Shown here: in pieces, positions 1 through 49,829 of the stretch
Layout of the letters: each line of letters starts with the position of its first letter
How positions within the stretch are numbered: position 1 is the first letter of the stretch
From: a virus
IMG/VR virus record: IMGVR_UViG_3300024302_000017
Span: 1 to 49,829 of that record
Length of the DNA stretch: 49,829 nt
Direction: 5' to 3' (one strand)
Program-made: the position numbers and the translations under genes
Notes under the pieces: model-generated
Database searches by the model: none
Told to the model about the DNA's origin: nothing
What the model saw: only the letters and a program-made list of their open reading frames with translations

Positions 1-2
1 GT

Positions 3-236
3 AATGTTTGGGAAATGCAACCTGATACAACGAATAAACACCCAGCACCTTTTCCTTTAGAGTTACCAACAAAGTGTATAACTTATTATTCCTATGAGGG
101 ATGGACTGTGCTTGACCCATTTATGGGTAGTGGAACAACAGGAGTGGCAGCAAAAAACCTAAACAGAAAGTTCATAGGGATAGAGCTTGATCAGGAATAT
201 TTCAAGATAGCACAGGAACGCATCAGTGCCGTCTAA
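3..236 (+). CDS. DNA methylase, N4/N6 family, C-terminal part (cut by window edge)
   Basis: The frame is open to the left edge, so only the last 77 residues are visible. They hold the SAM-binding motif I, DPFMGSGTTG, preceded by HPAPFP and followed by the acidic FIGIELDQEY strand. This is the typical C-terminal end of N6_N4_Mtase-type DNA methylases, which methylate adenine N6 or cytosine N4 using S-adenosylmethionine. The catalytic (D/N)PPY motif would be upstream and cannot be checked. The internal ATG at 15 is unlikely to be the true start. The TAA stop lies inside the first 7-base element of an attC site (231-237), a hallmark of integron cassette genes. Family assignment is firm; target base and sequence are unknown. 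Confidence 0.85.
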   Translation, partial: NVWEMQPDTTNKHPAPFPLELPTKCITYYSYEGWTVLDPFMGSGTTGVAAKNLNRKFIGIELDQEYFKIAQERISAV

Positions 237-292
237 CGCCTTTGTTAACTTGCTGGCGTTTATCGCCAGTCGAGTTGAACTATTTGTTAGAC
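231..292 (+). other. integron attC recombination site 1
   Basis: All attC elements are present in order. R'' is GTCTAAC (231-237) and is perfectly complementary to R' GTTAGAC (286-292). L'' GTTAACT (244-250) is complementary to L' AGTTGAAC (273-280) except for one extra G at 277, the extrahelical base typical of attC. A central 6-bp hairpin CTGGCG/CGCCAG (253-258 and 264-269) has loop TTTAT. The total is 62 nt, within the known size range. The upstream gene stops inside R'', as cassette genes often do. The folded single strand would be the substrate of an integron integrase, which is not in this window. Confidence 0.88.
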
Positions 293-312
293 ATTACCAG
301 AGAGGATAGGAA

Positions 313-597
313 ATGGAAGGTTTTATTTTAAAAGCTCCAATTGAAATAGAGATGCAAATTAGCGTTATTAACATTGATGACCCTTCACAACTTGGGACAG
401 TAACTTACGGGCTTAGGAATGGTGAGTTTCCAACCAAAGAGGACATGCAAGCAGCGTTAAAAAAGTTTGAAAATGAAGAAATGCCAGAGGGTTTTCGCCT
501 AATGACTAAAAGAGAGTTCTTTGACAAGCTTATTCGTGAAAAGACTGGAAGCCGTGAACGTTTTGCATTACCCGGTGGTGATGATTGGAATGTCTAA
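313..597 (+). CDS. hypothetical protein in gene cassette 2
   Basis: This encodes 94 residues with an AGGATAGGA ribosome-binding region just before the ATG. It is the only gene between two attC sites, so it fits a single-gene integron cassette running from about 287 to 654. The cassette starts with TTAGAC, which together with G matches its own R'' (592-598) perfectly when circularised. The protein is mixed charged and soluble, with no signal peptide, membrane segment or motif I recognise. The C-terminal half is helical and basic (KREFFDKLIREK). The TAA stop is embedded in the R'' element of attC 2. Function unknown. Confidence 0.8.
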   Translation: MEGFILKAPIEIEMQISVINIDDPSQLGTVTYGLRNGEFPTKEDMQAALKKFENEEMPEGFRLMTKREFFDKLIREKTGSRERFALPGGDDWNV

Positions 598-660
598 CGC
601 CAAGCTAACCGGACACAAACGGCTCCTTGTTTGTGGTCCGTGTTGAGCGACTTGTTATAT
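592..660 (+). other. integron attC recombination site 2
   Basis: R'' is GTCTAAC (592-598) and R' is GTTATAT (654-660). L'' GCTAAC (604-609) is complementary to L' GTTGAGC (642-648) apart from an extra G at 645, the same extrahelical base position as in attC 1. The long inner arm 610-620 pairs with 629-640 apart from one extra G, around an 8-nt loop at 621-628. R' and R'' pair only at TAAC/GTTA, which is normal in an array because R' belongs to the next cassette. The total is 69 nt. The stop codon of the upstream gene is inside R''. Confidence 0.87.
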
Positions 661-678
661 TACGTTTTGGAGATTGTT

Positions 679-1167
679 ATGACGGCTGGGAGAAAAGTAA
701 ACACTGGTTCTACGGATTGGAACACGCCCCCAAAGTATGTAGACGCTGTGAGAGATGCCCTTGGGAGGATAGAATTTGACCCATGCTCAAATAGCTCATC
801 GATAGTGGGTGCTGATGTTGAACTGCACAGCGGTGGGCTTGATGAGGACTGGGATAAATATAACACCATATTTGTAAACCCACCTTACGGATTTGGGATA
901 GCAGATTGGTTAAAGAAGTGCGCGAATGCGAAGGGGGATGTTATTGCGTTAATACCAGTCGCACCGAACACTAAGCACTGGAAGAAATCGGTATTTACTG
1001 CTAATGCAATATGCTTTTTAGCCGATACAAGACTTCGTTTTATGATAAATGGGAATGTGAATAATAAAGGTGCAAGCATGGCCTGTTGCACAGTATTTTG
1101 GGGTAAAGACAGTGCCAGATTTGTGGATGTATTTAGCAAGTTTGGCACATGTGTAAAAGTAATATAA
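679..1167 (+). CDS. phage DNA N-6-adenine methyltransferase (Dam family), cassette 3
   Basis: This encodes 162 residues and transfers a methyl group from SAM to adenine N6 in DNA. The NPPYG catalytic motif (motif IV) sits near residue 77, after a TDWNTPPKYVDAV start and an FDPCSN segment, the pattern of the phage N-6-adenine-methyltransferase family (PF05869). I chose the ATG at 679 because GGAG lies 8 nt upstream. An in-frame ATG at 631 would begin inside the attC 2 stem. The gene starts right after attC 2 and its stop lies in ATATAAC (1162-1168), the exact complement of the GTTATAT at the cassette's left end, so it too looks like a cassette gene. A likely role is protection from restriction (inference). 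Confidence 0.88.
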   Translation: MTAGRKVNTGSTDWNTPPKYVDAVRDALGRIEFDPCSNSSSIVGADVELHSGGLDEDWDKYNTIFVNPPYGFGIADWLKKCANAKGDVIALIPVAPNTKHWKKSVFTANAICFLADTRLRFMINGNVNNKGASMACCTVFWGKDSARFVDVFSKFGTCVKVI

Positions 1168-1288
1168 CAGTGGACTATACGGAAATATAAATATGACCAA
1201 ATACGCAGCAATATCACTAGACAGGCTAGAGGAGATACAACAACATGCGGATGATACTAGAGAAGAATGAGTTGACGCATAGTTAGGC
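1162..1288 (+). other. possible degenerate third attC site
   Basis: ATATAAC at 1162-1168 overlaps the methyltransferase stop and is a perfect 7-base complement of GTTATAT (654-660), as expected for this cassette's own R''. A canonical R'-like GTTAGGC follows at 1282-1288, preceded by GTTGACG, an L'-like motif. The 127-nt span is like the long Vibrio attC type. However, I could not find the internal L''/L' complementarity, and a 25-codon reading frame lies inside. The site may be decayed, or the right end of the array may have been replaced. Confidence 0.3.
1193..1270 (+). CDS. possible 25-residue peptide
   Basis: A short frame, ATG to TGA, encodes MTKYAAISLDRLEEIQQHAD and a few more residues. 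The sequence resembles the N-termini of small phage accessory proteins that begin with a helical ERL/DRL segment. No clear Shine-Dalgarno sequence is seen. It could equally be a gene remnant next to the broken third attC. Function unknown. Confidence 0.3.
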   Translation: MTKYAAISLDRLEEIQQHADDTREE

Positions 1289-1313
1289 TGAAGCTAATAG
1301 AGAGATAATTATT

Positions 1314-1670
1314 ATGAAACACAACCAAACAATTAAACAAGCGATTGATGCTCTATTAGTTGCTATGAGTCACATCGACCCTTGTGATACAGACGCATTC
1401 ACACAAGGAAATGATGCTATTCAAGCCCTACGTGAATATCAAGGTGAATGGATTAGTGTAGAAGATAAGCCTGTTCCTATAGATGAAAAGGTAATGCTCT
1501 GCTTCCCCTTAGCTAATAATGAGTATTACATCTGCTCAGGTTATATTGCGCTTGAGGACGGATCTGTATGGGCTGATAGTGATGTTGGTGAGATAGGTTA
1601 CCTATCGTGTGATATATCACATTGGCAATCACTGCCTGAGCCACCAATGAATACAGGGGATGATAAATGA
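1314..1670 (+). CDS. DUF551-like phage protein
   Basis: This encodes 118 residues. The central WISVEDKPVPIDEKVML and the C-terminal ISHWQSLPEPP are the two conserved blocks of DUF551, a small domain common in phage and prophage accessory genes, whose function is not known. The N-terminal 45 residues are a helical extension. The gene starts after a purine-rich AGAGAGATA leader and its TGA stop overlaps the next ATG (ATGA), so translation is coupled to the following DUF2591-like gene. Confidence 0.75.
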   Translation: MKHNQTIKQAIDALLVAMSHIDPCDTDAFTQGNDAIQALREYQGEWISVEDKPVPIDEKVMLCFPLANNEYYICSGYIALEDGSVWADSDVGEIGYLSCDISHWQSLPEPPMNTGDDK

Positions 1671-2047
1671 AACACATAGACAAACTAACACCCGACCAAC
1701 TCAACCACCTTGTAGCTAAGGCACAGTGGAAGTTAAAGAAACGTGAATTCGGAGACCATTACAATACCGTAGATACGGTTGATTATTGGATTGAAAAGAA
1801 AAAGATATGGCTTAGTGAATACGACCCCTGTCACAACGGTCAGCAAGCGATGGATTTGTTGAAGAAATATAGTATCTACTTGGAACCGTTTTGGATAACG
1901 AGTAACAACATACCTTGGATAGCTTTATGTGAAAAAGCGACCGAGATAGATTGGCAAGAAGCAGATACACCAGAGCGAGCAATAACACTAGCAGTAATTG
2001 CGTCGAAGTGGGGAACTGAGATTGATGAGGAATTACTATATGCCTAA
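1667..2047 (+). CDS. DUF2591-like (NinX-type) phage protein, copy A
   Basis: This encodes 126 residues. The pattern of a short N-terminal LTPDQLNHLVAKA helix, a central NGQQAMDLLKKY block and a C-terminal TPERAITLAVIASKWGTEID block resembles DUF2591/NinX proteins of lambdoid phages, whose function is not established. The start overlaps the upstream stop (ATGA). It is a paralogue of the gene at 2099, and the last 70 nt of the two are nearly identical. It is small, soluble and without membrane segments. Confidence 0.7.
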   Translation: MKHIDKLTPDQLNHLVAKAQWKLKKREFGDHYNTVDTVDYWIEKKKIWLSEYDPCHNGQQAMDLLKKYSIYLEPFWITSNNIPWIALCEKATEIDWQEADTPERAITLAVIASKWGTEIDEELLYA

Positions 2048-2102
2048 ATACAGAGTCTATGCCGATGGAGCTGAGATTGCTGGCGGGGAGATTGAAGAAT
2101 GA
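2040..2102 (+). CDS. possible 20-residue coupling peptide
   Basis: ATG at 2040 overlaps the end of the upstream gene, and the TGA stop overlaps the next ATG (ATGA at 2099). The frame encodes MPKYRVYADGAEIAGGEIEE. The overlap at both ends suggests either a real short gene or a leftover N-terminus from the duplication that made the flanking paralogues. The GGGGAG inside it serves as the Shine-Dalgarno sequence of the next gene. Confidence 0.35.
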   Translation: MPKYRVYADGAEIAGGEIEE

Positions 2103-2503
2103 AACACATAGACAGACTAACAGAGCAGCAACTCAATCGTCTTGCAGCATTGGCACAGGAGTGGACAGCAGAAAATATAACATCTAACGTAGGGGACAAT
2201 AGAGAAAGTTTCCCTTGTTGGCGTACACATAAAGGTATTGAACCTGTAGGCAACTACACCCCAACCACCAATGGTCAGCAAGCGATGGATCTTCAGAAGA
2301 GATTTCATGTAGATGTAACTTACACGTATTCTATAGATGAAGTTCATGAGGAATTAGATGAGTCTGAATGGGTTGAGGCAGTAGTGTATCTGCAGTCTTG
2401 TGATTCGCCGAGTATTCGCAGCTCTACACCAGAGCGAGCAATAACACTGGCAGTAATTGCATCGAAGTGGGGAACTGAGATTGACGAAGGATTATTGAAA
2501 TGA
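2099..2503 (+). CDS. DUF2591-like (NinX-type) phage protein, copy B
   Basis: This encodes 134 residues. It is paralogous to the gene at 1667: both begin MKHID(K/R)LT, share NGQQAMDL in the middle and end with TPERAITLAVIASKWGTEID. The central region diverges and is longer and more acidic here. It has a good ribosome-binding site (GGGGAG) and an ATGA overlap with the next small gene. The same DUF2591 caveat applies: family resemblance without known function. Tandem duplication followed by divergence of the middle is the simplest history. Confidence 0.7.
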   Translation: MKHIDRLTEQQLNRLAALAQEWTAENITSNVGDNRESFPCWRTHKGIEPVGNYTPTTNGQQAMDLQKRFHVDVTYTYSIDEVHEELDESEWVEAVVYLQSCDSPSIRSSTPERAITLAVIASKWGTEIDEGLLK

Positions 2504-2634
2504 CTAAACAAGCAGTGGTATCAGTGAAGAAGCTGGAGGCTAAGAAAGCAAAGTTCAGGAAACTTGCAGCACGCCACAAACTGCAAGAGTACGACGACAA
2601 ATTATGGAAAAAACTAAATGATAATAACACTTGA
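2500..2634 (+). CDS. small basic protein, 44 residues
   Basis: The start overlaps the stop of copy B (ATGA) and the end overlaps the start of thyX by 17 nt. It is highly basic and helical (KKLEAKKAKFRKLAARHKLQ), which could suit nucleic-acid binding, but no family is recognised. The tight overlap on both sides argues for a real translated gene. Confidence 0.55.
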   Translation: MTKQAVVSVKKLEAKKAKFRKLAARHKLQEYDDKLWKKLNDNNT

Positions 2635-3196
2635 ACATATCACCCCCAACGCTGAAGAGCTAATCAGCAAATACAGTGCTGTCTGCTATAACAGTGACAC
2701 CACTGACCCAATCAAGAATAACAAGCGTATTAAGCACCTGATGAAGGTCAAGCACCTGTCAACACTGCGACACGCCATTGCCACCTTCAGAGTTGAGGGT
2801 ATCAGTCGTGCATGTAGTCATCAGTTTGTACGGTCAAAGCATTTGGATTTCTTACAGAGAAGTCAGAGGTATTGTAGTGAAGATGGGTTTGAAGTGGTGA
2901 AACCTGAAATGACTGTAGTGCAGGAGCTATGCTTCCAAGAAACTATAACTCACATACACTCTACTTATGATGCGCTTGTAGCTTCAGGTATGAAGAAAGA
3001 AGATGCCCGTATGGTGCTACCTAATGCCGCTACCACTGAACTAATTGTCACAGGCAACCTACAGAGTTGGAAAGATTTTATTGCTCTACGTACAGTACCA
3101 GCAGCTCAGTATGAGATCAGACAAGTGGCTCTTGGTATTGAGAGAGTGTTACAGGCTGAATGCCCTAATGTATTTGGAGAACTGAACAATGAGTAA
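2618..3196 (+). CDS. thyX: FAD-dependent thymidylate synthase ThyX
   Basis: This encodes 192 residues. ThyX makes dTMP from dUMP with methylene-tetrahydrofolate and NAD(P)H via FAD, here to feed phage DNA synthesis. The sequence shows SHQFVRSKHLDFLQRSQRY (residues 67-85), matching the ThyX signature RHRX7S, and the C-terminal ARMVLPNA ... LRTVPAAQYEIR blocks that close the active site. The signature is altered: R72-S73-K74 replaces R-H-R, while S82 is kept. It overlaps the previous small gene and the next gene (8 nt), placing it in a nucleotide-pool operon with the dNTP diphosphohydrolase-like protein. Confidence 0.88.
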   Translation: MIITLEHITPNAEELISKYSAVCYNSDTTDPIKNNKRIKHLMKVKHLSTLRHAIATFRVEGISRACSHQFVRSKHLDFLQRSQRYCSEDGFEVVKPEMTVVQELCFQETITHIHSTYDALVASGMKKEDARMVLPNAATTELIVTGNLQSWKDFIALRTVPAAQYEIRQVALGIERVLQAECPNVFGELNNE

Positions 3197-3746
3197 AGAA
3201 GAAAAGAGCTGCAACACCTGTTATTTCTCATGCAATGAGAAGGAAACTGATATTTGCTTTCAAAGCGGGCAGAAGTGCTGGGAACCAGCAAAGCCTCGAA
3301 TTTCAGACCCTGTTGAAGTGGAAGATGTACTAATCCCCCAAGAAACCCTAGATTCAATAGCTACACCTAAAACTGATAAAGAGATTGAGGACTCTCATGA
3401 GGCTCTCACATTCGGCCCTCTGGAGACTGATCCTAACGGGGCAGACCAACATACAGCAGGGGCTAAACTAGACGCTGGTAAGCCCCGTATGAGCCTTGTA
3501 CTGGGGGGTTTTGCTACAGCCCTAGAGCAAGTAGCTAGAGTAGGCACACATGGAGCTGATAAGTACAGTGATAATGGCTGGAAGGAATTAGTTAACGGGG
3601 AGGATCGTTATCTAGATGCTGCTCTACGCCATATATTGAAACATTTGAAAGGGGAAATAGTAGACCCTGATTTTGGTGAAACCCATTTAGCTCATGCCAG
3701 TTGGAATCTGCTAGCTGCTATTGAATTCAGAGAAAAGGAAAAATAA
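3189..3746 (+). CDS. dATP/dGTP diphosphohydrolase-like protein (DUF5664)
   Basis: This encodes 185 residues. The C-terminal half (from about residue 92) has GAKLDAGKPRMSLV, ADKYSDNGWKE, RYLDAALRHILKHL and HLAHASWNLLAAI. These are conserved blocks of the phage dATP/dGTP diphosphohydrolase N-terminal domain family, helical proteins acting on dNTP pools. The first 35 residues are cysteine-rich (CNTCYFSCNEKETDIC ... C), suggesting a small zinc-binding module. The gene overlaps the thyX stop by 8 nt. A role in nucleotide-pool control is consistent with neighbouring ThyX and the later dUTPase; the exact substrate is inferred. Confidence 0.75.
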   Translation: MSKEEKSCNTCYFSCNEKETDICFQSGQKCWEPAKPRISDPVEVEDVLIPQETLDSIATPKTDKEIEDSHEALTFGPLETDPNGADQHTAGAKLDAGKPRMSLVLGGFATALEQVARVGTHGADKYSDNGWKELVNGEDRYLDAALRHILKHLKGEIVDPDFGETHLAHASWNLLAAIEFREKEK

Positions 3747-3817
3747 TGAAACCACTATGTGTTTACCATGCCCATTGTTCTGATGGGTTAGCTGCAGGAT
3801 TTAAGGAAGAACTATGA
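3746..3817 (+). pseudogene. remnant of a DHH-family phosphoesterase gene
   Basis: A 23-codon frame encodes MKPLCVYHAHCSDGLAAGF followed by KEEL. The YHAHCSDGLAAGF segment matches the N-terminal first motif of DHH-family phosphoesterases (HxxCxDGxxAA). Full proteins of that family are several hundred residues, and nothing of the rest is seen. The stop overlaps the next ATG (ATGA). It looks like the surviving 5' end of a deleted gene, with the following gene having taken over its translation coupling. Family recognition rests on one motif only. Confidence 0.5.
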
Positions 3818-4239
3818 AACTACACGGCGAAGAAATTAAAGCTGGTGATAAGGTTTGGGATATTATTGAGGGTTGGGTAATAGTAGAGCGAATAGACTCA
3901 AACAATTTCCCGATTGTTGTTAGCGGACACTCATATAACAGCAAAGGGAAAGACAACACGCTAGATATCAACCCCACTATCTTCTGGGATGAGGTACACA
4001 TCACTCCACCCCCTAAACCTAAACCTAAGCCTGAGATCGACTGGTCTAAAGTACCGGAGAATACATTGGTCAGAGTGTGGGACAGGGATTGGGAGAACCA
4101 CAGAATTGCTGAGTACCATGGGTATGATACAGACCTGTCCCCCCTGCATCACTGGATAAAAGGCACTCGCAGTAACAACATATACAAACATTGTGAGCTT
4201 CACGAATCAGTCACCCCACTGCCTGAGTGGTACAAATAA
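3814..4239 (+). CDS. hypothetical protein, 141 residues
   Basis: The N-terminal half begins LHGEEIKAGDKVWDIIEGWVIVERI, reminiscent of a small beta-barrel of the SH3 or KOW kind. A proline/lysine linker (PPPKPKPKPEIDW, around residues 67-79) is followed by a second, tryptophan-rich region (VRVWDRDWENHRIAEY). Two small beta domains joined by a rigid linker is the simplest reading. No family recognised. It starts on the ATGA overlap with the DHH remnant, with AAGGAAG upstream as a good ribosome-binding site. Confidence 0.7.
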   Translation: MKLHGEEIKAGDKVWDIIEGWVIVERIDSNNFPIVVSGHSYNSKGKDNTLDINPTIFWDEVHITPPPKPKPKPEIDWSKVPENTLVRVWDRDWENHRIAEYHGYDTDLSPLHHWIKGTRSNNIYKHCELHESVTPLPEWYK

Positions 4240-4267
4240 AGAGAACACTCACCAAGGAGATGGCACC

Positions 4268-4456
4268 ATGCACGAACAAGAGTTCAAGGTAACAAACCTG
4301 AATGACGATAGAAGCGTCTTTTTTTTCAGGCACTGTATGCGCTCTGCATACTGGCACGCAACAGAGTACATAACCAGAAATAAGGGGAAGTTCCCTATGA
4401 AACTGTATCAGCTAAACAGGAGCTGCTTCGGCCCAAAATGGGTAGAGTCAAGATAA
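4268..4456 (+). CDS. hypothetical protein, 62 residues
   Basis: The start at 4268 is chosen because AAGGAG lies 9-14 nt upstream; an in-frame ATG at 4193 lies inside the preceding gene. The protein is basic and aromatic (RHCMRSAYWHATEYITRNKGKFP) without a recognised family. Its leader, 4244-4270, is repeated almost exactly at 4756-4782. A rho-independent terminator follows at 4482, so this is the last gene of the unit that begins upstream. Confidence 0.6.
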   Translation: MHEQEFKVTNLNDDRSVFFFRHCMRSAYWHATEYITRNKGKFPMKLYQLNRSCFGPKWVESR

Positions 4457-4481
4457 CCGAAAAGTTCAAACTTTTACCGAA

Positions 4482-4506
4482 CCCACCATAGCAAGGTGGG
4501 TTTTTT
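4482..4506 (+). terminator. rho-independent terminator
   Basis: The stem CCCACC/GGTGGG has loop ATAGCAA and is followed directly by TTTTTT. It ends the accessory transcription unit after the 62-residue gene. A second small hairpin (AAAAGT/ACTTTT, 4460-4475) precedes it. Confidence 0.85.
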
Positions 4507-4511
4507 ATTGG

Positions 4512-4527
4512 GCGACCAATTGGTCGC
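4512..4527. repeat. perfect 16-bp palindrome
   Basis: GCGACCAATTGGTCGC lies between the terminator at 4482 and the start codon at 4547. A fully symmetrical site directly downstream of a terminator and upstream of a new gene is well placed for a dimeric regulator (operator) or a methylation site. No binding protein can be named. Confidence 0.5.
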
Positions 4528-4546
4528 ATCAAATGGAGATAGCACC

Positions 4547-4783
4547 ATGACAACAGCAGTAAATCTAGTAACCAATACCGAACTTAGCTTCGGACAAGAA
4601 GTCCCCCCACTCTTCGCAGTCTGTTACGGATACTGTGAAGAGCGGCATCTCCTATCTGGCCTGTTTAAAGCTGTGCATGACGGCAACCTGATTGAGTTCA
4701 GCAAGCACCTTCCAGTTAGCGTAGGGGTTGACACCGTAGCATGTGGAGACTGGGCAACACTCACCAAGAAGATAGCACCATGA
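4547..4783 (+). CDS. hypothetical protein, 78 residues
   Basis: The ATG at 4547 has GGAG 11 nt upstream in the repeated leader type GGAGATAGCACC. The protein is soluble with several cysteines (AVCYGYCEERH ... VACGDWATL); no family recognised. Its last codons (TLTKKIAP) are encoded by a copy of the leader that also precedes the gene at 4268, so the C-terminus appears to have been created by copying a translation-start module. Confidence 0.6.
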   Translation: MTTAVNLVTNTELSFGQEVPPLFAVCYGYCEERHLLSGLFKAVHDGNLIEFSKHLPVSVGVDTVACGDWATLTKKIAP

Positions 4784-4872
4784 ATACTTATAGTAGTAGG
4801 CATGGATTGACCACCCATCCCGTTATACGGATTTTACCGGCCTCGTCAACCGCTTTAATTGGAGCGTTTAAT

Positions 4873-5088
4873 ATGAAAAAAACAGTATATATAGTAGCTG
4901 AATCATTGCATGAAGCATGGCTGAAAACAGCACCGTTGGTAGGGCCTGGCGGCAACCAGTGGTGTTCTTGTGAACTCCTGGACATGTATAGCCGTTACCC
5001 CTATGCGAACTATGAAAATTTGTTTACAGAGAGCCTCACCCGTTATGCAGACAGCGAGCTCTTTTTTGTCGGTGGTTGGGATAATTGA
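4873..5088 (+). CDS. hypothetical protein, 71 residues
   Basis: The frame can start at 4780, right on the repeated leader, or at 4873. I prefer 4873 because GGAG lies 8-11 nt upstream, whereas the leader copy before 4780 has lost its GGAG (AAGAAG). From 4873 the product begins MKKTVYIVAESLHEAWLKTAP, a beta-strand then a helix. It is tryptophan- and tyrosine-rich and has no known family. Confidence 0.55.
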   Translation: MKKTVYIVAESLHEAWLKTAPLVGPGGNQWCSCELLDMYSRYPYANYENLFTESLTRYADSELFFVGGWDN

Positions 5089-5095
5089 GGAATAA

Positions 5096-5179
5096 ATGAT
5101 GAAAATCTACAAAAAACAGTCGGTCAATTTCATCGACCTACAGACAAAAATTAAGGAATTGTATGCCGAAATGGGATGA
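5096..5179 (+). CDS. possible 27-residue protein
   Basis: A short frame follows the previous stop by 7 nt, with GAGGAATAA as ribosome-binding site. It encodes a basic N-terminus (MMKIYKKQS) and an amphipathic helix (DLQTKIKELYAEMG). It overlaps the next small frame. Function unknown; the tight packing supports translation. Confidence 0.4.
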   Translation: MMKIYKKQSVNFIDLQTKIKELYAEMG

Positions 5180-5225
5180 TAAAAAGAATGCTTATATTGT
5201 ATTAGAAAGCAAAGGAATAGAATAA
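5163..5225 (+). CDS. possible 20-residue protein
   Basis: The frame encodes MPKWDDKKNAYIVLESKGIE, starts after AAGGAATTGT, overlaps the previous small frame and ends in a TAATG overlap with the gene at 5225. Such TAATG couplings recur at real gene junctions elsewhere in this genome. Function unknown. Confidence 0.4.
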   Translation: MPKWDDKKNAYIVLESKGIE

Positions 5226-5491
5226 TGAAATACTGGCATAAAAGGGTTGAGGTCAGCAGTTTTTACGATTTGGAACCGGAATTCCAAATCGAAGAGCTGG
5301 AGTATTACGGTATAGAGGTAAAGGAAAATAGTTATTTTATCTCTGAAAATGGTGAATATTGGAGTATGGGAAACTTTATGCGCTCGTCGGGTGGTCGGTA
5401 CGACGGGGTAATGGGTGTCACCAACACGAGCGCGATTGGTGTTGTTTTGTCGTGCAGTGGCGATAGCGCTGTTTTACAGTGTTTTGGATAG
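5225..5491 (+). CDS. hypothetical protein, 88 residues
   Basis: The start codon is fixed by the TAATG overlap and the upstream AAAGGAATAG. The first 50 residues are acidic with many tyrosines (EFQIEELEYYGIEVKENSYF); the last part is glycine/serine-rich (RSSGGRYDGVMGVTNTSAIG). No recognised family. The final third of the DNA is richer in G and C than its surroundings, with GTGTTG/CAACAC inverted copies, which may mark a recombined end. Confidence 0.5.
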   Translation: MKYWHKRVEVSSFYDLEPEFQIEELEYYGIEVKENSYFISENGEYWSMGNFMRSSGGRYDGVMGVTNTSAIGVVLSCSGDSAVLQCFG

Positions 5492-5555
5492 ACGTATAAC
5501 AACGTGAGTAACGGGTATTAACAGGCGTGATTATTAAAGAAATGGAGCTGAGAAC

Positions 5556-6155
5556 ATGAAAATAGAAGGAAGAGTATTACAAGCGGTGGCGCTTGCAGCA
5601 GCAGTAAAGGACGTACGCTATTACCTGAACGGTGTACACGTTGATAATGTACACATCGAAGCGAGTAACGGCCACATGGTAGCAAGAGTAGCGCATACGT
5701 ACAATATGGAGGTGCCGGAATGGATGCCACAACATGGCGTGATTATCCCCAATGATGTCATCACTGGTTTGTTTCGTGGACTGACAGCTAAACAGAAACG
5801 AGAATGCGTAGTGGTACTGGATGAAGTAGAAGGCAGAGTAACTGTATCAACGGAAGGTAGAACAATAATCGTTGATACGGATCACTATAGTAAGTTCCCA
5901 GATATAAGGAAGGTGATACCAGTGGAGCCGCATCATAGACCAGTGGAGGCACCATCCGTTATTGGTTTTAATTGGGAGTACATGGCGACGTTTCAGAAGA
6001 TTAGACAGGTTATGGAGGGTAACACTAAAAAGGGTTTTGAAGAGGTGGGCTTAGAGACTCCGACAGAATCCGATCCGATGGGACCCTGCAGAGTCTCATT
6101 CCCCGGGATGAGTGAGTTTGTTGGGGCGCTTATGCCGATGAAGATTGCGGATTAA
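5556..6155 (+). CDS. DNA polymerase III beta-clamp-like protein
   Basis: This encodes 199 residues. The N-terminal pattern DVRYYLNGVHVDNVHIEASNGHMVARVAH is that of the first domain of bacterial DnaN (R-YLNG followed by the A(T/S)DGH-type loop). DnaN itself has about 370 residues in three domains; this protein has room for only one or two, as seen in other short phage and prophage clamp-like proteins. It may encircle DNA as a larger ring or cap the host clamp (inference). It has GGAG 10 nt before the start and is followed by a TAATG overlap. Confidence 0.65.
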   Translation: MKIEGRVLQAVALAAAVKDVRYYLNGVHVDNVHIEASNGHMVARVAHTYNMEVPEWMPQHGVIIPNDVITGLFRGLTAKQKRECVVVLDEVEGRVTVSTEGRTIIVDTDHYSKFPDIRKVIPVEPHHRPVEAPSVIGFNWEYMATFQKIRQVMEGNTKKGFEEVGLETPTESDPMGPCRVSFPGMSEFVGALMPMKIAD

Positions 6156-6169
6156 TGGAGAATAGAACA

Positions 6170-6379
6170 ATGATTAAAGTACACAATAGATTTCACAATA
6201 CAGACTATACAATCAGATTAAATGATTACATTTCCCTATATGATGTCCTTTACTATGCGCAAGCTGGAGGACACAAGAAAGCTGAACAAATTGTTTCACG
6301 CATGAATAGAAAGCTATGTCCGCATAATAGGCGCGGGTGTGGATGCCATCATATGGACGATGAGGTAATAGAAGAATGA
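6170..6379 (+). CDS. hypothetical Cys/His-rich small protein
   Basis: The start could be 6155 (TAATG overlap with the clamp-like gene) or 6170. GGAG at 6157-6160 is ideally placed for 6170, which I chose, giving 69 residues. The C-terminus CPHNRRGCGCHH, followed by an acidic tail, could bind a metal ion. It overlaps the next gene by ATGA. No family recognised. Confidence 0.6.
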   Translation: MIKVHNRFHNTDYTIRLNDYISLYDVLYYAQAGGHKKAEQIVSRMNRKLCPHNRRGCGCHHMDDEVIEE

Positions 6380-6690
6380 ACGAAGAAACTACAGAAGTTA
6401 AGAAAGAAACTAAAAACGAGATAATCGCACGATTGAATGCTGAGATTGAAGCCCTCAAAAAAGAATTAGCTTCAAGCAAATCATCTACCAATATGTATCG
6501 TGAAAACGCAGAGAATGCGGGGGGTCAGATCAGAGAACTCCATTCTCTGTTTGACAGCGTTGGAGTGCCACGTAAACAAGACGAAGATAACTGCTCTTAT
6601 GCCTACGATTACACAATCATGGCCCGTTTCGCTAGCTACTTGCAGACTATGACAATGAAGCACATGGAGCTACTAGCTAAAACTAATTAA
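6376..6690 (+). CDS. coiled-coil hypothetical protein, 104 residues
   Basis: Residues 8-36 (VKKETKNEIIARLNAEIEAL and onward) are a charged, heptad-like coiled coil. The remainder is helical and ends MKHMELLAKTN. It is likely an oligomeric soluble protein. It is translated through the ATGA overlap and sits directly before the AAA ATPase gene, 12 nt away. Function unknown. Confidence 0.65.
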   Translation: MNEETTEVKKETKNEIIARLNAEIEALKKELASSKSSTNMYRENAENAGGQIRELHSLFDSVGVPRKQDEDNCSYAYDYTIMARFASYLQTMTMKHMELLAKTN

Positions 6691-6701
6691 GGAAACACAT
6701 C

Positions 6702-7736
6702 ATGGATCATATCCAAATTAATTCTGAACAGGCTGTGCCTGCTATTCTCAAGATCCTTAAAGCTAACCTTACTCCAATGGTGGCAGGGTCCCCAGGAATT
6801 GGAAAATCAGATATCGTAGCTCAGATTGCTAAGAAGTATAATCTCAAGCTAATTGATGTACGGTTAGCTCAAGCAGATCCAGTCGATCTAATGGGCTACC
6901 CTGTGCTCAATAAAGACAGTACTCGTATGGAGTATGCACCATCTAAATTGTTCCCTCTAGAGGGTCTAGACACCCCTGAGGAAGGTACAAATGGATGGTT
7001 AGTGTTCTTAGATGAGTTGACCTCAGCACCTCTCAGCGTCCAGTCAGCGGCGTATAAGATCATCTTAGATCGTAAGGTAGACCAACGTAGCATTCATAGT
7101 AAAGTAGCCTTTGTTGCTGCAGGTAACCACTCTACTGATAATGCTATCGTGAATCGAATGTCTACTGCTTTACAGTCACGATTGGTGCATCTAAATCTAA
7201 ATGTAGATCATCAAGCTTGGCTAGACTGGGCTAATGATAATCGACTAGATCACAGGATCATTTCCTTCATCAAGTTCCGTCCTGAACTGTTGCATAAGTT
7301 TGATCCTAAGCATGATGACAATACTTTTGCCTCTCCACGGACATGGCATTTTCTGTCAAAAATTATACAGAACACAGAACACTTCGATACTACAGACTTT
7401 GCTGTAATGGCAGGAACAGTAGGTAGAGGAGCAGCAGTTGAGTTCAATACATATAGTTCAATCTATCAGGATCTTCCTGATATCGATGATCTAATTGCAA
7501 ATCCTAATAGTTTTAATGTACCTAGAGAACCTAGTCATCAATATGCAATGACTACCCTTCTCAGTCATAATATGAAAGGAGATGCAGTAGATCCACTAAT
7601 GACAGTTCTTGAGCAACTACCCCTAGAATTCCAAACAGTAGCTCTACGGGATATTCATGCTATGTACCCAGATCTGAGATCTCATCCCAGGATTATTAAC
7701 TGGGTCAGTAAGAACGCAGACAAACTATTCCAGTAA
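6702..7736 (+). CDS. MoxR-like AAA+ ATPase (N4 gp24-type)
   Basis: This encodes 344 residues. Walker A is GSPGIGKS (29-36, K35), Walker B is VFLDEL (D104, E105) and sensor 1 is AAGNHSTDNA (N142). This is the MoxR branch of AAA+ proteins, which remodel partner proteins and are nearly always paired with a VWA-domain protein; the next gene is exactly that. N4-type phages carry the same pair in their middle genes. It has AAGGAAAC as ribosome-binding site and is followed 10 nt later by the partner gene. Its substrate in phage infection is not known. Confidence 0.88.
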   Translation: MDHIQINSEQAVPAILKILKANLTPMVAGSPGIGKSDIVAQIAKKYNLKLIDVRLAQADPVDLMGYPVLNKDSTRMEYAPSKLFPLEGLDTPEEGTNGWLVFLDELTSAPLSVQSAAYKIILDRKVDQRSIHSKVAFVAAGNHSTDNAIVNRMSTALQSRLVHLNLNVDHQAWLDWANDNRLDHRIISFIKFRPELLHKFDPKHDDNTFASPRTWHFLSKIIQNTEHFDTTDFAVMAGTVGRGAAVEFNTYSSIYQDLPDIDDLIANPNSFNVPREPSHQYAMTTLLSHNMKGDAVDPLMTVLEQLPLEFQTVALRDIHAMYPDLRSHPRIINWVSKNADKLFQ

Positions 7737-7745
7737 GGAGATCCT

Positions 7746-8882
7746 ATGTCACTAGTATTATCAGGTGATACAGAAGAGAGGCTACAACACACCAAGATTG
7801 AGCTAATGACTAAATCGGTGTTCTTGTCTTCAATCTGCCTAGGGCTCAAACATGTAGTTAGTACTCAGGTGCCTACTGCAGGTACTAATGGCAAGGTTGT
7901 TTATTACAATCCAGACTTTGTAGCTAAACTAACTAAAGGAGAGCTCATAGGTCTTTTAGCTCATGAAGTATGGCATGTTGCTTTCCGTCATATGCTACGT
8001 AAAGGAGATAGAGATCCTGAACGCTGGAATATAGCAGGAGATCATGTTATTAACTTGCTACTACTTGCTGATGGTTTTGAATTACCTGAGGGAGGGTGTT
8101 ATGACGAGCAGTACACAGGCATGACCACAGAGCAGGTATATAACCTCCTACCTAAAGATCCTGAGGATGAGGGTGGAATGGGAGGAGATATCCTGTACCC
8201 AGGAGCTGATGAACAACCAGGTGATTCTCCTACCACCCCTGAAGAAGTAGAGATCAGTGTGAATGAGATTATCAACCGTGCTCATATGCAAGATATGGTA
8301 GCTAATCAAAATGCAGGTAATTTACCTGCAGAGATAGCAAGATTGATTGAAGAGGTAAATAATCCTAAGTTACCTTGGTATGAGTTACTACAACGCTTCC
8401 TCTCTGACTTCAATAAGGATGACTACTCATGGTCTAGACCTAACAAACGGTTTATGCCTCATACCTATCTGCCTTCACAGTATTCAGCAACTCTGGGACA
8501 TATCACTATAGCTATTGATACTAGTGGTTCTGTCACAACTGCTGAATTGAAAGCTATGCTCAGCGAAATTGAGAGTATACGTCAGCACTTCCACCCAGAG
8601 ACTCTAGAAATTATCGACTGTGACTGGGATATTCATAATATTTTCCAGGTAACAGATGATCAGGATATTTTAGATCTAGAGTTTACTGGTGGCGGGGGAA
8701 CTTCCTTCCATCCTGTTATTGAGTATTGTGATCAAATACAACCACAAGCTCTGATCTATTTCACAGATTTATATGCTGAAAGTGTTGAGACAGAACCTGA
8801 TTATCCAATTCTTTGGATATGCACTTCAGACCATCCTCCTGCAAAAGTAGGAGATACTATTTACCTAGACTTGGATTCCTAA
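7746..8882 (+). CDS. metallopeptidase-like and VWA-domain protein (DUF2201; N4 gp25-type)
   Basis: This encodes 378 residues. The N-terminal half has a zincin signature HEVWH with a further H at 82 (H73, E74, H77), part of the DUF2201 putative metallopeptidase domain. The C-terminal half is a VWA domain with the MIDAS residues DTSGS (258-262), T319 and D341, so it should bind a divalent ion and a ligand. An acidic, glycine-rich linker (residues 138-165) separates them. It is the expected partner of the MoxR-like ATPase just upstream. It ends in a TAATG overlap. Whether it has peptidase activity is untested. Confidence 0.85.
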   Translation: MSLVLSGDTEERLQHTKIELMTKSVFLSSICLGLKHVVSTQVPTAGTNGKVVYYNPDFVAKLTKGELIGLLAHEVWHVAFRHMLRKGDRDPERWNIAGDHVINLLLLADGFELPEGGCYDEQYTGMTTEQVYNLLPKDPEDEGGMGGDILYPGADEQPGDSPTTPEEVEISVNEIINRAHMQDMVANQNAGNLPAEIARLIEEVNNPKLPWYELLQRFLSDFNKDDYSWSRPNKRFMPHTYLPSQYSATLGHITIAIDTSGSVTTAELKAMLSEIESIRQHFHPETLEIIDCDWDIHNIFQVTDDQDILDLEFTGGGGTSFHPVIEYCDQIQPQALIYFTDLYAESVETEPDYPILWICTSDHPPAKVGDTIYLDLDS

Positions 8883-9220
8883 TGATTATTGCAGCCCCTA
8901 TCCCAACATTTGAAGATATACACGATATACACATGTTTTTGTATGAGTTGATTCATGTTCCTGTAGGTAGCCTACCTGAGAGTTTTGAGGGGGCGTTATC
9001 TCAGATCCCAGAAAAAGATAAGGAAGATACTATTAGAGTTCTACGCTCACACATCATTCCTCTCTTAGTTAGTACTGTTCTGGGAGCTCTCTTAAAAAGA
9101 GGACACACCGATATGGACGCTATTAACGAATATATAGTTAATACTGTGCGGAGTGCTTTAGAAGCAGGTAGAGCCGCACAAGAGGATGAGCATTATGAAA
9201 ATAACGCAACTCAGCACTAA
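8882..9220 (+). CDS. hypothetical protein, 112 residues
   Basis: The start at 8882 is set by the TAATG overlap with the VWA gene. The protein is mostly helical, with a hydrophobic stretch (IIPLLVSTVLGALL) flanked by charged helices and a helical tail (VRSALEAGRAAQEDEH). The hydrophobic stretch is more likely a buried helix than a membrane segment because it is short. No family recognised. It overlaps the DNA polymerase start by about 25 nt. Confidence 0.65.
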   Translation: MIIAAPIPTFEDIHDIHMFLYELIHVPVGSLPESFEGALSQIPEKDKEDTIRVLRSHIIPLLVSTVLGALLKRGHTDMDAINEYIVNTVRSALEAGRAAQEDEHYENNATQH

Positions 9221-11687
9221 CTTTGATTACGATGACATCACTACTGTCATCCTAGTTAAAGAAAGTTCAGTTGATAAGGAGAAGGCTCTAGAGCATTATG
9301 TAGATGCTTACGATGTTCTAAAAGCAGAAACTACAGTTGTGCTTCCTCTCCTGTACAACAAAAACAAAATACCAGCTAAACTAGGAAAAGCTTATCTAGA
9401 TATTCTACAGAAAGAATTAACTCATTTCCCTAATCTAAAAAACCTAGTTGTAGCTGATTCTAATTATTTCAAATTCATTACTAAGGTAGTGAAAGTGACT
9501 AATACCTACGGTGTTCCTTACCAAGGTAAATACTCTGGATATGAAGATTACCAATGTGTGTATGTATCTAGTTACTTCTCTTTGTTTTATACCCCAGCTA
9601 ATGTGAATATTATCCGGGAAGGAATATCTGCATTAGTTAAAGTAAAAACAGCAGACTTTATTCATAGTGCTGTCTACTGTAATAATGCAGATACTACTGT
9701 AGAGTTTCTAGATACGTTGTATCAGTATCCAGTATTGACTATGGATATTGAAACTACAGGATTACCATTAGATAGTGCTATTGTCACTGCAGGCTTTGCT
9801 TGGGACAAACATAATGGTGGAGTCATTGATACCTACACTGTAGGTACATATCATTTAGCTAGATTCCTGGAGCAGTACAAAGGTAAATTAATATTCCATG
9901 GTGGGCTGTTTGACCTCAAACTACTCATCACTAATCTATGGATGGAAGATCCTCAGGATTATGTAGGAATGCAGAAAGGGTTGAATATATTTAATAATGT
10001 AGACGATACTATGCTGCTTACTTATCTAGCAACTAATAGTACAACTGACGTTCCTCTGTCTCTGAAGTTTAATGCTATGGAGTACACAGGTAATTATGCA
10101 GTAGAGGTAGAAAAAGCTCTATTAGTTCCTAGGGCTGAGCTAATGGAATATAACTTGATTGATTGCCTAGCTACATGGTTTGTATATGAGGAGCGTTTAC
10201 CTCAAGTAATTACAGATGATCAGTATGCTATATACCAGACTATTTTCAAACCTTCAATTAAACCTCTTCTCAAGATGATGATCGTTGGACTCCCAATTGA
10301 TCTAGCTAGAGTAGATGTCGTAGAGAAAGAGATTACGAAAATTAGAGATACTCACTTAGCTAATCTAATGAGTAATCCAGTTATTGTGAAATTCAATTCT
10401 CGTTTACAAATATTAGCAACTGAGCTAAAGAATGCTAAATTAAAAACTAAGGTTGTGACAGTACAGGATTTTGCTCATGTAGTTTTGAATCCTAATTCTC
10501 CTAAACAATTGGCTCTCCTATTCTTTGATGAATTAGGGTATGAGTCTATTATGAAAACTGAGACAGGAGACCCTGCTACTGGGGCTAAGGTACTTAAACG
10601 CCTGAAGCATCAGATGACAGAGCCTAACCATATTGCTGCTATTGAAGATATTATTGAATTCGGTAAAGCAGACAAAGTAGTAGGTACTTTCATCAAAGCC
10701 TTCAAACAAGTAAATGACGGTTTCCTTCATGGGAATTTAAAACTAGGGGGTACTCAATCAGGGAGGTTGTCTAGTAACTCGCCCAATTTACAGAATCTCC
10801 CTAGTGGTAGTACTTATGGTAAGTTAGTTAAGTCATGCTTCATTGCCAAGAAAGATTGGTTATTCGCAGGCGCAGATCTCAGCTCCCTTGAGGATCGTAT
10901 CAACGCTCTATTGAGTAAAGATCCTAACAAGATCAAAGTCTATACTGATGGGTATGATGGTCACTGTCTAAGGGCTCATGCTTACTTTGGAGATCAGATG
11001 ACTGGGATTGATGCTAATAGTGTTGCAAGCATTAATTCAATTGAAGTGGAATACGAGGCATTACGACAAAAAAGTAAAGTCCCTACCTTCGCACTAACCT
11101 ATGATGGGACCTGGCACACTCTACACAAAAACTTAGGCCTCCCTGTCGAAGAAGCTAAAAGTATTGAGGCTAATTATCATGAGTTATATAAAGTATCAGA
11201 TGAATTCTCACGGAAGAATGTGGAGTTCGCTAATAATCATGGATACATGGAGTGTGCCTTTGGCTTGCGTATTCGTACCCCTATTCTCGCAAAGTGCGTA
11301 GCAGGTAGTACCAAGACTCCTAAGGCTGCTGAGGATGAATCTAGAAGTGCTAACAATGCAGTAACCCAGTCCTGGGGGATGCTTGTTAATCGGGCACTAG
11401 CTGCCACGAATGCACGAATTGAAAACTCCCCCCATGCTTTTGATATCTTGCCAGTTAATACAATCCATGATGCAGGTTACTTTATGGTCAGGAATACTCC
11501 TGAAGCAGTAAAGTTTCTGAATGACACACTGATTGAAGAAATGGAGTGGAATGATCATCCATTGATTAAATCTACAGATGTTCCTATGAAAGCCTCTCTA
11601 GAAATTGGACCTAGTTGGGATAAGATTAAAAAGATCCCAAATAGAATAACCCTAGAGGAATTAAAAGAACATGAACTATTCAAATGA
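9195..11687 (+). CDS. family A DNA polymerase with 3'-5' exonuclease (N4 gp39-type)
   Basis: This encodes 830 residues from ATG 9195, chosen because AAGAGG is about 8 nt upstream; ATG 9186 is the alternative. It replicates phage DNA. The exonuclease domain has MDIETTG (D184, E186), FHGGLFDLK and YNLIDCLAT (exo I-III). The polymerase domain shows GRLSSNSPNLQNLP, motif A ADLSSLEDR (D561), motif B SKVPTFALTYDG (Y636) and motif C IHDAG (H758, D759). Motif B ends YD-G rather than the usual YG. It lacks a 5'-3' exonuclease domain. It overlaps the helicase gene by 17 nt. Confidence 0.93.
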   Translation: MKITQLSTNFDYDDITTVILVKESSVDKEKALEHYVDAYDVLKAETTVVLPLLYNKNKIPAKLGKAYLDILQKELTHFPNLKNLVVADSNYFKFITKVVKVTNTYGVPYQGKYSGYEDYQCVYVSSYFSLFYTPANVNIIREGISALVKVKTADFIHSAVYCNNADTTVEFLDTLYQYPVLTMDIETTGLPLDSAIVTAGFAWDKHNGGVIDTYTVGTYHLARFLEQYKGKLIFHGGLFDLKLLITNLWMEDPQDYVGMQKGLNIFNNVDDTMLLTYLATNSTTDVPLSLKFNAMEYTGNYAVEVEKALLVPRAELMEYNLIDCLATWFVYEERLPQVITDDQYAIYQTIFKPSIKPLLKMMIVGLPIDLARVDVVEKEITKIRDTHLANLMSNPVIVKFNSRLQILATELKNAKLKTKVVTVQDFAHVVLNPNSPKQLALLFFDELGYESIMKTETGDPATGAKVLKRLKHQMTEPNHIAAIEDIIEFGKADKVVGTFIKAFKQVNDGFLHGNLKLGGTQSGRLSSNSPNLQNLPSGSTYGKLVKSCFIAKKDWLFAGADLSSLEDRINALLSKDPNKIKVYTDGYDGHCLRAHAYFGDQMTGIDANSVASINSIEVEYEALRQKSKVPTFALTYDGTWHTLHKNLGLPVEEAKSIEANYHELYKVSDEFSRKNVEFANNHGYMECAFGLRIRTPILAKCVAGSTKTPKAAEDESRSANNAVTQSWGMLVNRALAATNARIENSPHAFDILPVNTIHDAGYFMVRNTPEAVKFLNDTLIEEMEWNDHPLIKSTDVPMKASLEIGPSWDKIKKIPNRITLEELKEHELFK

Positions 11688-13017
11688 TCAGTTACAAGCT
11701 CTGAGAGATATCGAAGATTTTCTCCATGATAATGATCAACGAGCGTATGTATTAACAGGCCATGCAGGTACTGGGAAAACTACTATTGTAAGGCATATAT
11801 GTGAAACTATTCACCGTCATACTCCTTTTGATCTACGGTTGTCAGCGACTACTCACAAAGCATCTAAAGTACTATCAAAAGTATTAGGGGACACAGTACA
11901 TACCATCCATAGTTTATTAGGCCTCCGGCCTGCTGGGGTGGATAAGTTTGGTAATCAAATTTTCAAAGCTTCTAAAACTAAAGATCTCTGGATACGTACT
12001 GTGGTGATTGTTGATGAAGCATCAATGATAGATCAGAACCTTTTACAGTTGATCGCTACTAAAGCTAAAGAAGAGAAAGCTAAAATATTATTCGTAGGAG
12101 ATCCTTATCAATTACCTCCAATCAAATCCCGATGTGCTGTATTTGATAATAGCTTGCCTACTTCAAAACTATCCACTATTCATAGACAATATGCTCAAAG
12201 TCCTATTGTAGTTGAAGCTGAAAAATATAGAGCTTTTCTACAGAATGATAAGTTACCTTTTCCTACATTGGAAAATAACTTACATAAAGGTGAAGGAGTA
12301 CATTTATTAGATAAGAAAGCTTTCATGCAAAAGCTGATGGCTGAATATAATAATTTCATAGAAGGGGATACTGTAAATACTGCTGTGTGTACTTACACAA
12401 ACAAAGCAGCTATACACTATAACCAGATGATACGGAAACGTATCCACTTCATGGAGCCTACGTTAAAACCTTACTACCCTGGAGAAGTTCTGGTAGCAGC
12501 TGCTCCTTATCTACTACAAGGGAAAGTTGCAATTAATAATGATGCAAGTGTACGTGTTATTGAAGATGTTACGTCTACTGCCTCAAGCCCTTTATTTGCC
12601 ACATTACCAGATGTTCCTACCCGTCAACTGAAAATACATAATGGGAAAAGCTCCTTAACTGTAAAAGTCACAACTTCTCCTGAGAAACTAGAAAAGGCTA
12701 TCAAAGAGATGAAAGACAAAGCTCTGACAGCTCAACGACAATTGAAGAATATCCCACGTAGTGATTCATCAGCTTATTTTCATGCAGACAAGCAACGTAA
12801 GACAGCCTGGGCTACTTATTATACGTTCAAGGATTCATTCGCAGATCTTAGATCACCCTACGCAGGTACCACTCACAAGGCTCAGGGCAGTACCTATGAA
12901 CGGGTATACATTGATCTAGCTGACATTCAACGCTGCACTGTAGCGTCCACCAGAGCCCGTCTACTGTACGTAGCTCTCACCCGTGCATCAGATGATGTAT
13001 TCATCTGCATTAACTAA
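11671..13017 (+). CDS. superfamily 1B DNA helicase (Dda/RecD2-like; N4 gp37-type)
   Basis: This encodes 448 residues and unwinds DNA with ATP. Motifs in order: Walker A GHAGTGKT (30-37, K36), Walker B VIVDEAS (D115, E116), motif III GDPYQLPPI (143-151), motif V TTHKAQGSTYERVYID and motif VI YVALTRASDD near the C-terminus. The length matches T4 Dda and its relatives. The gene begins inside the end of the polymerase gene and is followed 11 nt later by the nuclease gene, consistent with one replication operon. Confidence 0.92.
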   Translation: MNYSNDQLQALRDIEDFLHDNDQRAYVLTGHAGTGKTTIVRHICETIHRHTPFDLRLSATTHKASKVLSKVLGDTVHTIHSLLGLRPAGVDKFGNQIFKASKTKDLWIRTVVIVDEASMIDQNLLQLIATKAKEEKAKILFVGDPYQLPPIKSRCAVFDNSLPTSKLSTIHRQYAQSPIVVEAEKYRAFLQNDKLPFPTLENNLHKGEGVHLLDKKAFMQKLMAEYNNFIEGDTVNTAVCTYTNKAAIHYNQMIRKRIHFMEPTLKPYYPGEVLVAAAPYLLQGKVAINNDASVRVIEDVTSTASSPLFATLPDVPTRQLKIHNGKSSLTVKVTTSPEKLEKAIKEMKDKALTAQRQLKNIPRSDSSAYFHADKQRKTAWATYYTFKDSFADLRSPYAGTTHKAQGSTYERVYIDLADIQRCTVASTRARLLYVALTRASDDVFICIN

Positions 13018-13028
13018 GGAACTATCCT

Positions 13029-14018
13029 ATGGAACCCATTTACACCAACAAGCATAATGTCTCAATCCCTCTAGCTGTTTTTCTGATGTTTGACAATTAT
13101 GATCATGATGGCAGAACTAACACAATCAGTGCTACTTCTATTATCAAACCTCTACGTCAGCTGGCTCTACGTAAGTTGTACCCTGAAGTCTCCAAGTCTA
13201 TCGATATTAGTGGACTGGTAGCCTCTCGTATGGGGTCAGCTATCCATGATGGATGTGAGCAGGCCTGGACAGACAATGACAATATCACTAAGGCATTTAC
13301 CGCACTAGGTCTAACTAAGTTGATTCCTAGGCTACAAATTAACCCTACAAAACCTCTAGAGAATGATGAGATTGGAGTCTATGTAGAGCAGCGTCATGAG
13401 AAGCCTATTGGTGATTACATCATCACAGGTAAATATGACCTAGTACTCGATGGAAGACTGGTGGACTACAAATCAACCAGTGTCTGGGGTTATATCTATG
13501 ACTCCAATGCGCTCAAATACACTCAGCAAGGAAGCATCTACCGTTGGTTGTCTCCTCATATTATCAAAGACGATAAGATGGAAATTGAGTACATGTTTAC
13601 TGACTGGTCAGCTGCTGAAGCCTTACGTAAACCTACGTATCCTCAATTACGAGTACTGTCAAAAAACTACCCTTTGTGGTCAGAATCGGAGACAGAGACC
13701 TACATTCGTGATAAGTTAGCCGCCCTTGATAGCATCCTAACTCAAGGAGAATCTGGTCTTCCACTATGTAATTCAGAGGAATTGTGGGAGTCAGAGACTG
13801 TGTATAAATACTACAAGAATCCCAATAACACTAAACGAGCTACAAAGAATTTCCCTACAAAAACTGAGGCAGATGCTAGGCACTCAGCTGATGGGTTTGT
13901 AGGTAGCGTAGTCGAAGTGAAAGGACAGGTTAAGGCTTGTCGTTATTGTGATGTTGTAGGCGTGTGTAGCCAAGCTAAGAACCTCGTAGCCTCTGGCCGT
14001 TTAACTCTAGAACAATAA
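13029..14018 (+). CDS. PD-(D/E)XK nuclease, Cas4/RecB-like
   Basis: This encodes 329 residues. Catalytic residues fit the RecB/Cas4 pattern: H73 in SAIHDGCE, D137 in GKYDLVL, then D146-Y-K148 in VDYKS. The C-terminal CRYCDVVGVC (C304, C307, C313) matches the last three cysteines of the Cas4-type iron-sulfur cluster; the partner cysteine further upstream is uncertain. Such enzymes resect DNA ends. N4-type phages carry a related exonuclease next to the polymerase and helicase. A role in recombination, DNA end processing or host DNA degradation is inferred. Confidence 0.82.
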   Translation: MEPIYTNKHNVSIPLAVFLMFDNYDHDGRTNTISATSIIKPLRQLALRKLYPEVSKSIDISGLVASRMGSAIHDGCEQAWTDNDNITKAFTALGLTKLIPRLQINPTKPLENDEIGVYVEQRHEKPIGDYIITGKYDLVLDGRLVDYKSTSVWGYIYDSNALKYTQQGSIYRWLSPHIIKDDKMEIEYMFTDWSAAEALRKPTYPQLRVLSKNYPLWSESETETYIRDKLAALDSILTQGESGLPLCNSEELWESETVYKYYKNPNNTKRATKNFPTKTEADARHSADGFVGSVVEVKGQVKACRYCDVVGVCSQAKNLVASGRLTLEQ

Positions 14019-14028
14019 GGAGCTGTAT

Positions 14029-16167
14029 ATGTACTTCCCTTTTTCAGAGGAAGTTGTCGATGTATTGGTAGCTAAGACTCAATCTCAAAATCGTCACTTC
14101 TTCAGAATTCTCACTGCTTATCATCTCAGCAAGATAGCATCTATGATGAGAGTAAACATTCAAACTAAAGATAGAGGAGTAATCCCTGTAAACACATATG
14201 CCCTTAATCTGATGCCTTCAGGTGCAGGTAAAGGGTTCTCTACTAATTTGATTGAAGCTATCTGTGAGCCCTTCAAATTTAAGTTCTTGAGTCATGTATT
14301 CCCTACTCAGAGCAAAGCTCATCTTACTATGCTTGCAGCTAAAAAGAAGAAGGCGTTGCAAGTAGCAATGCCTAATAAAACAATTAGTGATAAAGAAGTA
14401 TTAGAGCGTTATGAGAAAGAGTTTGATGAACTAGGAGTTCTAGCTTTTAGTTTCGATAGTGGTACAGCCCCTGCTGTGAAGCAGATGCGTCAGAAACTAT
14501 TACTAGCTAATGCTGGTTCCATGAATTTGGAACTAGATGAGGTAGGTTCTAATATCACTAATAATGTAGATATTATGAATGTCTTCCTAGAGCTGTATGA
14601 CGTAGGGAAGATCAAGCAGAAGCTCATTAAGAATACAGCAGAGAATAAGCGTATGGAGGAGATCGAGGGTCTCACTCCTACAAATATGCTGCTGTTTGGT
14701 ACCCCTACTAAGTTACTAGATGGTAGTAAGACTGAAGATGATTTCATGCAAATGCTGGAGACAGGATATGCACGAAGATTGCTGTTTGGCTACGATACTG
14801 CCATTCACAAAGATCTATCACTGACTGCAGAGGAACGATATGCAGCACTGACTGATTCAAATATGAATGCTCTAGGAAAGCAGGTTACTGATCAGATCGG
14901 TAAATTGGCAGACAATGCTCTATTTAATCGAGTACTCACAATATCAGAGGAGAACACCAAATATCTCATACACTATCAGATTGGCTGTGAGCGTAAAGCA
15001 GCGACTCTGAGGGATCACCAGGAGATCCATAAGGCAGAGCTCTCACATCGCTACTACAAGGCTCTTAAGCTAGCTGGAGCGTATGCTTTTGCTGATATGA
15101 CCATGGAGATCTCTAAGGATCATCTGGATTGTGCTATTCAGCTAGTGGAGGACTCAGGTGAAGCCTTTGATCGGTTGATGGCTAAGGAAGGCCCTTATGT
15201 ACGATTAGCTAAGTACCTCTCTAACATTGGTAGAGAAGTTACTCAGGTAGATCTAGTAGAGGAACTACCCTTCTATAAAGGCAATGAAGGTCAGAAGCGT
15301 GAGCTAATGAATCTAGCTATTGCTCATGGGTACCACAACAATATCATTATTAGGAAGAAGCTCAGAGAAGGTATTGAGTTCTTTGAAGGAGAGTCACTAC
15401 AGGAAGTTGAACTAGATAAATTACATGTAGCTTACAGTACAGATATCACACATAACTTCAAAGCTGACGTAGCTAGATTTGATCAACTACATAAGATGAC
15501 CTGTGCTAAGGGTATTCATTATACTGCCCATAGTTTTGAGAATGGGCACCGAGCTGGTGATAATGCACTTCCAGGATTTGATCTAGTAATTCTAGATATC
15601 GATCACGGTATTCAAATTAGTACTGTTCAGACTCTCCTGCAGGAATACTCTTATTTGATTGCTACAACTAAGAGGCACACTGAAGAGAATCCTAGATTTA
15701 GATTGATTCTTCCTATGTCTCATTATCTGAAACTAGATAAGAAAGACTACAGTGAGTTCATGACTAATATCTTTAAATGGGTACCATTTGAAGTAGATGA
15801 AGCTACGAAGGATATTGCACGTAAGTGGGAAGGATTTAATGGAGACCATTACTACAACCAAGGTGCTACTTTGGATGTGACTCAATTCATTCCTCAAACT
15901 AAACGAGCAGAGGATCGCTCAAATACTATGATGAACCAGGAAGCTCTCACAAATATGGAGCGCTGGTTCTTTAACAATATCCAAGTAGGTAATCGAGCTA
16001 CTATGCTATTCCGATTCGGCTGTGTGTTATCTGACCAAGGGCTGAGTCTTGCTGAAGTAAGTACGAAAGTACATGCCTTCAATAAACAACTCACCCACCC
16101 ATTATCTGAAGAAGAGATTACCAATACTACTATTGTGTCTCTAGCTAAGAAAACCCAAGGACCTTAA
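14029..16167 (+). CDS. primase/ATPase (DUF3987-like N-terminus, AEP-like C-terminus; N4 gp43-type)
   Basis: This encodes 712 residues. The N-terminal half has a P-loop MPSGAGKGFS (GAGKGFS, residues 65-71) and a Walker B-like LELDEVGS, in the style of DUF3987 ATPases. The C-terminal third carries DLVILDIDHG (D523-x-D525) followed by RFRLILPMS, which resembles the metal-binding D-x-D and following strand of archaeo-eukaryotic primases. Together they suggest a primase fused to a motor or loader, in the position occupied by the primase of N4-type phages. The AEP assignment is by motif only. The gene is followed immediately (2 nt) by the RecA-like ATPase. Confidence 0.65.
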   Translation: MYFPFSEEVVDVLVAKTQSQNRHFFRILTAYHLSKIASMMRVNIQTKDRGVIPVNTYALNLMPSGAGKGFSTNLIEAICEPFKFKFLSHVFPTQSKAHLTMLAAKKKKALQVAMPNKTISDKEVLERYEKEFDELGVLAFSFDSGTAPAVKQMRQKLLLANAGSMNLELDEVGSNITNNVDIMNVFLELYDVGKIKQKLIKNTAENKRMEEIEGLTPTNMLLFGTPTKLLDGSKTEDDFMQMLETGYARRLLFGYDTAIHKDLSLTAEERYAALTDSNMNALGKQVTDQIGKLADNALFNRVLTISEENTKYLIHYQIGCERKAATLRDHQEIHKAELSHRYYKALKLAGAYAFADMTMEISKDHLDCAIQLVEDSGEAFDRLMAKEGPYVRLAKYLSNIGREVTQVDLVEELPFYKGNEGQKRELMNLAIAHGYHNNIIIRKKLREGIEFFEGESLQEVELDKLHVAYSTDITHNFKADVARFDQLHKMTCAKGIHYTAHSFENGHRAGDNALPGFDLVILDIDHGIQISTVQTLLQEYSYLIATTKRHTEENPRFRLILPMSHYLKLDKKDYSEFMTNIFKWVPFEVDEATKDIARKWEGFNGDHYYNQGATLDVTQFIPQTKRAEDRSNTMMNQEALTNMERWFFNNIQVGNRATMLFRFGCVLSDQGLSLAEVSTKVHAFNKQLTHPLSEEEITNTTIVSLAKKTQGP

Positions 16168-16168
16168 A

Positions 16169-16888
16169 ATGAATAATAATCTTGTATTGATCGGTGGCAA
16201 ATCAGCCACTGGTAAGAGTGCTAGCCTAGCTGGTATTCAAAAACCTGAAGGGGTTATCTATCTCAATTGTGAGAATAATAAGAAGCTCCCTTTTAATAGT
16301 AAGTTTAAAGAACTTACAGTCACAGATCCTTTGACAGTGTACCAAGCATTTACTGAAGCTGAGAAGATGCCGGATACTCATACTATCATTATTGATAGTT
16401 TGACGTATCTAATGGATATGTACGAGAGTACTAAAGTACTACCTTCTACCAACACGATGAAAGCGTGGGGAGACTATGCACAGTATCTCAAAATACTGAT
16501 GTCTCAGTACGTAGCTAAATCTACTAAGAATGTAATCTTCCTAGCTCATACTTCTGATGTGTACAATGAATCTGAAATGGTCAATGAGACATTGGTGAAA
16601 GTTAAAGGGTCTCTGATGAACACTGGTGTAGAGAGTTTCTTCTCTACTGTTATTTCAGTTAAGAAGATGCCTATTACTAAGCTCAGTAACTCTGAATCAC
16701 CTATGTTGGTGTACACAGATGATGAGAAGGAACTTGAATTTAAGTATGTGTACCAGACCCGTTTAACTAAGGATACGGTAAATGAGAGGATGAGATCTCC
16801 CATTGGAATGTGGAATATTAAAGAGACTTACATCGATAATAATATTCAGCATGTACTGGATCGTTTGCATACTTACTACACTCCTTGA
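16169..16888 (+). CDS. RecA-like P-loop ATPase (AAA_24/Sak4-like)
   Basis: This encodes 239 residues. Walker A is GGKSATGKS (9-17, K16) and Walker B is HTIIIDSLTYL (D76), followed by a conserved FLAHT-type strand (NVIFLAHTS) equivalent to the RecA Q/H loop. This is the compact RecA core seen in phage single-strand annealing/recombination ATPases such as Sak4 and in the N4-type replication block. It presumably works with the phage SSB at 20302. It is followed by a 296-nt non-coding, structured region. Confidence 0.8.
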   Translation: MNNNLVLIGGKSATGKSASLAGIQKPEGVIYLNCENNKKLPFNSKFKELTVTDPLTVYQAFTEAEKMPDTHTIIIDSLTYLMDMYESTKVLPSTNTMKAWGDYAQYLKILMSQYVAKSTKNVIFLAHTSDVYNESEMVNETLVKVKGSLMNTGVESFFSTVISVKKMPITKLSNSESPMLVYTDDEKELEFKYVYQTRLTKDTVNERMRSPIGMWNIKETYIDNNIQHVLDRLHTYYTP

Positions 16889-16900
16889 TACTATTGATCG

Positions 16901-17114
16901 GTGGTATAGCATCATTCTCTGAATAAGAGAGTAACGAGCCACTGATGTGAAAATCTGATGCAGGGTAAGATCATGGATCTTCCTTATGGGTCAGAGCGAG
17001 GCTTACCCCAACTGAAGAGTTGAGAAATACTAGTCCTTACACCACAATGTAAGGCGTTAATAACTGACTGGCTGTAGATAACTGCCGATGGTCAGGTTTG
17101 AGGGAGCCAGTCAG
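16901..17114 (+). ncRNA. structured non-coding RNA candidate
   Basis: The 296 nt between the RecA-like gene and the next start contain a series of perfect inverted repeats: TCTCT/AGAGA (16916-16930), GGGTAAG/CTTACCC (16963-16969 with 17002-17008) enclosing AAGATC/GATCTT (16967-16981), CAACT/AGTTG with a GAAG loop (17009-17022), CCTTACA/TGTAAGG with a 6-nt loop (17035-17054) and the 10-bp CTGACTGGCT/AGCCAGTCAG (17064-17073 with 17105-17114). No terminator-like U-run follows any of them. Such density inside an otherwise gene-packed genome suggests a folded RNA, either separate or a leader of the next gene. I cannot assign it to a known RNA family. Confidence 0.55.
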
Positions 17115-17184
17115 GGTATCTCCTTGTGCCCTCAGACACACCATCACTTATTCTAATTACTTACATAAGGCATACACACATCGT

Positions 17185-17862
17185 ATGAAAATCGATCAAA
17201 AGATTACAGGGTTCAGTGTTAAATCCCCTGATACCCCAGAAATAGAGAAAGTACCGGAACCTATAGTAGTACAACCAACTGTGAAGAAGAAACTAAAACG
17301 ACCAGATATTCTATGGGGAGTGACTGTTAAAGTTACTACCCCAGATTGTAATATTTACACTACTGTAAATTGTGATGAATCTGGTAGACCTTTAGAGATC
17401 TTCTTTTTTAGCTCTCATCTAGAATCTCAAGAATGGGTAGCTTTAGCTACACGCTTGGCATCTTCTATGTTGCGTAGTAATGACTCTGATATTGGAAGTT
17501 TACCTTTCATCTCCAGAGAGTTCATCAAAACTGAATCCCCTGGTAAATATCTAGCTAAGATTCTGGATCAGAAGAAAGGTGAAATGACCAATGGGGTAAT
17601 TGCCCATCTAGGAAAAACACTACATGCAATCGATAAACGACTCAAAGCCAAAGCCAAAATTGACCAACAAGCAGAAGCCGCTAAAGAAGTTAAAGTGGCC
17701 CCTGCTGATACTCCCCCCAGTGAATCTATGGAATCTACCGAATCAGAACCTAAACCAGAAGTAACTTCTGCAGGTACATGCCCTGAGTGTTACTCTTCAG
17801 ACACCCGCCTACTAGACGGATGCTTGACTTGTATGGAGTGTTCTTATTCTAAGTGTGGTTAG
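17185..17862 (+). CDS. zinc-ribbon protein, 225 residues
   Basis: The start at 17185 (MKIDQKITGF) is preferred; an in-frame ATG at 17098 lies inside the structured RNA region. The central part (residues 60-150) is a folded alpha/beta domain I do not recognise. A charged helix and an acidic linker follow. The last 30 residues form a four-cysteine zinc ribbon, GTCPECYSSDTRLLDGCLTC with MECSYSKCG, which strongly resembles the C-terminal ribbon of B12-dependent ribonucleotide reductases. There is no reductase domain, so only the ribbon is shared. A hairpin terminator follows. Confidence 0.65.
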   Translation: MKIDQKITGFSVKSPDTPEIEKVPEPIVVQPTVKKKLKRPDILWGVTVKVTTPDCNIYTTVNCDESGRPLEIFFFSSHLESQEWVALATRLASSMLRSNDSDIGSLPFISREFIKTESPGKYLAKILDQKKGEMTNGVIAHLGKTLHAIDKRLKAKAKIDQQAEAAKEVKVAPADTPPSESMESTESEPKPEVTSAGTCPECYSSDTRLLDGCLTCMECSYSKCG

Positions 17863-17884
17863 TTAGGACTTGAGCAGATCAAGT

Positions 17885-17924
17885 TTCTATAGGTGCTTCC
17901 TTCTCTGTGCCTATAGAATTGTTT
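17885..17924. terminator. bidirectional terminator-like hairpin
   Basis: TTCTATAGG (17885-17893) is perfectly complementary to CCTATAGAA (17910-17918), followed by TTGTTT. It separates the + strand replication genes from the convergent - strand gene that ends at 17963 and could serve both directions. Confidence 0.65.
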
Positions 17925-17962
17925 AGATGGAGTGCTATCCTCGTATCTGTAGTTAGCAACTA

Positions 17963-19306
17963 TTAATTACCTACCTGCTTTTTTAATGCTAGGTGAGCTT
18001 TGAGTTCACCTGCAATAGCATCTGATCCGGTATGAGTAGGGTTATCTAGACTACGGTAGTGATCTACATCAGCTTCTAACTTAGTACGGTGAGTCTCCCA
18101 TAGCTCATCACCAAGGGCAGATGCACGAGCTTTTGCACGTTTTTCACGGTAGCTAGATACATTAGTATCATTACGCATAACCTCACGTCGTTGGGCGAGA
18201 AGGTCATCTATTGCATCTTGCCCAAAGGTTTGAAAACGTCCCTGTGATCCATCATAGGCATCTAAACTATCTGCGTATTCTGTCTCGACATGAGTGTTCT
18301 CAAGTTTTTTCTCGATAGCGTCATATTTTGCTTTATTCTTTGGACTTAACAATTCACTTTCGTATTTGGCACTAGGACCGGGGCCTGAGTTACCGTGGTA
18401 ATCATCTGCTAATTTGAAGTATTCTGTTTCTTCTCCAGGAGTCAAAGTACCTCCGCTATCAGAATGTTTCTCTATTTGCCCCATTCTACGGTATTTGTCT
18501 TCGCCCATAATCTTACGAGCGGCATAATTATGGTCAAAATCTTCAACTAAAGCTGCTGTCCTACCCGTTGATTTATTCCGTAAAAATCTACTCGCATCTG
18601 GTCGAGGGGTACGACTAGCATCTGCTTTGTAGATATCCTCGACAACACTATCCCACTTACCTCGTGGAATTGGGGCAGTTTTCGCTACTTTCATTTGTTT
18701 AAGAGCGGGGAAACCTAAAGCTGCAGCTGCTGCTACACCTGCCGTTGTTTTAGCAAACCGACGACGGCTTTCATTGTAATTAGGGTCTACGGCTTGTCTT
18801 ACTCCTTGTTTAACTTGACGTGCTGTAGAGAGTCCTTTTAGTGCGCTATATCCGCCACCAAAGGGCATCATTACTTCGCTACCTGTCTGCAACATAGTAT
18901 TCCCGGCAACATTACCGGGTGTACGTGCGTAATCTTGATAAGGGACTGTGTTAGTAACATCTCGCCCATAAGCAGCAGAAGCAGCATCAAAATTACGAAA
19001 ATAATCTAAAGAAGGACGATTAGTTAGATTATTGTTGATTGCAGTATCTGGGGCATTCAATACATCTATAATAAATTGGGGAAGTGCCATAGCATTTGCA
19101 GCTCCTTGACGAAGACCATGTTGAACTGCTTTAGTGTCAGGCGTGTACTGGTTGATTAACCAACCTAGACGATCAATGCTACGCGCTTCAGGTGAATTGT
19201 AATCCGCTAGACGTGTAACACTTTTCTGCCGAGCTTGTTGATGATTAGAAGGTACGTTAAGTTCACGTAAACTTTGTAATAAACTAGCCAATTCTTGGGG
19301 ATTCAT
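17963..19306 (-). CDS. hypothetical protein of late orientation, 447 residues
   Basis: This is a mostly helical, charged protein. Around residues 176-203 it has RRRFAKTTAGVAAAAALGF, a basic patch and alanine-rich hydrophobic segment that could insert in a membrane; the arginine pair resembles a Tat motif but is internal, so it is not a signal peptide. The rest is soluble with long helices. Its strand matches the virion genes although it lies among + strand replication genes. A virion or injected protein is plausible, but nothing identifies it. AGG lies about 10 nt before the ATG. Confidence 0.65.
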   Translation of the reverse strand: MNPQELASLLQSLRELNVPSNHQQARQKSVTRLADYNSPEARSIDRLGWLINQYTPDTKAVQHGLRQGAANAMALPQFIIDVLNAPDTAINNNLTNRPSLDYFRNFDAASAAYGRDVTNTVPYQDYARTPGNVAGNTMLQTGSEVMMPFGGGYSALKGLSTARQVKQGVRQAVDPNYNESRRRFAKTTAGVAAAAALGFPALKQMKVAKTAPIPRGKWDSVVEDIYKADASRTPRPDASRFLRNKSTGRTAALVEDFDHNYAARKIMGEDKYRRMGQIEKHSDSGGTLTPGEETEYFKLADDYHGNSGPGPSAKYESELLSPKNKAKYDAIEKKLENTHVETEYADSLDAYDGSQGRFQTFGQDAIDDLLAQRREVMRNDTNVSSYREKRAKARASALGDELWETHRTKLEADVDHYRSLDNPTHTGSDAIAGELKAHLALKKQVGN

Positions 19307-19331
19307 GAGGTGTACCTGTCAAAAATAATTA

Positions 19332-19682
19332 TTAGTTCCCTGGCGGAGTAACTGGAGACAAACCTAGATTACGAAGCTTAATTATGTCCTCAAGAATTGC
19401 AGGATTATGCAAAGTATCCCCTTGAGCACGTTCATTCATACGTTGTTGGGTACGTACAGTAGGAACTTGCTTAGGCATAGTAGTACTATCCCCCAGTTCA
19501 CTAGGCAGAACTAAATTCATTAAGAACCCTAAAGGGGATGCACCCATAAGAGGTCTACCGCCTCGAATACTAGCTTCTAAGGCTTTAGAGGCAGTATGAC
19601 GGAAAGGAAGGCTCTTAGTCTGTTTAGCTGCCCCTAAAGTTTTATCTTGATTGGCCATTAACCAATCTTGGAATGATGACAT
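19332..19682 (-). CDS. hypothetical protein of late orientation, 116 residues
   Basis: It starts behind a strong AAGGAG ribosome-binding site and is the first gene of a two-gene - strand unit with the 447-residue gene, 25 nt apart. It contains a short hydrophobic stretch (ASPLGFLMNLVLP) and a C-terminal helix (ILEDIIKLRNLGL). No family recognised. A promoter-like motif shared with the right-hand late cluster lies about 40 nt upstream, suggesting late expression. Confidence 0.65.
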   Translation of the reverse strand: MSSFQDWLMANQDKTLGAAKQTKSLPFRHTASKALEASIRGGRPLMGASPLGFLMNLVLPSELGDSTTMPKQVPTVRTQQRMNERAQGDTLHNPAILEDIIKLRNLGLSPVTPPGN

Positions 19683-19722
19683 GACATCTCCTTAGAAGAT
19701 ACTTTCAAATGTATTTATTAAA

Positions 19723-19733
19723 ATAATAGCATA
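19723..19733 (-). promoter_or_regulatory. putative late promoter (extended -10 type)
   Basis: Read on the - strand, TATGCTATTAT has the form TATG-N-TATTAT, an extended -10 element. It lies upstream of the 19682 gene. A nearly identical TATGCTAATAT occurs at 48263-48273 upstream of another - strand gene. N4-type late genes are transcribed by the host RNA polymerase, so a sigma70-like element is expected (established for N4). A 7-bp inverted repeat, AATAGCA/TGCTATT, overlaps it. Confidence 0.45.
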
Positions 19734-19782
19734 ACTGCTATTATATATGGCCTATTTTTTAACAACAACATAAGGAAAATAT

Positions 19783-20214
19783 ATGGAATTGAAATTCTGT
19801 AAAACACTCCCAGATGCAGTACTGCCATCTAGGGCTCACCCAGAGGATGCAGGTCTAGACCTCACTCCTGTTTCAATTGTCAAAAATCTATCTGCTAGTG
19901 TTGTTCTATATGACACAGGTTTAGCAGTAGCTCCTGAAGAAGGTTACCACACAGAAATTGTACCTAGATCTTCCTCTAGTAAGATTGGGGTCAGTCTAGC
20001 TAATAATGTAGGGATCATCGATAGACTCTATCGAGGCAACCTTCTACTGGCTATACGATTCCATGAATCTATTGTAGCTCCTGAGAGTTTGCTAGGAGCT
20101 AGAGCATGTCAGCTAATTGTACGTAAGACTCACATTGCTGAGCCTGTATGGGTAGATAATTTAGATGATACGGTGCGAGGATCTGGAGGGTTTGGATCTA
20201 GCGGTAATAAATAG
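19783..20214 (+). CDS. dut: dUTP diphosphatase
   Basis: This encodes 143 residues, a normal length for the trimeric enzyme that hydrolyses dUTP to dUMP plus pyrophosphate, preventing uracil incorporation and supplying ThyX. All five motifs are visible: EDAGLDL (1), PRSSSSKIG (2), NNVGIIDRLYRGNL (3), ARACQLIV (4) and the glycine-rich RGSGGFGSSG (5) that closes over the substrate. It starts after ATAAGGAAAAT, divergent from the - strand pair, and is followed by a strong terminator, so it may be a single-gene unit. Confidence 0.93.
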   Translation: MELKFCKTLPDAVLPSRAHPEDAGLDLTPVSIVKNLSASVVLYDTGLAVAPEEGYHTEIVPRSSSSKIGVSLANNVGIIDRLYRGNLLLAIRFHESIVAPESLLGARACQLIVRKTHIAEPVWVDNLDDTVRGSGGFGSSGNK

Positions 20215-20240
20215 GTTCTCCGAACCTTCTGTGAAATATA

Positions 20241-20273
20241 CCACCTAGCTATGTTGCAACTAGGTGGTTTTTT
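20241..20273 (+). terminator. rho-independent terminator after dut
   Basis: An 8-bp perfect stem, CCACCTAG/CTAGGTGG, with an 11-nt loop is followed by TTTTTT. It separates dut from the SSB gene, which has its own AAGGAAAT ribosome-binding site. Confidence 0.9.
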
Positions 20274-20301
20274 AATCTGCAACACATAAAGGAAATAACA
20301 C

Positions 20302-21066
20302 ATGATTGATTTAGCACAAGATGCTGGCGTAGTAGCGGATAAAGAGTCTGTAGGCGGTGGTAATAAGTTTGCTGCTTGGGATTCTAATGTATATAACTGT
20401 ATTGTTGATACTGCTTACCTAGAGCAGGCACAGTCTAAAGCCATTGGTATGGTAGTCATCTTCAAAGACCCTGACACTGACAAAACTATGAAGGAAACTT
20501 TCTGGATTAAGTCTGGGGACGCTAAGGGTAACAAGACCTACTATCTGGATAAGAAAAAGAAGGATGATGCTGGTAACCCAATTAAGCATCCTCTACCTGG
20601 TTACACCTCTGCAGAGCGTCTATGTATGGCAGCTATTGGTGAGAACCTGAATGATGCAGCTCAGAAGGTTGAGAAGAAGACTCTCAATATCTTTGATTGG
20701 GGTCAGCGTAAGGATGTACCTCAGGAGCGTCCAGTGTTCACTGAGCTAATGGGTAAGCCTGTCAAGGTAGCTATGTCCAAGATTAAGGAGTTCAAGCGTA
20801 AGAAGAATGAGTCTACAGGTGTATATGAGGATACTGCAGAGACTCGTGAGATTAACGAAACTCGCCTGTTCTTTGATCCAAAGTCTTCACTGTCTGCAGA
20901 GGAGAAAGCTGAGGGAGCTACTGAAGCTGCACGTATGCAGGAGTGGCTGGACAATAATGAGGGAGAGGTTATCGATAAGACTGATGGTGCTAAGCCTGCA
21001 GATACCCCAGCAGCTACTGTAGTAGAAGCTCCAGCTCAGGATAGTGCTTCTAGCCTCTTTGGATAA
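20302..21066 (+). CDS. single-stranded DNA-binding protein (N4 gp45-type)
   Basis: This encodes 254 residues. The N-terminal 180 residues are a beta-rich domain with many lysines and aromatics (FAAWDSNVYNCIVDTAYLEQ, ETFWIKSGD), consistent with an OB-fold phage SSB. The last 60 residues are acidic and disordered and end ASSLFG, like an SSB tip that recruits partners. The position between the recombination/replication genes and RuvC matches the N4 SSB, which in N4 also activates late transcription by host RNA polymerase (established for N4). It ends in a TAATG overlap with the resolvase gene. Confidence 0.72.
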   Translation: MIDLAQDAGVVADKESVGGGNKFAAWDSNVYNCIVDTAYLEQAQSKAIGMVVIFKDPDTDKTMKETFWIKSGDAKGNKTYYLDKKKKDDAGNPIKHPLPGYTSAERLCMAAIGENLNDAAQKVEKKTLNIFDWGQRKDVPQERPVFTELMGKPVKVAMSKIKEFKRKKNESTGVYEDTAETREINETRLFFDPKSSLSAEEKAEGATEAARMQEWLDNNEGEVIDKTDGAKPADTPAATVVEAPAQDSASSLFG

Positions 21067-21515
21067 TGGGTGTCCTCGGCGTTGATCCAGGAAGTAGAGG
21101 AGCTTTATGCTTCCTGGAGGATGGTAAAGCCACCTTCATGGATTACGCTAAGCATCCTCCACATATCATATATCAGGGTATATGTAGTCTAGATATTGAT
21201 CTAGCTATTGTGGAGGATGTTCACTCAATCTTTGGTACTAGTGCCAAATCTAATTTCAATTTTGGAAAAAATGTAGGAATTATCCATGGCCTGTTATGGG
21301 CTAAAGGGTGTGGATTTGAATTAGTAACGCCAAAGGTATGGCAGAAAGCTGTCGGAGTGAGAGCTAAAGGCAAAGCTATCAAAAAAGATGTAGCAGATAT
21401 ATGTACTCGTTTGTACCCTGCTGCGAATATCAAAGGACCAAAAGGTGGACTATTAGATGGGCGAAGTGATGCCCTGATGATTGCTCACTATGGTTCATTA
21501 CTAAGGAAAATATGA
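21066..21515 (+). CDS. RuvC-like Holliday junction resolvase
   Basis: This encodes 149 residues with an RNase H-like fold. The four metal-binding acids of RuvC are in place: D7 in LGVDPGS, E50 in AIVEDV, and D131 and D135 in LLDGRSDALMIAH. RuvC enzymes cut four-way junctions; phages use them to resolve recombination intermediates before packaging. It is translated by TAATG overlap with the SSB gene and overlaps the next gene by ATGA, so the three form one unit. Confidence 0.85.
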   Translation: MGVLGVDPGSRGALCFLEDGKATFMDYAKHPPHIIYQGICSLDIDLAIVEDVHSIFGTSAKSNFNFGKNVGIIHGLLWAKGCGFELVTPKVWQKAVGVRAKGKAIKKDVADICTRLYPAANIKGPKGGLLDGRSDALMIAHYGSLLRKI

Positions 21516-21859
21516 TGGAACTTGTATTACGTGATGTCTCACAAGAGACTCTGGATCTACTCTTCTCAAAGGTAGATCGTATTATTATTGAGGGGACTAC
21601 TCAGGTTAGTGAAACTGTAGAAACTCCACCTCCTTTTGAAGCTGAAGTAGTGCCTGTAGCTGAGGCAGAGAAGCCTAAACGTAAGCGTAGAACTAAGGCT
21701 CAAATGGAAACTGACCGTCTTGCTGAGGAAGAAGGTAAGCTAGCTGAAACAGTAGAGGCGGAGGCTGAAGCAGAGAAGGAAGCGGTACTATCTACTGAGG
21801 TAGCAGGCGCTGCTGATGACTCACTAGCTAGCCTGGATACTGGCCTGTTTGGTGATTAA
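21512..21859 (+). CDS. acidic-tailed hypothetical protein, 115 residues
   Basis: A small N-terminal alpha/beta part (residues 1-35) is followed by a basic patch (KPKRKRRTKAQ, about 58-68) and a long acidic, alanine/glutamate-rich segment ending SLASLDTGLFGD. That ending resembles the ASSLFG tip of the SSB encoded two genes upstream. The charge pattern suggests a DNA- or partner-binding linker protein. It is coupled to the resolvase by ATGA. No known family. Confidence 0.6.
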   Translation: MMELVLRDVSQETLDLLFSKVDRIIIEGTTQVSETVETPPPFEAEVVPVAEAEKPKRKRRTKAQMETDRLAEEEGKLAETVEAEAEAEKEAVLSTEVAGAADDSLASLDTGLFGD

Positions 21860-22034
21860 ACTAAGCACCTTAAAAGATATATGGTTTACAGGTGTGTGGG
21901 TATTTGGCGTAGCTGGTTTAGTATTTCTCAGCTACGCCTTAATACCTCTTCTTATTACTGCGGCTTTATGTGCAGCAATCTACGTAGTACTCAAAGTACT
22001 AACAGCTGATGATGGTACCCCAGATCCTGATTAA
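21849..22034 (+). CDS. small membrane protein with two hydrophobic segments
   Basis: This is about 61 residues starting with TTG (21849) or GTG (21852) within the end of the previous gene. It has two transmembrane-type segments (VWVFGVAGLVFLSYALIPLL, then ITAALCAAIYVVLKVL) and an acidic C-terminus. Size and topology would suit a holin-like or other small phage membrane protein, but it is not in a lysis cassette. Its stop codon overlaps, on the opposite strand, the stop of the virion RNA polymerase gene within a TTAA sequence. Confidence 0.5.
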   Translation: MVIKLSTLKDIWFTGVWVFGVAGLVFLSYALIPLLITAALCAAIYVVLKVLTADDGTPDPD

Positions 22035-25000
22035 AGAGGATCTACATCAATTCCCGTAAGGTCGTTTAATAAGTCAAACGCAGGTAAGTTGATAACCTCA
22101 GATAATATCTTACTCGCTCCTCCTTCTGGGGGAGTGAGGTTTCCAAGTAACATTGCTGAATCATAAATATCTGGAATATCAACACCACTTACTTCTTGAG
22201 CAGCTAGAAGAAATAATACATTCTTTGGCTTCTCATTCAGTGTTCTATATAGAGCACGCTGGATACGCATCCAGTATCTAACAAATAATGTACCTCCGAC
22301 TCTATTTAACCATTCTAAATAAGGGTTCATAGGCAAGTCGTAGTTCACAAATGTGTCTTGTAAAATACGGTCAATATCTTTACGGGAACGTCCTTGTTTA
22401 CGTAACTGCTTATCCATAGCATAACGTGCTACGAAATCCATAGTCTGTGTAAAATGTTTCAAATTTTGGAATCCAGCCGTACTCTCAGAAAGGTAAGCTA
22501 GCTTAGCTACTGAGGTTATAGGTTGTGCAGCTACCCCCAGTTTACGTTTGATACTCTCACCTAAATTGGTGAAGTAGGTGTACTCACGTAGCTCAACATC
22601 CTCAGAGATACTAGTGAACATTCCAGCATCAATGAGAGGACGTACAGGGTTACTTTCTAGTTTAGCTAGAAGTCCGTGATACTCATTCATGATCTTTGGA
22701 TCATTTAATAATTGAGGGGTTGCTAACTCAGCATCTGCTTTCAGACGTAGTTGGAGATCTACAGCTTTTTTAGAGTCAGCCTTGAATTTCTCTAGTTCAT
22801 GTAGCCCCTCCATCTGATCAACCATTGCTGCTTTCATGTCAATATCATAAAGCATGAGAGCTACGGTATTACTAGCTAAGTTGGCTTGAGCTACAGGCAG
22901 TGTCTTGATAACTACGTTAGCTACAGCAACAGAAGCTGCCTCTTCTACTAGACGTTCAGTTCTAGCCATCCATGTACGATACTCAGGTACCTTTTTGAGA
23001 CCTACGATATTAGCAACGGAAACTTGCTTATGGGCAAAGTACACAGCCATATCTTGTTTGCGTACATAGAAAGCTAGCTTCCCTGTCTTAGTCTCAGTAG
23101 CTCCTTTCTTAATAGCTCTTCTGGCTGCAGAGGGGAGAGGTACAAAATACTCATCGTAGTATTCCTCATCTAGGATATTGATGAAGCTCCTAGGATTAGC
23201 TCGGTAATGCTTATTGTATGTTTTCCTCAACTCTTCAACAGCTTCTAGATTAATACGAGCAGAGGCTACTTTATCTACACGATGACCTTCCATACGTCCT
23301 AGTACTTGGTCAATATCTAGATCAGGATCTAGGTTCTCCTCTTGGAAAGCATGAGGCATAACAACTCTGTAATCTACGATATTCCGATTCTCATCACGTA
23401 GTGGGATCAACTGTTGTGCTGTAGGTAGCTCATCAGTACGCACAGCCTTATTATTTTCAGTCTCCCGTCTAGTGACATACCTTTGGATCAAGCGTTTGAC
23501 ACGAGGTACGTTAACCACCTCTAAGCCTGTGGCAGGGTCAGTACGTTGATTACTGGGCTCTCTTGATAGGATCTCAAATAACGTCGTTCCCTTGGCCTTC
23601 TCAGAGGTGTACGAGAGGATTCCACTAGTACGCCCAGGGGAAGGCATGTTCTTATTCAGGAATAGCCTGTAGGCCTGTGTAGTGATTACCCCTAGAGTGG
23701 TCAGTTCCTCTGATGCAGGTTTATAACCTGCTCTATGTAGCTCTGCAGTTTGATCTACTGAAGCTACAGTTAGATCGTGGTAAGGATTGAAAATTTGAGC
23801 AAAGTAACCCTTCTGCATCTGATTAGGGTTGTCACCAAATAGAGTCTTCTGGGAAGATTTTTTGAAAGCCGCTAAATGAGCTAATACGAAAGTTACCCCG
23901 TTATCCGTACCTCGTTTACTTTCTTCATCGAAGAGCTCAGTGAGAGCCTCTTTATGGAGGCTAGAGGTCCCCTGAAGAGCTAATAAACTAATGTAAGCAT
24001 CTACCAGATTTGTGCGTACAGTGTTCTCACGCTCCTCTGAGACCCCTTTATGGCTACGTTTATAGTCATCAGCAACAATACCTGCAGCGTTTAGATTCTG
24101 TACTGGAGCACGACTGTTTCCAGCAATCATTAGGTTTGCTAGTTCAGAAGTTTGTTGCTTCAGATAGGCGTTACTAGAAATATTCAGAGAGCTTGCATAA
24201 GCCATAATCCTAGCATTCAATCTTCCCGGGTGCTTAATCAGATTGATGATATCTGCAGAAGTCATACCTACTTTTAGAAGAGCAGCTAGATCTGTTTTTA
24301 CTAGTACTCTGGTTAATGAGGTTTTCTCAATTTTTGTGAGAGGTCTAGCAAAGCTATTCCTAACTCTACTGATCACTGCATCAGTCATTGATTTACGGTG
24401 ACTATCAATTTCATGGTTAGCTACGTACAGAGCACTCTGAGCAGCAGTACTCTGATTACCTAATACCATATCACTAGCTAGGTCAGCCATCAGTCGTGCC
24501 TGATCTGTAGGTGTCATAGCAGCTACAGCTTTTCTGAAAGCTTCTACTGTTTTTACATTTTTGAGGGCAGGGAAATGCTGCAAATTATAGGCAGCATTAC
24601 GGATTGCACGATTCTGAATGATAGGAGATTGCAGAGCTTTCAGGCTTGTCTTAGCTATAATAGATAAGGAAGAGTGGAGAGCATCACGTACTTTACCTAC
24701 ACCCTTACCTACTGCATCCAATTTCAGACGGTGAATGATTTGCCCTCTACGCCTTTCATTAGCACCATGCAAAGTCTTAACTAAATTAAGTACTCTAGCG
24801 TAGTCTGATCCAGCTTTTGCTGGCTTACGATATATTGATGTGAGTTTACCCACAATACGATCTATCAGATTAATTAGTTTGTTTAAGAAGCTAGAACCTT
24901 CCCACATCTTGGTAGATCTTCTACCTTGATCTAAATTCTGTAGTTTCTGTACTACGAATTTGTTAGTCATTGAGTAGATTAGGAACTCAGCGAGAGTACG

Positions 25001-28000
25001 TTCAGTACTTCTATTAGTTGTGAAATACTCAAACTGTTGTTGAGCGGAAGCTCTCTCACTTACCTCATCCACATGGAAAGCTACTTTTCCATTACGATGG
25101 TAGAGGAAATCTTCTACACTGAACTGGGGAGCAATTGCATCAAACAGTCTCTGAGCTTCGTTCTTGAACCCTAGATCTGTCTTTAATGCTTCGTCTATCA
25201 GTGGGTGTAATAATTCATGTACGTATACTTCCGCTGCACTCTGCCCAGTGTATGAGGGAGGTGTGTTCTGGTTTATCTGAATACGGATGTGTTTGTTAGC
25301 AGCGTCATAACCGCCTCTGGTAAACTCATCAATTGTCTCTACATCCAGTGTGATCCCATCTAAGGATTCAAGTACTGGGCCTAGAACATTCTGGAGTACA
25401 TTACCTAAATGTTTGTGTTCTGCCTTCTGGGTTCTTGGGTTTATGTAGGCTGAACTAATAGCAGTTAGCTGCTGGAATATCTGTTCTACATTCTGTTTTA
25501 GAGATACAGAATCCATAACCTTGCTAATTGCTTCGGATAAATGTTCCCCAGCCGATCCTGAAACAGGAGGAGGAAGATCATCTTTAGTCTCAGCAAAATC
25601 GAATTCACCCTGTTGTTTGTGGGTAACCTCTTGGGTATCTTCCTGAACTACAGTGGAAGTATCAGGCAAGTACATCTGTTGGATACGAGTACCGTCTTTC
25701 CGTAATTCTCTGAAAAGTACTTTACGTGCCTCGTTATTAATTCCATTGAAGGTCGTAATCTGACTTATCACGCCATAAACTGTGGGTACATTTTTTCCCT
25801 TTGCGTACTTCACAGCATTGAATTTCTTAACTAATGCCTCATACTCTGCGTCCGTTAATGTATCAAACTGCCGTAAAAGTCTGTTAGTAGTTTGGTCTAG
25901 AATCCCAATCTGTTCAGAGAAATCTAGGAACTTATTATTGTAAGTATCTGACAGTCCCTCAATGGTATCTACAGAAGCCATGATTGCATCATAGAGACTG
26001 AGGTAACCACTATCCCCCAAGCCTACAGCTACTAGAATAGCAGAGTCTATATGATGGATTGAACGTACCATAGCAGCCATCTGAGGAGCAGTGAAGCCAT
26101 CCTTGAAATGAGCTACTGAGGTTGTAGGGGCTGACTTCTTCCCAGCTACAGAGGGCATCTGGTTACGTACAGGAGTGTGAGGATCTTTGAGATCAGGACG
26201 TGCCTTTAGTATCGTAACAAAAGTATCAGCATCAGCTAGAGGACCTAATAGTTTAGGTACAAAATCTTTGAGACCTTGTTTCTTGATAATGCTCTTCACA
26301 TCATCAGATGTGATTCTTGTATTACCTGTAGCCTTTTGGTGAGCAGCAATAGCCTTCTTTAATTTGATATCAAAAATGAAGTACTGCATCTCAAAAGCAC
26401 TAATTAGATTTTGACGAGCATCAATAGCTGAGCCAAAGAACTTATCAAAAGCCTCTTTCATTAGAGGCTTGAGAGTGTATCTTAAATTAAATTTAAGTTG
26501 AGGGTAGAATTTCTCCAAACTCTTGGAGTGTAGATTTCCCTTATCCAAAGCTTTCTGAAGAACAGCATAGGAAATTCCAGGGTAGTTTTCTCCATGGAAC
26601 TTTCCTGCTACATCGTCAGTTACATTAATAGCAACGAGTTCATTAAAGGCCCCAAACAATCTAGAGACTTCTTTAAATACTTTTTCCTTTTCCTTCTTTC
26701 CTGACTCCGTGTACTGTTTCTGCTGGGTCACAAGCTTTTTACGGAATGACGGAATTACCCCTTCACCATCTAAGAGCATCTCCGTAATAATTTTATCTAG
26801 TCCTGCCCCATAATTGAAGATCATAAAAGGTTGCTTAGCAATCTTACGCATAATCTTTTTATTTAGATTACCTTCAGAATCTAGATATTCCACACCTACA
26901 ACACTAAGAGCCTTAAATTTCTTTAGGATATTTGCACGATCATTTTCTGTCGTGGCTTCCATAATATCCAGCAACTCTTCAGGGTTAATAATTAGATTGC
27001 CCATGATTTCAGCTAATGCTTCATAAGCATCTAGATTTTTAGGATCTGCTAGGAAAGTGCCAAAATCTCCAGTCTGGTCAGACAAGGTGATACCTACACG
27101 GTTGAGCATCTTTTTCCCAAGCTCAGTGAGCTTCCCATCTTTAATTAGGAGGGTAGGGAATTGTAATAAACTAAGGGCAAAACCATTAGTGACTCCATCA
27201 GTCTCTAACTGAATATCAGACTGAAAGGACTTAGCTCCAGCATCTGCTTTCTTGTATTCAGCTAGAGCTACCACTCCCTCCAACAGGGATAGGTTTGATC
27301 CAGGATAATCTTTATGAAGCGTAAGGAGCGCAGCTCCTAGCGCGTCTGTACCTACAGCATCTATAGCTGCTTGAGTATTAGGATTGGCGTAGAGATTGTT
27401 AAATAACTGCAATCCATTATTAGCATCTGTCTTGTCAATATCTTGGTCAAATGCCTGAGCTACTGCTAATTTGAATAAGGTTAAGGTATCTGAGTTAGGA
27501 GCTATTTCTGGTACAGGTACACCTACTTTATAAATATGGCGATGAATCTTACTCCCCTGAGGACTGATAGGCCCCAGCATATTTACACGGCCCTGAGGCA
27601 TAACACCATAAGCTAGATAGAAAGGGTTTGTAGTGATCTCTGCATAATCTGTGATTGCCTGCAGCTCTCTATCTAGCCCAGTATTCTTACTCTCAGCACC
27701 TTCACGTTCATCAATATGAAGCCCCTTAATTTCTACAGAGGTGCGTTTTCCTGTCAAACTATGGATTACGTCTAAGGTTAAACCTTCAAAATGGGTATAC
27801 GTATTATTACGTACCCAAGGCTGCTCAAATTTACTAGTTAGATCTTTTTTGACCGCAGTACTCAGACCACTGAGTTGTCCTCGTACATTAAAGTTAGGAG
27901 TCTGAGGCTCACTCGTAGGAGCTGCCGCTACTACAGAATCACCAGTTAACTTCTCTAATTCAGGACTCGCTGTCTGCAAAGACTTCAGGAAGGTCGTTAC

Positions 28001-29284
28001 AACGGGGACGTTAGCCATCTTCACTGTGTACAGTGAATCTCCTGAATTGTAATTTCTGTTTGTTACTTCAGCTTTTTCAAACTCTAACTTGGGTGTACTT
28101 ACTTCCTGTATAAGAGTAGAACCGCTAGCTGGCATACGGGCATACACAGAATACCCTAGTAGCCCTAGAGCTAGATTTAGACGCTCTGTGTAGTAACCAG
28201 CATTCTTGATATTTCCTTGCTGCACTTTGATATTGAGCAACTGACCTGCTACTTGACCCATACGTTTAATAGCTACAGATCGTTGAGAATTCCCATGTCC
28301 TTTTAGAACTTTAAATTCATCGGGGCTAAGGAAAGCTTTCCGATCATTGTAGAGGAGTTCCCCTATTTCTTGACGGTTCATATCCGCAGATGAGCCTCTC
28401 TCAGCCATCCATACCTGTGCGCCTAGCATTGTGGAAAAGAGTACAGAATCTGGTAACTCACGGTTACCTTCCTCTGTCAATACACCTAACATGCTCAGAG
28501 GTTTCTCTTCAGCAGAAGCCTCCGTATCTGCTAATAAATTAGGCTGTACACTTTTACGGTAGACCTCTTTGAATTTAACAAAACGTCTTGCAGTAGCCTT
28601 AGCAAAACCCTCAGATATTCCTACATTGATTAGAGCATCTGTCAGTTTCTGTACACTTCCAAAAATATGTTCCCCAATAAATAGAACGCGGAGAATATCT
28701 TTCTGCTTCGTGGTATCGATAAAGTCCCTCTGATGACTTTCAGCGTCCGGAGAGACTACCCCCTCGTTGGCGCTCTTATCCGCCAGCCTACGCTCAACCT
28801 CGTCATAGACATCTACCCACTCAGCGGTAGCCAGGGGATCTCTCTCTCTGGCCTTTTCAATAGCCTTATCAAGTGTGAGCCTATCAGACCCTACCTGAGT
28901 CTCGGTATGGATGAAGTCATCAATGGTGGATACCTGCTTGGCAATAAGTCCCCCCTTGTTCACATAGTTGCTGGTGATGACCTGACGGACTCCGTTAAGT
29001 GTCCGTTTTACCTTGTCAGTTATCCCTTCTGCGCTACCTTCTGACTCTTCGGCTGACTCATTGCTATTGTTCTGCCCCTTCTGTCTGGTTTGAAAAATTT
29101 CTGTAAACTTCTTACCAGCTAAACCGTCTGCTTTCAGATTCTTGAAGGGGGCTACTACAGGAAGATCCGCCTCTTCCAAAGACTCAGCTAAACTAGCTGG
29201 AGCTGTGTCTCTTAACTCATTGTAGGATTTACTAACTAGTTTAATTAGCTCTCCTGTATCTGTGATTGCAGAACATAGTTGCAT
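22031..29284 (-). CDS. virion RNA polymerase, catalytic and C-terminal part (N4 gp50-type)
   Basis: This encodes 2417 residues. T7-superfamily single-subunit RNA polymerase motifs are readable: the (T/D)xxGR-type MPQGR (R566) followed by SPQGSK, motif A TDGVTNG (D696), motif B RKIAKQPFMIFNYG (R813, K817, Y825) and motif C LYDAIM (D1099). The intervals agree closely with those I recall for N4 mini-vRNAP (R424, D559, K670, Y678, D951). The protein is packaged, injected and transcribes early genes in N4. Further on there is a zincin-like HELLH (1356-1360), and near the C-terminus a helical segment of phage polyvalent-protein type. It begins on a TAATG overlap with the upstream gene, with GGAG 10 nt before. 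Confidence 0.85.
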   Translation of the reverse strand: MQLCSAITDTGELIKLVSKSYNELRDTAPASLAESLEEADLPVVAPFKNLKADGLAGKKFTEIFQTRQKGQNNSNESAEESEGSAEGITDKVKRTLNGVRQVITSNYVNKGGLIAKQVSTIDDFIHTETQVGSDRLTLDKAIEKARERDPLATAEWVDVYDEVERRLADKSANEGVVSPDAESHQRDFIDTTKQKDILRVLFIGEHIFGSVQKLTDALINVGISEGFAKATARRFVKFKEVYRKSVQPNLLADTEASAEEKPLSMLGVLTEEGNRELPDSVLFSTMLGAQVWMAERGSSADMNRQEIGELLYNDRKAFLSPDEFKVLKGHGNSQRSVAIKRMGQVAGQLLNIKVQQGNIKNAGYYTERLNLALGLLGYSVYARMPASGSTLIQEVSTPKLEFEKAEVTNRNYNSGDSLYTVKMANVPVVTTFLKSLQTASPELEKLTGDSVVAAAPTSEPQTPNFNVRGQLSGLSTAVKKDLTSKFEQPWVRNNTYTHFEGLTLDVIHSLTGKRTSVEIKGLHIDEREGAESKNTGLDRELQAITDYAEITTNPFYLAYGVMPQGRVNMLGPISPQGSKIHRHIYKVGVPVPEIAPNSDTLTLFKLAVAQAFDQDIDKTDANNGLQLFNNLYANPNTQAAIDAVGTDALGAALLTLHKDYPGSNLSLLEGVVALAEYKKADAGAKSFQSDIQLETDGVTNGFALSLLQFPTLLIKDGKLTELGKKMLNRVGITLSDQTGDFGTFLADPKNLDAYEALAEIMGNLIINPEELLDIMEATTENDRANILKKFKALSVVGVEYLDSEGNLNKKIMRKIAKQPFMIFNYGAGLDKIITEMLLDGEGVIPSFRKKLVTQQKQYTESGKKEKEKVFKEVSRLFGAFNELVAINVTDDVAGKFHGENYPGISYAVLQKALDKGNLHSKSLEKFYPQLKFNLRYTLKPLMKEAFDKFFGSAIDARQNLISAFEMQYFIFDIKLKKAIAAHQKATGNTRITSDDVKSIIKKQGLKDFVPKLLGPLADADTFVTILKARPDLKDPHTPVRNQMPSVAGKKSAPTTSVAHFKDGFTAPQMAAMVRSIHHIDSAILVAVGLGDSGYLSLYDAIMASVDTIEGLSDTYNNKFLDFSEQIGILDQTTNRLLRQFDTLTDAEYEALVKKFNAVKYAKGKNVPTVYGVISQITTFNGINNEARKVLFRELRKDGTRIQQMYLPDTSTVVQEDTQEVTHKQQGEFDFAETKDDLPPPVSGSAGEHLSEAISKVMDSVSLKQNVEQIFQQLTAISSAYINPRTQKAEHKHLGNVLQNVLGPVLESLDGITLDVETIDEFTRGGYDAANKHIRIQINQNTPPSYTGQSAAEVYVHELLHPLIDEALKTDLGFKNEAQRLFDAIAPQFSVEDFLYHRNGKVAFHVDEVSERASAQQQFEYFTTNRSTERTLAEFLIYSMTNKFVVQKLQNLDQGRRSTKMWEGSSFLNKLINLIDRIVGKLTSIYRKPAKAGSDYARVLNLVKTLHGANERRRGQIIHRLKLDAVGKGVGKVRDALHSSLSIIAKTSLKALQSPIIQNRAIRNAAYNLQHFPALKNVKTVEAFRKAVAAMTPTDQARLMADLASDMVLGNQSTAAQSALYVANHEIDSHRKSMTDAVISRVRNSFARPLTKIEKTSLTRVLVKTDLAALLKVGMTSADIINLIKHPGRLNARIMAYASSLNISSNAYLKQQTSELANLMIAGNSRAPVQNLNAAGIVADDYKRSHKGVSEERENTVRTNLVDAYISLLALQGTSSLHKEALTELFDEESKRGTDNGVTFVLAHLAAFKKSSQKTLFGDNPNQMQKGYFAQIFNPYHDLTVASVDQTAELHRAGYKPASEELTTLGVITTQAYRLFLNKNMPSPGRTSGILSYTSEKAKGTTLFEILSREPSNQRTDPATGLEVVNVPRVKRLIQRYVTRRETENNKAVRTDELPTAQQLIPLRDENRNIVDYRVVMPHAFQEENLDPDLDIDQVLGRMEGHRVDKVASARINLEAVEELRKTYNKHYRANPRSFINILDEEYYDEYFVPLPSAARRAIKKGATETKTGKLAFYVRKQDMAVYFAHKQVSVANIVGLKKVPEYRTWMARTERLVEEAASVAVANVVIKTLPVAQANLASNTVALMLYDIDMKAAMVDQMEGLHELEKFKADSKKAVDLQLRLKADAELATPQLLNDPKIMNEYHGLLAKLESNPVRPLIDAGMFTSISEDVELREYTYFTNLGESIKRKLGVAAQPITSVAKLAYLSESTAGFQNLKHFTQTMDFVARYAMDKQLRKQGRSRKDIDRILQDTFVNYDLPMNPYLEWLNRVGGTLFVRYWMRIQRALYRTLNEKPKNVLFLLAAQEVSGVDIPDIYDSAMLLGNLTPPEGGASKILSEVINLPAFDLLNDLTGIDVDPL

Positions 29285-32200
29285 TATTTACACACTCCGA
29301 GTTTTTTAGCTAATGATCTAAGATCTTCAACCGACGCTTCCTTCAGTTTGGAAGGTACTAGTTTACCGTCTACGAGGTATTTAGTAAAAGCAGTATCTTG
29401 AGATACCTGAACTTTGTTAGTGTAGACAAGAGGGCCCGTATCTGAAGTCTCTTCAACTTTCTCCTCTACACTCTCCTTCACACCCTCTTCTACTTTTTCT
29501 ACTACCTCTTTTGTTGCTTCTGCTTTCTTAGGAACCTGAGTGACCTTATCTATAATACTCTGGGAGTCCTCGGTCTTCTTAGCTTTAGCTTGTTGAGCTT
29601 TAACATTCTTAGCTAAGGAACCTACATCCCCAGTTAGTTTGGTAGGGGCTTTCTTAGATTTGCTGAGAAGATCTAATACAGTGTCTACTTTGGAAGAAGG
29701 TTCTGCTTTGAGACTCCCCTCTTTAGCAGTAATAGTCTCTTGCATCTTAGTAGCTGCAGTCAGTGCAGCAGTTGCATAAGCAGCCTCATCCTGGAGAGAA
29801 GCCACTAATCGATCACTTGTCCTGGGACGAACCAACCAACCATCATCACCTTCATATCGCTCATTTTCAGGAACATTAGAAGGGGCTATACTCAGGTCTT
29901 CCTTATTAACGATGAACCCTTCTGGAGGTGCATCTGTAATAGCTTCCTTGAAAGCCTTAGCTTTCTTCTGCATTCTGGTTGTAAACTTCTCGAGCTGATC
30001 CATTCCCTGTACCTGAGTCTCAGGGGTTGTAGCGGCAGCTACTAGTTCATCTACTGACTGATACTCATTCCCTGTAGCAGAGGTGATTTCATAATTAACA
30101 TCTTCTAGGGACTTACCTTCTCCTGAGATCTTGGCTCTAGCTTTGATAAGGCCTAATTTAGCCTTAGCCATCTGCTTCTCAGCAGTGGTAGCAGACTTAC
30201 TAGCAATAATGTCTGCTACGATGTTACTAGCCTCCTCAGGAGAGGTTTTATTGAGATCTGTGAGTGAATATACAAATGAATCCTTAGTCTCCTCTGAGGC
30301 CTTCTCAGACGCTCTCTCGGACACCTCTGCTCTAGATATGTATTGTTCTTTCCATGTCTCTCTAGCTGTTTGGATCTTATCTAACAGAGCCTCAGCCTCT
30401 GCTATCTCTTCCATGGATGAATCTACATCTTCAATGATGCCTGTAAGCTCACCCTCAGCTTGTAGAGCATTACCTAACACTTCCTGTAGTTCACCACTCT
30501 CCATGGCAGCAGCATCTGTGTCTGCCAGTGACGGAGCAACATCCTCAAATATCTCATCCACTGTACGGAAGGGGACTGTTTCAGTATCTAAGGAGAATGT
30601 AGATTCGGGAGATTTAGAAGCTTCAGGAAATACTTTCTTCTTGAGGATGTCTTTCTGCTCTTCTAAAAGTGCTCTACGTTCAGCAGACAACTTATCTGGA
30701 TTCGGTCTACCTTCTGTACGTTGAGCAACTAGAGCTTCACGTTTATTATCTAAACGCTCCCTATGTTTTTCAGAGATACTAGGATCAGTTAGTTTAGTCT
30801 CTAGAGCATCAATCTGCTTATTGAGAGCACTCTCCTCCTCTATATCTAGAGCTATCGTATCAGGGGTTTGTAGTTCTTGAAGGACGTTTTTAAGTACCGC
30901 ACTATCTGAGGAATTGGCTGCAGAGGTTACTGTGGATGATACCGCTGTAGGCCCTATACCACCAAGAGCCTCCATCGAACCCGCCTCTAGTGCTTCTGCA
31001 GCGGTAATGGGAGAAAGCCCTTTCGGTAAGTCCTTAGCCTGCTTCTCTGCAGCTTCACTAATTATTCCTGATGCAGCTTCACCAAGAACACCACCTATAA
31101 ATTTAGAAGAAACGCCTGCCATAAAACGGGTTAAAGAGGAACTCTTCGAGGTAACTTCAGTTACCCATTTATTAAGAGTCTTAAACGAACCTGTCAAACC
31201 TTTGAATTTTAGCAGCTCCCCCATTGTACTAATGCCCGCTAACGCGACAATTAAAGCTTGATGTTCAAGAGTAGGTTGAGCACCATTATTAGCCTTCTTA
31301 TAATCTTCAGTCATACGTGCAGTTGCATCTACAACAGCTAGCCCTATTCCTGGGACACCTAACCCTAATTCCATCATAAGAGCTGAAGATTCAAGCACAG
31401 ATTCGAAAGCAGCCATCTTACGATTATTGACATTGTACAAAAGACTTTCGACATACTCCCCTTTTTCAGCTAAGTCTCCCGACACAATACGATCATATTC
31501 AGCCTGTCGATTATCTAGCTTAGATCTAATCTCTTCAGTGTATTCATTGTATTCTTTATTACTGACGGCTAAATCTTTAGGAGATTTAATTTGGTTGTTC
31601 CAAGACCGTTTAGCATTAGTGAAGGCATTAAAAGGATTGAGGATACTGGATAAAATACCAATAGCATCTTCATTATCAGTCACAGTGCTAGCTATACTAG
31701 TTGCTGCTTTAGCTTGGGTACGCTCAGCTATTGATAAAGATGTGGTAATACGGTTTAAGAAAGATTCAGCTGTCCCTGCTTCAGCCTCAATTTTAGAAGT
31801 ATCATTATTGAGTGCAACTTCTGTCCAGCGTTGTGCCTCTTCTTCACTGAGGTCATGTTTTACAAATCCGTATTTACCTGGGGCCTTAACCGTATATAAA
31901 CTATTAGCCTGTTGAACTGCTTGTACCTTCTCATCTTTCTTGAAAGGCATCTCACGTATCTTAGCTTGTTCTTTCCAATCAGCTCTACGGTTCTCTCTGT
32001 TATATTTCTCGTAGTAGCCTAGATTGTTAATAGGATTATTGAGAGCTTTGCTAATAGATTTTCCTGTGGCAGGGTTGTACATATCAACAAGAGTACGTGT
32101 ATCCCCCTTCAAAGCAGATCTCTCATCAGAAGCTCTATACGCCACTTCTCTGAAATACATCTGAGGGTCCATATGAGTTAGTTCACCAAACTGCTCACTT

Positions 32201-32682
32201 TCAGGATCGTCATCCACCAGGTAACCAGGACTACGTTCTACAGTTCTAGTTTCAGGATCAAATACACCTTGACCCTCACTCGTCAATTTATCAAAAGCCT
32301 CTAGACTCTGTAAACCGGAAGCTTCGATGTCATCAAATGTAACCGTGTCTGCAGGCACACCGCGTTGCTGAGCAATAGCTGCTCGCTGTTTAGTGAATTT
32401 CTTTAAGCGGTTTGCATAGTGTCTTGGGTCAGAATATAGCCACTCTTCTAAGGAAGAGCCCTCACCGCTAACTTCCCCAGTATCTAAGCCTCCTAGAAGA
32501 CGTACACGTATATTCTCATTAGTTTCTTCATCAACTATATTTCCAGAATCAGCATCATGATCAAAATCTTGTAAAGTACCTTTACGAAGAGCTGCCTGTT
32601 TACGTATTGATGCGTCAAATAAGCGTGCTTTTTTATCTGCAGTTACATTACCGCCTTGCGCCCTAAACAGTTTACCTAGCAT
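29284..32682 (-). CDS. large internal virion protein, probable detached N-terminal part of the virion RNA polymerase
   Basis: This encodes 1132 residues. There is no catalytic motif. Residues 430-590 include alanine/glycine-rich hydrophobic helices (LMMELGLGVPGIGLAVVDA) of the kind found in phage proteins that cross membranes during ejection. The rest is charged, helical and coiled-coil rich, and the C-terminus (KLKEASVEDLRSLAKKLGV) resembles a SAP/HeH DNA-binding motif. Together with the next gene it totals 3549 residues, close to the 3500 of N4 gp50, whose first thousand residues precede the polymerase domain. I infer that it is that domain as a separate protein; homology itself is not demonstrated. 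Confidence 0.6.
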   Translation of the reverse strand: MLGKLFRAQGGNVTADKKARLFDASIRKQAALRKGTLQDFDHDADSGNIVDEETNENIRVRLLGGLDTGEVSGEGSSLEEWLYSDPRHYANRLKKFTKQRAAIAQQRGVPADTVTFDDIEASGLQSLEAFDKLTSEGQGVFDPETRTVERSPGYLVDDDPESEQFGELTHMDPQMYFREVAYRASDERSALKGDTRTLVDMYNPATGKSISKALNNPINNLGYYEKYNRENRRADWKEQAKIREMPFKKDEKVQAVQQANSLYTVKAPGKYGFVKHDLSEEEAQRWTEVALNNDTSKIEAEAGTAESFLNRITTSLSIAERTQAKAATSIASTVTDNEDAIGILSSILNPFNAFTNAKRSWNNQIKSPKDLAVSNKEYNEYTEEIRSKLDNRQAEYDRIVSGDLAEKGEYVESLLYNVNNRKMAAFESVLESSALMMELGLGVPGIGLAVVDATARMTEDYKKANNGAQPTLEHQALIVALAGISTMGELLKFKGLTGSFKTLNKWVTEVTSKSSSLTRFMAGVSSKFIGGVLGEAASGIISEAAEKQAKDLPKGLSPITAAEALEAGSMEALGGIGPTAVSSTVTSAANSSDSAVLKNVLQELQTPDTIALDIEEESALNKQIDALETKLTDPSISEKHRERLDNKREALVAQRTEGRPNPDKLSAERRALLEEQKDILKKKVFPEASKSPESTFSLDTETVPFRTVDEIFEDVAPSLADTDAAAMESGELQEVLGNALQAEGELTGIIEDVDSSMEEIAEAEALLDKIQTARETWKEQYISRAEVSERASEKASEETKDSFVYSLTDLNKTSPEEASNIVADIIASKSATTAEKQMAKAKLGLIKARAKISGEGKSLEDVNYEITSATGNEYQSVDELVAAATTPETQVQGMDQLEKFTTRMQKKAKAFKEAITDAPPEGFIVNKEDLSIAPSNVPENERYEGDDGWLVRPRTSDRLVASLQDEAAYATAALTAATKMQETITAKEGSLKAEPSSKVDTVLDLLSKSKKAPTKLTGDVGSLAKNVKAQQAKAKKTEDSQSIIDKVTQVPKKAEATKEVVEKVEEGVKESVEEKVEETSDTGPLVYTNKVQVSQDTAFTKYLVDGKLVPSKLKEASVEDLRSLAKKLGVCK

Positions 32683-32684
32683 TA

Positions 32685-34202
32685 CTATTTACCTAGCGCT
32701 TTTTTAATAAAGGCGCGCAGATCTTCTACATTATGGTCATCGATAGCCTTACGCTCATTATCTAATGTCATATCGAACTCTCTATCCATGAATCCCCAAT
32801 CTCGTGATCCTGAACCACCTGAAATATCACCTGCATTTATTATTGCCTGTACTGCTTTACTCTTATCAGCCGAAGTAAGGCCCTGACCCTTAAATGCTTC
32901 CCGTACAGCATCGTTAAATTCGACTACAGTACTATCTACTACGTCTTCCCCAAACAAAGTTTTTAAACTAGACTTCGCGGATGCTGCCCAAGCTTGTTGG
33001 CCTACCTTAGCTGCTGCCTCTTTAGCCTTTCGCTCACGTTCTACAGCTGCTTTATTCTCTTTAGCTAGTTCTTCATTACTTGCTGTAATCTGATCTTGTG
33101 TCAGAGTCAGACCGCTAATCTCAGCCACATCTTTAATCAGCTGAGTAGTATTACTCACTGACATATTAGGGTAACGATTCAATGTAGCTCTAGCCTGCTT
33201 CACAACTAGACGGTTAGCCTCATCTGCAGTTAACTTCCCTAATACTTCAGGAGAGAGCGTCTCAGTGCTATTGAGGGTTTCAACAATACGGTACTTATCT
33301 AAGAGGTCTGAATCTAGATCATACTCAGCGAAATCTTCCCCTGCCTTAGTTAGATTTTCAAGAGTTAATGCGGTAGGGTCATTAGCAAAAGTCTGCATCA
33401 CTGTACGTTGAACCTGTGCTCCCTGTGCTTTATGGAAAGTATCTGCATTCTCCACATGGGTATCAACCTGATTTAAGAAAGCATCTCGCTGTTCGTTAGC
33501 ATACTTAGTGCTAGTTTCTTTAGCTAATTCACTGAAGGCTCTAGTGGCATCACTCCTGACTTTGGCAATACTCGCTGGATTCCTATAATCAATACCCTCT
33601 AACAAAGTGTTAGCTTTAGCAGAAATACCTCTATCGAACTTAGAAGATAACTCAGCTTGTTGTGTAGAGGTTAGATTACTAGAGTGCATCCCTGAAAATT
33701 GTTGTCCTCGTAGGGCAGTATCAAATAAAGTATTAGGGCCCCCACCTTCTACTGGAGCGGAAGGCGTTTGAGGAGTAAAACTAGCAGATATATCTTGGAA
33801 AGTTTGCCGTCCTGCCTGCTCCTGATCAGCAGCTTGTTTAGCTACATTCGCATTGATTAGAGAAGTGTTAGCATTCTGCTGAGCTATCTTTAGACGTTCT
33901 TGTTCTAAGGCGGTTTTTTGAGCATCTGCTCGAACATCAAACATGGTGTCAGCCTCAGGAGCAAAAGCATGACCAGCGTATTTATTTATAATACTATTCT
34001 GAGCTGCTTCATTATTCCCTGCCTGTAGCATCTCCATCATCATTTTATTTTTAGTATCTTCCTGCTGAGTATCGACATACCCAGTGATACTCTCACCAAT
34101 ACCTCCAATACTAGTGCCTATCTGCTTTCCTGCTTTCAGGAAAGCTTCCAGAGCATTTGAAGTGTCTACTGGGGCTACATTCTTCCACGTTAAAGGGGCC
34201 AT
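32685..34202 (-). CDS. internal virion protein, 505 residues
   Basis: This is alanine-, glutamine- and lysine-rich and almost entirely helical, with coiled-coil stretches (around 90-120 and 380-410). There are no membrane segments or enzyme motifs. It lies directly upstream of the virion RNA polymerase genes in the late transcript (2 nt gap), where N4 has its small internal proteins gp51 and gp52. An ejected or core protein is the likely role by position; I cannot assign it by sequence. Confidence 0.6.
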   Translation of the reverse strand: MAPLTWKNVAPVDTSNALEAFLKAGKQIGTSIGGIGESITGYVDTQQEDTKNKMMMEMLQAGNNEAAQNSIINKYAGHAFAPEADTMFDVRADAQKTALEQERLKIAQQNANTSLINANVAKQAADQEQAGRQTFQDISASFTPQTPSAPVEGGGPNTLFDTALRGQQFSGMHSSNLTSTQQAELSSKFDRGISAKANTLLEGIDYRNPASIAKVRSDATRAFSELAKETSTKYANEQRDAFLNQVDTHVENADTFHKAQGAQVQRTVMQTFANDPTALTLENLTKAGEDFAEYDLDSDLLDKYRIVETLNSTETLSPEVLGKLTADEANRLVVKQARATLNRYPNMSVSNTTQLIKDVAEISGLTLTQDQITASNEELAKENKAAVERERKAKEAAAKVGQQAWAASAKSSLKTLFGEDVVDSTVVEFNDAVREAFKGQGLTSADKSKAVQAIINAGDISGGSGSRDWGFMDREFDMTLDNERKAIDDHNVEDLRAFIKKALGK

Positions 34203-34214
34203 ATCATATACTCC

Positions 34215-34763
34215 TTAAGCTACACGCTGGGTCTTTAACTGCTCCCAACTAGGAGTATCAGTCCTACCTTGTGCAGTCTTCCATGTGTTTTGGTTGAGCA
34301 ACTGCAGACGGGCTGCAGCCTCCTGATTTTGGAAGTTCTTATCCCACTGTTCCTGCTGCTGAGCCATTTGATCTTTAACTAGTCCAAGTCCCTTAATAGC
34401 AGCCCAAGCTGAAGCTAGGTTACCTACTCCTCCTAGGATTGATCCTGCCCCTTTCATCTTATCCCCAGTGAGTGATCCCCAGAAACCACCAGTATCACCT
34501 CCAGCCAGTTGCCGCTGCATACCGAAGGTATTACCCAATCCTATAGGCTGGTTCGCATTCAAAGCGAATGGGCCTGTACCTATAGAAGGTGGAGCTACTT
34601 CTATATTAGATAATCCTATAGGCTGGTTCGCATTCAAAGCGAATGGGCCTGTACCTATAGAAGGCGGGGCCACTTCTATATTAGATAATCCTCCCCAAAA
34701 GTTTTGCTTATCATCATCCAAAAAACGGGTGTATCCACCCCCTAATGTATTTGTTTCAGACAT
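34215..34763 (-). CDS. virion protein with a duplicated 25-residue segment
   Basis: This encodes 182 residues. The N-terminal region contains a perfect tandem repeat of 25 residues (GLSNIEVAPPSIGTGPFALN and five more), followed by a partial third start (GLGNTFG). Glycine-rich helices (GAGSILGGVGNLASAWAAIKG) and a charged C-terminal helix follow. It has the composition of a small structural or internal protein. Its place between the 796- and 505-residue genes supports a virion role. AGGAG lies 8 nt before the ATG. Confidence 0.6.
   Translation of the reverse strand: MSETNTLGGGYTRFLDDDKQNFWGGLSNIEVAPPSIGTGPFALNANQPIGLSNIEVAPPSIGTGPFALNANQPIGLGNTFGMQRQLAGGDTGGFWGSLTGDKMKGAGSILGGVGNLASAWAAIKGLGLVKDQMAQQQEQWDKNFQNQEAAARLQLLNQNTWKTAQGRTDTPSWEQLKTQRVA
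34537..34686 (-). repeat. 75-bp tandem duplication
   Basis: Copies at 34537-34611 and 34612-34686 differ only at a few synonymous positions near their right ends (GGTGGAGCT versus GGCGGGGCC). The repeat is in frame (25 codons) inside the 182-residue virion gene. The small divergence indicates a recent duplication. Confidence 0.9.
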
Positions 34764-34855
34764 TGTAATCTCCTAATAGATTTAGACTCTCCAGGCCTGC
34801 TAGGAGGCTCTGTGAGAGGTGTTGAGGTAATAGTAATACGTTCGTCTATATGTGT

Positions 34856-37246
34856 CTAGGCATACGTAGGCGGGTTCAGGAACTGTTCTCTAATAGCATC
34901 TAGCTCATATATAGATAGAGCAGGGTTTAAATCCCCGTGCATAGCATAGTAAGCATCAGGTAATAGGGGATTAATAGCAGCTTCCCACTTGTTATCTAAC
35001 AGGCTGAGAGCGGCTCCTGATGCATCCTTGAAAAGGGATTCTTGTATATCCTTCAGAACATTGGTGGCATCCTTTACCTCCTGTAATGCTTTATTGTAGG
35101 TCTTCGTAATATCAGACAACTCACCTTCCGTATGGATATTAATCACATTAGAGATAGCATCTGTAATTGAGCTGAGGTACTCAGCAATATCCCAAAACTC
35201 ACCACTTGTAGTATCCAACCCCATCTCAGGGGCATACTTAGTGATAAGTACCACAGCCAGTACAGCTGCCAACTCTGGACTGATTTCCTTAGCTACATAG
35301 CTGATAACCTCACTTATGAGCATCCGTATGACCATCTTCTGGATGAATGCCTGCTGTCCTGCAGCAGTAGACAGTGTAGCTGGATTGAACGTCATCACCC
35401 CATATATGATCAATGCCACTTGCACTACAGCCAGCAGTTTCTGAAAGAAGCTCATCTCAATGACTTCATAATGGGCGGTATAGATAGACAAGTGAGCACT
35501 AGCTAGAAGTAGCTGAGTTGTCTGTGTTTTAGGCAGATCCTTCATTAACTCATAAATGAGGGGGATAGTCAGGTCGTTTTTATTTGCAAGATTGAACTTA
35601 ACGAGCTTAAATTTATCTGTCTGCGCATCCACCACCCGTAGCATAGCTATGGGGGCATGTATGGTATAGGCTGCTAACCCACTATGAGTTATCTGGTAAA
35701 ACGTAAAGGCTTGTCCTGACGTGGTTGCTTCGTTCAACTTATTAACTAGGGTAAGTTCCCCTGCTATATTCTCATAAGCAAGATCAGGTTTGAGTGTCAT
35801 CTCCCCATACAGCATACGTGAAGTAACCTGTAGGTAATCTACTGCTTCGTCAGCGGTTGCTCCAGGTGAGGGTCTGCCATTACCTGCTAAGAATAAGTCC
35901 ACCTCTTCTTCATCATTGGCTATGAAGCCTATGTTATAGGAGGGCTTCCCATCAGAAGAGTAGTAAGGATTAAGGAGAGAGCCATCTACAAACCTGCTCA
36001 TGTCTGAGTAGTACACGTCGTTCTCAGGTGAGTTGATATACTTATCTATATCTGCACGAGAGGTGAAAACATAGGTTATGTACGCGTACTTGAATATATA
36101 GGCGTAGTCATCACTAGTGACCTTCAATGAGTTGTAGGGTTTCTCTGCATTTTCACTACCTCGGTACAATCCTTCAGTAACCGCAGCATTAACATACATA
36201 TTCTGAAATAGCCTAAAGCAGTAATTCATACTAATCTGGGTAGTATCCCAGATCTTCACCCCAAAATTAATAAAGGCATGATCTAATTTATCTTCATTGC
36301 CTACCACATTGGGATCTTCCATCACTGCTTTAATCATGTCTGCAGCATCTAGTCCGAGTAGGGCTGTGAGTTCAGATATCTGGGTGGCTTTCTCAGACTC
36401 CACAGTATTAAAGTTTGCATTATCAATGCGTAATGGGATGGCAGGAAGAACTCTAAGAGAGTCTGTCATATCTCCTATGTTACGCCCATAAGGAATAGAG
36501 GGATCATCTAACTCAGGATGGGTTTCAGAACCAACTGCATATATAAATAGGATCGTATCAGTGGGTGCGCTATCTAAGTAGTAGTACACAATATAATGAG
36601 AACCCACCGGTCTACCAGGAACTTCATAATCTAATACACTGGTAAGCTCCCCCTGTGTTACAGGAATCTCAAAGGTGTCTGTATCTGACTGGTAGTTAAA
36701 TACTGTAGGAGCCACATACCACGTACCAGCATCATGAGTGATGCTGTGATCATCAATGTTGTAGTCTTTATTGGTAGCTAGCCAGTACTGTATCCAGTAA
36801 TTAGCAAAGAGGGTACCTACTCTTGAGTAACTCAGACTGCATGGTTCCCCTTCTAATTCATTAAGTACCTCAAGAACTTCATGCTCATCTACATATGTAA
36901 TATCCCCCTCCACTGTAGGGAACCTCTGGAAGTACTTATCTTGCTCAATGTATTGCACAAATCTACGTAAATTAGCCTTAGCATCATAAACTGAGTGGAA
37001 CAGTAAACTGGCAGGTAGATCCTCATTCCCTAGAATGGAGTTATAGATAATTTGCTGTAGGGGGTTGTCTTGGGAGTCTTCAAATATAGAACGATTGTAT
37101 ACTTCAAACTGCTCTATGATCTGATCTTCATAACCTAAAAGACTAGCTGCTGCCTCAAGGACTACTTCAACAACATCTATAACGAGGTCTACGAAGGACT
37201 CTACAATGTTTACAACAACACTGATTATGTTGTCTATAAAACCCAT
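34856..37246 (-). CDS. structural protein with hydrophobic ends, 796 residues
   Basis: The first 40 residues are strongly hydrophobic and amphipathic (MGFIDNIISVVVNIVESFVD onward), and residues 595-670 contain further hydrophobic helices (VVQVALIIYGVMTF, ELAAVLAVVLITKYA). The middle 500 residues look like a soluble, tyrosine-rich folded domain. In its position between the repeat protein and the internal proteins it corresponds to N4 gp52/gp53-region virion proteins. A membrane-interacting, ejected protein is a reasonable inference. Family not recognised. Confidence 0.6.
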   Translation of the reverse strand: MGFIDNIISVVVNIVESFVDLVIDVVEVVLEAAASLLGYEDQIIEQFEVYNRSIFEDSQDNPLQQIIYNSILGNEDLPASLLFHSVYDAKANLRRFVQYIEQDKYFQRFPTVEGDITYVDEHEVLEVLNELEGEPCSLSYSRVGTLFANYWIQYWLATNKDYNIDDHSITHDAGTWYVAPTVFNYQSDTDTFEIPVTQGELTSVLDYEVPGRPVGSHYIVYYYLDSAPTDTILFIYAVGSETHPELDDPSIPYGRNIGDMTDSLRVLPAIPLRIDNANFNTVESEKATQISELTALLGLDAADMIKAVMEDPNVVGNEDKLDHAFINFGVKIWDTTQISMNYCFRLFQNMYVNAAVTEGLYRGSENAEKPYNSLKVTSDDYAYIFKYAYITYVFTSRADIDKYINSPENDVYYSDMSRFVDGSLLNPYYSSDGKPSYNIGFIANDEEEVDLFLAGNGRPSPGATADEAVDYLQVTSRMLYGEMTLKPDLAYENIAGELTLVNKLNEATTSGQAFTFYQITHSGLAAYTIHAPIAMLRVVDAQTDKFKLVKFNLANKNDLTIPLIYELMKDLPKTQTTQLLLASAHLSIYTAHYEVIEMSFFQKLLAVVQVALIIYGVMTFNPATLSTAAGQQAFIQKMVIRMLISEVISYVAKEISPELAAVLAVVLITKYAPEMGLDTTSGEFWDIAEYLSSITDAISNVINIHTEGELSDITKTYNKALQEVKDATNVLKDIQESLFKDASGAALSLLDNKWEAAINPLLPDAYYAMHGDLNPALSIYELDAIREQFLNPPTYA

Positions 37247-37263
37247 GAGTTAGTGCCCCGATA

Positions 37264-39063
37264 TTAGGAAGGTTTAGTCTCTGTAATCTTAGTATTCATT
37301 CCACTGGCAGTAAGGGCAGTTACGCCAGTATCTGCAATACCCGCAGTACTTACGTTGATACTCCATGCATCCAGCAGAGTCTTCAGGTATTTCTGATCAG
37401 CATTCCATCTAAATCCCTTAGCCTGTTGTGTGTAGAGTTCTGCTTGCCTGCCCATAATACTATCAGGGCTAGCTGCCGATTTACTGGTCTGGTGTGTCTG
37501 TGCGTACTCAGTGACAGCTTTCTGGATAAGTACATCCCGTTCGGCCTGTCCCTTAGCAGCTTGAATATGATAGATGGATTCTGTGAGCTTCTTCTCAAGA
37601 ATCTGTGAGGAATACGTAACATCCTCTAGAACACCATCAATCACTATCGGAGACTGGCGTAGTACGTCCTCCATCTCAGATTGTGTGTAATCACTATAGG
37701 TAGTGTGCGAGTACACCGTAACATCATCGATGTATTTAACATTCCACAGGTAACTAATAATCTGTTCCCCGTTCTTGAGTTGCTCACCCAATGTCTGATG
37801 TTCTTTTAACTGTATATTAGAAGCCACATCTGCATTACGAGATGCGGTCTGACCTGCAATATCAAGGGCTTTCTTTAACTCGGTATCGGCTTGGTTATCC
37901 ACCATCGCAGTCTGAGATACCTTAAGAGTAGTGTCATTACTGGACTGTGCATTTCGTACAGTAGTCTGGGACTGTACGTCAATGTTTTGTGAACCGAGTA
38001 AGGTAACCTTAGCTGCAGAATCACTATCCAGCCTAACTGTACTGGCCACTACCTCTGCCTCTTGATCATTCATCAAAGCAATCTTGGCTGTAGATTCCAG
38101 ATCTTGCCTTAGAGTGTTAGCTACAACTTCCAATTCTTGATCAGCCATAAGAGAGATCTTGGCAAGTGAATCTGCATCCAATCTAACTGTACTTGCAAGT
38201 ACTTCATCCGATTGGCTACCAGCAAGGGTAGTTTGTGCAGCCTTAAGCTCAGTATCATTAATTGACTGGGTATCCCTAGTCGAGGTCTGACTAACAACAT
38301 CTAATTCTTGGTCAGCCATTAAACTTACCTTAGCAGTAGATTCTATGTCTTGGCGTGTAGTACTGGCTACTACCTCCAGCTCTTGCTTCGCCATTAAACT
38401 GATCTTGGTTGTAGATTCCTCATCTTGGCGCGCAGTACTAGCTACTACCTCGATCTCTTGATCCGCCATGAGTGATATCTTAGCCACTGAGTCAGCGTCT
38501 TGCCTTGCAGTAGCCGCTAGTACCTCAGCACTTTGGTTAACTTTTAGATCAGTTGCAGCAACTGTATCACTAACTTGTACTGTGGCAATAGCATCCTGCC
38601 TTACAGTACTAGCCACTACCTCAGCTTCCTGGTCAACCATTAAACTAATCTTAGCTGCAGAGTCATTGTTCTGACGTGTCGTGCTAGCTACAACTTCCAA
38701 TTCTTGATCAGCCATAAGAGAGACCTTGGCAGTAGATTCTATGTCTTGGCGTGTAGTACTTGCAATGACCTCAGCACTTTGGTTAATTGTTAGAGTATTC
38801 TTAGTCCCCTCTGTGATGACCTGAGCATCTGTGAGTGCCTTACGTAGAGCAAACTCTGTAGCTGTCTGTAGAGAGCTCTGTACGGCCCCTAGATAGACAT
38901 TAGCATAGTCAGCACCAGTGAGACGGCCCAGTTTAAACTGAGCGGTTAGGTGGGTGTTGATAGCCTCCATTAGGTCATCAAACACACCATTCCCAGTAAC
39001 AGTGTAATTACCATCAGTGGTAGTTGCTATGTCACTCGTCAAATCACTGGTACTGATTGCCAT
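37264..39063 (-). CDS. repeat-rich fibrous virion protein, 599 residues
   Basis: After a 90-residue N-terminal domain, residues about 110-420 consist of eleven repeats on the pattern EVVASTTRQD-ESTAKISLMADQEL. Units are 25 residues long except every fourth, which is 32 (one heptad more), giving a higher-order period of 107 residues. The register suggests a trimeric or other coiled-coil rod. The C-terminal 170 residues are a separate helical region (TESIYHIQAAKGQAERDV). It is coupled to the upstream 176-residue gene by a TAATG overlap. A role as a tail, neck or internal rod is inferred from composition and position. Confidence 0.65.
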   Translation of the reverse strand: MAISTSDLTSDIATTTDGNYTVTGNGVFDDLMEAINTHLTAQFKLGRLTGADYANVYLGAVQSSLQTATEFALRKALTDAQVITEGTKNTLTINQSAEVIASTTRQDIESTAKVSLMADQELEVVASTTRQNNDSAAKISLMVDQEAEVVASTVRQDAIATVQVSDTVAATDLKVNQSAEVLAATARQDADSVAKISLMADQEIEVVASTARQDEESTTKISLMAKQELEVVASTTRQDIESTAKVSLMADQELDVVSQTSTRDTQSINDTELKAAQTTLAGSQSDEVLASTVRLDADSLAKISLMADQELEVVANTLRQDLESTAKIALMNDQEAEVVASTVRLDSDSAAKVTLLGSQNIDVQSQTTVRNAQSSNDTTLKVSQTAMVDNQADTELKKALDIAGQTASRNADVASNIQLKEHQTLGEQLKNGEQIISYLWNVKYIDDVTVYSHTTYSDYTQSEMEDVLRQSPIVIDGVLEDVTYSSQILEKKLTESIYHIQAAKGQAERDVLIQKAVTEYAQTHQTSKSAASPDSIMGRQAELYTQQAKGFRWNADQKYLKTLLDAWSINVSTAGIADTGVTALTASGMNTKITETKPS

Positions 39064-39593
39064 TAGTTAGAGCCTCTAGATTTCTGTTGGATAGCTAGCT
39101 TATCTAACTCAGCTGGGGTTAGATCATCTAGAACTTCAATATTGAATGCTTTGATCAAACGTCCTTCACGACGATCTTGACCATTCTTCATCTTAATAGT
39201 GACAAATACTTGGCATTCAGCATTCTTCATTGTTTGGTAGATAATGTTAGGGATGTGCCATCCTTCTTCATTGTCGTATGGAATGTACTTCTTAACGAAA
39301 CCTACACGAGAATCACCTACAGTGAAAATATCACCTGTGTGGTCTTTCTTCTTAGGATCGTTACAACGCACGATGACACGTACTAGACGTAGAGCATCCT
39401 GCTTTGCAGTTAATTTGGGGGTATCTAAAACTGTTACTTTTTTAGCTTTAGAAGGTTTAGCTGGGAGTTCCTCACCATTCAGCAATTTAGTCAAAGTATC
39501 GACTCCTGCTTTATGATGATACTGAATACCTTCGGCATCCAGTTCAGCTCGGAGATCTTCAATCTCCATTGGTGCTTCATTTACTTCTGACAT
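39063..39593 (-). CDS. small virion-cluster protein, 176 residues (N4 gp55-region)
   Basis: The N-terminus (IEDLRAELDAEGIQYHHKAG followed by VDTLTKLL) fits a HeH/LEM-like two-helix motif often found in phage proteins. From residue 67 a beta-rich domain follows (LRLVRVIVRCNDPKKKDHTG, VFVTIKMKNGQDRREGRLIK). It is placed just downstream of the major capsid gene, beyond a terminator hairpin, as N4 gp55 is. A head-to-tail or decoration role is possible. It is coupled to the next gene by TAATG. Confidence 0.6.
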   Translation of the reverse strand: MSEVNEAPMEIEDLRAELDAEGIQYHHKAGVDTLTKLLNGEELPAKPSKAKKVTVLDTPKLTAKQDALRLVRVIVRCNDPKKKDHTGDIFTVGDSRVGFVKKYIPYDNEEGWHIPNIIYQTMKNAECQVFVTIKMKNGQDRREGRLIKAFNIEVLDDLTPAELDKLAIQQKSRGSN

Positions 39594-39613
39594 TGTGTAG
39601 TTCCTTATGAAAT

Positions 39614-39657
39614 TAAAAGACCTCCCCCTGCAGCCCTTACGGGCTTACGGAGGAGGT
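39614..39657 (-). terminator. terminator after the major capsid gene
   Basis: On the - strand an imperfect stem ACCTCC...GGAGGT (39657-39652 with 39625-39620), with an inner GCCC/GGGC hairpin, is followed by CTTTTAATTT. It lies 16 nt beyond the capsid stop codon. A partial terminator here would set capsid transcripts higher than downstream genes. Confidence 0.75.
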
Positions 39658-39672
39658 GTGGGTTAAGTCAGC

Positions 39673-40962
39673 TTACGCCTCTTTAGTCCAGATGATACCA
39701 AGACGCTCAGGACGGAGAGCCATGAAGCCATAGTACCACTTGATGGAGTAGAATCCAGTCTCACCGTATGGATCAGTGCGATCTGCAGTCTCTTTACCAG
39801 GGCCCTTATGGTAGATAGTGAACTTCACAGTCTTACCATCAGTCTGGAAACCGATAGTAGTGAATGCTCCATCACCAACAACCAGCATTGGGTAGATATC
39901 TGCTCCAGCTGCACCAGCACCAGGAGAGTACTGCATCTCAGGTACTACTACGATACGGAACTGACGGACCGAACCAATCTCACCGTTAATCACGCTACCA
40001 GCATCTGCGTACTTCTCTACAGATACGAAAGCAGGATTACCATGTAGATCCTTCATTGCTTCCAGTACAGGAATCAGCTCAGAACCGATATACATGACAC
40101 GTCCACCATTGATAGTCTTAGTATCGATGAGACGTGAACCAGTGATTACCTTAGTCTGCTTAGGAGTCTTGTTGTTATCCAGAGCGATAGACATATTCAT
40201 CAGATCGCGGTAGGAAACGACACCAGCTACAGAAGCCTTGGTACCTACACCTAGAGCCCCTTCATCATCACCACCAGTAGCGTTATCGGTGGATGTAGTG
40301 ACATACAGAACAGTACCAGTACCACCAGAAGCAGTAGTCAGAAGATCAGCCTGCAGAGCAGCCTCAGTGATCTCATTTGCACCTACTACAGACTCCTCAG
40401 TGATGTGAGACATAAGCTCAGCATCAGTATCAAAGTCTAGAGACTCTTGGGTGTACTCATCGAAGAAGCCGAACTTCTCGATAGAACCTTCAATCTCGGT
40501 ACGGGTGAAACCTACACGGTTAACTCGTCCACCATTCTCAGAGAGAGCTGGGAGCTTACGAGTAATAACACCAGTGTCCTTAGAGGAACCATACAAGTTA
40601 CCACCATTAGGAGCTACAGTACCACCTGATCCTGCACCAGTAGTAGCTGCGGCTTCATTAGCGTAAGTAGTTCCCTGCAATGCACCAGCAGCATTCCATG
40701 CAGACCATTGACCTACAGTCAGGGCAGTACCATCAGCATCGATACCCTGATCATTGATATTCGCATCATCCAAGAGAGGAACATATACATACTGCTTAAT
40801 GGTCTTACCCATGTTCTTTGGCATAGCCTGAACATTAGCAAGAGGCATAAAGTACTGCTTCTCACGTACAGCAATGAGAGCCTTCTTGTTGTAATGATCG
40901 GTACGGATCTGAGAACCTACAGTACTTGCGGTAGTACCTGGATCGTTATATTGCATTGGCAT
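39673..40962 (-). CDS. major capsid protein (N4 gp56 family)
   Basis: This encodes 429 residues. The N-terminus ([20 protein letters not shown]) and the following block ending [20 protein letters not shown], with later [17 protein letters not shown] and [17 protein letters not shown], are the pattern of the N4-gp56 capsid family (HK97 fold). It forms the icosahedral shell. Its location between the scaffold and the gp55-like gene, followed by a terminator, is that of N4. The ribosome-binding site AAGGAAAAT is 5-12 nt upstream. Confidence 0.92.
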
Positions 40963-40995
40963 AATTATTTTCCTTTATCTAACAGTTAATTTAAG

Positions 40996-42165
40996 TTAAC
41001 CGTACTTCTTCATAAACTCTTCATCAGACAATTCCAAAGGATTGTCCTGAGTCTCTGCAGCAGCACTGCTAGCTTTCTTAGTAGGAGCAGCAGCTTTTCG
41101 TTTCTTGTTTAGCTGAGCTACTTCTTTCTTTGCTTTAGGTTCACTTGATACGCTAGCCTTGTCTGTTGGAGCACCTTGCCCTGGTTGAACTAATTGTCCC
41201 TGACTTGCTAGGAATTCAGCAGCCTGCTTGTAAGCCACAACATCAGCAACACCATCAAGCCTGCCTAGAAGTTTCTCACGTTCAACTACTGCCATAACTT
41301 TGTCATACACACCATTCTGCATGTGAGTGTCGATGATAGAGATAATCTCAGGATTATCCGCTACCATTGTTTTACTATCTGAATCCCATTGCTTGCTCAT
41401 AACCTCAATAGTCTTCTGGAAAGTCTCACTCTCACGAATACCTTCAATGGCCTGATCTAAGTTATATTCCTTATCAGACACCCCATATTCAGTAGGGCTG
41501 TACTCCACATCTTTACTAGTATCAATATCTAAAGGATCAATACCACTATCTTTTATAAGCTTAGCAACAGCTTTAGGATCTTTCTTACTTAGATCAATGA
41601 GATTATTCAGCTTACCTTCATCAAGTAAACCGTTATTCTCAAGCATCTTAACCATCTTCAAATGCGGCTTAATTTGCTGCATCTTACGTTGGTATCCAAC
41701 ACCCATCTGCATAAGACGTACAACCTCTTCAGGGTCGTTAATCTGTATTTCTGTACCATTGGCTTTGAAAGGGGCAGTTACCTTTTCATACGCACTTTTG
41801 AAGTCAAATTTATCAGTATCCTGGGTATCCCCTTTCGTGTCTGTATCTTCACCTTCTGTATCAAGAGACTCTGTTTTATCGCTGTTAGCTTCGGGTTCAT
41901 CCTCCGTCAGGGTATCCCCATCCGGGTCGGCTACTTCCTCGTCTTCGGCAACAACCTCAGGTTGCTCCTGTGCTTCTTCCTGAGCGTTCTCAGTATCCTG
42001 AGAATCTTCAGTATCTTCATCAGAGGTAGTCTGCTCTACCTCTGGTTCTGAATCTTGTGTGGGGTCTTCCACATCATCTGGAAACCCTCCTACGCTTTGA
42101 GCTAGAAACTCTTCATCAGAGAGTTCTAGAGCGCTTGTTGATGTACCAGCTTTGACTGTCTCCAT
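40996..42165 (-). CDS. scaffold-like protein between portal and capsid genes
   Basis: This encodes 389 residues. The first 120 are extremely acidic and disordered, the middle (130-340) is helical, and the C-terminus is basic (AKKEVAQLNKKRKAAAPTKK). An acidic-to-basic layout with helical core next to the capsid gene is typical of phage scaffolding proteins. The motif LELSDEEF occurs at both ends (residues 13-20 and 377-384), perhaps two identical docking peptides. It overlaps the gene at 42506 by one base (TAATG). Function inferred from position and composition. Confidence 0.65.
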   Translation of the reverse strand: METVKAGTSTSALELSDEEFLAQSVGGFPDDVEDPTQDSEPEVEQTTSDEDTEDSQDTENAQEEAQEQPEVVAEDEEVADPDGDTLTEDEPEANSDKTESLDTEGEDTDTKGDTQDTDKFDFKSAYEKVTAPFKANGTEIQINDPEEVVRLMQMGVGYQRKMQQIKPHLKMVKMLENNGLLDEGKLNNLIDLSKKDPKAVAKLIKDSGIDPLDIDTSKDVEYSPTEYGVSDKEYNLDQAIEGIRESETFQKTIEVMSKQWDSDSKTMVADNPEIISIIDTHMQNGVYDKVMAVVEREKLLGRLDGVADVVAYKQAAEFLASQGQLVQPGQGAPTDKASVSSEPKAKKEVAQLNKKRKAAAPTKKASSAAAETQDNPLELSDEEFMKKYG

Positions 42166-42506
42166 TATTCAATATCCTCAGCCAGAATCTCTTCACGGGC
42201 TTCTTTGGCTTCAGCAATAAGATTCTCCATCTCATTACCTGCAGACATAATCTGCTGGAAGTATCCAAACAATGCACCAGGCCCTGTAATCATCTTATCA
42301 ATTTTAGCCTCTTGTTCTGGGGTAAGTCCAGCATTCTTAGCCATAGTCAAACGGGCTGCTTCAGTAGTGAAGTACCCGTTCTCAATTACCTCTACAAATT
42401 CAGGAGTCTTACTTAGCTTAAGAAAAGCATTCTTAAGTTTAACGTGTTTCTCAGCATCCTCAATAGTGATCTGAATATGGTCAAGTTGGTCTTCTGCTGT
42501 GCTCAT
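42165..42506 (-). CDS. small helical head-assembly protein, 113 residues (N4 gp58-region)
   Basis: I chose ATG 42506 (MSTAEDQLDH) rather than 42515 because AAGG lies 9 nt before it but only 1 nt before the other. The protein is helical and acidic with a C-terminal coiled coil (NEMENLIAEAKEAREEILAE). It sits between portal and scaffold genes and is coupled to the scaffold gene. A head-assembly partner is likely by position only. Confidence 0.6.
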   Translation of the reverse strand: MSTAEDQLDHIQITIEDAEKHVKLKNAFLKLSKTPEFVEVIENGYFTTEAARLTMAKNAGLTPEQEAKIDKMITGPGALFGYFQQIMSAGNEMENLIAEAKEAREEILAEDIE

Positions 42507-42550
42507 GTTATACATCCTTATGGGGTTGGTTAGTTAATTATTTAAGTACT

Positions 42551-42584
42551 AAAAGTTTACTATAAACCATCATAGTAAACTTTT
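42551..42584. terminator. 13-bp perfect hairpin between portal and head-assembly genes
   Basis: AAAAGTTTACTAT (42551-42563) is exactly complementary to ATAGTAAACTTTT (42572-42584) with an 8-nt loop. It is the most stable hairpin in the late cluster and its arms supply U-runs in both directions. It may be a (partial) terminator or a transcript-processing/stability element separating portal from scaffold/capsid expression. Confidence 0.6.
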
Positions 42585-42590
42585 ACAAGT

Positions 42591-44618
42591 TTATCGGTTT
42601 AAGTTAGGTTCATTAATAATAGCATCTGCAAATTTCTTATCAAGTTCATTGTTCTGATCTACGCCTTTCATATTCTCCTCATGCTGACGATTAACACCAG
42701 ACTCTTGCTCTACAAAGTTAAGATCTTCCATATCAGACTTACTCTCTAGGTTACGAGTCTTAGCTTCTTTCAGTGCGATATCTGCAGTATTCTCTTGAGC
42801 CTTAGCTTGTTCATTAGCTACCTGAGCCTGTAATAGTGCAACCTCTAGTTGAGCTTTCTGTTGTGCCATAGGATCTGGTTGAGGTTGATACTCCTCAATA
42901 CGCTTAGCTAGTTCAGGCATCTTACGGAGTCTAGCTATGTCAGATAGAATCATCTGAGACATAGAGGGTTCCATATTATTACCCATAGTCTGTAGCATGA
43001 AGGAGAGCTCTTGAGCTTTCTCATTATCAGCTTCAGCAGTAGAGATGTTTAGTTTAATATCATAACGACCACCAAGGTCTTCACGATTGATCGCTACAAA
43101 CTCTTCGTTAGTAATACGAATGATCTCTTCATCTTCTAGGAACTCAGCATTCATTGAGATGAATTTACGACCAATCTGGAGTATACCCTCAGCTAGTCTA
43201 CGTAGGATACCTAGCTCCCTCTTAGAGGTAGCATCTAGAGCTGATCTAATACCAGTAGCTGTATTACCTAAGGCTTGTCCTGAGATGCCCTGACTGAATG
43301 CCTTTACACCTGTAAGACTCTCTGCCTCATCATTCTGCAGATTCAGCATAGTGAGAGCACTAGTTGGAATCTCTGGGTAAGTCTCCATATGGAATGCTTG
43401 TCTAGGATCAATAGTGGAATTGAACTTGTAGTCATCCCCTCTCTCAAACTTACGTGCATTAATTACGTCTAGAGCATCCTTACGGATACCCTGTTGACCG
43501 TTGGCACTACGACCTAGGATATCAATCATCCCTCTAGTGACTGCTCCTATGACCTTCTGGTTGTCCTCTAGGAGGTATCCATCAGGTTGTCCAAAGACTT
43601 CCTTACGTACAGGGAGATAATCTACCTTAACAAAGGGTAGTTGTTTATCAGGGAATGGAGCCTCCTCTAGACGAACTAAAGTATCCCCAATCCAGGTAGC
43701 TACAAAAGGTTCTACCTCTCCAGTTCCATTGATATCCCAGAAGCCCCAGTATTCATGAGCTACGAGCTTCTTACGAGCCTCATCACTGAACTCGAAGCTA
43801 GCATCCCTCTCTCCTACAGAGTGGTCAGGAGCTGCTAGAGCACTCTGGTTCTCAGTCTTAACGAAATCTAGATTCTCATATCTACCGTCCTTTTTCAGCT
43901 GAGACATAGAGGTTTCAAAACTATAAATAATGAACTCTGCTTTGTCTAAATCCCCCTCACAGGTAGGATCAATAATGAGGTTCTTATAGTTACAAATCTC
44001 AACTGTAGGTTGGTTCTTAAGTACCTTTGTCTGCTCTTGAGTTTCAGTACCTACTTGAACTTCCTCATAGGGAGGAAGACCTTGTGCTTGACGTTGAGCA
44101 GCAATCTCAGGATTAAGTATAGGACGTGCTTCCATGACTGGAACTTCTACTTCTACTATCTCTTCCTCATACTCCCAACCAGTACGTACAATAACGGTAC
44201 CTTCATCTACTGCAGTACGTACAAACTCATCAATGAACTTGACCTTCTGAATACGATTATTGAATTGAGAGTTTAGAACTAAACCATTCTGAATAGCTGC
44301 CTGCTTATCCTCAAAGGTGACAGGGGAGGTATTGAATAGATCATTAGTAGATAGGAAAGGTTCACTCAGAGCTGCATACCTCCACTCTGCTTGCTTACGG
44401 ATAACCTTAGGTACGATCTTAGATCGTCCCTTCTTAGCCTTAATCTGCTGATCCCCACGTAGAGCACTAAGCCACCCATCTACCGTAGTAACGTGAGCTA
44501 TGTGAGAGCTCTGGGCTGCGGTGTAGTCTTTCTTGAGATCTGATAGTTTAGGAGGGTTCTCCCAGTTAACTAGCTTATCTGCTTCAGGTGCTGCTACGTC
44601 AGTTTTATCGTCATTCAT
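42591..44618 (-). CDS. portal protein (N4 gp59-type)
   Basis: This encodes 675 residues. Diagnostic features are ATGIRSALDATSKRELGILRR in the central helical region, the KVIRKQAEWRYAALSEPF N-terminal block and a long coiled-coil C-terminus (AQLEVALLQAQVANEQAKAQ), as in N4-type portal proteins. The portal forms the dodecameric DNA channel at one capsid vertex and binds the terminase. Length, and position upstream of scaffold and capsid genes, fit. It follows the 99-residue gene by 12 nt in the late transcript. Confidence 0.82.
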   Translation of the reverse strand: MNDDKTDVAAPEADKLVNWENPPKLSDLKKDYTAAQSSHIAHVTTVDGWLSALRGDQQIKAKKGRSKIVPKVIRKQAEWRYAALSEPFLSTNDLFNTSPVTFEDKQAAIQNGLVLNSQFNNRIQKVKFIDEFVRTAVDEGTVIVRTGWEYEEEIVEVEVPVMEARPILNPEIAAQRQAQGLPPYEEVQVGTETQEQTKVLKNQPTVEICNYKNLIIDPTCEGDLDKAEFIIYSFETSMSQLKKDGRYENLDFVKTENQSALAAPDHSVGERDASFEFSDEARKKLVAHEYWGFWDINGTGEVEPFVATWIGDTLVRLEEAPFPDKQLPFVKVDYLPVRKEVFGQPDGYLLEDNQKVIGAVTRGMIDILGRSANGQQGIRKDALDVINARKFERGDDYKFNSTIDPRQAFHMETYPEIPTSALTMLNLQNDEAESLTGVKAFSQGISGQALGNTATGIRSALDATSKRELGILRRLAEGILQIGRKFISMNAEFLEDEEIIRITNEEFVAINREDLGGRYDIKLNISTAEADNEKAQELSFMLQTMGNNMEPSMSQMILSDIARLRKMPELAKRIEEYQPQPDPMAQQKAQLEVALLQAQVANEQAKAQENTADIALKEAKTRNLESKSDMEDLNFVEQESGVNRQHEENMKGVDQNNELDKKFADAIINEPNLNR

Positions 44619-44630
44619 AAATTACGCTCA

Positions 44631-44930
44631 CTAAGCATACAGGTGGGTATCTATTTTAAAGATAGACTGTTTATCATATTCACTATGGTAATGGATACGA
44701 TCTTTAAATATCTCATTACTTTCCAAAAACAGGGAACAGTATACTGCGTCATCTTTAACTATGGTCTTAATAAAATAGTGCAGCACATTAGCTAGCTGCA
44801 TCCTTGCTTCTATATTATCTGCCGTTACGAGGCTTGTAATCATGTATCCATTTAGTGGCTTTGAGAAATAGTAGTACAAATACGCGAAATCTAGGTAGAT
44901 ACAGGTACAGTGCTTAAACTTTACAGCCAT
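44631..44930 (-). CDS. hypothetical protein of the acyl-synthase unit, 99 residues
   Basis: It starts on a TAATG overlap with the stop of the ketoacyl synthase gene, with GGAG 8-9 nt before the ATG, so it is translated with it. It is aromatic-rich (CIYLDFAYLYYYFSKPLNGY), alpha/beta in appearance, with no membrane helix or signal peptide. No motif of dehydratases, reductases, thioesterases or phosphopantetheinyl transferases is seen. Its tight coupling suggests that it works with the synthase and carrier protein; otherwise unknown. Confidence 0.65.
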   Translation of the reverse strand: MAVKFKHCTCIYLDFAYLYYYFSKPLNGYMITSLVTADNIEARMQLANVLHYFIKTIVKDDAVYCSLFLESNEIFKDRIHYHSEYDKQSIFKIDTHLYA

Positions 44931-45916
44931 TATAGGATCTCCAATATAGCGGCAGAAAATACGTTACCCATTCCTGCACCTAAACTAAGGAACATACCGG
45001 GCCCATTGTCCCGTATAGCCAGGTCGGTCTCGATTGCAGTACTAGCTCCCAACGTATGCCCTATATCCTGTTTGTAGCTAATGGTCTCGATGTTCCCAAA
45101 GAGCTTCTTCACTACAGAAAGTTCTACGCAATTATCAAGAGAGTGAGTATTATGGAGCTTAACAAATCGTATATCCTGAGGTACAACACCAGCTTGAGCT
45201 AAGGCATCCTGTATAGCATTCGAGTACCCAGTACCCTGTTCAGAGATACCTAGAGGATTGCCTATAGCCTCAGCAGTAGTTGTGACTGCGTGTAGCACAG
45301 CCCTTCCTGCTCCTAAGGCTGTAACAGCATCTTCAATAACAGTGATGTTCACTCCTTGCCCTAGAAAGAACTTACGTTCCTCATCTAGGGTAATTAACTT
45401 GTTTTCTGCAAAGAACTTCATAAACTCTTCAGAGGTGCCATTATCTACGGCCACTATAACGACCCTAGTTAACTTGCCTGACTCAATCAGTAATTTTGCA
45501 TACTCTAGCGCAGAGTGTCCGCTTATACAAGAAGTACCATCTACAGAGATGTGCTTAAAGGTGCCTAGGCTGTTTGCCAACTTACCTGCGTATATCTGGT
45601 TAGTACCCAAGGGTAGTACTTTACAGGTAGGGTAGTTTGTTGAATACTTACCTGTAAACTTATACCCAGTCCACATGGTATTTCCTGCGGCTAAGATGAG
45701 CCCGTTATTACCCTCTTCAAGCAAGGCGCTACGTAGGGTCTCACGAAAGCTATCAGCATCTAGAAGCTGGTCTACCAGCACTTTAGGGATAGTAGTTACA
45801 CCGGCCTTTAGTGCCACACCTCCATCAGTAATTTGATGAATATGCTGTGGTGTACTAACAGCCTGTTCAACTAAGCTTGAAGTGTACAGGGATTTAGAAA
45901 AAGTGACATATATCAT
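44930..45916 (-). CDS. beta-ketoacyl-ACP synthase (FabF/KAS-like, thiolase fold)
   Basis: This encodes 328 residues. KAS enzymes condense an acyl chain on an active-site cysteine with malonyl-ACP. The catalytic set is intact: C130 in VDGTSCISGHSALEYAKLL (nucleophilic elbow), H255 in VKLHNTHSLDN (FabF HGT position, with G changed to N), K282 and H287 in SYKQDIGHTLGAS, and the closing glycine loop SLGAGMGNVFSA. The K-to-H spacing of 5 equals FabF. It is about 85 residues shorter than FabF, mostly in the N-terminal half. It is translated by ATGA overlap with the acyl carrier protein gene and TAATG overlap with the next gene. It lies inside the virion operon. Confidence 0.88.
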   Translation of the reverse strand: MIYVTFSKSLYTSSLVEQAVSTPQHIHQITDGGVALKAGVTTIPKVLVDQLLDADSFRETLRSALLEEGNNGLILAAGNTMWTGYKFTGKYSTNYPTCKVLPLGTNQIYAGKLANSLGTFKHISVDGTSCISGHSALEYAKLLIESGKLTRVVIVAVDNGTSEEFMKFFAENKLITLDEERKFFLGQGVNITVIEDAVTALGAGRAVLHAVTTTAEAIGNPLGISEQGTGYSNAIQDALAQAGVVPQDIRFVKLHNTHSLDNCVELSVVKKLFGNIETISYKQDIGHTLGASTAIETDLAIRDNGPGMFLSLGAGMGNVFSAAILEIL

Positions 45917-46239
45917 TTTGATATTTGTACTAACGTCTGCTCTATCTGGGCATATGTATAGCCCTTAGTTTGATACTTTTTCACAAAGGTAAACAAATCA
46001 TCCACTGTGAGATCACCTTTTAGGGCCCTTGTTGGAACGGTTTCCGTCGTTATCCCAAACAGTTCATGCAGCCACACCACTAACATCATAACTCCTAGAC
46101 TATCTAGTCTATCTAGGATAAGGCTGTCATGCATACTCTCTACACGGTTAAAAGCATCAGGTTCACTACTTTCTCGTATGCTGATTACGTTTATGATGTG
46201 GATGAACTCTTCATCCGTTAGAGAGCAAGTGTCCATCAT
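45913..46239 (-). CDS. acyl carrier protein-like protein
   Basis: This encodes 108 residues. The ACP signature is clear: LDRLDSLGVMMLVVWLHELF (residues 42-61), where D46-S47-L48 is the phosphopantetheine attachment site at the start of helix II, followed by FGITTETVPT and the LTVDDLFTFV helix IV. Typical ACPs have about 80 residues; this one has about 15 extra at the N-terminus and a 20-residue C-terminal tail. A host holo-ACP synthase would be needed to activate it. It overlaps the upstream fibre-like gene and the downstream synthase gene by ATGA. The pairing with an intact ketoacyl synthase strongly supports the call. Confidence 0.88.
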   Translation of the reverse strand: MMDTCSLTDEEFIHIINVISIRESSEPDAFNRVESMHDSLILDRLDSLGVMMLVVWLHELFGITTETVPTRALKGDLTVDDLFTFVKKYQTKGYTYAQIEQTLVQISK

Positions 46240-47744
46240 ACAAGGGGATTGTTAGATGCCGTGGTTGTGAGGGTGGATATATCACCGCTCCCATCCGTGA
46301 CAATATCAGCTACTTTCAATGAAGGTGGGTATGTATAACTCAGTGTCCCTGAGCTAGTTATGGTATCTGTGGTAGCCTCATACGGCAAAGTAACCTCATA
46401 GGTATCCTCATCAAGAATTGCTTTAATGGCGTACTTCGTATTTACCGCTGCATTTCCAGGTGAGGCAGGAGGTGTGTAGCCACTGAGGGTTACATACCCC
46501 CCTACGAATGCTCCATGAGCTGTATGCGTAATGGTCAGTACGTTGGAGCCATCTGATGTACTAAAATAGGTTGCAGCATTGTACGAACTAACGGAGTTGT
46601 ACGCCTCCAACTCAGCACTCTGAGTAGAAATCAAGAAACTGCTTTCATGCTTGGTTATATAGTTATTTTCAGTAGCTGTGTCATTTGTGATGTAGATCGC
46701 CATACCACTAGTAATGGTCGGGAGAGAATTAAGAAAAAGAGGGGTACCATACACCCAAGAGTGCCATTCATTATCTACGGCATCCCATGCCCATAACGCA
46801 CTAATATCTCCTGCAGATAGCCCTAGTTTAGCTACTAAATCATCTACAAATGCTGATACACCGTTGTCTATATTAACGTAAGGAGTGGCGGGAGTAATGG
46901 CTAATTGGGAGAACCCCTCATACACTGTAGAGAAAGTCGTCGTGGTTATGCCATCAATAGTCATAGTAAAACTATCAACTGTGGCCGTCACCTTTAGCCA
47001 CACATTCCAACCAGGTGTAATGAACCGATCAGAATCTAAAGCTTCCTTGGTATATCCTGGATTATTTTCGGAGGCATCTAGGTTTTCAAAGGACGCATTA
47101 GGAGTCAAATACATCTGATCTACGCTAGTTACCTCCGAGTAGTTCTCACCCAACCACCGGACAAAATTTCCGTATGTAGGAGGGTAATCACCAAAGTCTG
47201 GGTAACCTCCAAAATTAAAGTATGCCCAACCATTTCTCAAGTTAATGGGAATACTGTAGGTCATGGCTGTCTGCGTCAAAGGGACACTATGGATGTATAA
47301 GCTCTCTGATGCCCGATTAGCAGGCACAGTATTGTCGGGGGAACCTATAGTATCCCAGTCAGTACTTGTGTTTAGGTTAAGCAATGCAGATGATGTAGCG
47401 TATTTTGTCACATTCACTTGCTCATTAACAATACGTGTAAGCACCTCCTCTGGTGTCTTAACCACAGTAGTGCCGATTGACTTAAAGGACTCACTTACAA
47501 TAACTTGATTTGCAATCGTAGTGTTAATGAGAGGGGACATCAAATGTAACTTATCTTTAGTTACATCAGCCATAGGTTCTGGTTTGTTCCCTCCTGAGAT
47601 TTGAGTATCCCAGTCTAGGTTAATGGAGTCATTGAGATGCTCAAAGGTAATCTTCTTACTTGTACCCGCATCACTTATCAGCAGCTCATCAGTATCGTCA
47701 GCAGATGTTTTTGCGGTTAGCTGCGATATTTTCTTATCAGCCAT
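46236..47744 (-). CDS. tail fibre/appendage-like virion protein
   Basis: This encodes 502 residues from ATG 47744, fixed by a TAATG overlap. The N-terminus MADKKISQLTAKTSADDTDE with the following LLISDAGTSKKIT is the common anchoring segment of phage fibre and spike proteins. The remainder is beta-rich, serine/threonine/asparagine-rich and low in cysteine, with repeat-like strands (SNVLTITHTAHGAFVGGYVT) near the C-terminus. It is probably part of the tail appendages that touch the host. Its stop overlaps the start of the acyl carrier protein gene. No enzyme motif is seen. Confidence 0.65.
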   Translation of the reverse strand: MADKKISQLTAKTSADDTDELLISDAGTSKKITFEHLNDSINLDWDTQISGGNKPEPMADVTKDKLHLMSPLINTTIANQVIVSESFKSIGTTVVKTPEEVLTRIVNEQVNVTKYATSSALLNLNTSTDWDTIGSPDNTVPANRASESLYIHSVPLTQTAMTYSIPINLRNGWAYFNFGGYPDFGDYPPTYGNFVRWLGENYSEVTSVDQMYLTPNASFENLDASENNPGYTKEALDSDRFITPGWNVWLKVTATVDSFTMTIDGITTTTFSTVYEGFSQLAITPATPYVNIDNGVSAFVDDLVAKLGLSAGDISALWAWDAVDNEWHSWVYGTPLFLNSLPTITSGMAIYITNDTATENNYITKHESSFLISTQSAELEAYNSVSSYNAATYFSTSDGSNVLTITHTAHGAFVGGYVTLSGYTPPASPGNAAVNTKYAIKAILDEDTYEVTLPYEATTDTITSSGTLSYTYPPSLKVADIVTDGSGDISTLTTTASNNPLV

Positions 47745-48064
47745 TAGTTTGTCCTCACTTGTGCAATTATGGGTAGTTGCCACTCTGCATTAATACCAGA
47801 TGAGCTTACTACGGTTACGGTAGCGGTGTACGTACCGCCCGTGGTTAATGCTAGGGTGTCCTCAAGTACGGCTGAATAGTTACCATTGCTATCAGGAACG
47901 TATACCAATGATAGGGGAAACGTCTGCCCAGTAACGGTAGCGTCTTCACTATCTTTAAGAACACAGGTAACTGTCGCATCATTCATGAAACTACCGGAAC
48001 TGGGGTCGTTAAGACCGACCATACTTATAGTGTTATCATTATTAATAAAGAGATTAGAAGCCAT
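47744..48064 (-). CDS. beta-sandwich virion protein, 106 residues
   Basis: The pattern ATVTCVLKDSEDATVTGQTF ... GNYSAVLEDT ... GGTYTATVTVVSSSGINAEW is that of small immunoglobulin/BppU-like beta domains found in phage baseplate and fibre proteins. It probably joins a fibre or tail part. Its stop overlaps the fibre gene start (TAATG), and it follows the 55-residue gene closely. Confidence 0.6.
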   Translation of the reverse strand: MASNLFINNDNTISMVGLNDPSSGSFMNDATVTCVLKDSEDATVTGQTFPLSLVYVPDSNGNYSAVLEDTLALTTGGTYTATVTVVSSSGINAEWQLPIIAQVRTN

Positions 48065-48065
48065 A

Positions 48066-48233
48066 CTAAATTACCAAGTGGTCTCCAGATTCTGTGATTA
48101 GAAAGTGCTTATTATCTTCTGTGCGAAAATATGCATACACGTCCAATTCCATTGATGTGTTAAGAACCGCTAGCCCAGATAGCAAGGGGCTAATGTTAAA
48201 CGTAGCTGTGAGCCAGCCTTTAAGAGCTGCCAT
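48066..48233 (-). CDS. small virion-cluster protein, 55 residues
   Basis: ATG 48233 has GAGGG 9 nt upstream, a strong ribosome-binding site, and the TAG stop is one base before the next ATG. The product begins MAALKGWLTATFNISPLLSG and looks like a short beta-rich protein. It is the first gene after the putative late promoter at 48263. Function unknown. Confidence 0.6.
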   Translation of the reverse strand: MAALKGWLTATFNISPLLSGLAVLNTSMELDVYAYFRTEDNKHFLITESGDHLVI

Positions 48234-48262
48234 AATATTTACCCTCTAAGTACTATAATTGT

Positions 48263-48273
48263 ATATTAGCATA
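48263..48273 (-). promoter_or_regulatory. putative late promoter (extended -10 type)
   Basis: On the - strand TATGCTAATAT, in an AT-rich 65-nt gap between genes, differs by one base from the motif upstream of 19682. Transcription from here would cover the fibre, acyl carrier/synthase, portal and capsid genes. No obvious -35 is seen, consistent with an extended -10 promoter. Confidence 0.45.
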
Positions 48274-48298
48274 CTTTTTCCAGCTGACCTATTTACAT

Positions 48299-48478
48299 CT
48301 AGTCAGCAACCTTTACAAACTCATCTGCATCCACATACACAGTAGCCTGCTTACGTAGAAATCGACAACAAACATGCAGAGAATTAACCACATCTACCAC
48401 TTCACATAATCGATCCTCTAAGTAGAATTTACTACCTAGAGGTAAATTCCCTACTTCACTATAGCTAGTGTGCCTCAT
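48299..48478 (-). CDS. hypothetical protein, 59 residues
   Basis: It has a strong GGAGG ribosome-binding site 9-13 nt before ATG 48478, which directly follows the previous TAA. It is a compact soluble protein (GSKFYLEDRLCEVVDVVNSL, then RKQATVYVDADEFVKVAD) with two adjacent cysteines. No family recognised. Confidence 0.6.
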   Translation of the reverse strand: MRHTSYSEVGNLPLGSKFYLEDRLCEVVDVVNSLHVCCRFLRKQATVYVDADEFVKVAD

Positions 48479-48562
48479 TTAATAATCCTCCCACCCATCG
48501 CTAAAACCTCCATGCCCTTCTATCGTTCCGTAGTCCTGTTCAATAATACTTTTATCATTCAT
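48479..48562 (-). CDS. possible 27-residue protein
   Basis: The frame encodes MNDKSIIEQDYGTIEGHGGF and seven more residues, with AAAGG about 10 nt upstream. Its TAA is immediately followed by the ATG of the 59-residue gene. It is acidic and glycine-rich. Function unknown; supported mainly by packing. Confidence 0.4.
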   Translation of the reverse strand: MNDKSIIEQDYGTIEGHGGFSDGWEDY

Positions 48563-48569
48563 TTTGTAA

Positions 48570-48788
48570 TTACCTTTTCATTGCAGCACTGCCGTAGTAG
48601 AAACCAATCACATTCATAATAGCAAACGGTAACCACTCAGGAGTCACCATTCCATCCATTGCCTGATACTCGGTATACGATCTAGTGGTATCTACCAACC
48701 CAAAAAGAAATACTCCCCCGTCTGTCATAGCTACAGGCATGTAAGTGGTGATACCCCAGATTGGGGCTGTTAGTATCCAGCCAGCCAT
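48570..48788 (-). CDS. small membrane protein, 72 residues
   Basis: Two hydrophobic segments (WILTAPIWGITTYMPVAM and WLPFAIMNVIGFYYGSAAM) flank a short polar loop. Both ends carry few charges except the final MKR. It lies next to a lipoprotein with a C-terminal membrane segment, so a holin or other lysis-associated function is possible by position, but no family is recognised. Confidence 0.55.
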   Translation of the reverse strand: MAGWILTAPIWGITTYMPVAMTDGGVFLFGLVDTTRSYTEYQAMDGMVTPEWLPFAIMNVIGFYYGSAAMKR

Positions 48789-48793
48789 TAGCT

Positions 48794-49180
48794 TTAACTC
48801 GCCCTACTCCCTAGTTCGGTGGGTTTCTTTTTGATTGTGGGTTTATCATGGAACAACCCAATTACCCACGGCAACAAGAATACCAACAGCAATCCCCAAC
48901 CTATTACTTCAATCGCAAGAATAATTACATCTATCCAAGTAGGTGGCGGTTTGTCAGCAACCGCAGCTTCTGCCAAAACAGCGCCAGTCCCTGCCCCAAT
49001 TGAAGAGCCGACAGCATAACCAGTAGGCCCGCCAGCCAGATACCCGACAACACCACCAGCAGTGGAAGCCCCACTACCAACTGTAAAAGTAGCAACATTG
49101 TCTATCACCTTGTCTAACATGGCACAACTACTTAAACTTAATCCTAAAAATAAGTATGTGATAAGTTTCAAACCACGCAA
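48794..49180 (-). CDS. lipoprotein with C-terminal membrane segment (u-spanin-like candidate)
   Basis: I chose a TTG start at 49180 because GGAGG lies 7 nt upstream. It yields MRGLKLITYLFLGLSLSSC, a textbook lipoprotein signal with lipobox LSSC and lipidated C19. An upstream in-frame ATG (49213) would put the ribosome-binding site inside the gene. A glycine-rich middle (GGVVGYLAGGPTGYAVGSS) is followed by a membrane helix (IDVIILAIEVIGWGLLLVFL) and a basic tail. An outer-membrane lipid anchor plus an inner-membrane helix is the layout of unimolecular spanins, which fuse the two membranes at lysis. The 128-residue length also fits. Confidence 0.55.
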   Translation of the reverse strand: MRGLKLITYLFLGLSLSSCAMLDKVIDNVATFTVGSGASTAGGVVGYLAGGPTGYAVGSSIGAGTGAVLAEAAVADKPPPTWIDVIILAIEVIGWGLLLVFLLPWVIGLFHDKPTIKKKPTELGSRAS

Positions 49181-49238
49181 ATTAAAACCTCCAGACCCTC
49201 GTAAATGTACCACTCACAGTAGCCCATGATTACGGGAC

Positions 49239-49436
49239 TCATCTCACCTTCCACATATCTAAAGTAGCGTCACTCCATCCCTCACCGATCTCCACAACAG
49301 CCGTCATCTCTTTCGGTCCGTGGGCGCACCCGCTCATTAGTACCACGATGAAAGTAATCCACGCAACCACGAGAAGTAACTCTAACAATCGGACCAAGAG
49401 GGTGGTGATCACATCGTGTAGCTTGTCGTCCTTCAT
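49239..49436 (-). CDS. small lipoprotein, 65 residues
   Basis: A short charged N-terminus is followed by a hydrophobic helix (LLVRLLELLLVVAWITFIVV) and lipobox LMSGC with lipidated C37, then a 28-residue polar tail (HGPKEMTAVVEIGEGWSDAT). Size and layout are like Rz1-type or entry-exclusion lipoproteins of phages. It overlaps, in another frame, the zinc-finger-like gene at 49282-49485. Either or both may be translated. Confidence 0.5.
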   Translation of the reverse strand: MKDDKLHDVITTLLVRLLELLLVVAWITFIVVLMSGCAHGPKEMTAVVEIGEGWSDATLDMWKVR

Positions 49437-49485
49437 AATCGTATAGAATCATCAATCCGCAAATAGTACACTTAAAATCACTCAT
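49282..49485 (-). CDS. small zinc-finger-like protein, 67 residues
   Basis: The start at 49485 is set by an ATGAGTGA overlap with the upstream small membrane gene. Residues 1-28, MSDFKCTICGLMILYDYEGR then QATRCDHH, give C6-x2-C9 and C25/H27/H28, a plausible zinc site. The last third is arginine-rich and lies wholly within the overlap with the lipoprotein gene. Function unknown. Confidence 0.5.
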   Translation of the reverse strand: MSDFKCTICGLMILYDYEGRQATRCDHHPLGPIVRVTSRGCVDYFHRGTNERVRPRTERDDGCCGDR

Positions 49486-49570
49486 CACATTTTTCTGCGC
49501 CATACCATGTGCAATATATAATCACTACAAGGGCAATCGCGGCAGGTATTATGATTAAATAACCCATCAT
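49478..49570 (-). CDS. 30-residue membrane peptide
   Basis: It encodes MMGYLIIIPAAIALVVIIYC followed by TWYGAEKCDE, one membrane helix with an acidic tail. It overlaps the previous small gene by ATGATG/TGA and the next by ATGAGTGA. Many phages carry such single-helix peptides near lysis genes. Function unknown. Confidence 0.5.
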   Translation of the reverse strand: MMGYLIIIPAAIALVVIIYCTWYGAEKCDE

Positions 49571-49644
49571 CGCAAATAGAATAGACCAATTGAGATAGCC
49601 ATGAGTGCCATTGTAAAAAAGCCTATAAGATATATCGGTGTCAT
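49567..49644 (-). CDS. 25-residue membrane peptide
   Basis: It encodes MTPIYLIGFFTMALMAISIG and LFYLR, a single membrane helix ending in a charged residue. GGATCGAAAAA precedes the ATG, and the TGA overlaps the next start. It is the second of two tandem single-helix peptides. Confidence 0.45.
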   Translation of the reverse strand: MTPIYLIGFFTMALMAISIGLFYLR

Positions 49645-49669
49645 TTTTTCGATCCTCGTTCCATCAGTA

Positions 49670-49828
49670 TTACCTCCAGGTGTCCATTGACTCTACCAGC
49701 GTCTCAAGCTCATTTGCCATCGACTCAATAATAATTTTCTCGTTCTTATGCTCTAGTTCAATCACTATCGTCCTAGATTCCAGTTGGTCTATGCGCTTAA
49801 AGTAATCGATCAACTCTTTGCGTTTAGC
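49670..49828 (-). CDS. coiled-coil protein, C-terminal part (cut by window edge)
   Basis: The frame is open to the right edge. The visible 52 residues are a charged coiled coil (KRKELIDYFKRIDQLESRTI and onward) ending SMDTWR. The start is outside the window. It may be a small helical phage protein upstream of the lysis-like genes; an i-spanin-type soluble arm is one possibility, but no membrane anchor is visible here. Confidence 0.5.
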   Translation of the reverse strand, partial: AKRKELIDYFKRIDQLESRTIVIELEHKNEKIIIESMANELETLVESMDTWR

Positions 49829-49829
49829 T

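Follow-up and report, generated by a model that had tools for sequence, protein, structure and literature searches.

How does a marine phage come to carry a DNA methyltransferase gene as an integron-type gene cassette, and what ends the array of which that gene is the last member? The stretch analysed here, called the window throughout, is an entire IMG/VR record, complete at 49,829 bases and classed as a linear fragment. Family searches show it to encode virion RNA polymerase, portal, DNA polymerase, primase and exonuclease families, and its MoxR ATPase is 42-48% identical to those of Erwinia S6, Vibrio VBP47 and other N4-like phages (Schitoviridae). Because of these families and the ATPase identity, its predicted proteins identify the window as an incomplete contig of an N4-like (Schitoviridae-type) phage; among them is the combination by which Schitoviridae are recognised, a giant virion RNA polymerase with N4-type portal, primase and DNA polymerase. 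Since typical N4-like relatives measure about 75 kb, roughly one third of the phage genome is missing. The array stands at the left end of the contig, which belongs to the early region, and the MoxR ATPase gene lies downstream of it.

The array was delineated with a purpose-written attC scan based on R''-L''-L'-R' boxes, AAC and GTT cores and complementarity, with inner boxes TAAC/GTTG and an extra base in L' required. As Table 1 shows, two sites are found in the window, scoring 19 (attC 1) and 14.5 (attC 2); the scan finds no site beyond these, and 2 Mb of Markov-shuffled sequence gave no match. Both are complete attC-like sites, the second reading GTCTAACGCC...GTTGAGCGACTTGTTATAT. Compared with shuffled DNA, their single-strand folds have z-scores of -5.7 on the plus and -4.9 on the minus strand for attC 1 and of -2.9 and -2.7, respectively, for attC 2. 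An Rfam search of positions 1-3000 returned no attC family and nothing else relevant, and attC 1 has no BLAST match in plasmids.

Table 1. Features of the cassette array and of its right flank in the window (a slash marks the junction at the array end).
Feature	Positions	Strand	Details
Cassette 1	1-236	+	Gene cut by contig start; C-terminal 77 aa of N6/N4 adenine DNA methylase
attC 1	231-292	+	R'' GTCTAAC 231-237; R' GTTAGAC 286-292
Cassette 2	287-598	+	Starts TTAGAC; gene 313-597, 94 aa; R'' GTCTAAC 592-598
attC 2	592-660	+	R'' GTCTAAC 592-598; R' GTTATAT 654-660
Cassette 3	655-1168	+	Starts TTATAT; Dam-type gene 679-1167; R'' ATATAAC 1162-1168
Conserved array-terminal site	1166-1185	+	AAC/AGTGGACTATACGGAAA; minus strand, candidate attI-like ...CCGTATAGTCCACTG/TT
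Short ORF MTKYAAISLDRLEEIQQHADDTREE	1193-1270	+	Likeness to ORF start adjoining attC in L018
Right half (L'-R') of attC, GTTGACGCATAGTTAGGC	1271-1288	+	Strict half-site pattern
DUF551 gene	1314-1670	+	PF04448; right flank of array; also in G001, G003 and G004

Cassettes 1 and 2 each consist, as cassettes should, of a gene and then a folding attC with the extra base in L'. The stop codon of the cassette 1 gene overlaps the R'' box, and the two ends of cassette 2 are complementary at all seven positions (GTTAGAC against GTCTAAC), a relation that the initial annotation had pointed out. With two attC sites, the minimum for a CALIN (a cluster of attC sites without an integrase), and no intI found, the array is of the CALIN kind, as far as this incomplete record reaches. 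The integron integrase model TIGR02249 has no match in the window or in nine further phage records with arrays, every one of which is either partial or of unknown completeness; neither this integrase nor an attI, the marks of a complete integron, was found in the window.

The product of cassette 1 matches PF01555 (3.7e-26) and shares 63% of its residues, over 65 aa, with the full-length methylase of another phage contig, G003. The cassette 2 protein has no match in Pfam, PHROGs or NCBIfam; its relatives, at 33-43% identity, occur in five phage records only and none was found in plasmids. The product of cassette 3 scores 53.2 bits against PF05869 (cut-off 28.1; 3.7e-14) and, like its relatives in an alignment made without L004 (internal stop in the given frame), keeps the motifs DPCSN and NPPYG; a score above the gathering threshold and the catalytic NPPY place it among the Dam-type enzymes. 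Thus two of the three genes encode DNA methylases, as first proposed, and the suggestion of an array carrying modification genes holds for cassettes 1 and 3 but not for cassette 2, which has no family, nor for all of the related arrays, which also encode a helix-turn-helix regulator and uncharacterised proteins. It is plausible, from the protein families, that the methylases shield phage DNA from restriction enzymes.

The Dam-type gene is bounded by GTTATAT (654-660) and ATATAAC (1162-1168), an exact seven-base complement. This sequence occurs 15 times in the window, both strands counted, so that the chance of finding it within a given 60 bp is about 0.9%. The initial annotation had read this match as support for a cassette origin of the gene, and we consider such an origin very probable. 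Its further view, that the third attC is degraded, did not survive: after the gene there is no complete attC but only the R'' box, and the remainder of the site is exactly replaced by a conserved terminal sequence with no fold. The sequence after 1168 gave z-scores of 0.27 and 0.45-0.48, and 1155-1295, considered as a long attC, was rejected since folding showed no structure.

The ATATAAC of the Dam cassette runs directly into AGTGGACTATACGG, a motif of 14 nt that is found at the same point in other phage arrays. The junction reads GTTATAT...ATATAAC/AGTGGACTATACGG in the window and in G001 (see below), GTTAGGC...GCCTAAC/AGTGGACTATACGG in G012 and GTTATGT...ACATAAC/AGTGGACTATACGG in L272. L255, fetched by its attC alone, has the near-identical GTTATAT...ATATAAC/ACTGGACTATACAG. 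In all four of these arrays the ends of the last cassette are exactly complementary. At the DNA level, G012 is 100% identical to the window over window positions 1165-1185, the sequence after GCCTAAC being AGTGGACTATACGGAAA exactly as after the ATATAAC of the Dam gene. Since the same junction follows different last cassettes, the end of the array is a defined junction, RYYYAA/C, rather than the product of decay. Looser versions are seen in G003 (GCCTAAC/TAGATTTATACGG) and L109 (ACATAAC/ATAGCAATATACGG); the methylase cassette of L096 has an exact eight-base end match but another sequence after it. Among 2.9 million viral contigs, the exact 18-mer YAACAGTGGACTATACGG matches five (G001, G012, L272, L273 and L274), in three of them at array ends. 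The matches in L273 and L274 lie in apparent coding sequence without attC and were taken as chance.

The strict attC pattern has 11 matches in the same 2.9 million contigs, G001, G004 and G012 among them. One end of G004 (L018) consists of 130 bp of the DUF551 region of the window (1285-1414, 99%) with a complete attC directly before it. The longer array of G012 (L249), made up of complete and partial attC sites, starts after a phrog_4389-type gene, 93% matching window positions 1820-1983. In G003 the full-length N6/N4 methylase gene lies between a half attC (GTTAGGC) and GCCTAAC, its R'' box overlapping the stop codon as in the window. L272 (3300035140_000052) comes from another metagenome and has phage genes including, by eye, a terminase-like ORF; the names of the neighbourhood contigs (33000242xx-243xx) suggest related samples.

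About 100 bp 3' of the terminal motif, the window holds a half attC (GTTGACGCATAGTTAGGC) that is unique within it and recurs in G003 immediately upstream of the methylase gene; in 1.65 Mb of sequence used for comparison, the strict half-site pattern has a single match. By its sequence, the short ORF before this half-site is probably the remnant of another cassette. A leader, TGAAGCTAA(T)AGAGAGATAA, follows GTTAGGC at 1286-1313 of the window and at 6636-6657 of L017, and precedes two different genes, that for DUF551 in the window and that for the methylase in G003.

Several further features of these contigs may be recorded. A cassette at 250-540 of L249 encodes a helix-turn-helix repressor-like protein (HTH_3, 1.7e-16). 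Within 1-2900 of L096, one cassette encodes an MT-A70 methylase and another an N6/N4 methylase, and a cassette segment is repeated around 1-80 and 1231-1310. In L257, found through attC alone, inspection by eye of 3900-5300 shows a methyltransferase-like gene (GTTGGGC...GCCCAAC), after which come an attC and a gene that probably encodes a cytosine methylase. Dense imperfect repeats of the GGCAAGGC/GGCGCGGC type occupy 770-1040 and 2270-2450 of L018, in the intergenic DNA of G004.

Overall, we think it probable that the Dam-type gene is the last cassette of an integrase-less array, a CALIN, situated in the early region of an N4-like phage and closed by a precise 3' junction. A host integron integrase would have assembled the array. 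The array may then have moved between co-infecting phages by homologous recombination, for which the small early genes that they have in common, DUF551 and phrog_4389, would supply the homology. Its 3' end would represent a precise crossover at RYYYAA/C onto the conserved AGTGGACTATACGG: to judge from the sequence, top-strand recombination with a site ...CCGTATAGTCCACTG/TT, read on the minus strand, would leave the junction that is observed.

This raises the possibility, put forward tentatively, that AGTGGACTATACGG is an attI-like receiving site in reverse orientation. The reading is based on the VCR assay, where attC sites recombined through the bottom strand cross over in the R' box and those recombined through the top strand in the R'' box (PMC2727003). 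The sequence and junction position of the terminal site fit G/TT; on the strand that pairs with GTT, IntI1 usually cleaves between A and C, and at secondary sites a GTT triplet is enough for it (PMC10127599). The array of L272 opens with an attC-like site, preceded not by a gene cassette but by an apparent intergenic stretch of the phage, as the top-strand model predicts. Inverted entry through the R'' box would also make the captured genes face as they lie in these phages. That phages of several environments keep ...CCGTATAGTCCACTG/TT as a dedicated cassette-receiving site, used by a host-supplied integrase with top-strand entry through R'', is a broader proposal and a doubtful one. The following observations count against the explanation as a whole: wild-type junctions in the VCR assay were all in R', with wild-type top-strand attC recombination some 10^4-fold or more rarer than bottom-strand (PMC2727003); the search met no terminal site that lacked an array; and no related Dam gene was seen in a cassette elsewhere.

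The main rival, which we hold to be unlikely, sees in AGTGGACTATACGG a conserved promoter or leader of the gene after the array, kept by selection. An ATG indeed follows the motif within about 8-11 nt in the window and in G012, TATAC resembles a -10 box, and GCAAGGTC, further down, is common to L272 and L255. However, the ORFs 3' of the motif look unrelated, and each time the motif adjoins R'' directly, with no base between them. Nor does it occur at any relevant level in INPHARED, in PLSDB or in 369 genomes of one bacterial class.

We give little credence to the idea that the array is a canonical one whose last attC was deleted after the stop codon, the R'' box having been kept through its overlap with that codon. 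Such overlaps are seen in the window and in G003, and other partial attC sites exist (1271-1288, and several in L249), but in four unrelated contigs random deletions would not be expected to stop at the same base, next to the same 14-nt stretch.

The array is not confined to the window. G001 (IMGVR 3300024261_000051; 47,464 bases), from a second and unrelated phage, carries window positions 1-1440 with two mismatches (283 and 807); over 1441-2042 the two form a diverged mosaic. Outside the array segment (to 2503), no window ORF of at least 70 aa has a match in G001 except for one right-end protein. The presence of the array in an unrelated phage implies that it spreads among phages, which bears out the initial annotation's suggestion of exchangeable cassettes. 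Nor did we meet the same methyltransferase gene in the same place with no trace of attC: the sole other carrier found has the same attC sites. G001 has genes for a phage integrase, for an internal virion protein like that of T7 and for a large protein resembling DarB; the integrase, considered as an integron integrase, proved to be a phage-type recombinase and gives no match to TIGR02249. A second segment in common is the right contig end of the window (49239-49829), 92% identical at the DNA level to 30203-30793 of G001. The window has tandem paralogues of a phrog_4389-type gene (1667-2047 and 2099-2503), and the front of the single copy in G001 matches the first of them and its back the second, as if, by this alignment, it had arisen through recombination of one with the other. 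The two contigs begin at exactly the same base, so that the left part of the array and its true junction are unseen; the identical start suggests an assembly branch point there.

An assembly chimera, in which the array belongs to G001 alone and became joined to the N4-like contig via the common 130-bp node at 1285-1414, appears quite improbable. Three contigs (the window, G001 and L018) do meet at that node, and two of the three start at the same base. Against this stand the two SNPs within the common 1440 bp, the marked and graded divergence of the homologous sequence over 1441-2042 and the different number of phrog_4389 genes in the window and G001.

Carriage in a cassette is evidently exceptional for this gene, since attC is found within about 4 kb at none of 52 bacterial loci of Dam relatives (about 40-55% identity) and within the examined 3-4 kb at none of 79 other viral loci; across both sets the closest relatives are about 43-57% identical and the most distant about 25%. 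The initial annotation's proposal to look for the same methyltransferase in bacterial integrons thus gave nothing. That it is an ordinary phage gene beside an array ending at attC 2, with ATATAAC a chance overlap with its TAA stop, would accord with these loci, with the lack of an attC 3' of the gene and with a 7-mer chance that is low but finite, yet it is very improbable and already disfavoured through the common junction, the 14-nt motif beginning at the base after the matching box in three unrelated contigs too and the matching 8-mer of L096 lying outside the ORF, so that stop-codon overlap is not the general cause. For relatives of the N6/N4 methylase, attC was found nearby at four of 80 viral loci (L067, L096, L109 and L112), the sites of L109 and L112 being identical. 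These loci, L257 and the published survey of phage CALINs (PMC9892861) are compatible with modification genes being frequent in phage arrays, but other cassettes encode unknown proteins or regulators.

The findings provide sequence evidence that integron cassettes, DNA methyltransferase cassettes among them, are exchanged by unrelated phages, of which one is of virulent type, and the junction is precise and testable. Should the terminal site prove to be a substrate of an integron integrase, phages would have an attI-like platform and the bottom-strand rule of attC entry a natural exception.

As to known systems, the Dam-type protein shares its domain and its DPCSN and NPPYG motifs with phage Dam-type N6-adenine methyltransferases (PF05869, phrog_111), although it reaches only 25.9 bits against TIGR01712 (cut-off 97.05) and, unlike these relatives, is encoded in a cassette. 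The Schitoviridae Erwinia S6, Vibrio PJN101 and VBP47 have the MoxR ATPase (42-48%), virion RNA polymerase, portal and primase in common with the window, but the left parts of Erwinia S6 and Vibrio PJN101 are without attC. The cassettes of the array are real, and the array itself is of a type already known, the CALIN of a virulent-type phage. A 2023 survey reports such CALINs in the virulent phages TJE1, P12002L, PH101/H101 and MW202573, as attC clusters that lack an integrase and in some cases include cassettes for DNA methyltransferases (Qi et al. 2023, PMC9892861); these resemble the window array, in other phages. Of six phage attC sites assayed in that study, IntI1 is reported to have recombined five. 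Our own scan of TJE1, H101 and P12002L detects attC candidates but not the conserved terminus. What appears new is a near-identical array in unrelated phages and a conserved terminus at the R'' box, neither of which is described in the portions of that survey available to us. Compared with the chromosomal and mobile integrons of bacteria (attI, IntI and a series of gene-attC units), cassette anatomy, R'/R'' complementarity, the extra base in L' and the single direction of all genes are the same. The window array differs from them in that no integrase or attI was found and in that it ends without a complete attC, at a conserved boundary on its 3' side.

Follow-up and report, generated by a model that had tools for sequence, protein, structure and literature searches.

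A cassette of three genes, encoding an acyl carrier protein (ACP), a FabF-type ketosynthase (KS) and a small transferase-like protein (T), was found next to the portal gene of an N4-like virus. Because the same set recurs in well over 100 other phages, it is probable that many phages, late in infection, either make an acyl group or attach one. Our favoured reading, to which we assign a probability of about 0.42, is a late acyl-transfer module in which ACP would carry an acyl group (a 3-oxoacyl group where KS is present) and T would transfer it to a late-expressed, probably virion, protein. Phage ACPs were already known, but had been reported singly and labelled auxiliary metabolic genes; here, ACP, a virus-specific KS clade and T make up a single cassette that recurs, is under selection and is fixed to virion genes. 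In the open-access literature, we found no paper describing a linked phage ACP-KS-T cassette or its KS-optional pattern.

The window, by which we mean the whole stretch of 49,829 bases analysed, is the record of a single virus, which we placed as N4-like (Schitoviridae-type) because its portal is 56% identical to that of Salmonella phage FSL SP-076 and because PHROG matches and gene order agree. The portal and the major head protein both matched PHROG head-and-packaging families. The cassette lies on the minus strand in the order ACP (108 aa, 45913..46239; phrog_28189, 4e-18), KS (328 aa, 44930..45916; phrog_35856, 1e-79) and T (99 aa, 44631..44930; phrog_28689), with the N4-like portal gene directly downstream on the same strand (42591..44618; SU10_portal 1.6e-146, phrog_1216). 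Upstream, the start of ACP is overlapped by a fibre-like gene on the minus strand (46236..47783), whose function is weakly supported by an End_beta_barrel match below the cut-off (E 0.008), and a PHROG search with this gene returned no match. All three junctions described in the earlier note were present, namely ATGA between the fibre-like gene and ACP, ATGA between ACP and KS, and TAATG between KS and T. The overlap with the fibre-like gene holds in the window, but most relatives in the window clade do not share it, their upstream gene being on the opposite strand; linkage to T and to the portal is kept. Likewise, the downstream gene that had been called unknown does overlap KS, but it belongs to the cassette and yields a GNAT-like model. 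A scan for promoters and terminators found sites no more numerous than in shuffled sequences.

The window ACP is, by its sequence, a divergent acyl carrier protein, with a phosphopantetheine group predicted on S47. Translation confirmed that S47 lies in the second of two DSL motifs (residues 46-48). Alone, the protein fell below the cut-off for Pfam PP-binding (E 0.06), and a tblastn search with it against phage records returned nothing; a profile built from the ACPs of six phage loci, one from each, matched acyl- and peptidyl-type carrier proteins in the PDB, the best at 3.5e-5. The DSL phosphopantetheine motif and the ACP profile match are shared with bacterial AcpP, whereas the phage ACP is divergent, scores under the Pfam cut-off and is coupled to T whether or not KS is present.

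The window KS is a predicted FabF-type condensing enzyme, on the strength of both profile matches and a structural model. It exceeded the cut-off for Pfam Ketoacyl-synt_C (3e-8) and matched FabF-type chains among PDB sequences with E values down to 2e-12. Against TIGR03150 (fabF) it scored 52 bits (4e-14), short of the equivalog cut-off of 493.75 bits, and is therefore a divergent KS and not FabF itself; its matches to other FabF-type NCBIfam models were also below their cut-offs. The AF2 model (pLDDT 83, pTM 0.86) has a thiolase fold, and its closest structure is E. coli FabF (1kas, E 4e-15). In a joint alignment, C130, H255, K282 and H287, whose positions were checked by translation, corresponded to C164, H304, K336 and H341 of E. 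coli FabF (gene numbering), and the set is of the KAS I/II type, because FabH carries an Asn (N274) at the H287 position. At E <= 0.01, PF00109 was matched by 30 of the 38 phage KS members and PF02801 by 26. The phage KS thus resembles FabF/KAS II (TIGR03150, E. coli FabF) in its Cys-His-His-Lys set, thiolase fold and top structural match, but it differs in length (328 aa, and 276-379 in relatives, versus 413), in being encoded in a virion operon and in forming a separate viral clade. The profile searches that the earlier note had proposed as checks agreed with its assignment of both proteins, and the structure prediction agreed with that of KS.

That note had also argued that the pair is intact and probably selected, which the data bear out: both open reading frames and the predicted active-site residues were verified, and KS and ACP are well supported, from sequence comparison, as intact genes under purifying selection. 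It had named free variation of the catalytic residues among relatives as evidence against an active synthase, and no such variation was seen, C130, H255, K282 and H287 being invariant across 38 non-redundant phage KSs (clustered at <75% identity) and also in six loci whose KS is only 21-35% identical to that of the window. Asp46 and Ser47 are invariant in the phage ACP alignment A2, and none of the 134 unique complete phage ACPs lacks Asp-Ser. Median pairwise dN/dS was about 0.09 for KS, 0.10 for ACP and 0.19 for T, as estimated by a simple counting method from pairs that are not independent. These values, together with the invariant residues, ruled out a pseudogene or a chance open reading frame. 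The expectation that loss of function would erode the catalytic residues was borne out in a decaying copy, L092, which has lost ACP and most of KS; at about 1691-1786 it retains a C-terminal KS scrap (TSYKAKIGFTMGSSGLLKKCSLIDNL) preceding an intact T, and the histidine of the GH motif has become Phe in this scrap. L093 has the same arrangement in the same region, and in these two loci the T-alone state is clearly a secondary loss.

A scan of viral contigs identified 559 that encode a KS relative, and the locus census was compiled from the best 80 of these 559 together with third-gene scans, duplicates being removed by sequence. The survey of relatives suggested in the earlier note yielded about 135 distinct non-edge loci with a complete ACP-KS-T set in fixed order, and 24 edge-cut loci with KS and T, 4 of which include a partial ACP. 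Other compositions were rarer, with 14 distinct loci carrying only ACP and T, 2 only ACP and KS, and 3 only T, plus 2 further edge-cut T loci. The cassette occupies three sites. In the window clade it precedes the portal; in L001-L006 and in the Alteromonas phages V19 and R22Y it sits between a gp54-like and a gp53-like gene; and in a second podophage type, unrelated to the first (L007, and L049 onward), it is followed by large ejection-like genes. The gp53-like, gp54-like and ejection-like labels derive from gene order, and the first of them also from phrog_2220. In L075 (913-2704), L078 (7247-9017), L083 and L085, an integral membrane protein with DUF2269 is flanked by ACP and KS, there is no T gene and the portal lies directly downstream; this arrangement is a second cassette composition.

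The earlier picture of an ACP and KS pair is incomplete in that KS is absent from the 14 distinct loci that keep ACP and T. Two of these loci belong to Alteromonas phages available as isolates, V19 and R22Y; further contigs of the window's own clade join ACP directly to T. No KS was found elsewhere in the records with ACP and T, V19 and R22Y included, by a search that does detect KS in KS-bearing records. KS is therefore optional within an ACP-centred late module. On a weakly resolved T tree, the presence of KS changes, by gain or loss, about eight times, and L199 (with KS) and L205 (without) are near neighbours.

This pattern bears on the main rival explanation, auxiliary metabolism, in which ACP and KS would act on the fatty-acid synthesis of the host, diverting or boosting it (for example by draining malonyl-ACP or by changing membrane lipids before lysis), and T would be unrelated. 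KS and ACP are indeed proteins of the kinds that the host uses to make fatty acids, and a DUF2269 membrane protein replaces T beside ACP and KS in some relatives. Although the earlier note knew of no role for such genes in N4-type phages, ACP gp30 of the Alteromonas schitovirus R22Y, of which V19 is a named relative, had already been published as an auxiliary metabolic gene, the role its authors proposed (PMC11705849), and acpP/fabF/fabG have been reported in putative roseobacter prophages (PMC8224337). Against this explanation stand the constant association with T and with virion genes, seen at three sites, the 14 distinct loci that keep ACP without KS, the lack of FabG- and FabD-type genes in 13 records, and the separation of the KS clade from sampled bacterial FabF. 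We consider auxiliary metabolism unlikely, although it is the strongest of the alternatives.

The remaining alternatives turn on T, a candidate acyltransferase with a predicted minimal GNAT-type fold. T belongs to the cassette with ACP and KS, keeping its place after KS or ACP, and its proteins range from about 99 to 175 aa. The AF2 model of the window-type T (pLDDT 79) is GNAT-like, with a strand and helix order that fits GNAT; its alignment included four rows from a T subfamily without detectable homology, and the model covers the window type only. Nearly all Foldseek matches in the PDB were GNATs (probability 0.99), but the best E value was a modest 0.027, with a TM score of about 0.56. The matches included FdhC, PseH and the 96-residue AcrVA5, and GNATs this small therefore exist. 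Two other descriptions of T were rejected. A single homologous family across clades found no support, since T comprises three subfamilies that are non-homologous by hhalign, and Pfam scans of T proteins matched no recognised acyltransferase family. A search of viral contigs with the T of R22Y likewise found no relative.

Among viral structures, T matched small phage GNAT-like proteins, one of them annotated 'Internal virion protein A', and T is kept without ACP and KS in L092, L093, L123 and L239; T could therefore be purely structural. A wider form of this idea makes ACP, KS and T all parts of the virion or chaperones, with T as a small internal virion protein of GNAT fold, and needs no catalysis. 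The position of the cassette in the virion module and the four T-alone loci fit such a role, but invariance of the Cys, His, Lys and His residues and of the ACP serine at 20-35% identity would be unexpected of purely structural proteins, and the histidine has gone in the decaying L092 copy. We judge this explanation improbable. No more weight is given to the possibility that the cassette makes, or attaches, a small molecule bearing an acyl group (a 3-oxoacyl amide or a signal, for instance), with T acylating a small amine or sugar in place of a protein. Small amines and nucleotide sugars are GNAT-fold substrates, FdhC and PseH are among the structural matches, and AHL synthases are GNAT-related enzymes that use 3-oxoacyl-ACP; T, however, is only about 99-175 aa long, matches no family of such enzymes and occurs in linkage with virion genes.

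Acyl transfer to a late protein is thus favoured over auxiliary metabolism, a small acylated product and a non-catalytic virion role. In the mechanism that we propose, the host would phosphopantetheinylate the phage ACP at S47, and host enzymes would charge it with a malonyl or an acyl group. KS, where present, would perform one decarboxylative condensation, giving a 3-oxoacyl group that would stay unreduced because the phage encodes no reductase. T, if its modelled fold is a guide, would then take the acyl group from ACP and pass it to a co-produced protein, with a protein of the virion or of DNA ejection as the likeliest recipient; both the transfer by T and its target are what we infer. Searches of the window and of larger related records for a FabG-type reductase (PF13561), FabD (PF00698) or PPTase (PF01648) gave no match; the mechanism therefore assumes that the host supplies the PPTase and the malonyl loading, and the phage would encode one condensation at most. 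The claim that neither a reductase nor an acyltransferase lies nearby accordingly holds for FabG- and FabD-type genes, but T, the modelled acyltransferase candidate, adjoins KS.

We counted in favour of the acyl-transfer module the invariant KS and ACP residues, the low dN/dS, the fixed gene order, the three virion-module sites, the retention of ACP with T in the absence of KS, the GNAT matches of the T model and the lack of a CoA motif in nearly all T proteins. Counted against it were the Foldseek E value of 0.027, the mixed T alignment, the non-homologous T subfamilies, the match of T to an annotated internal virion protein, the loci that keep T without ACP and KS (L092, L093, L123, L239) and those that keep ACP and KS without T (L075, L078, L083, L085). 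A broader statement would be that a dedicated late module (ACP, an optional dedicated KS and a minimal GNAT-fold T) exists in no fewer than two unrelated types of podophage and acylates a protein of the virion or of ejection, using a 3-oxoacyl group or some other group borne by ACP. Such a modification of virions is not known from phages, and we regard the statement as possible but somewhat doubtful. The cassette suggests that protein acylation, or lipid chemistry late in infection, has been overlooked in phage particles. Its natural variants (ACP+KS+T, ACP+T, T alone, and ACP+KS with a membrane protein) allow the role to be tested comparatively, as do the isolates V19 and R22Y.

Acyl-ACP-dependent enzymes of the HlyC/ApxIC type offer a working analogy for T. 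They have a GNAT fold, lack CoA-binding elements and use acyl-ACP as donor (PMC8339906). The CoA pyrophosphate motif [QR]xxGx[GA] was missing from 156 of the 158 unique T proteins, which fits ACP over CoA as the donor, by analogy with ApxIC/HlyC. The likeness to these RTX toxin-activating acyltransferases is one of analogy and not of membership: no sequence relation was found, T has no toxin substrate, HlyC-type catalytic residues are not established in T, and the HlyC/RtxC family was absent among the Pfam matches of the T proteins scanned.

Two kinds of phage provide close comparisons for the cassette itself. The Alteromonas schitoviruses V19 and R22Y likewise have an ACP and T pair, placed between gp54-like and gp53-like virion genes, but their genomes lack KS and their T is of a different subfamily from that of the window. 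Among annotated phages, KS was found in MW202545.1 (Caudoviricetes sp. ctpbd312), where it is annotated as 3-oxoacyl-ACP synthase; this phage has the same order of ACP, KS and a third gene, its ACP and KS genes overlap, and the set follows a gene annotated 'phage stabilization protein'. It differs from the window in phage type and insertion site, and its third-gene family is not detectably homologous. Other KS matches in the phage collection were weak (about 23-30% identity) and fell in unannotated records.

In a phylogenetic tree, the phage KSs formed one clade (100/100) separate from eight bacterial sequences, a small sample with long branches flagged. Scans of genome contigs with KS alignments gave few matches, of which only L167 was close, the others being distant bacterial KSs. 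Recent acquisition of KS from a bacterial host lineage was rejected on the strength of the separate clade and this lone close match. At 8995-11384 of L167, a contig binned in a Balneolaceae MAG, a phage-type KS, a third gene and an ejection-like gene occur among virion-like genes. L167 is probably a phage contig and a possible host lead.

Elsewhere in the window, a gp53-like virion-module protein is encoded on the minus strand (34856..37246; phrog_2220, 6.7e-54). Homologues from phrog_2220 lie directly downstream of the cassette in other clades, and downstream of T in L002 and V19. The neighbouring gp54-like virion protein (37264-39063; phrog_2050) contains many similar repeats of the ADQELEVVASTTRQD type, and at 34215-34763 a tandem duplication of GLSNIEVAPPSIGTGPFALNANQPI was seen within a 182-aa protein. 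Near the end of the record (49239-49503), two overlapping small open reading frames, one with a lipobox-like LMSGCAH, resemble a spanin pair by eye.
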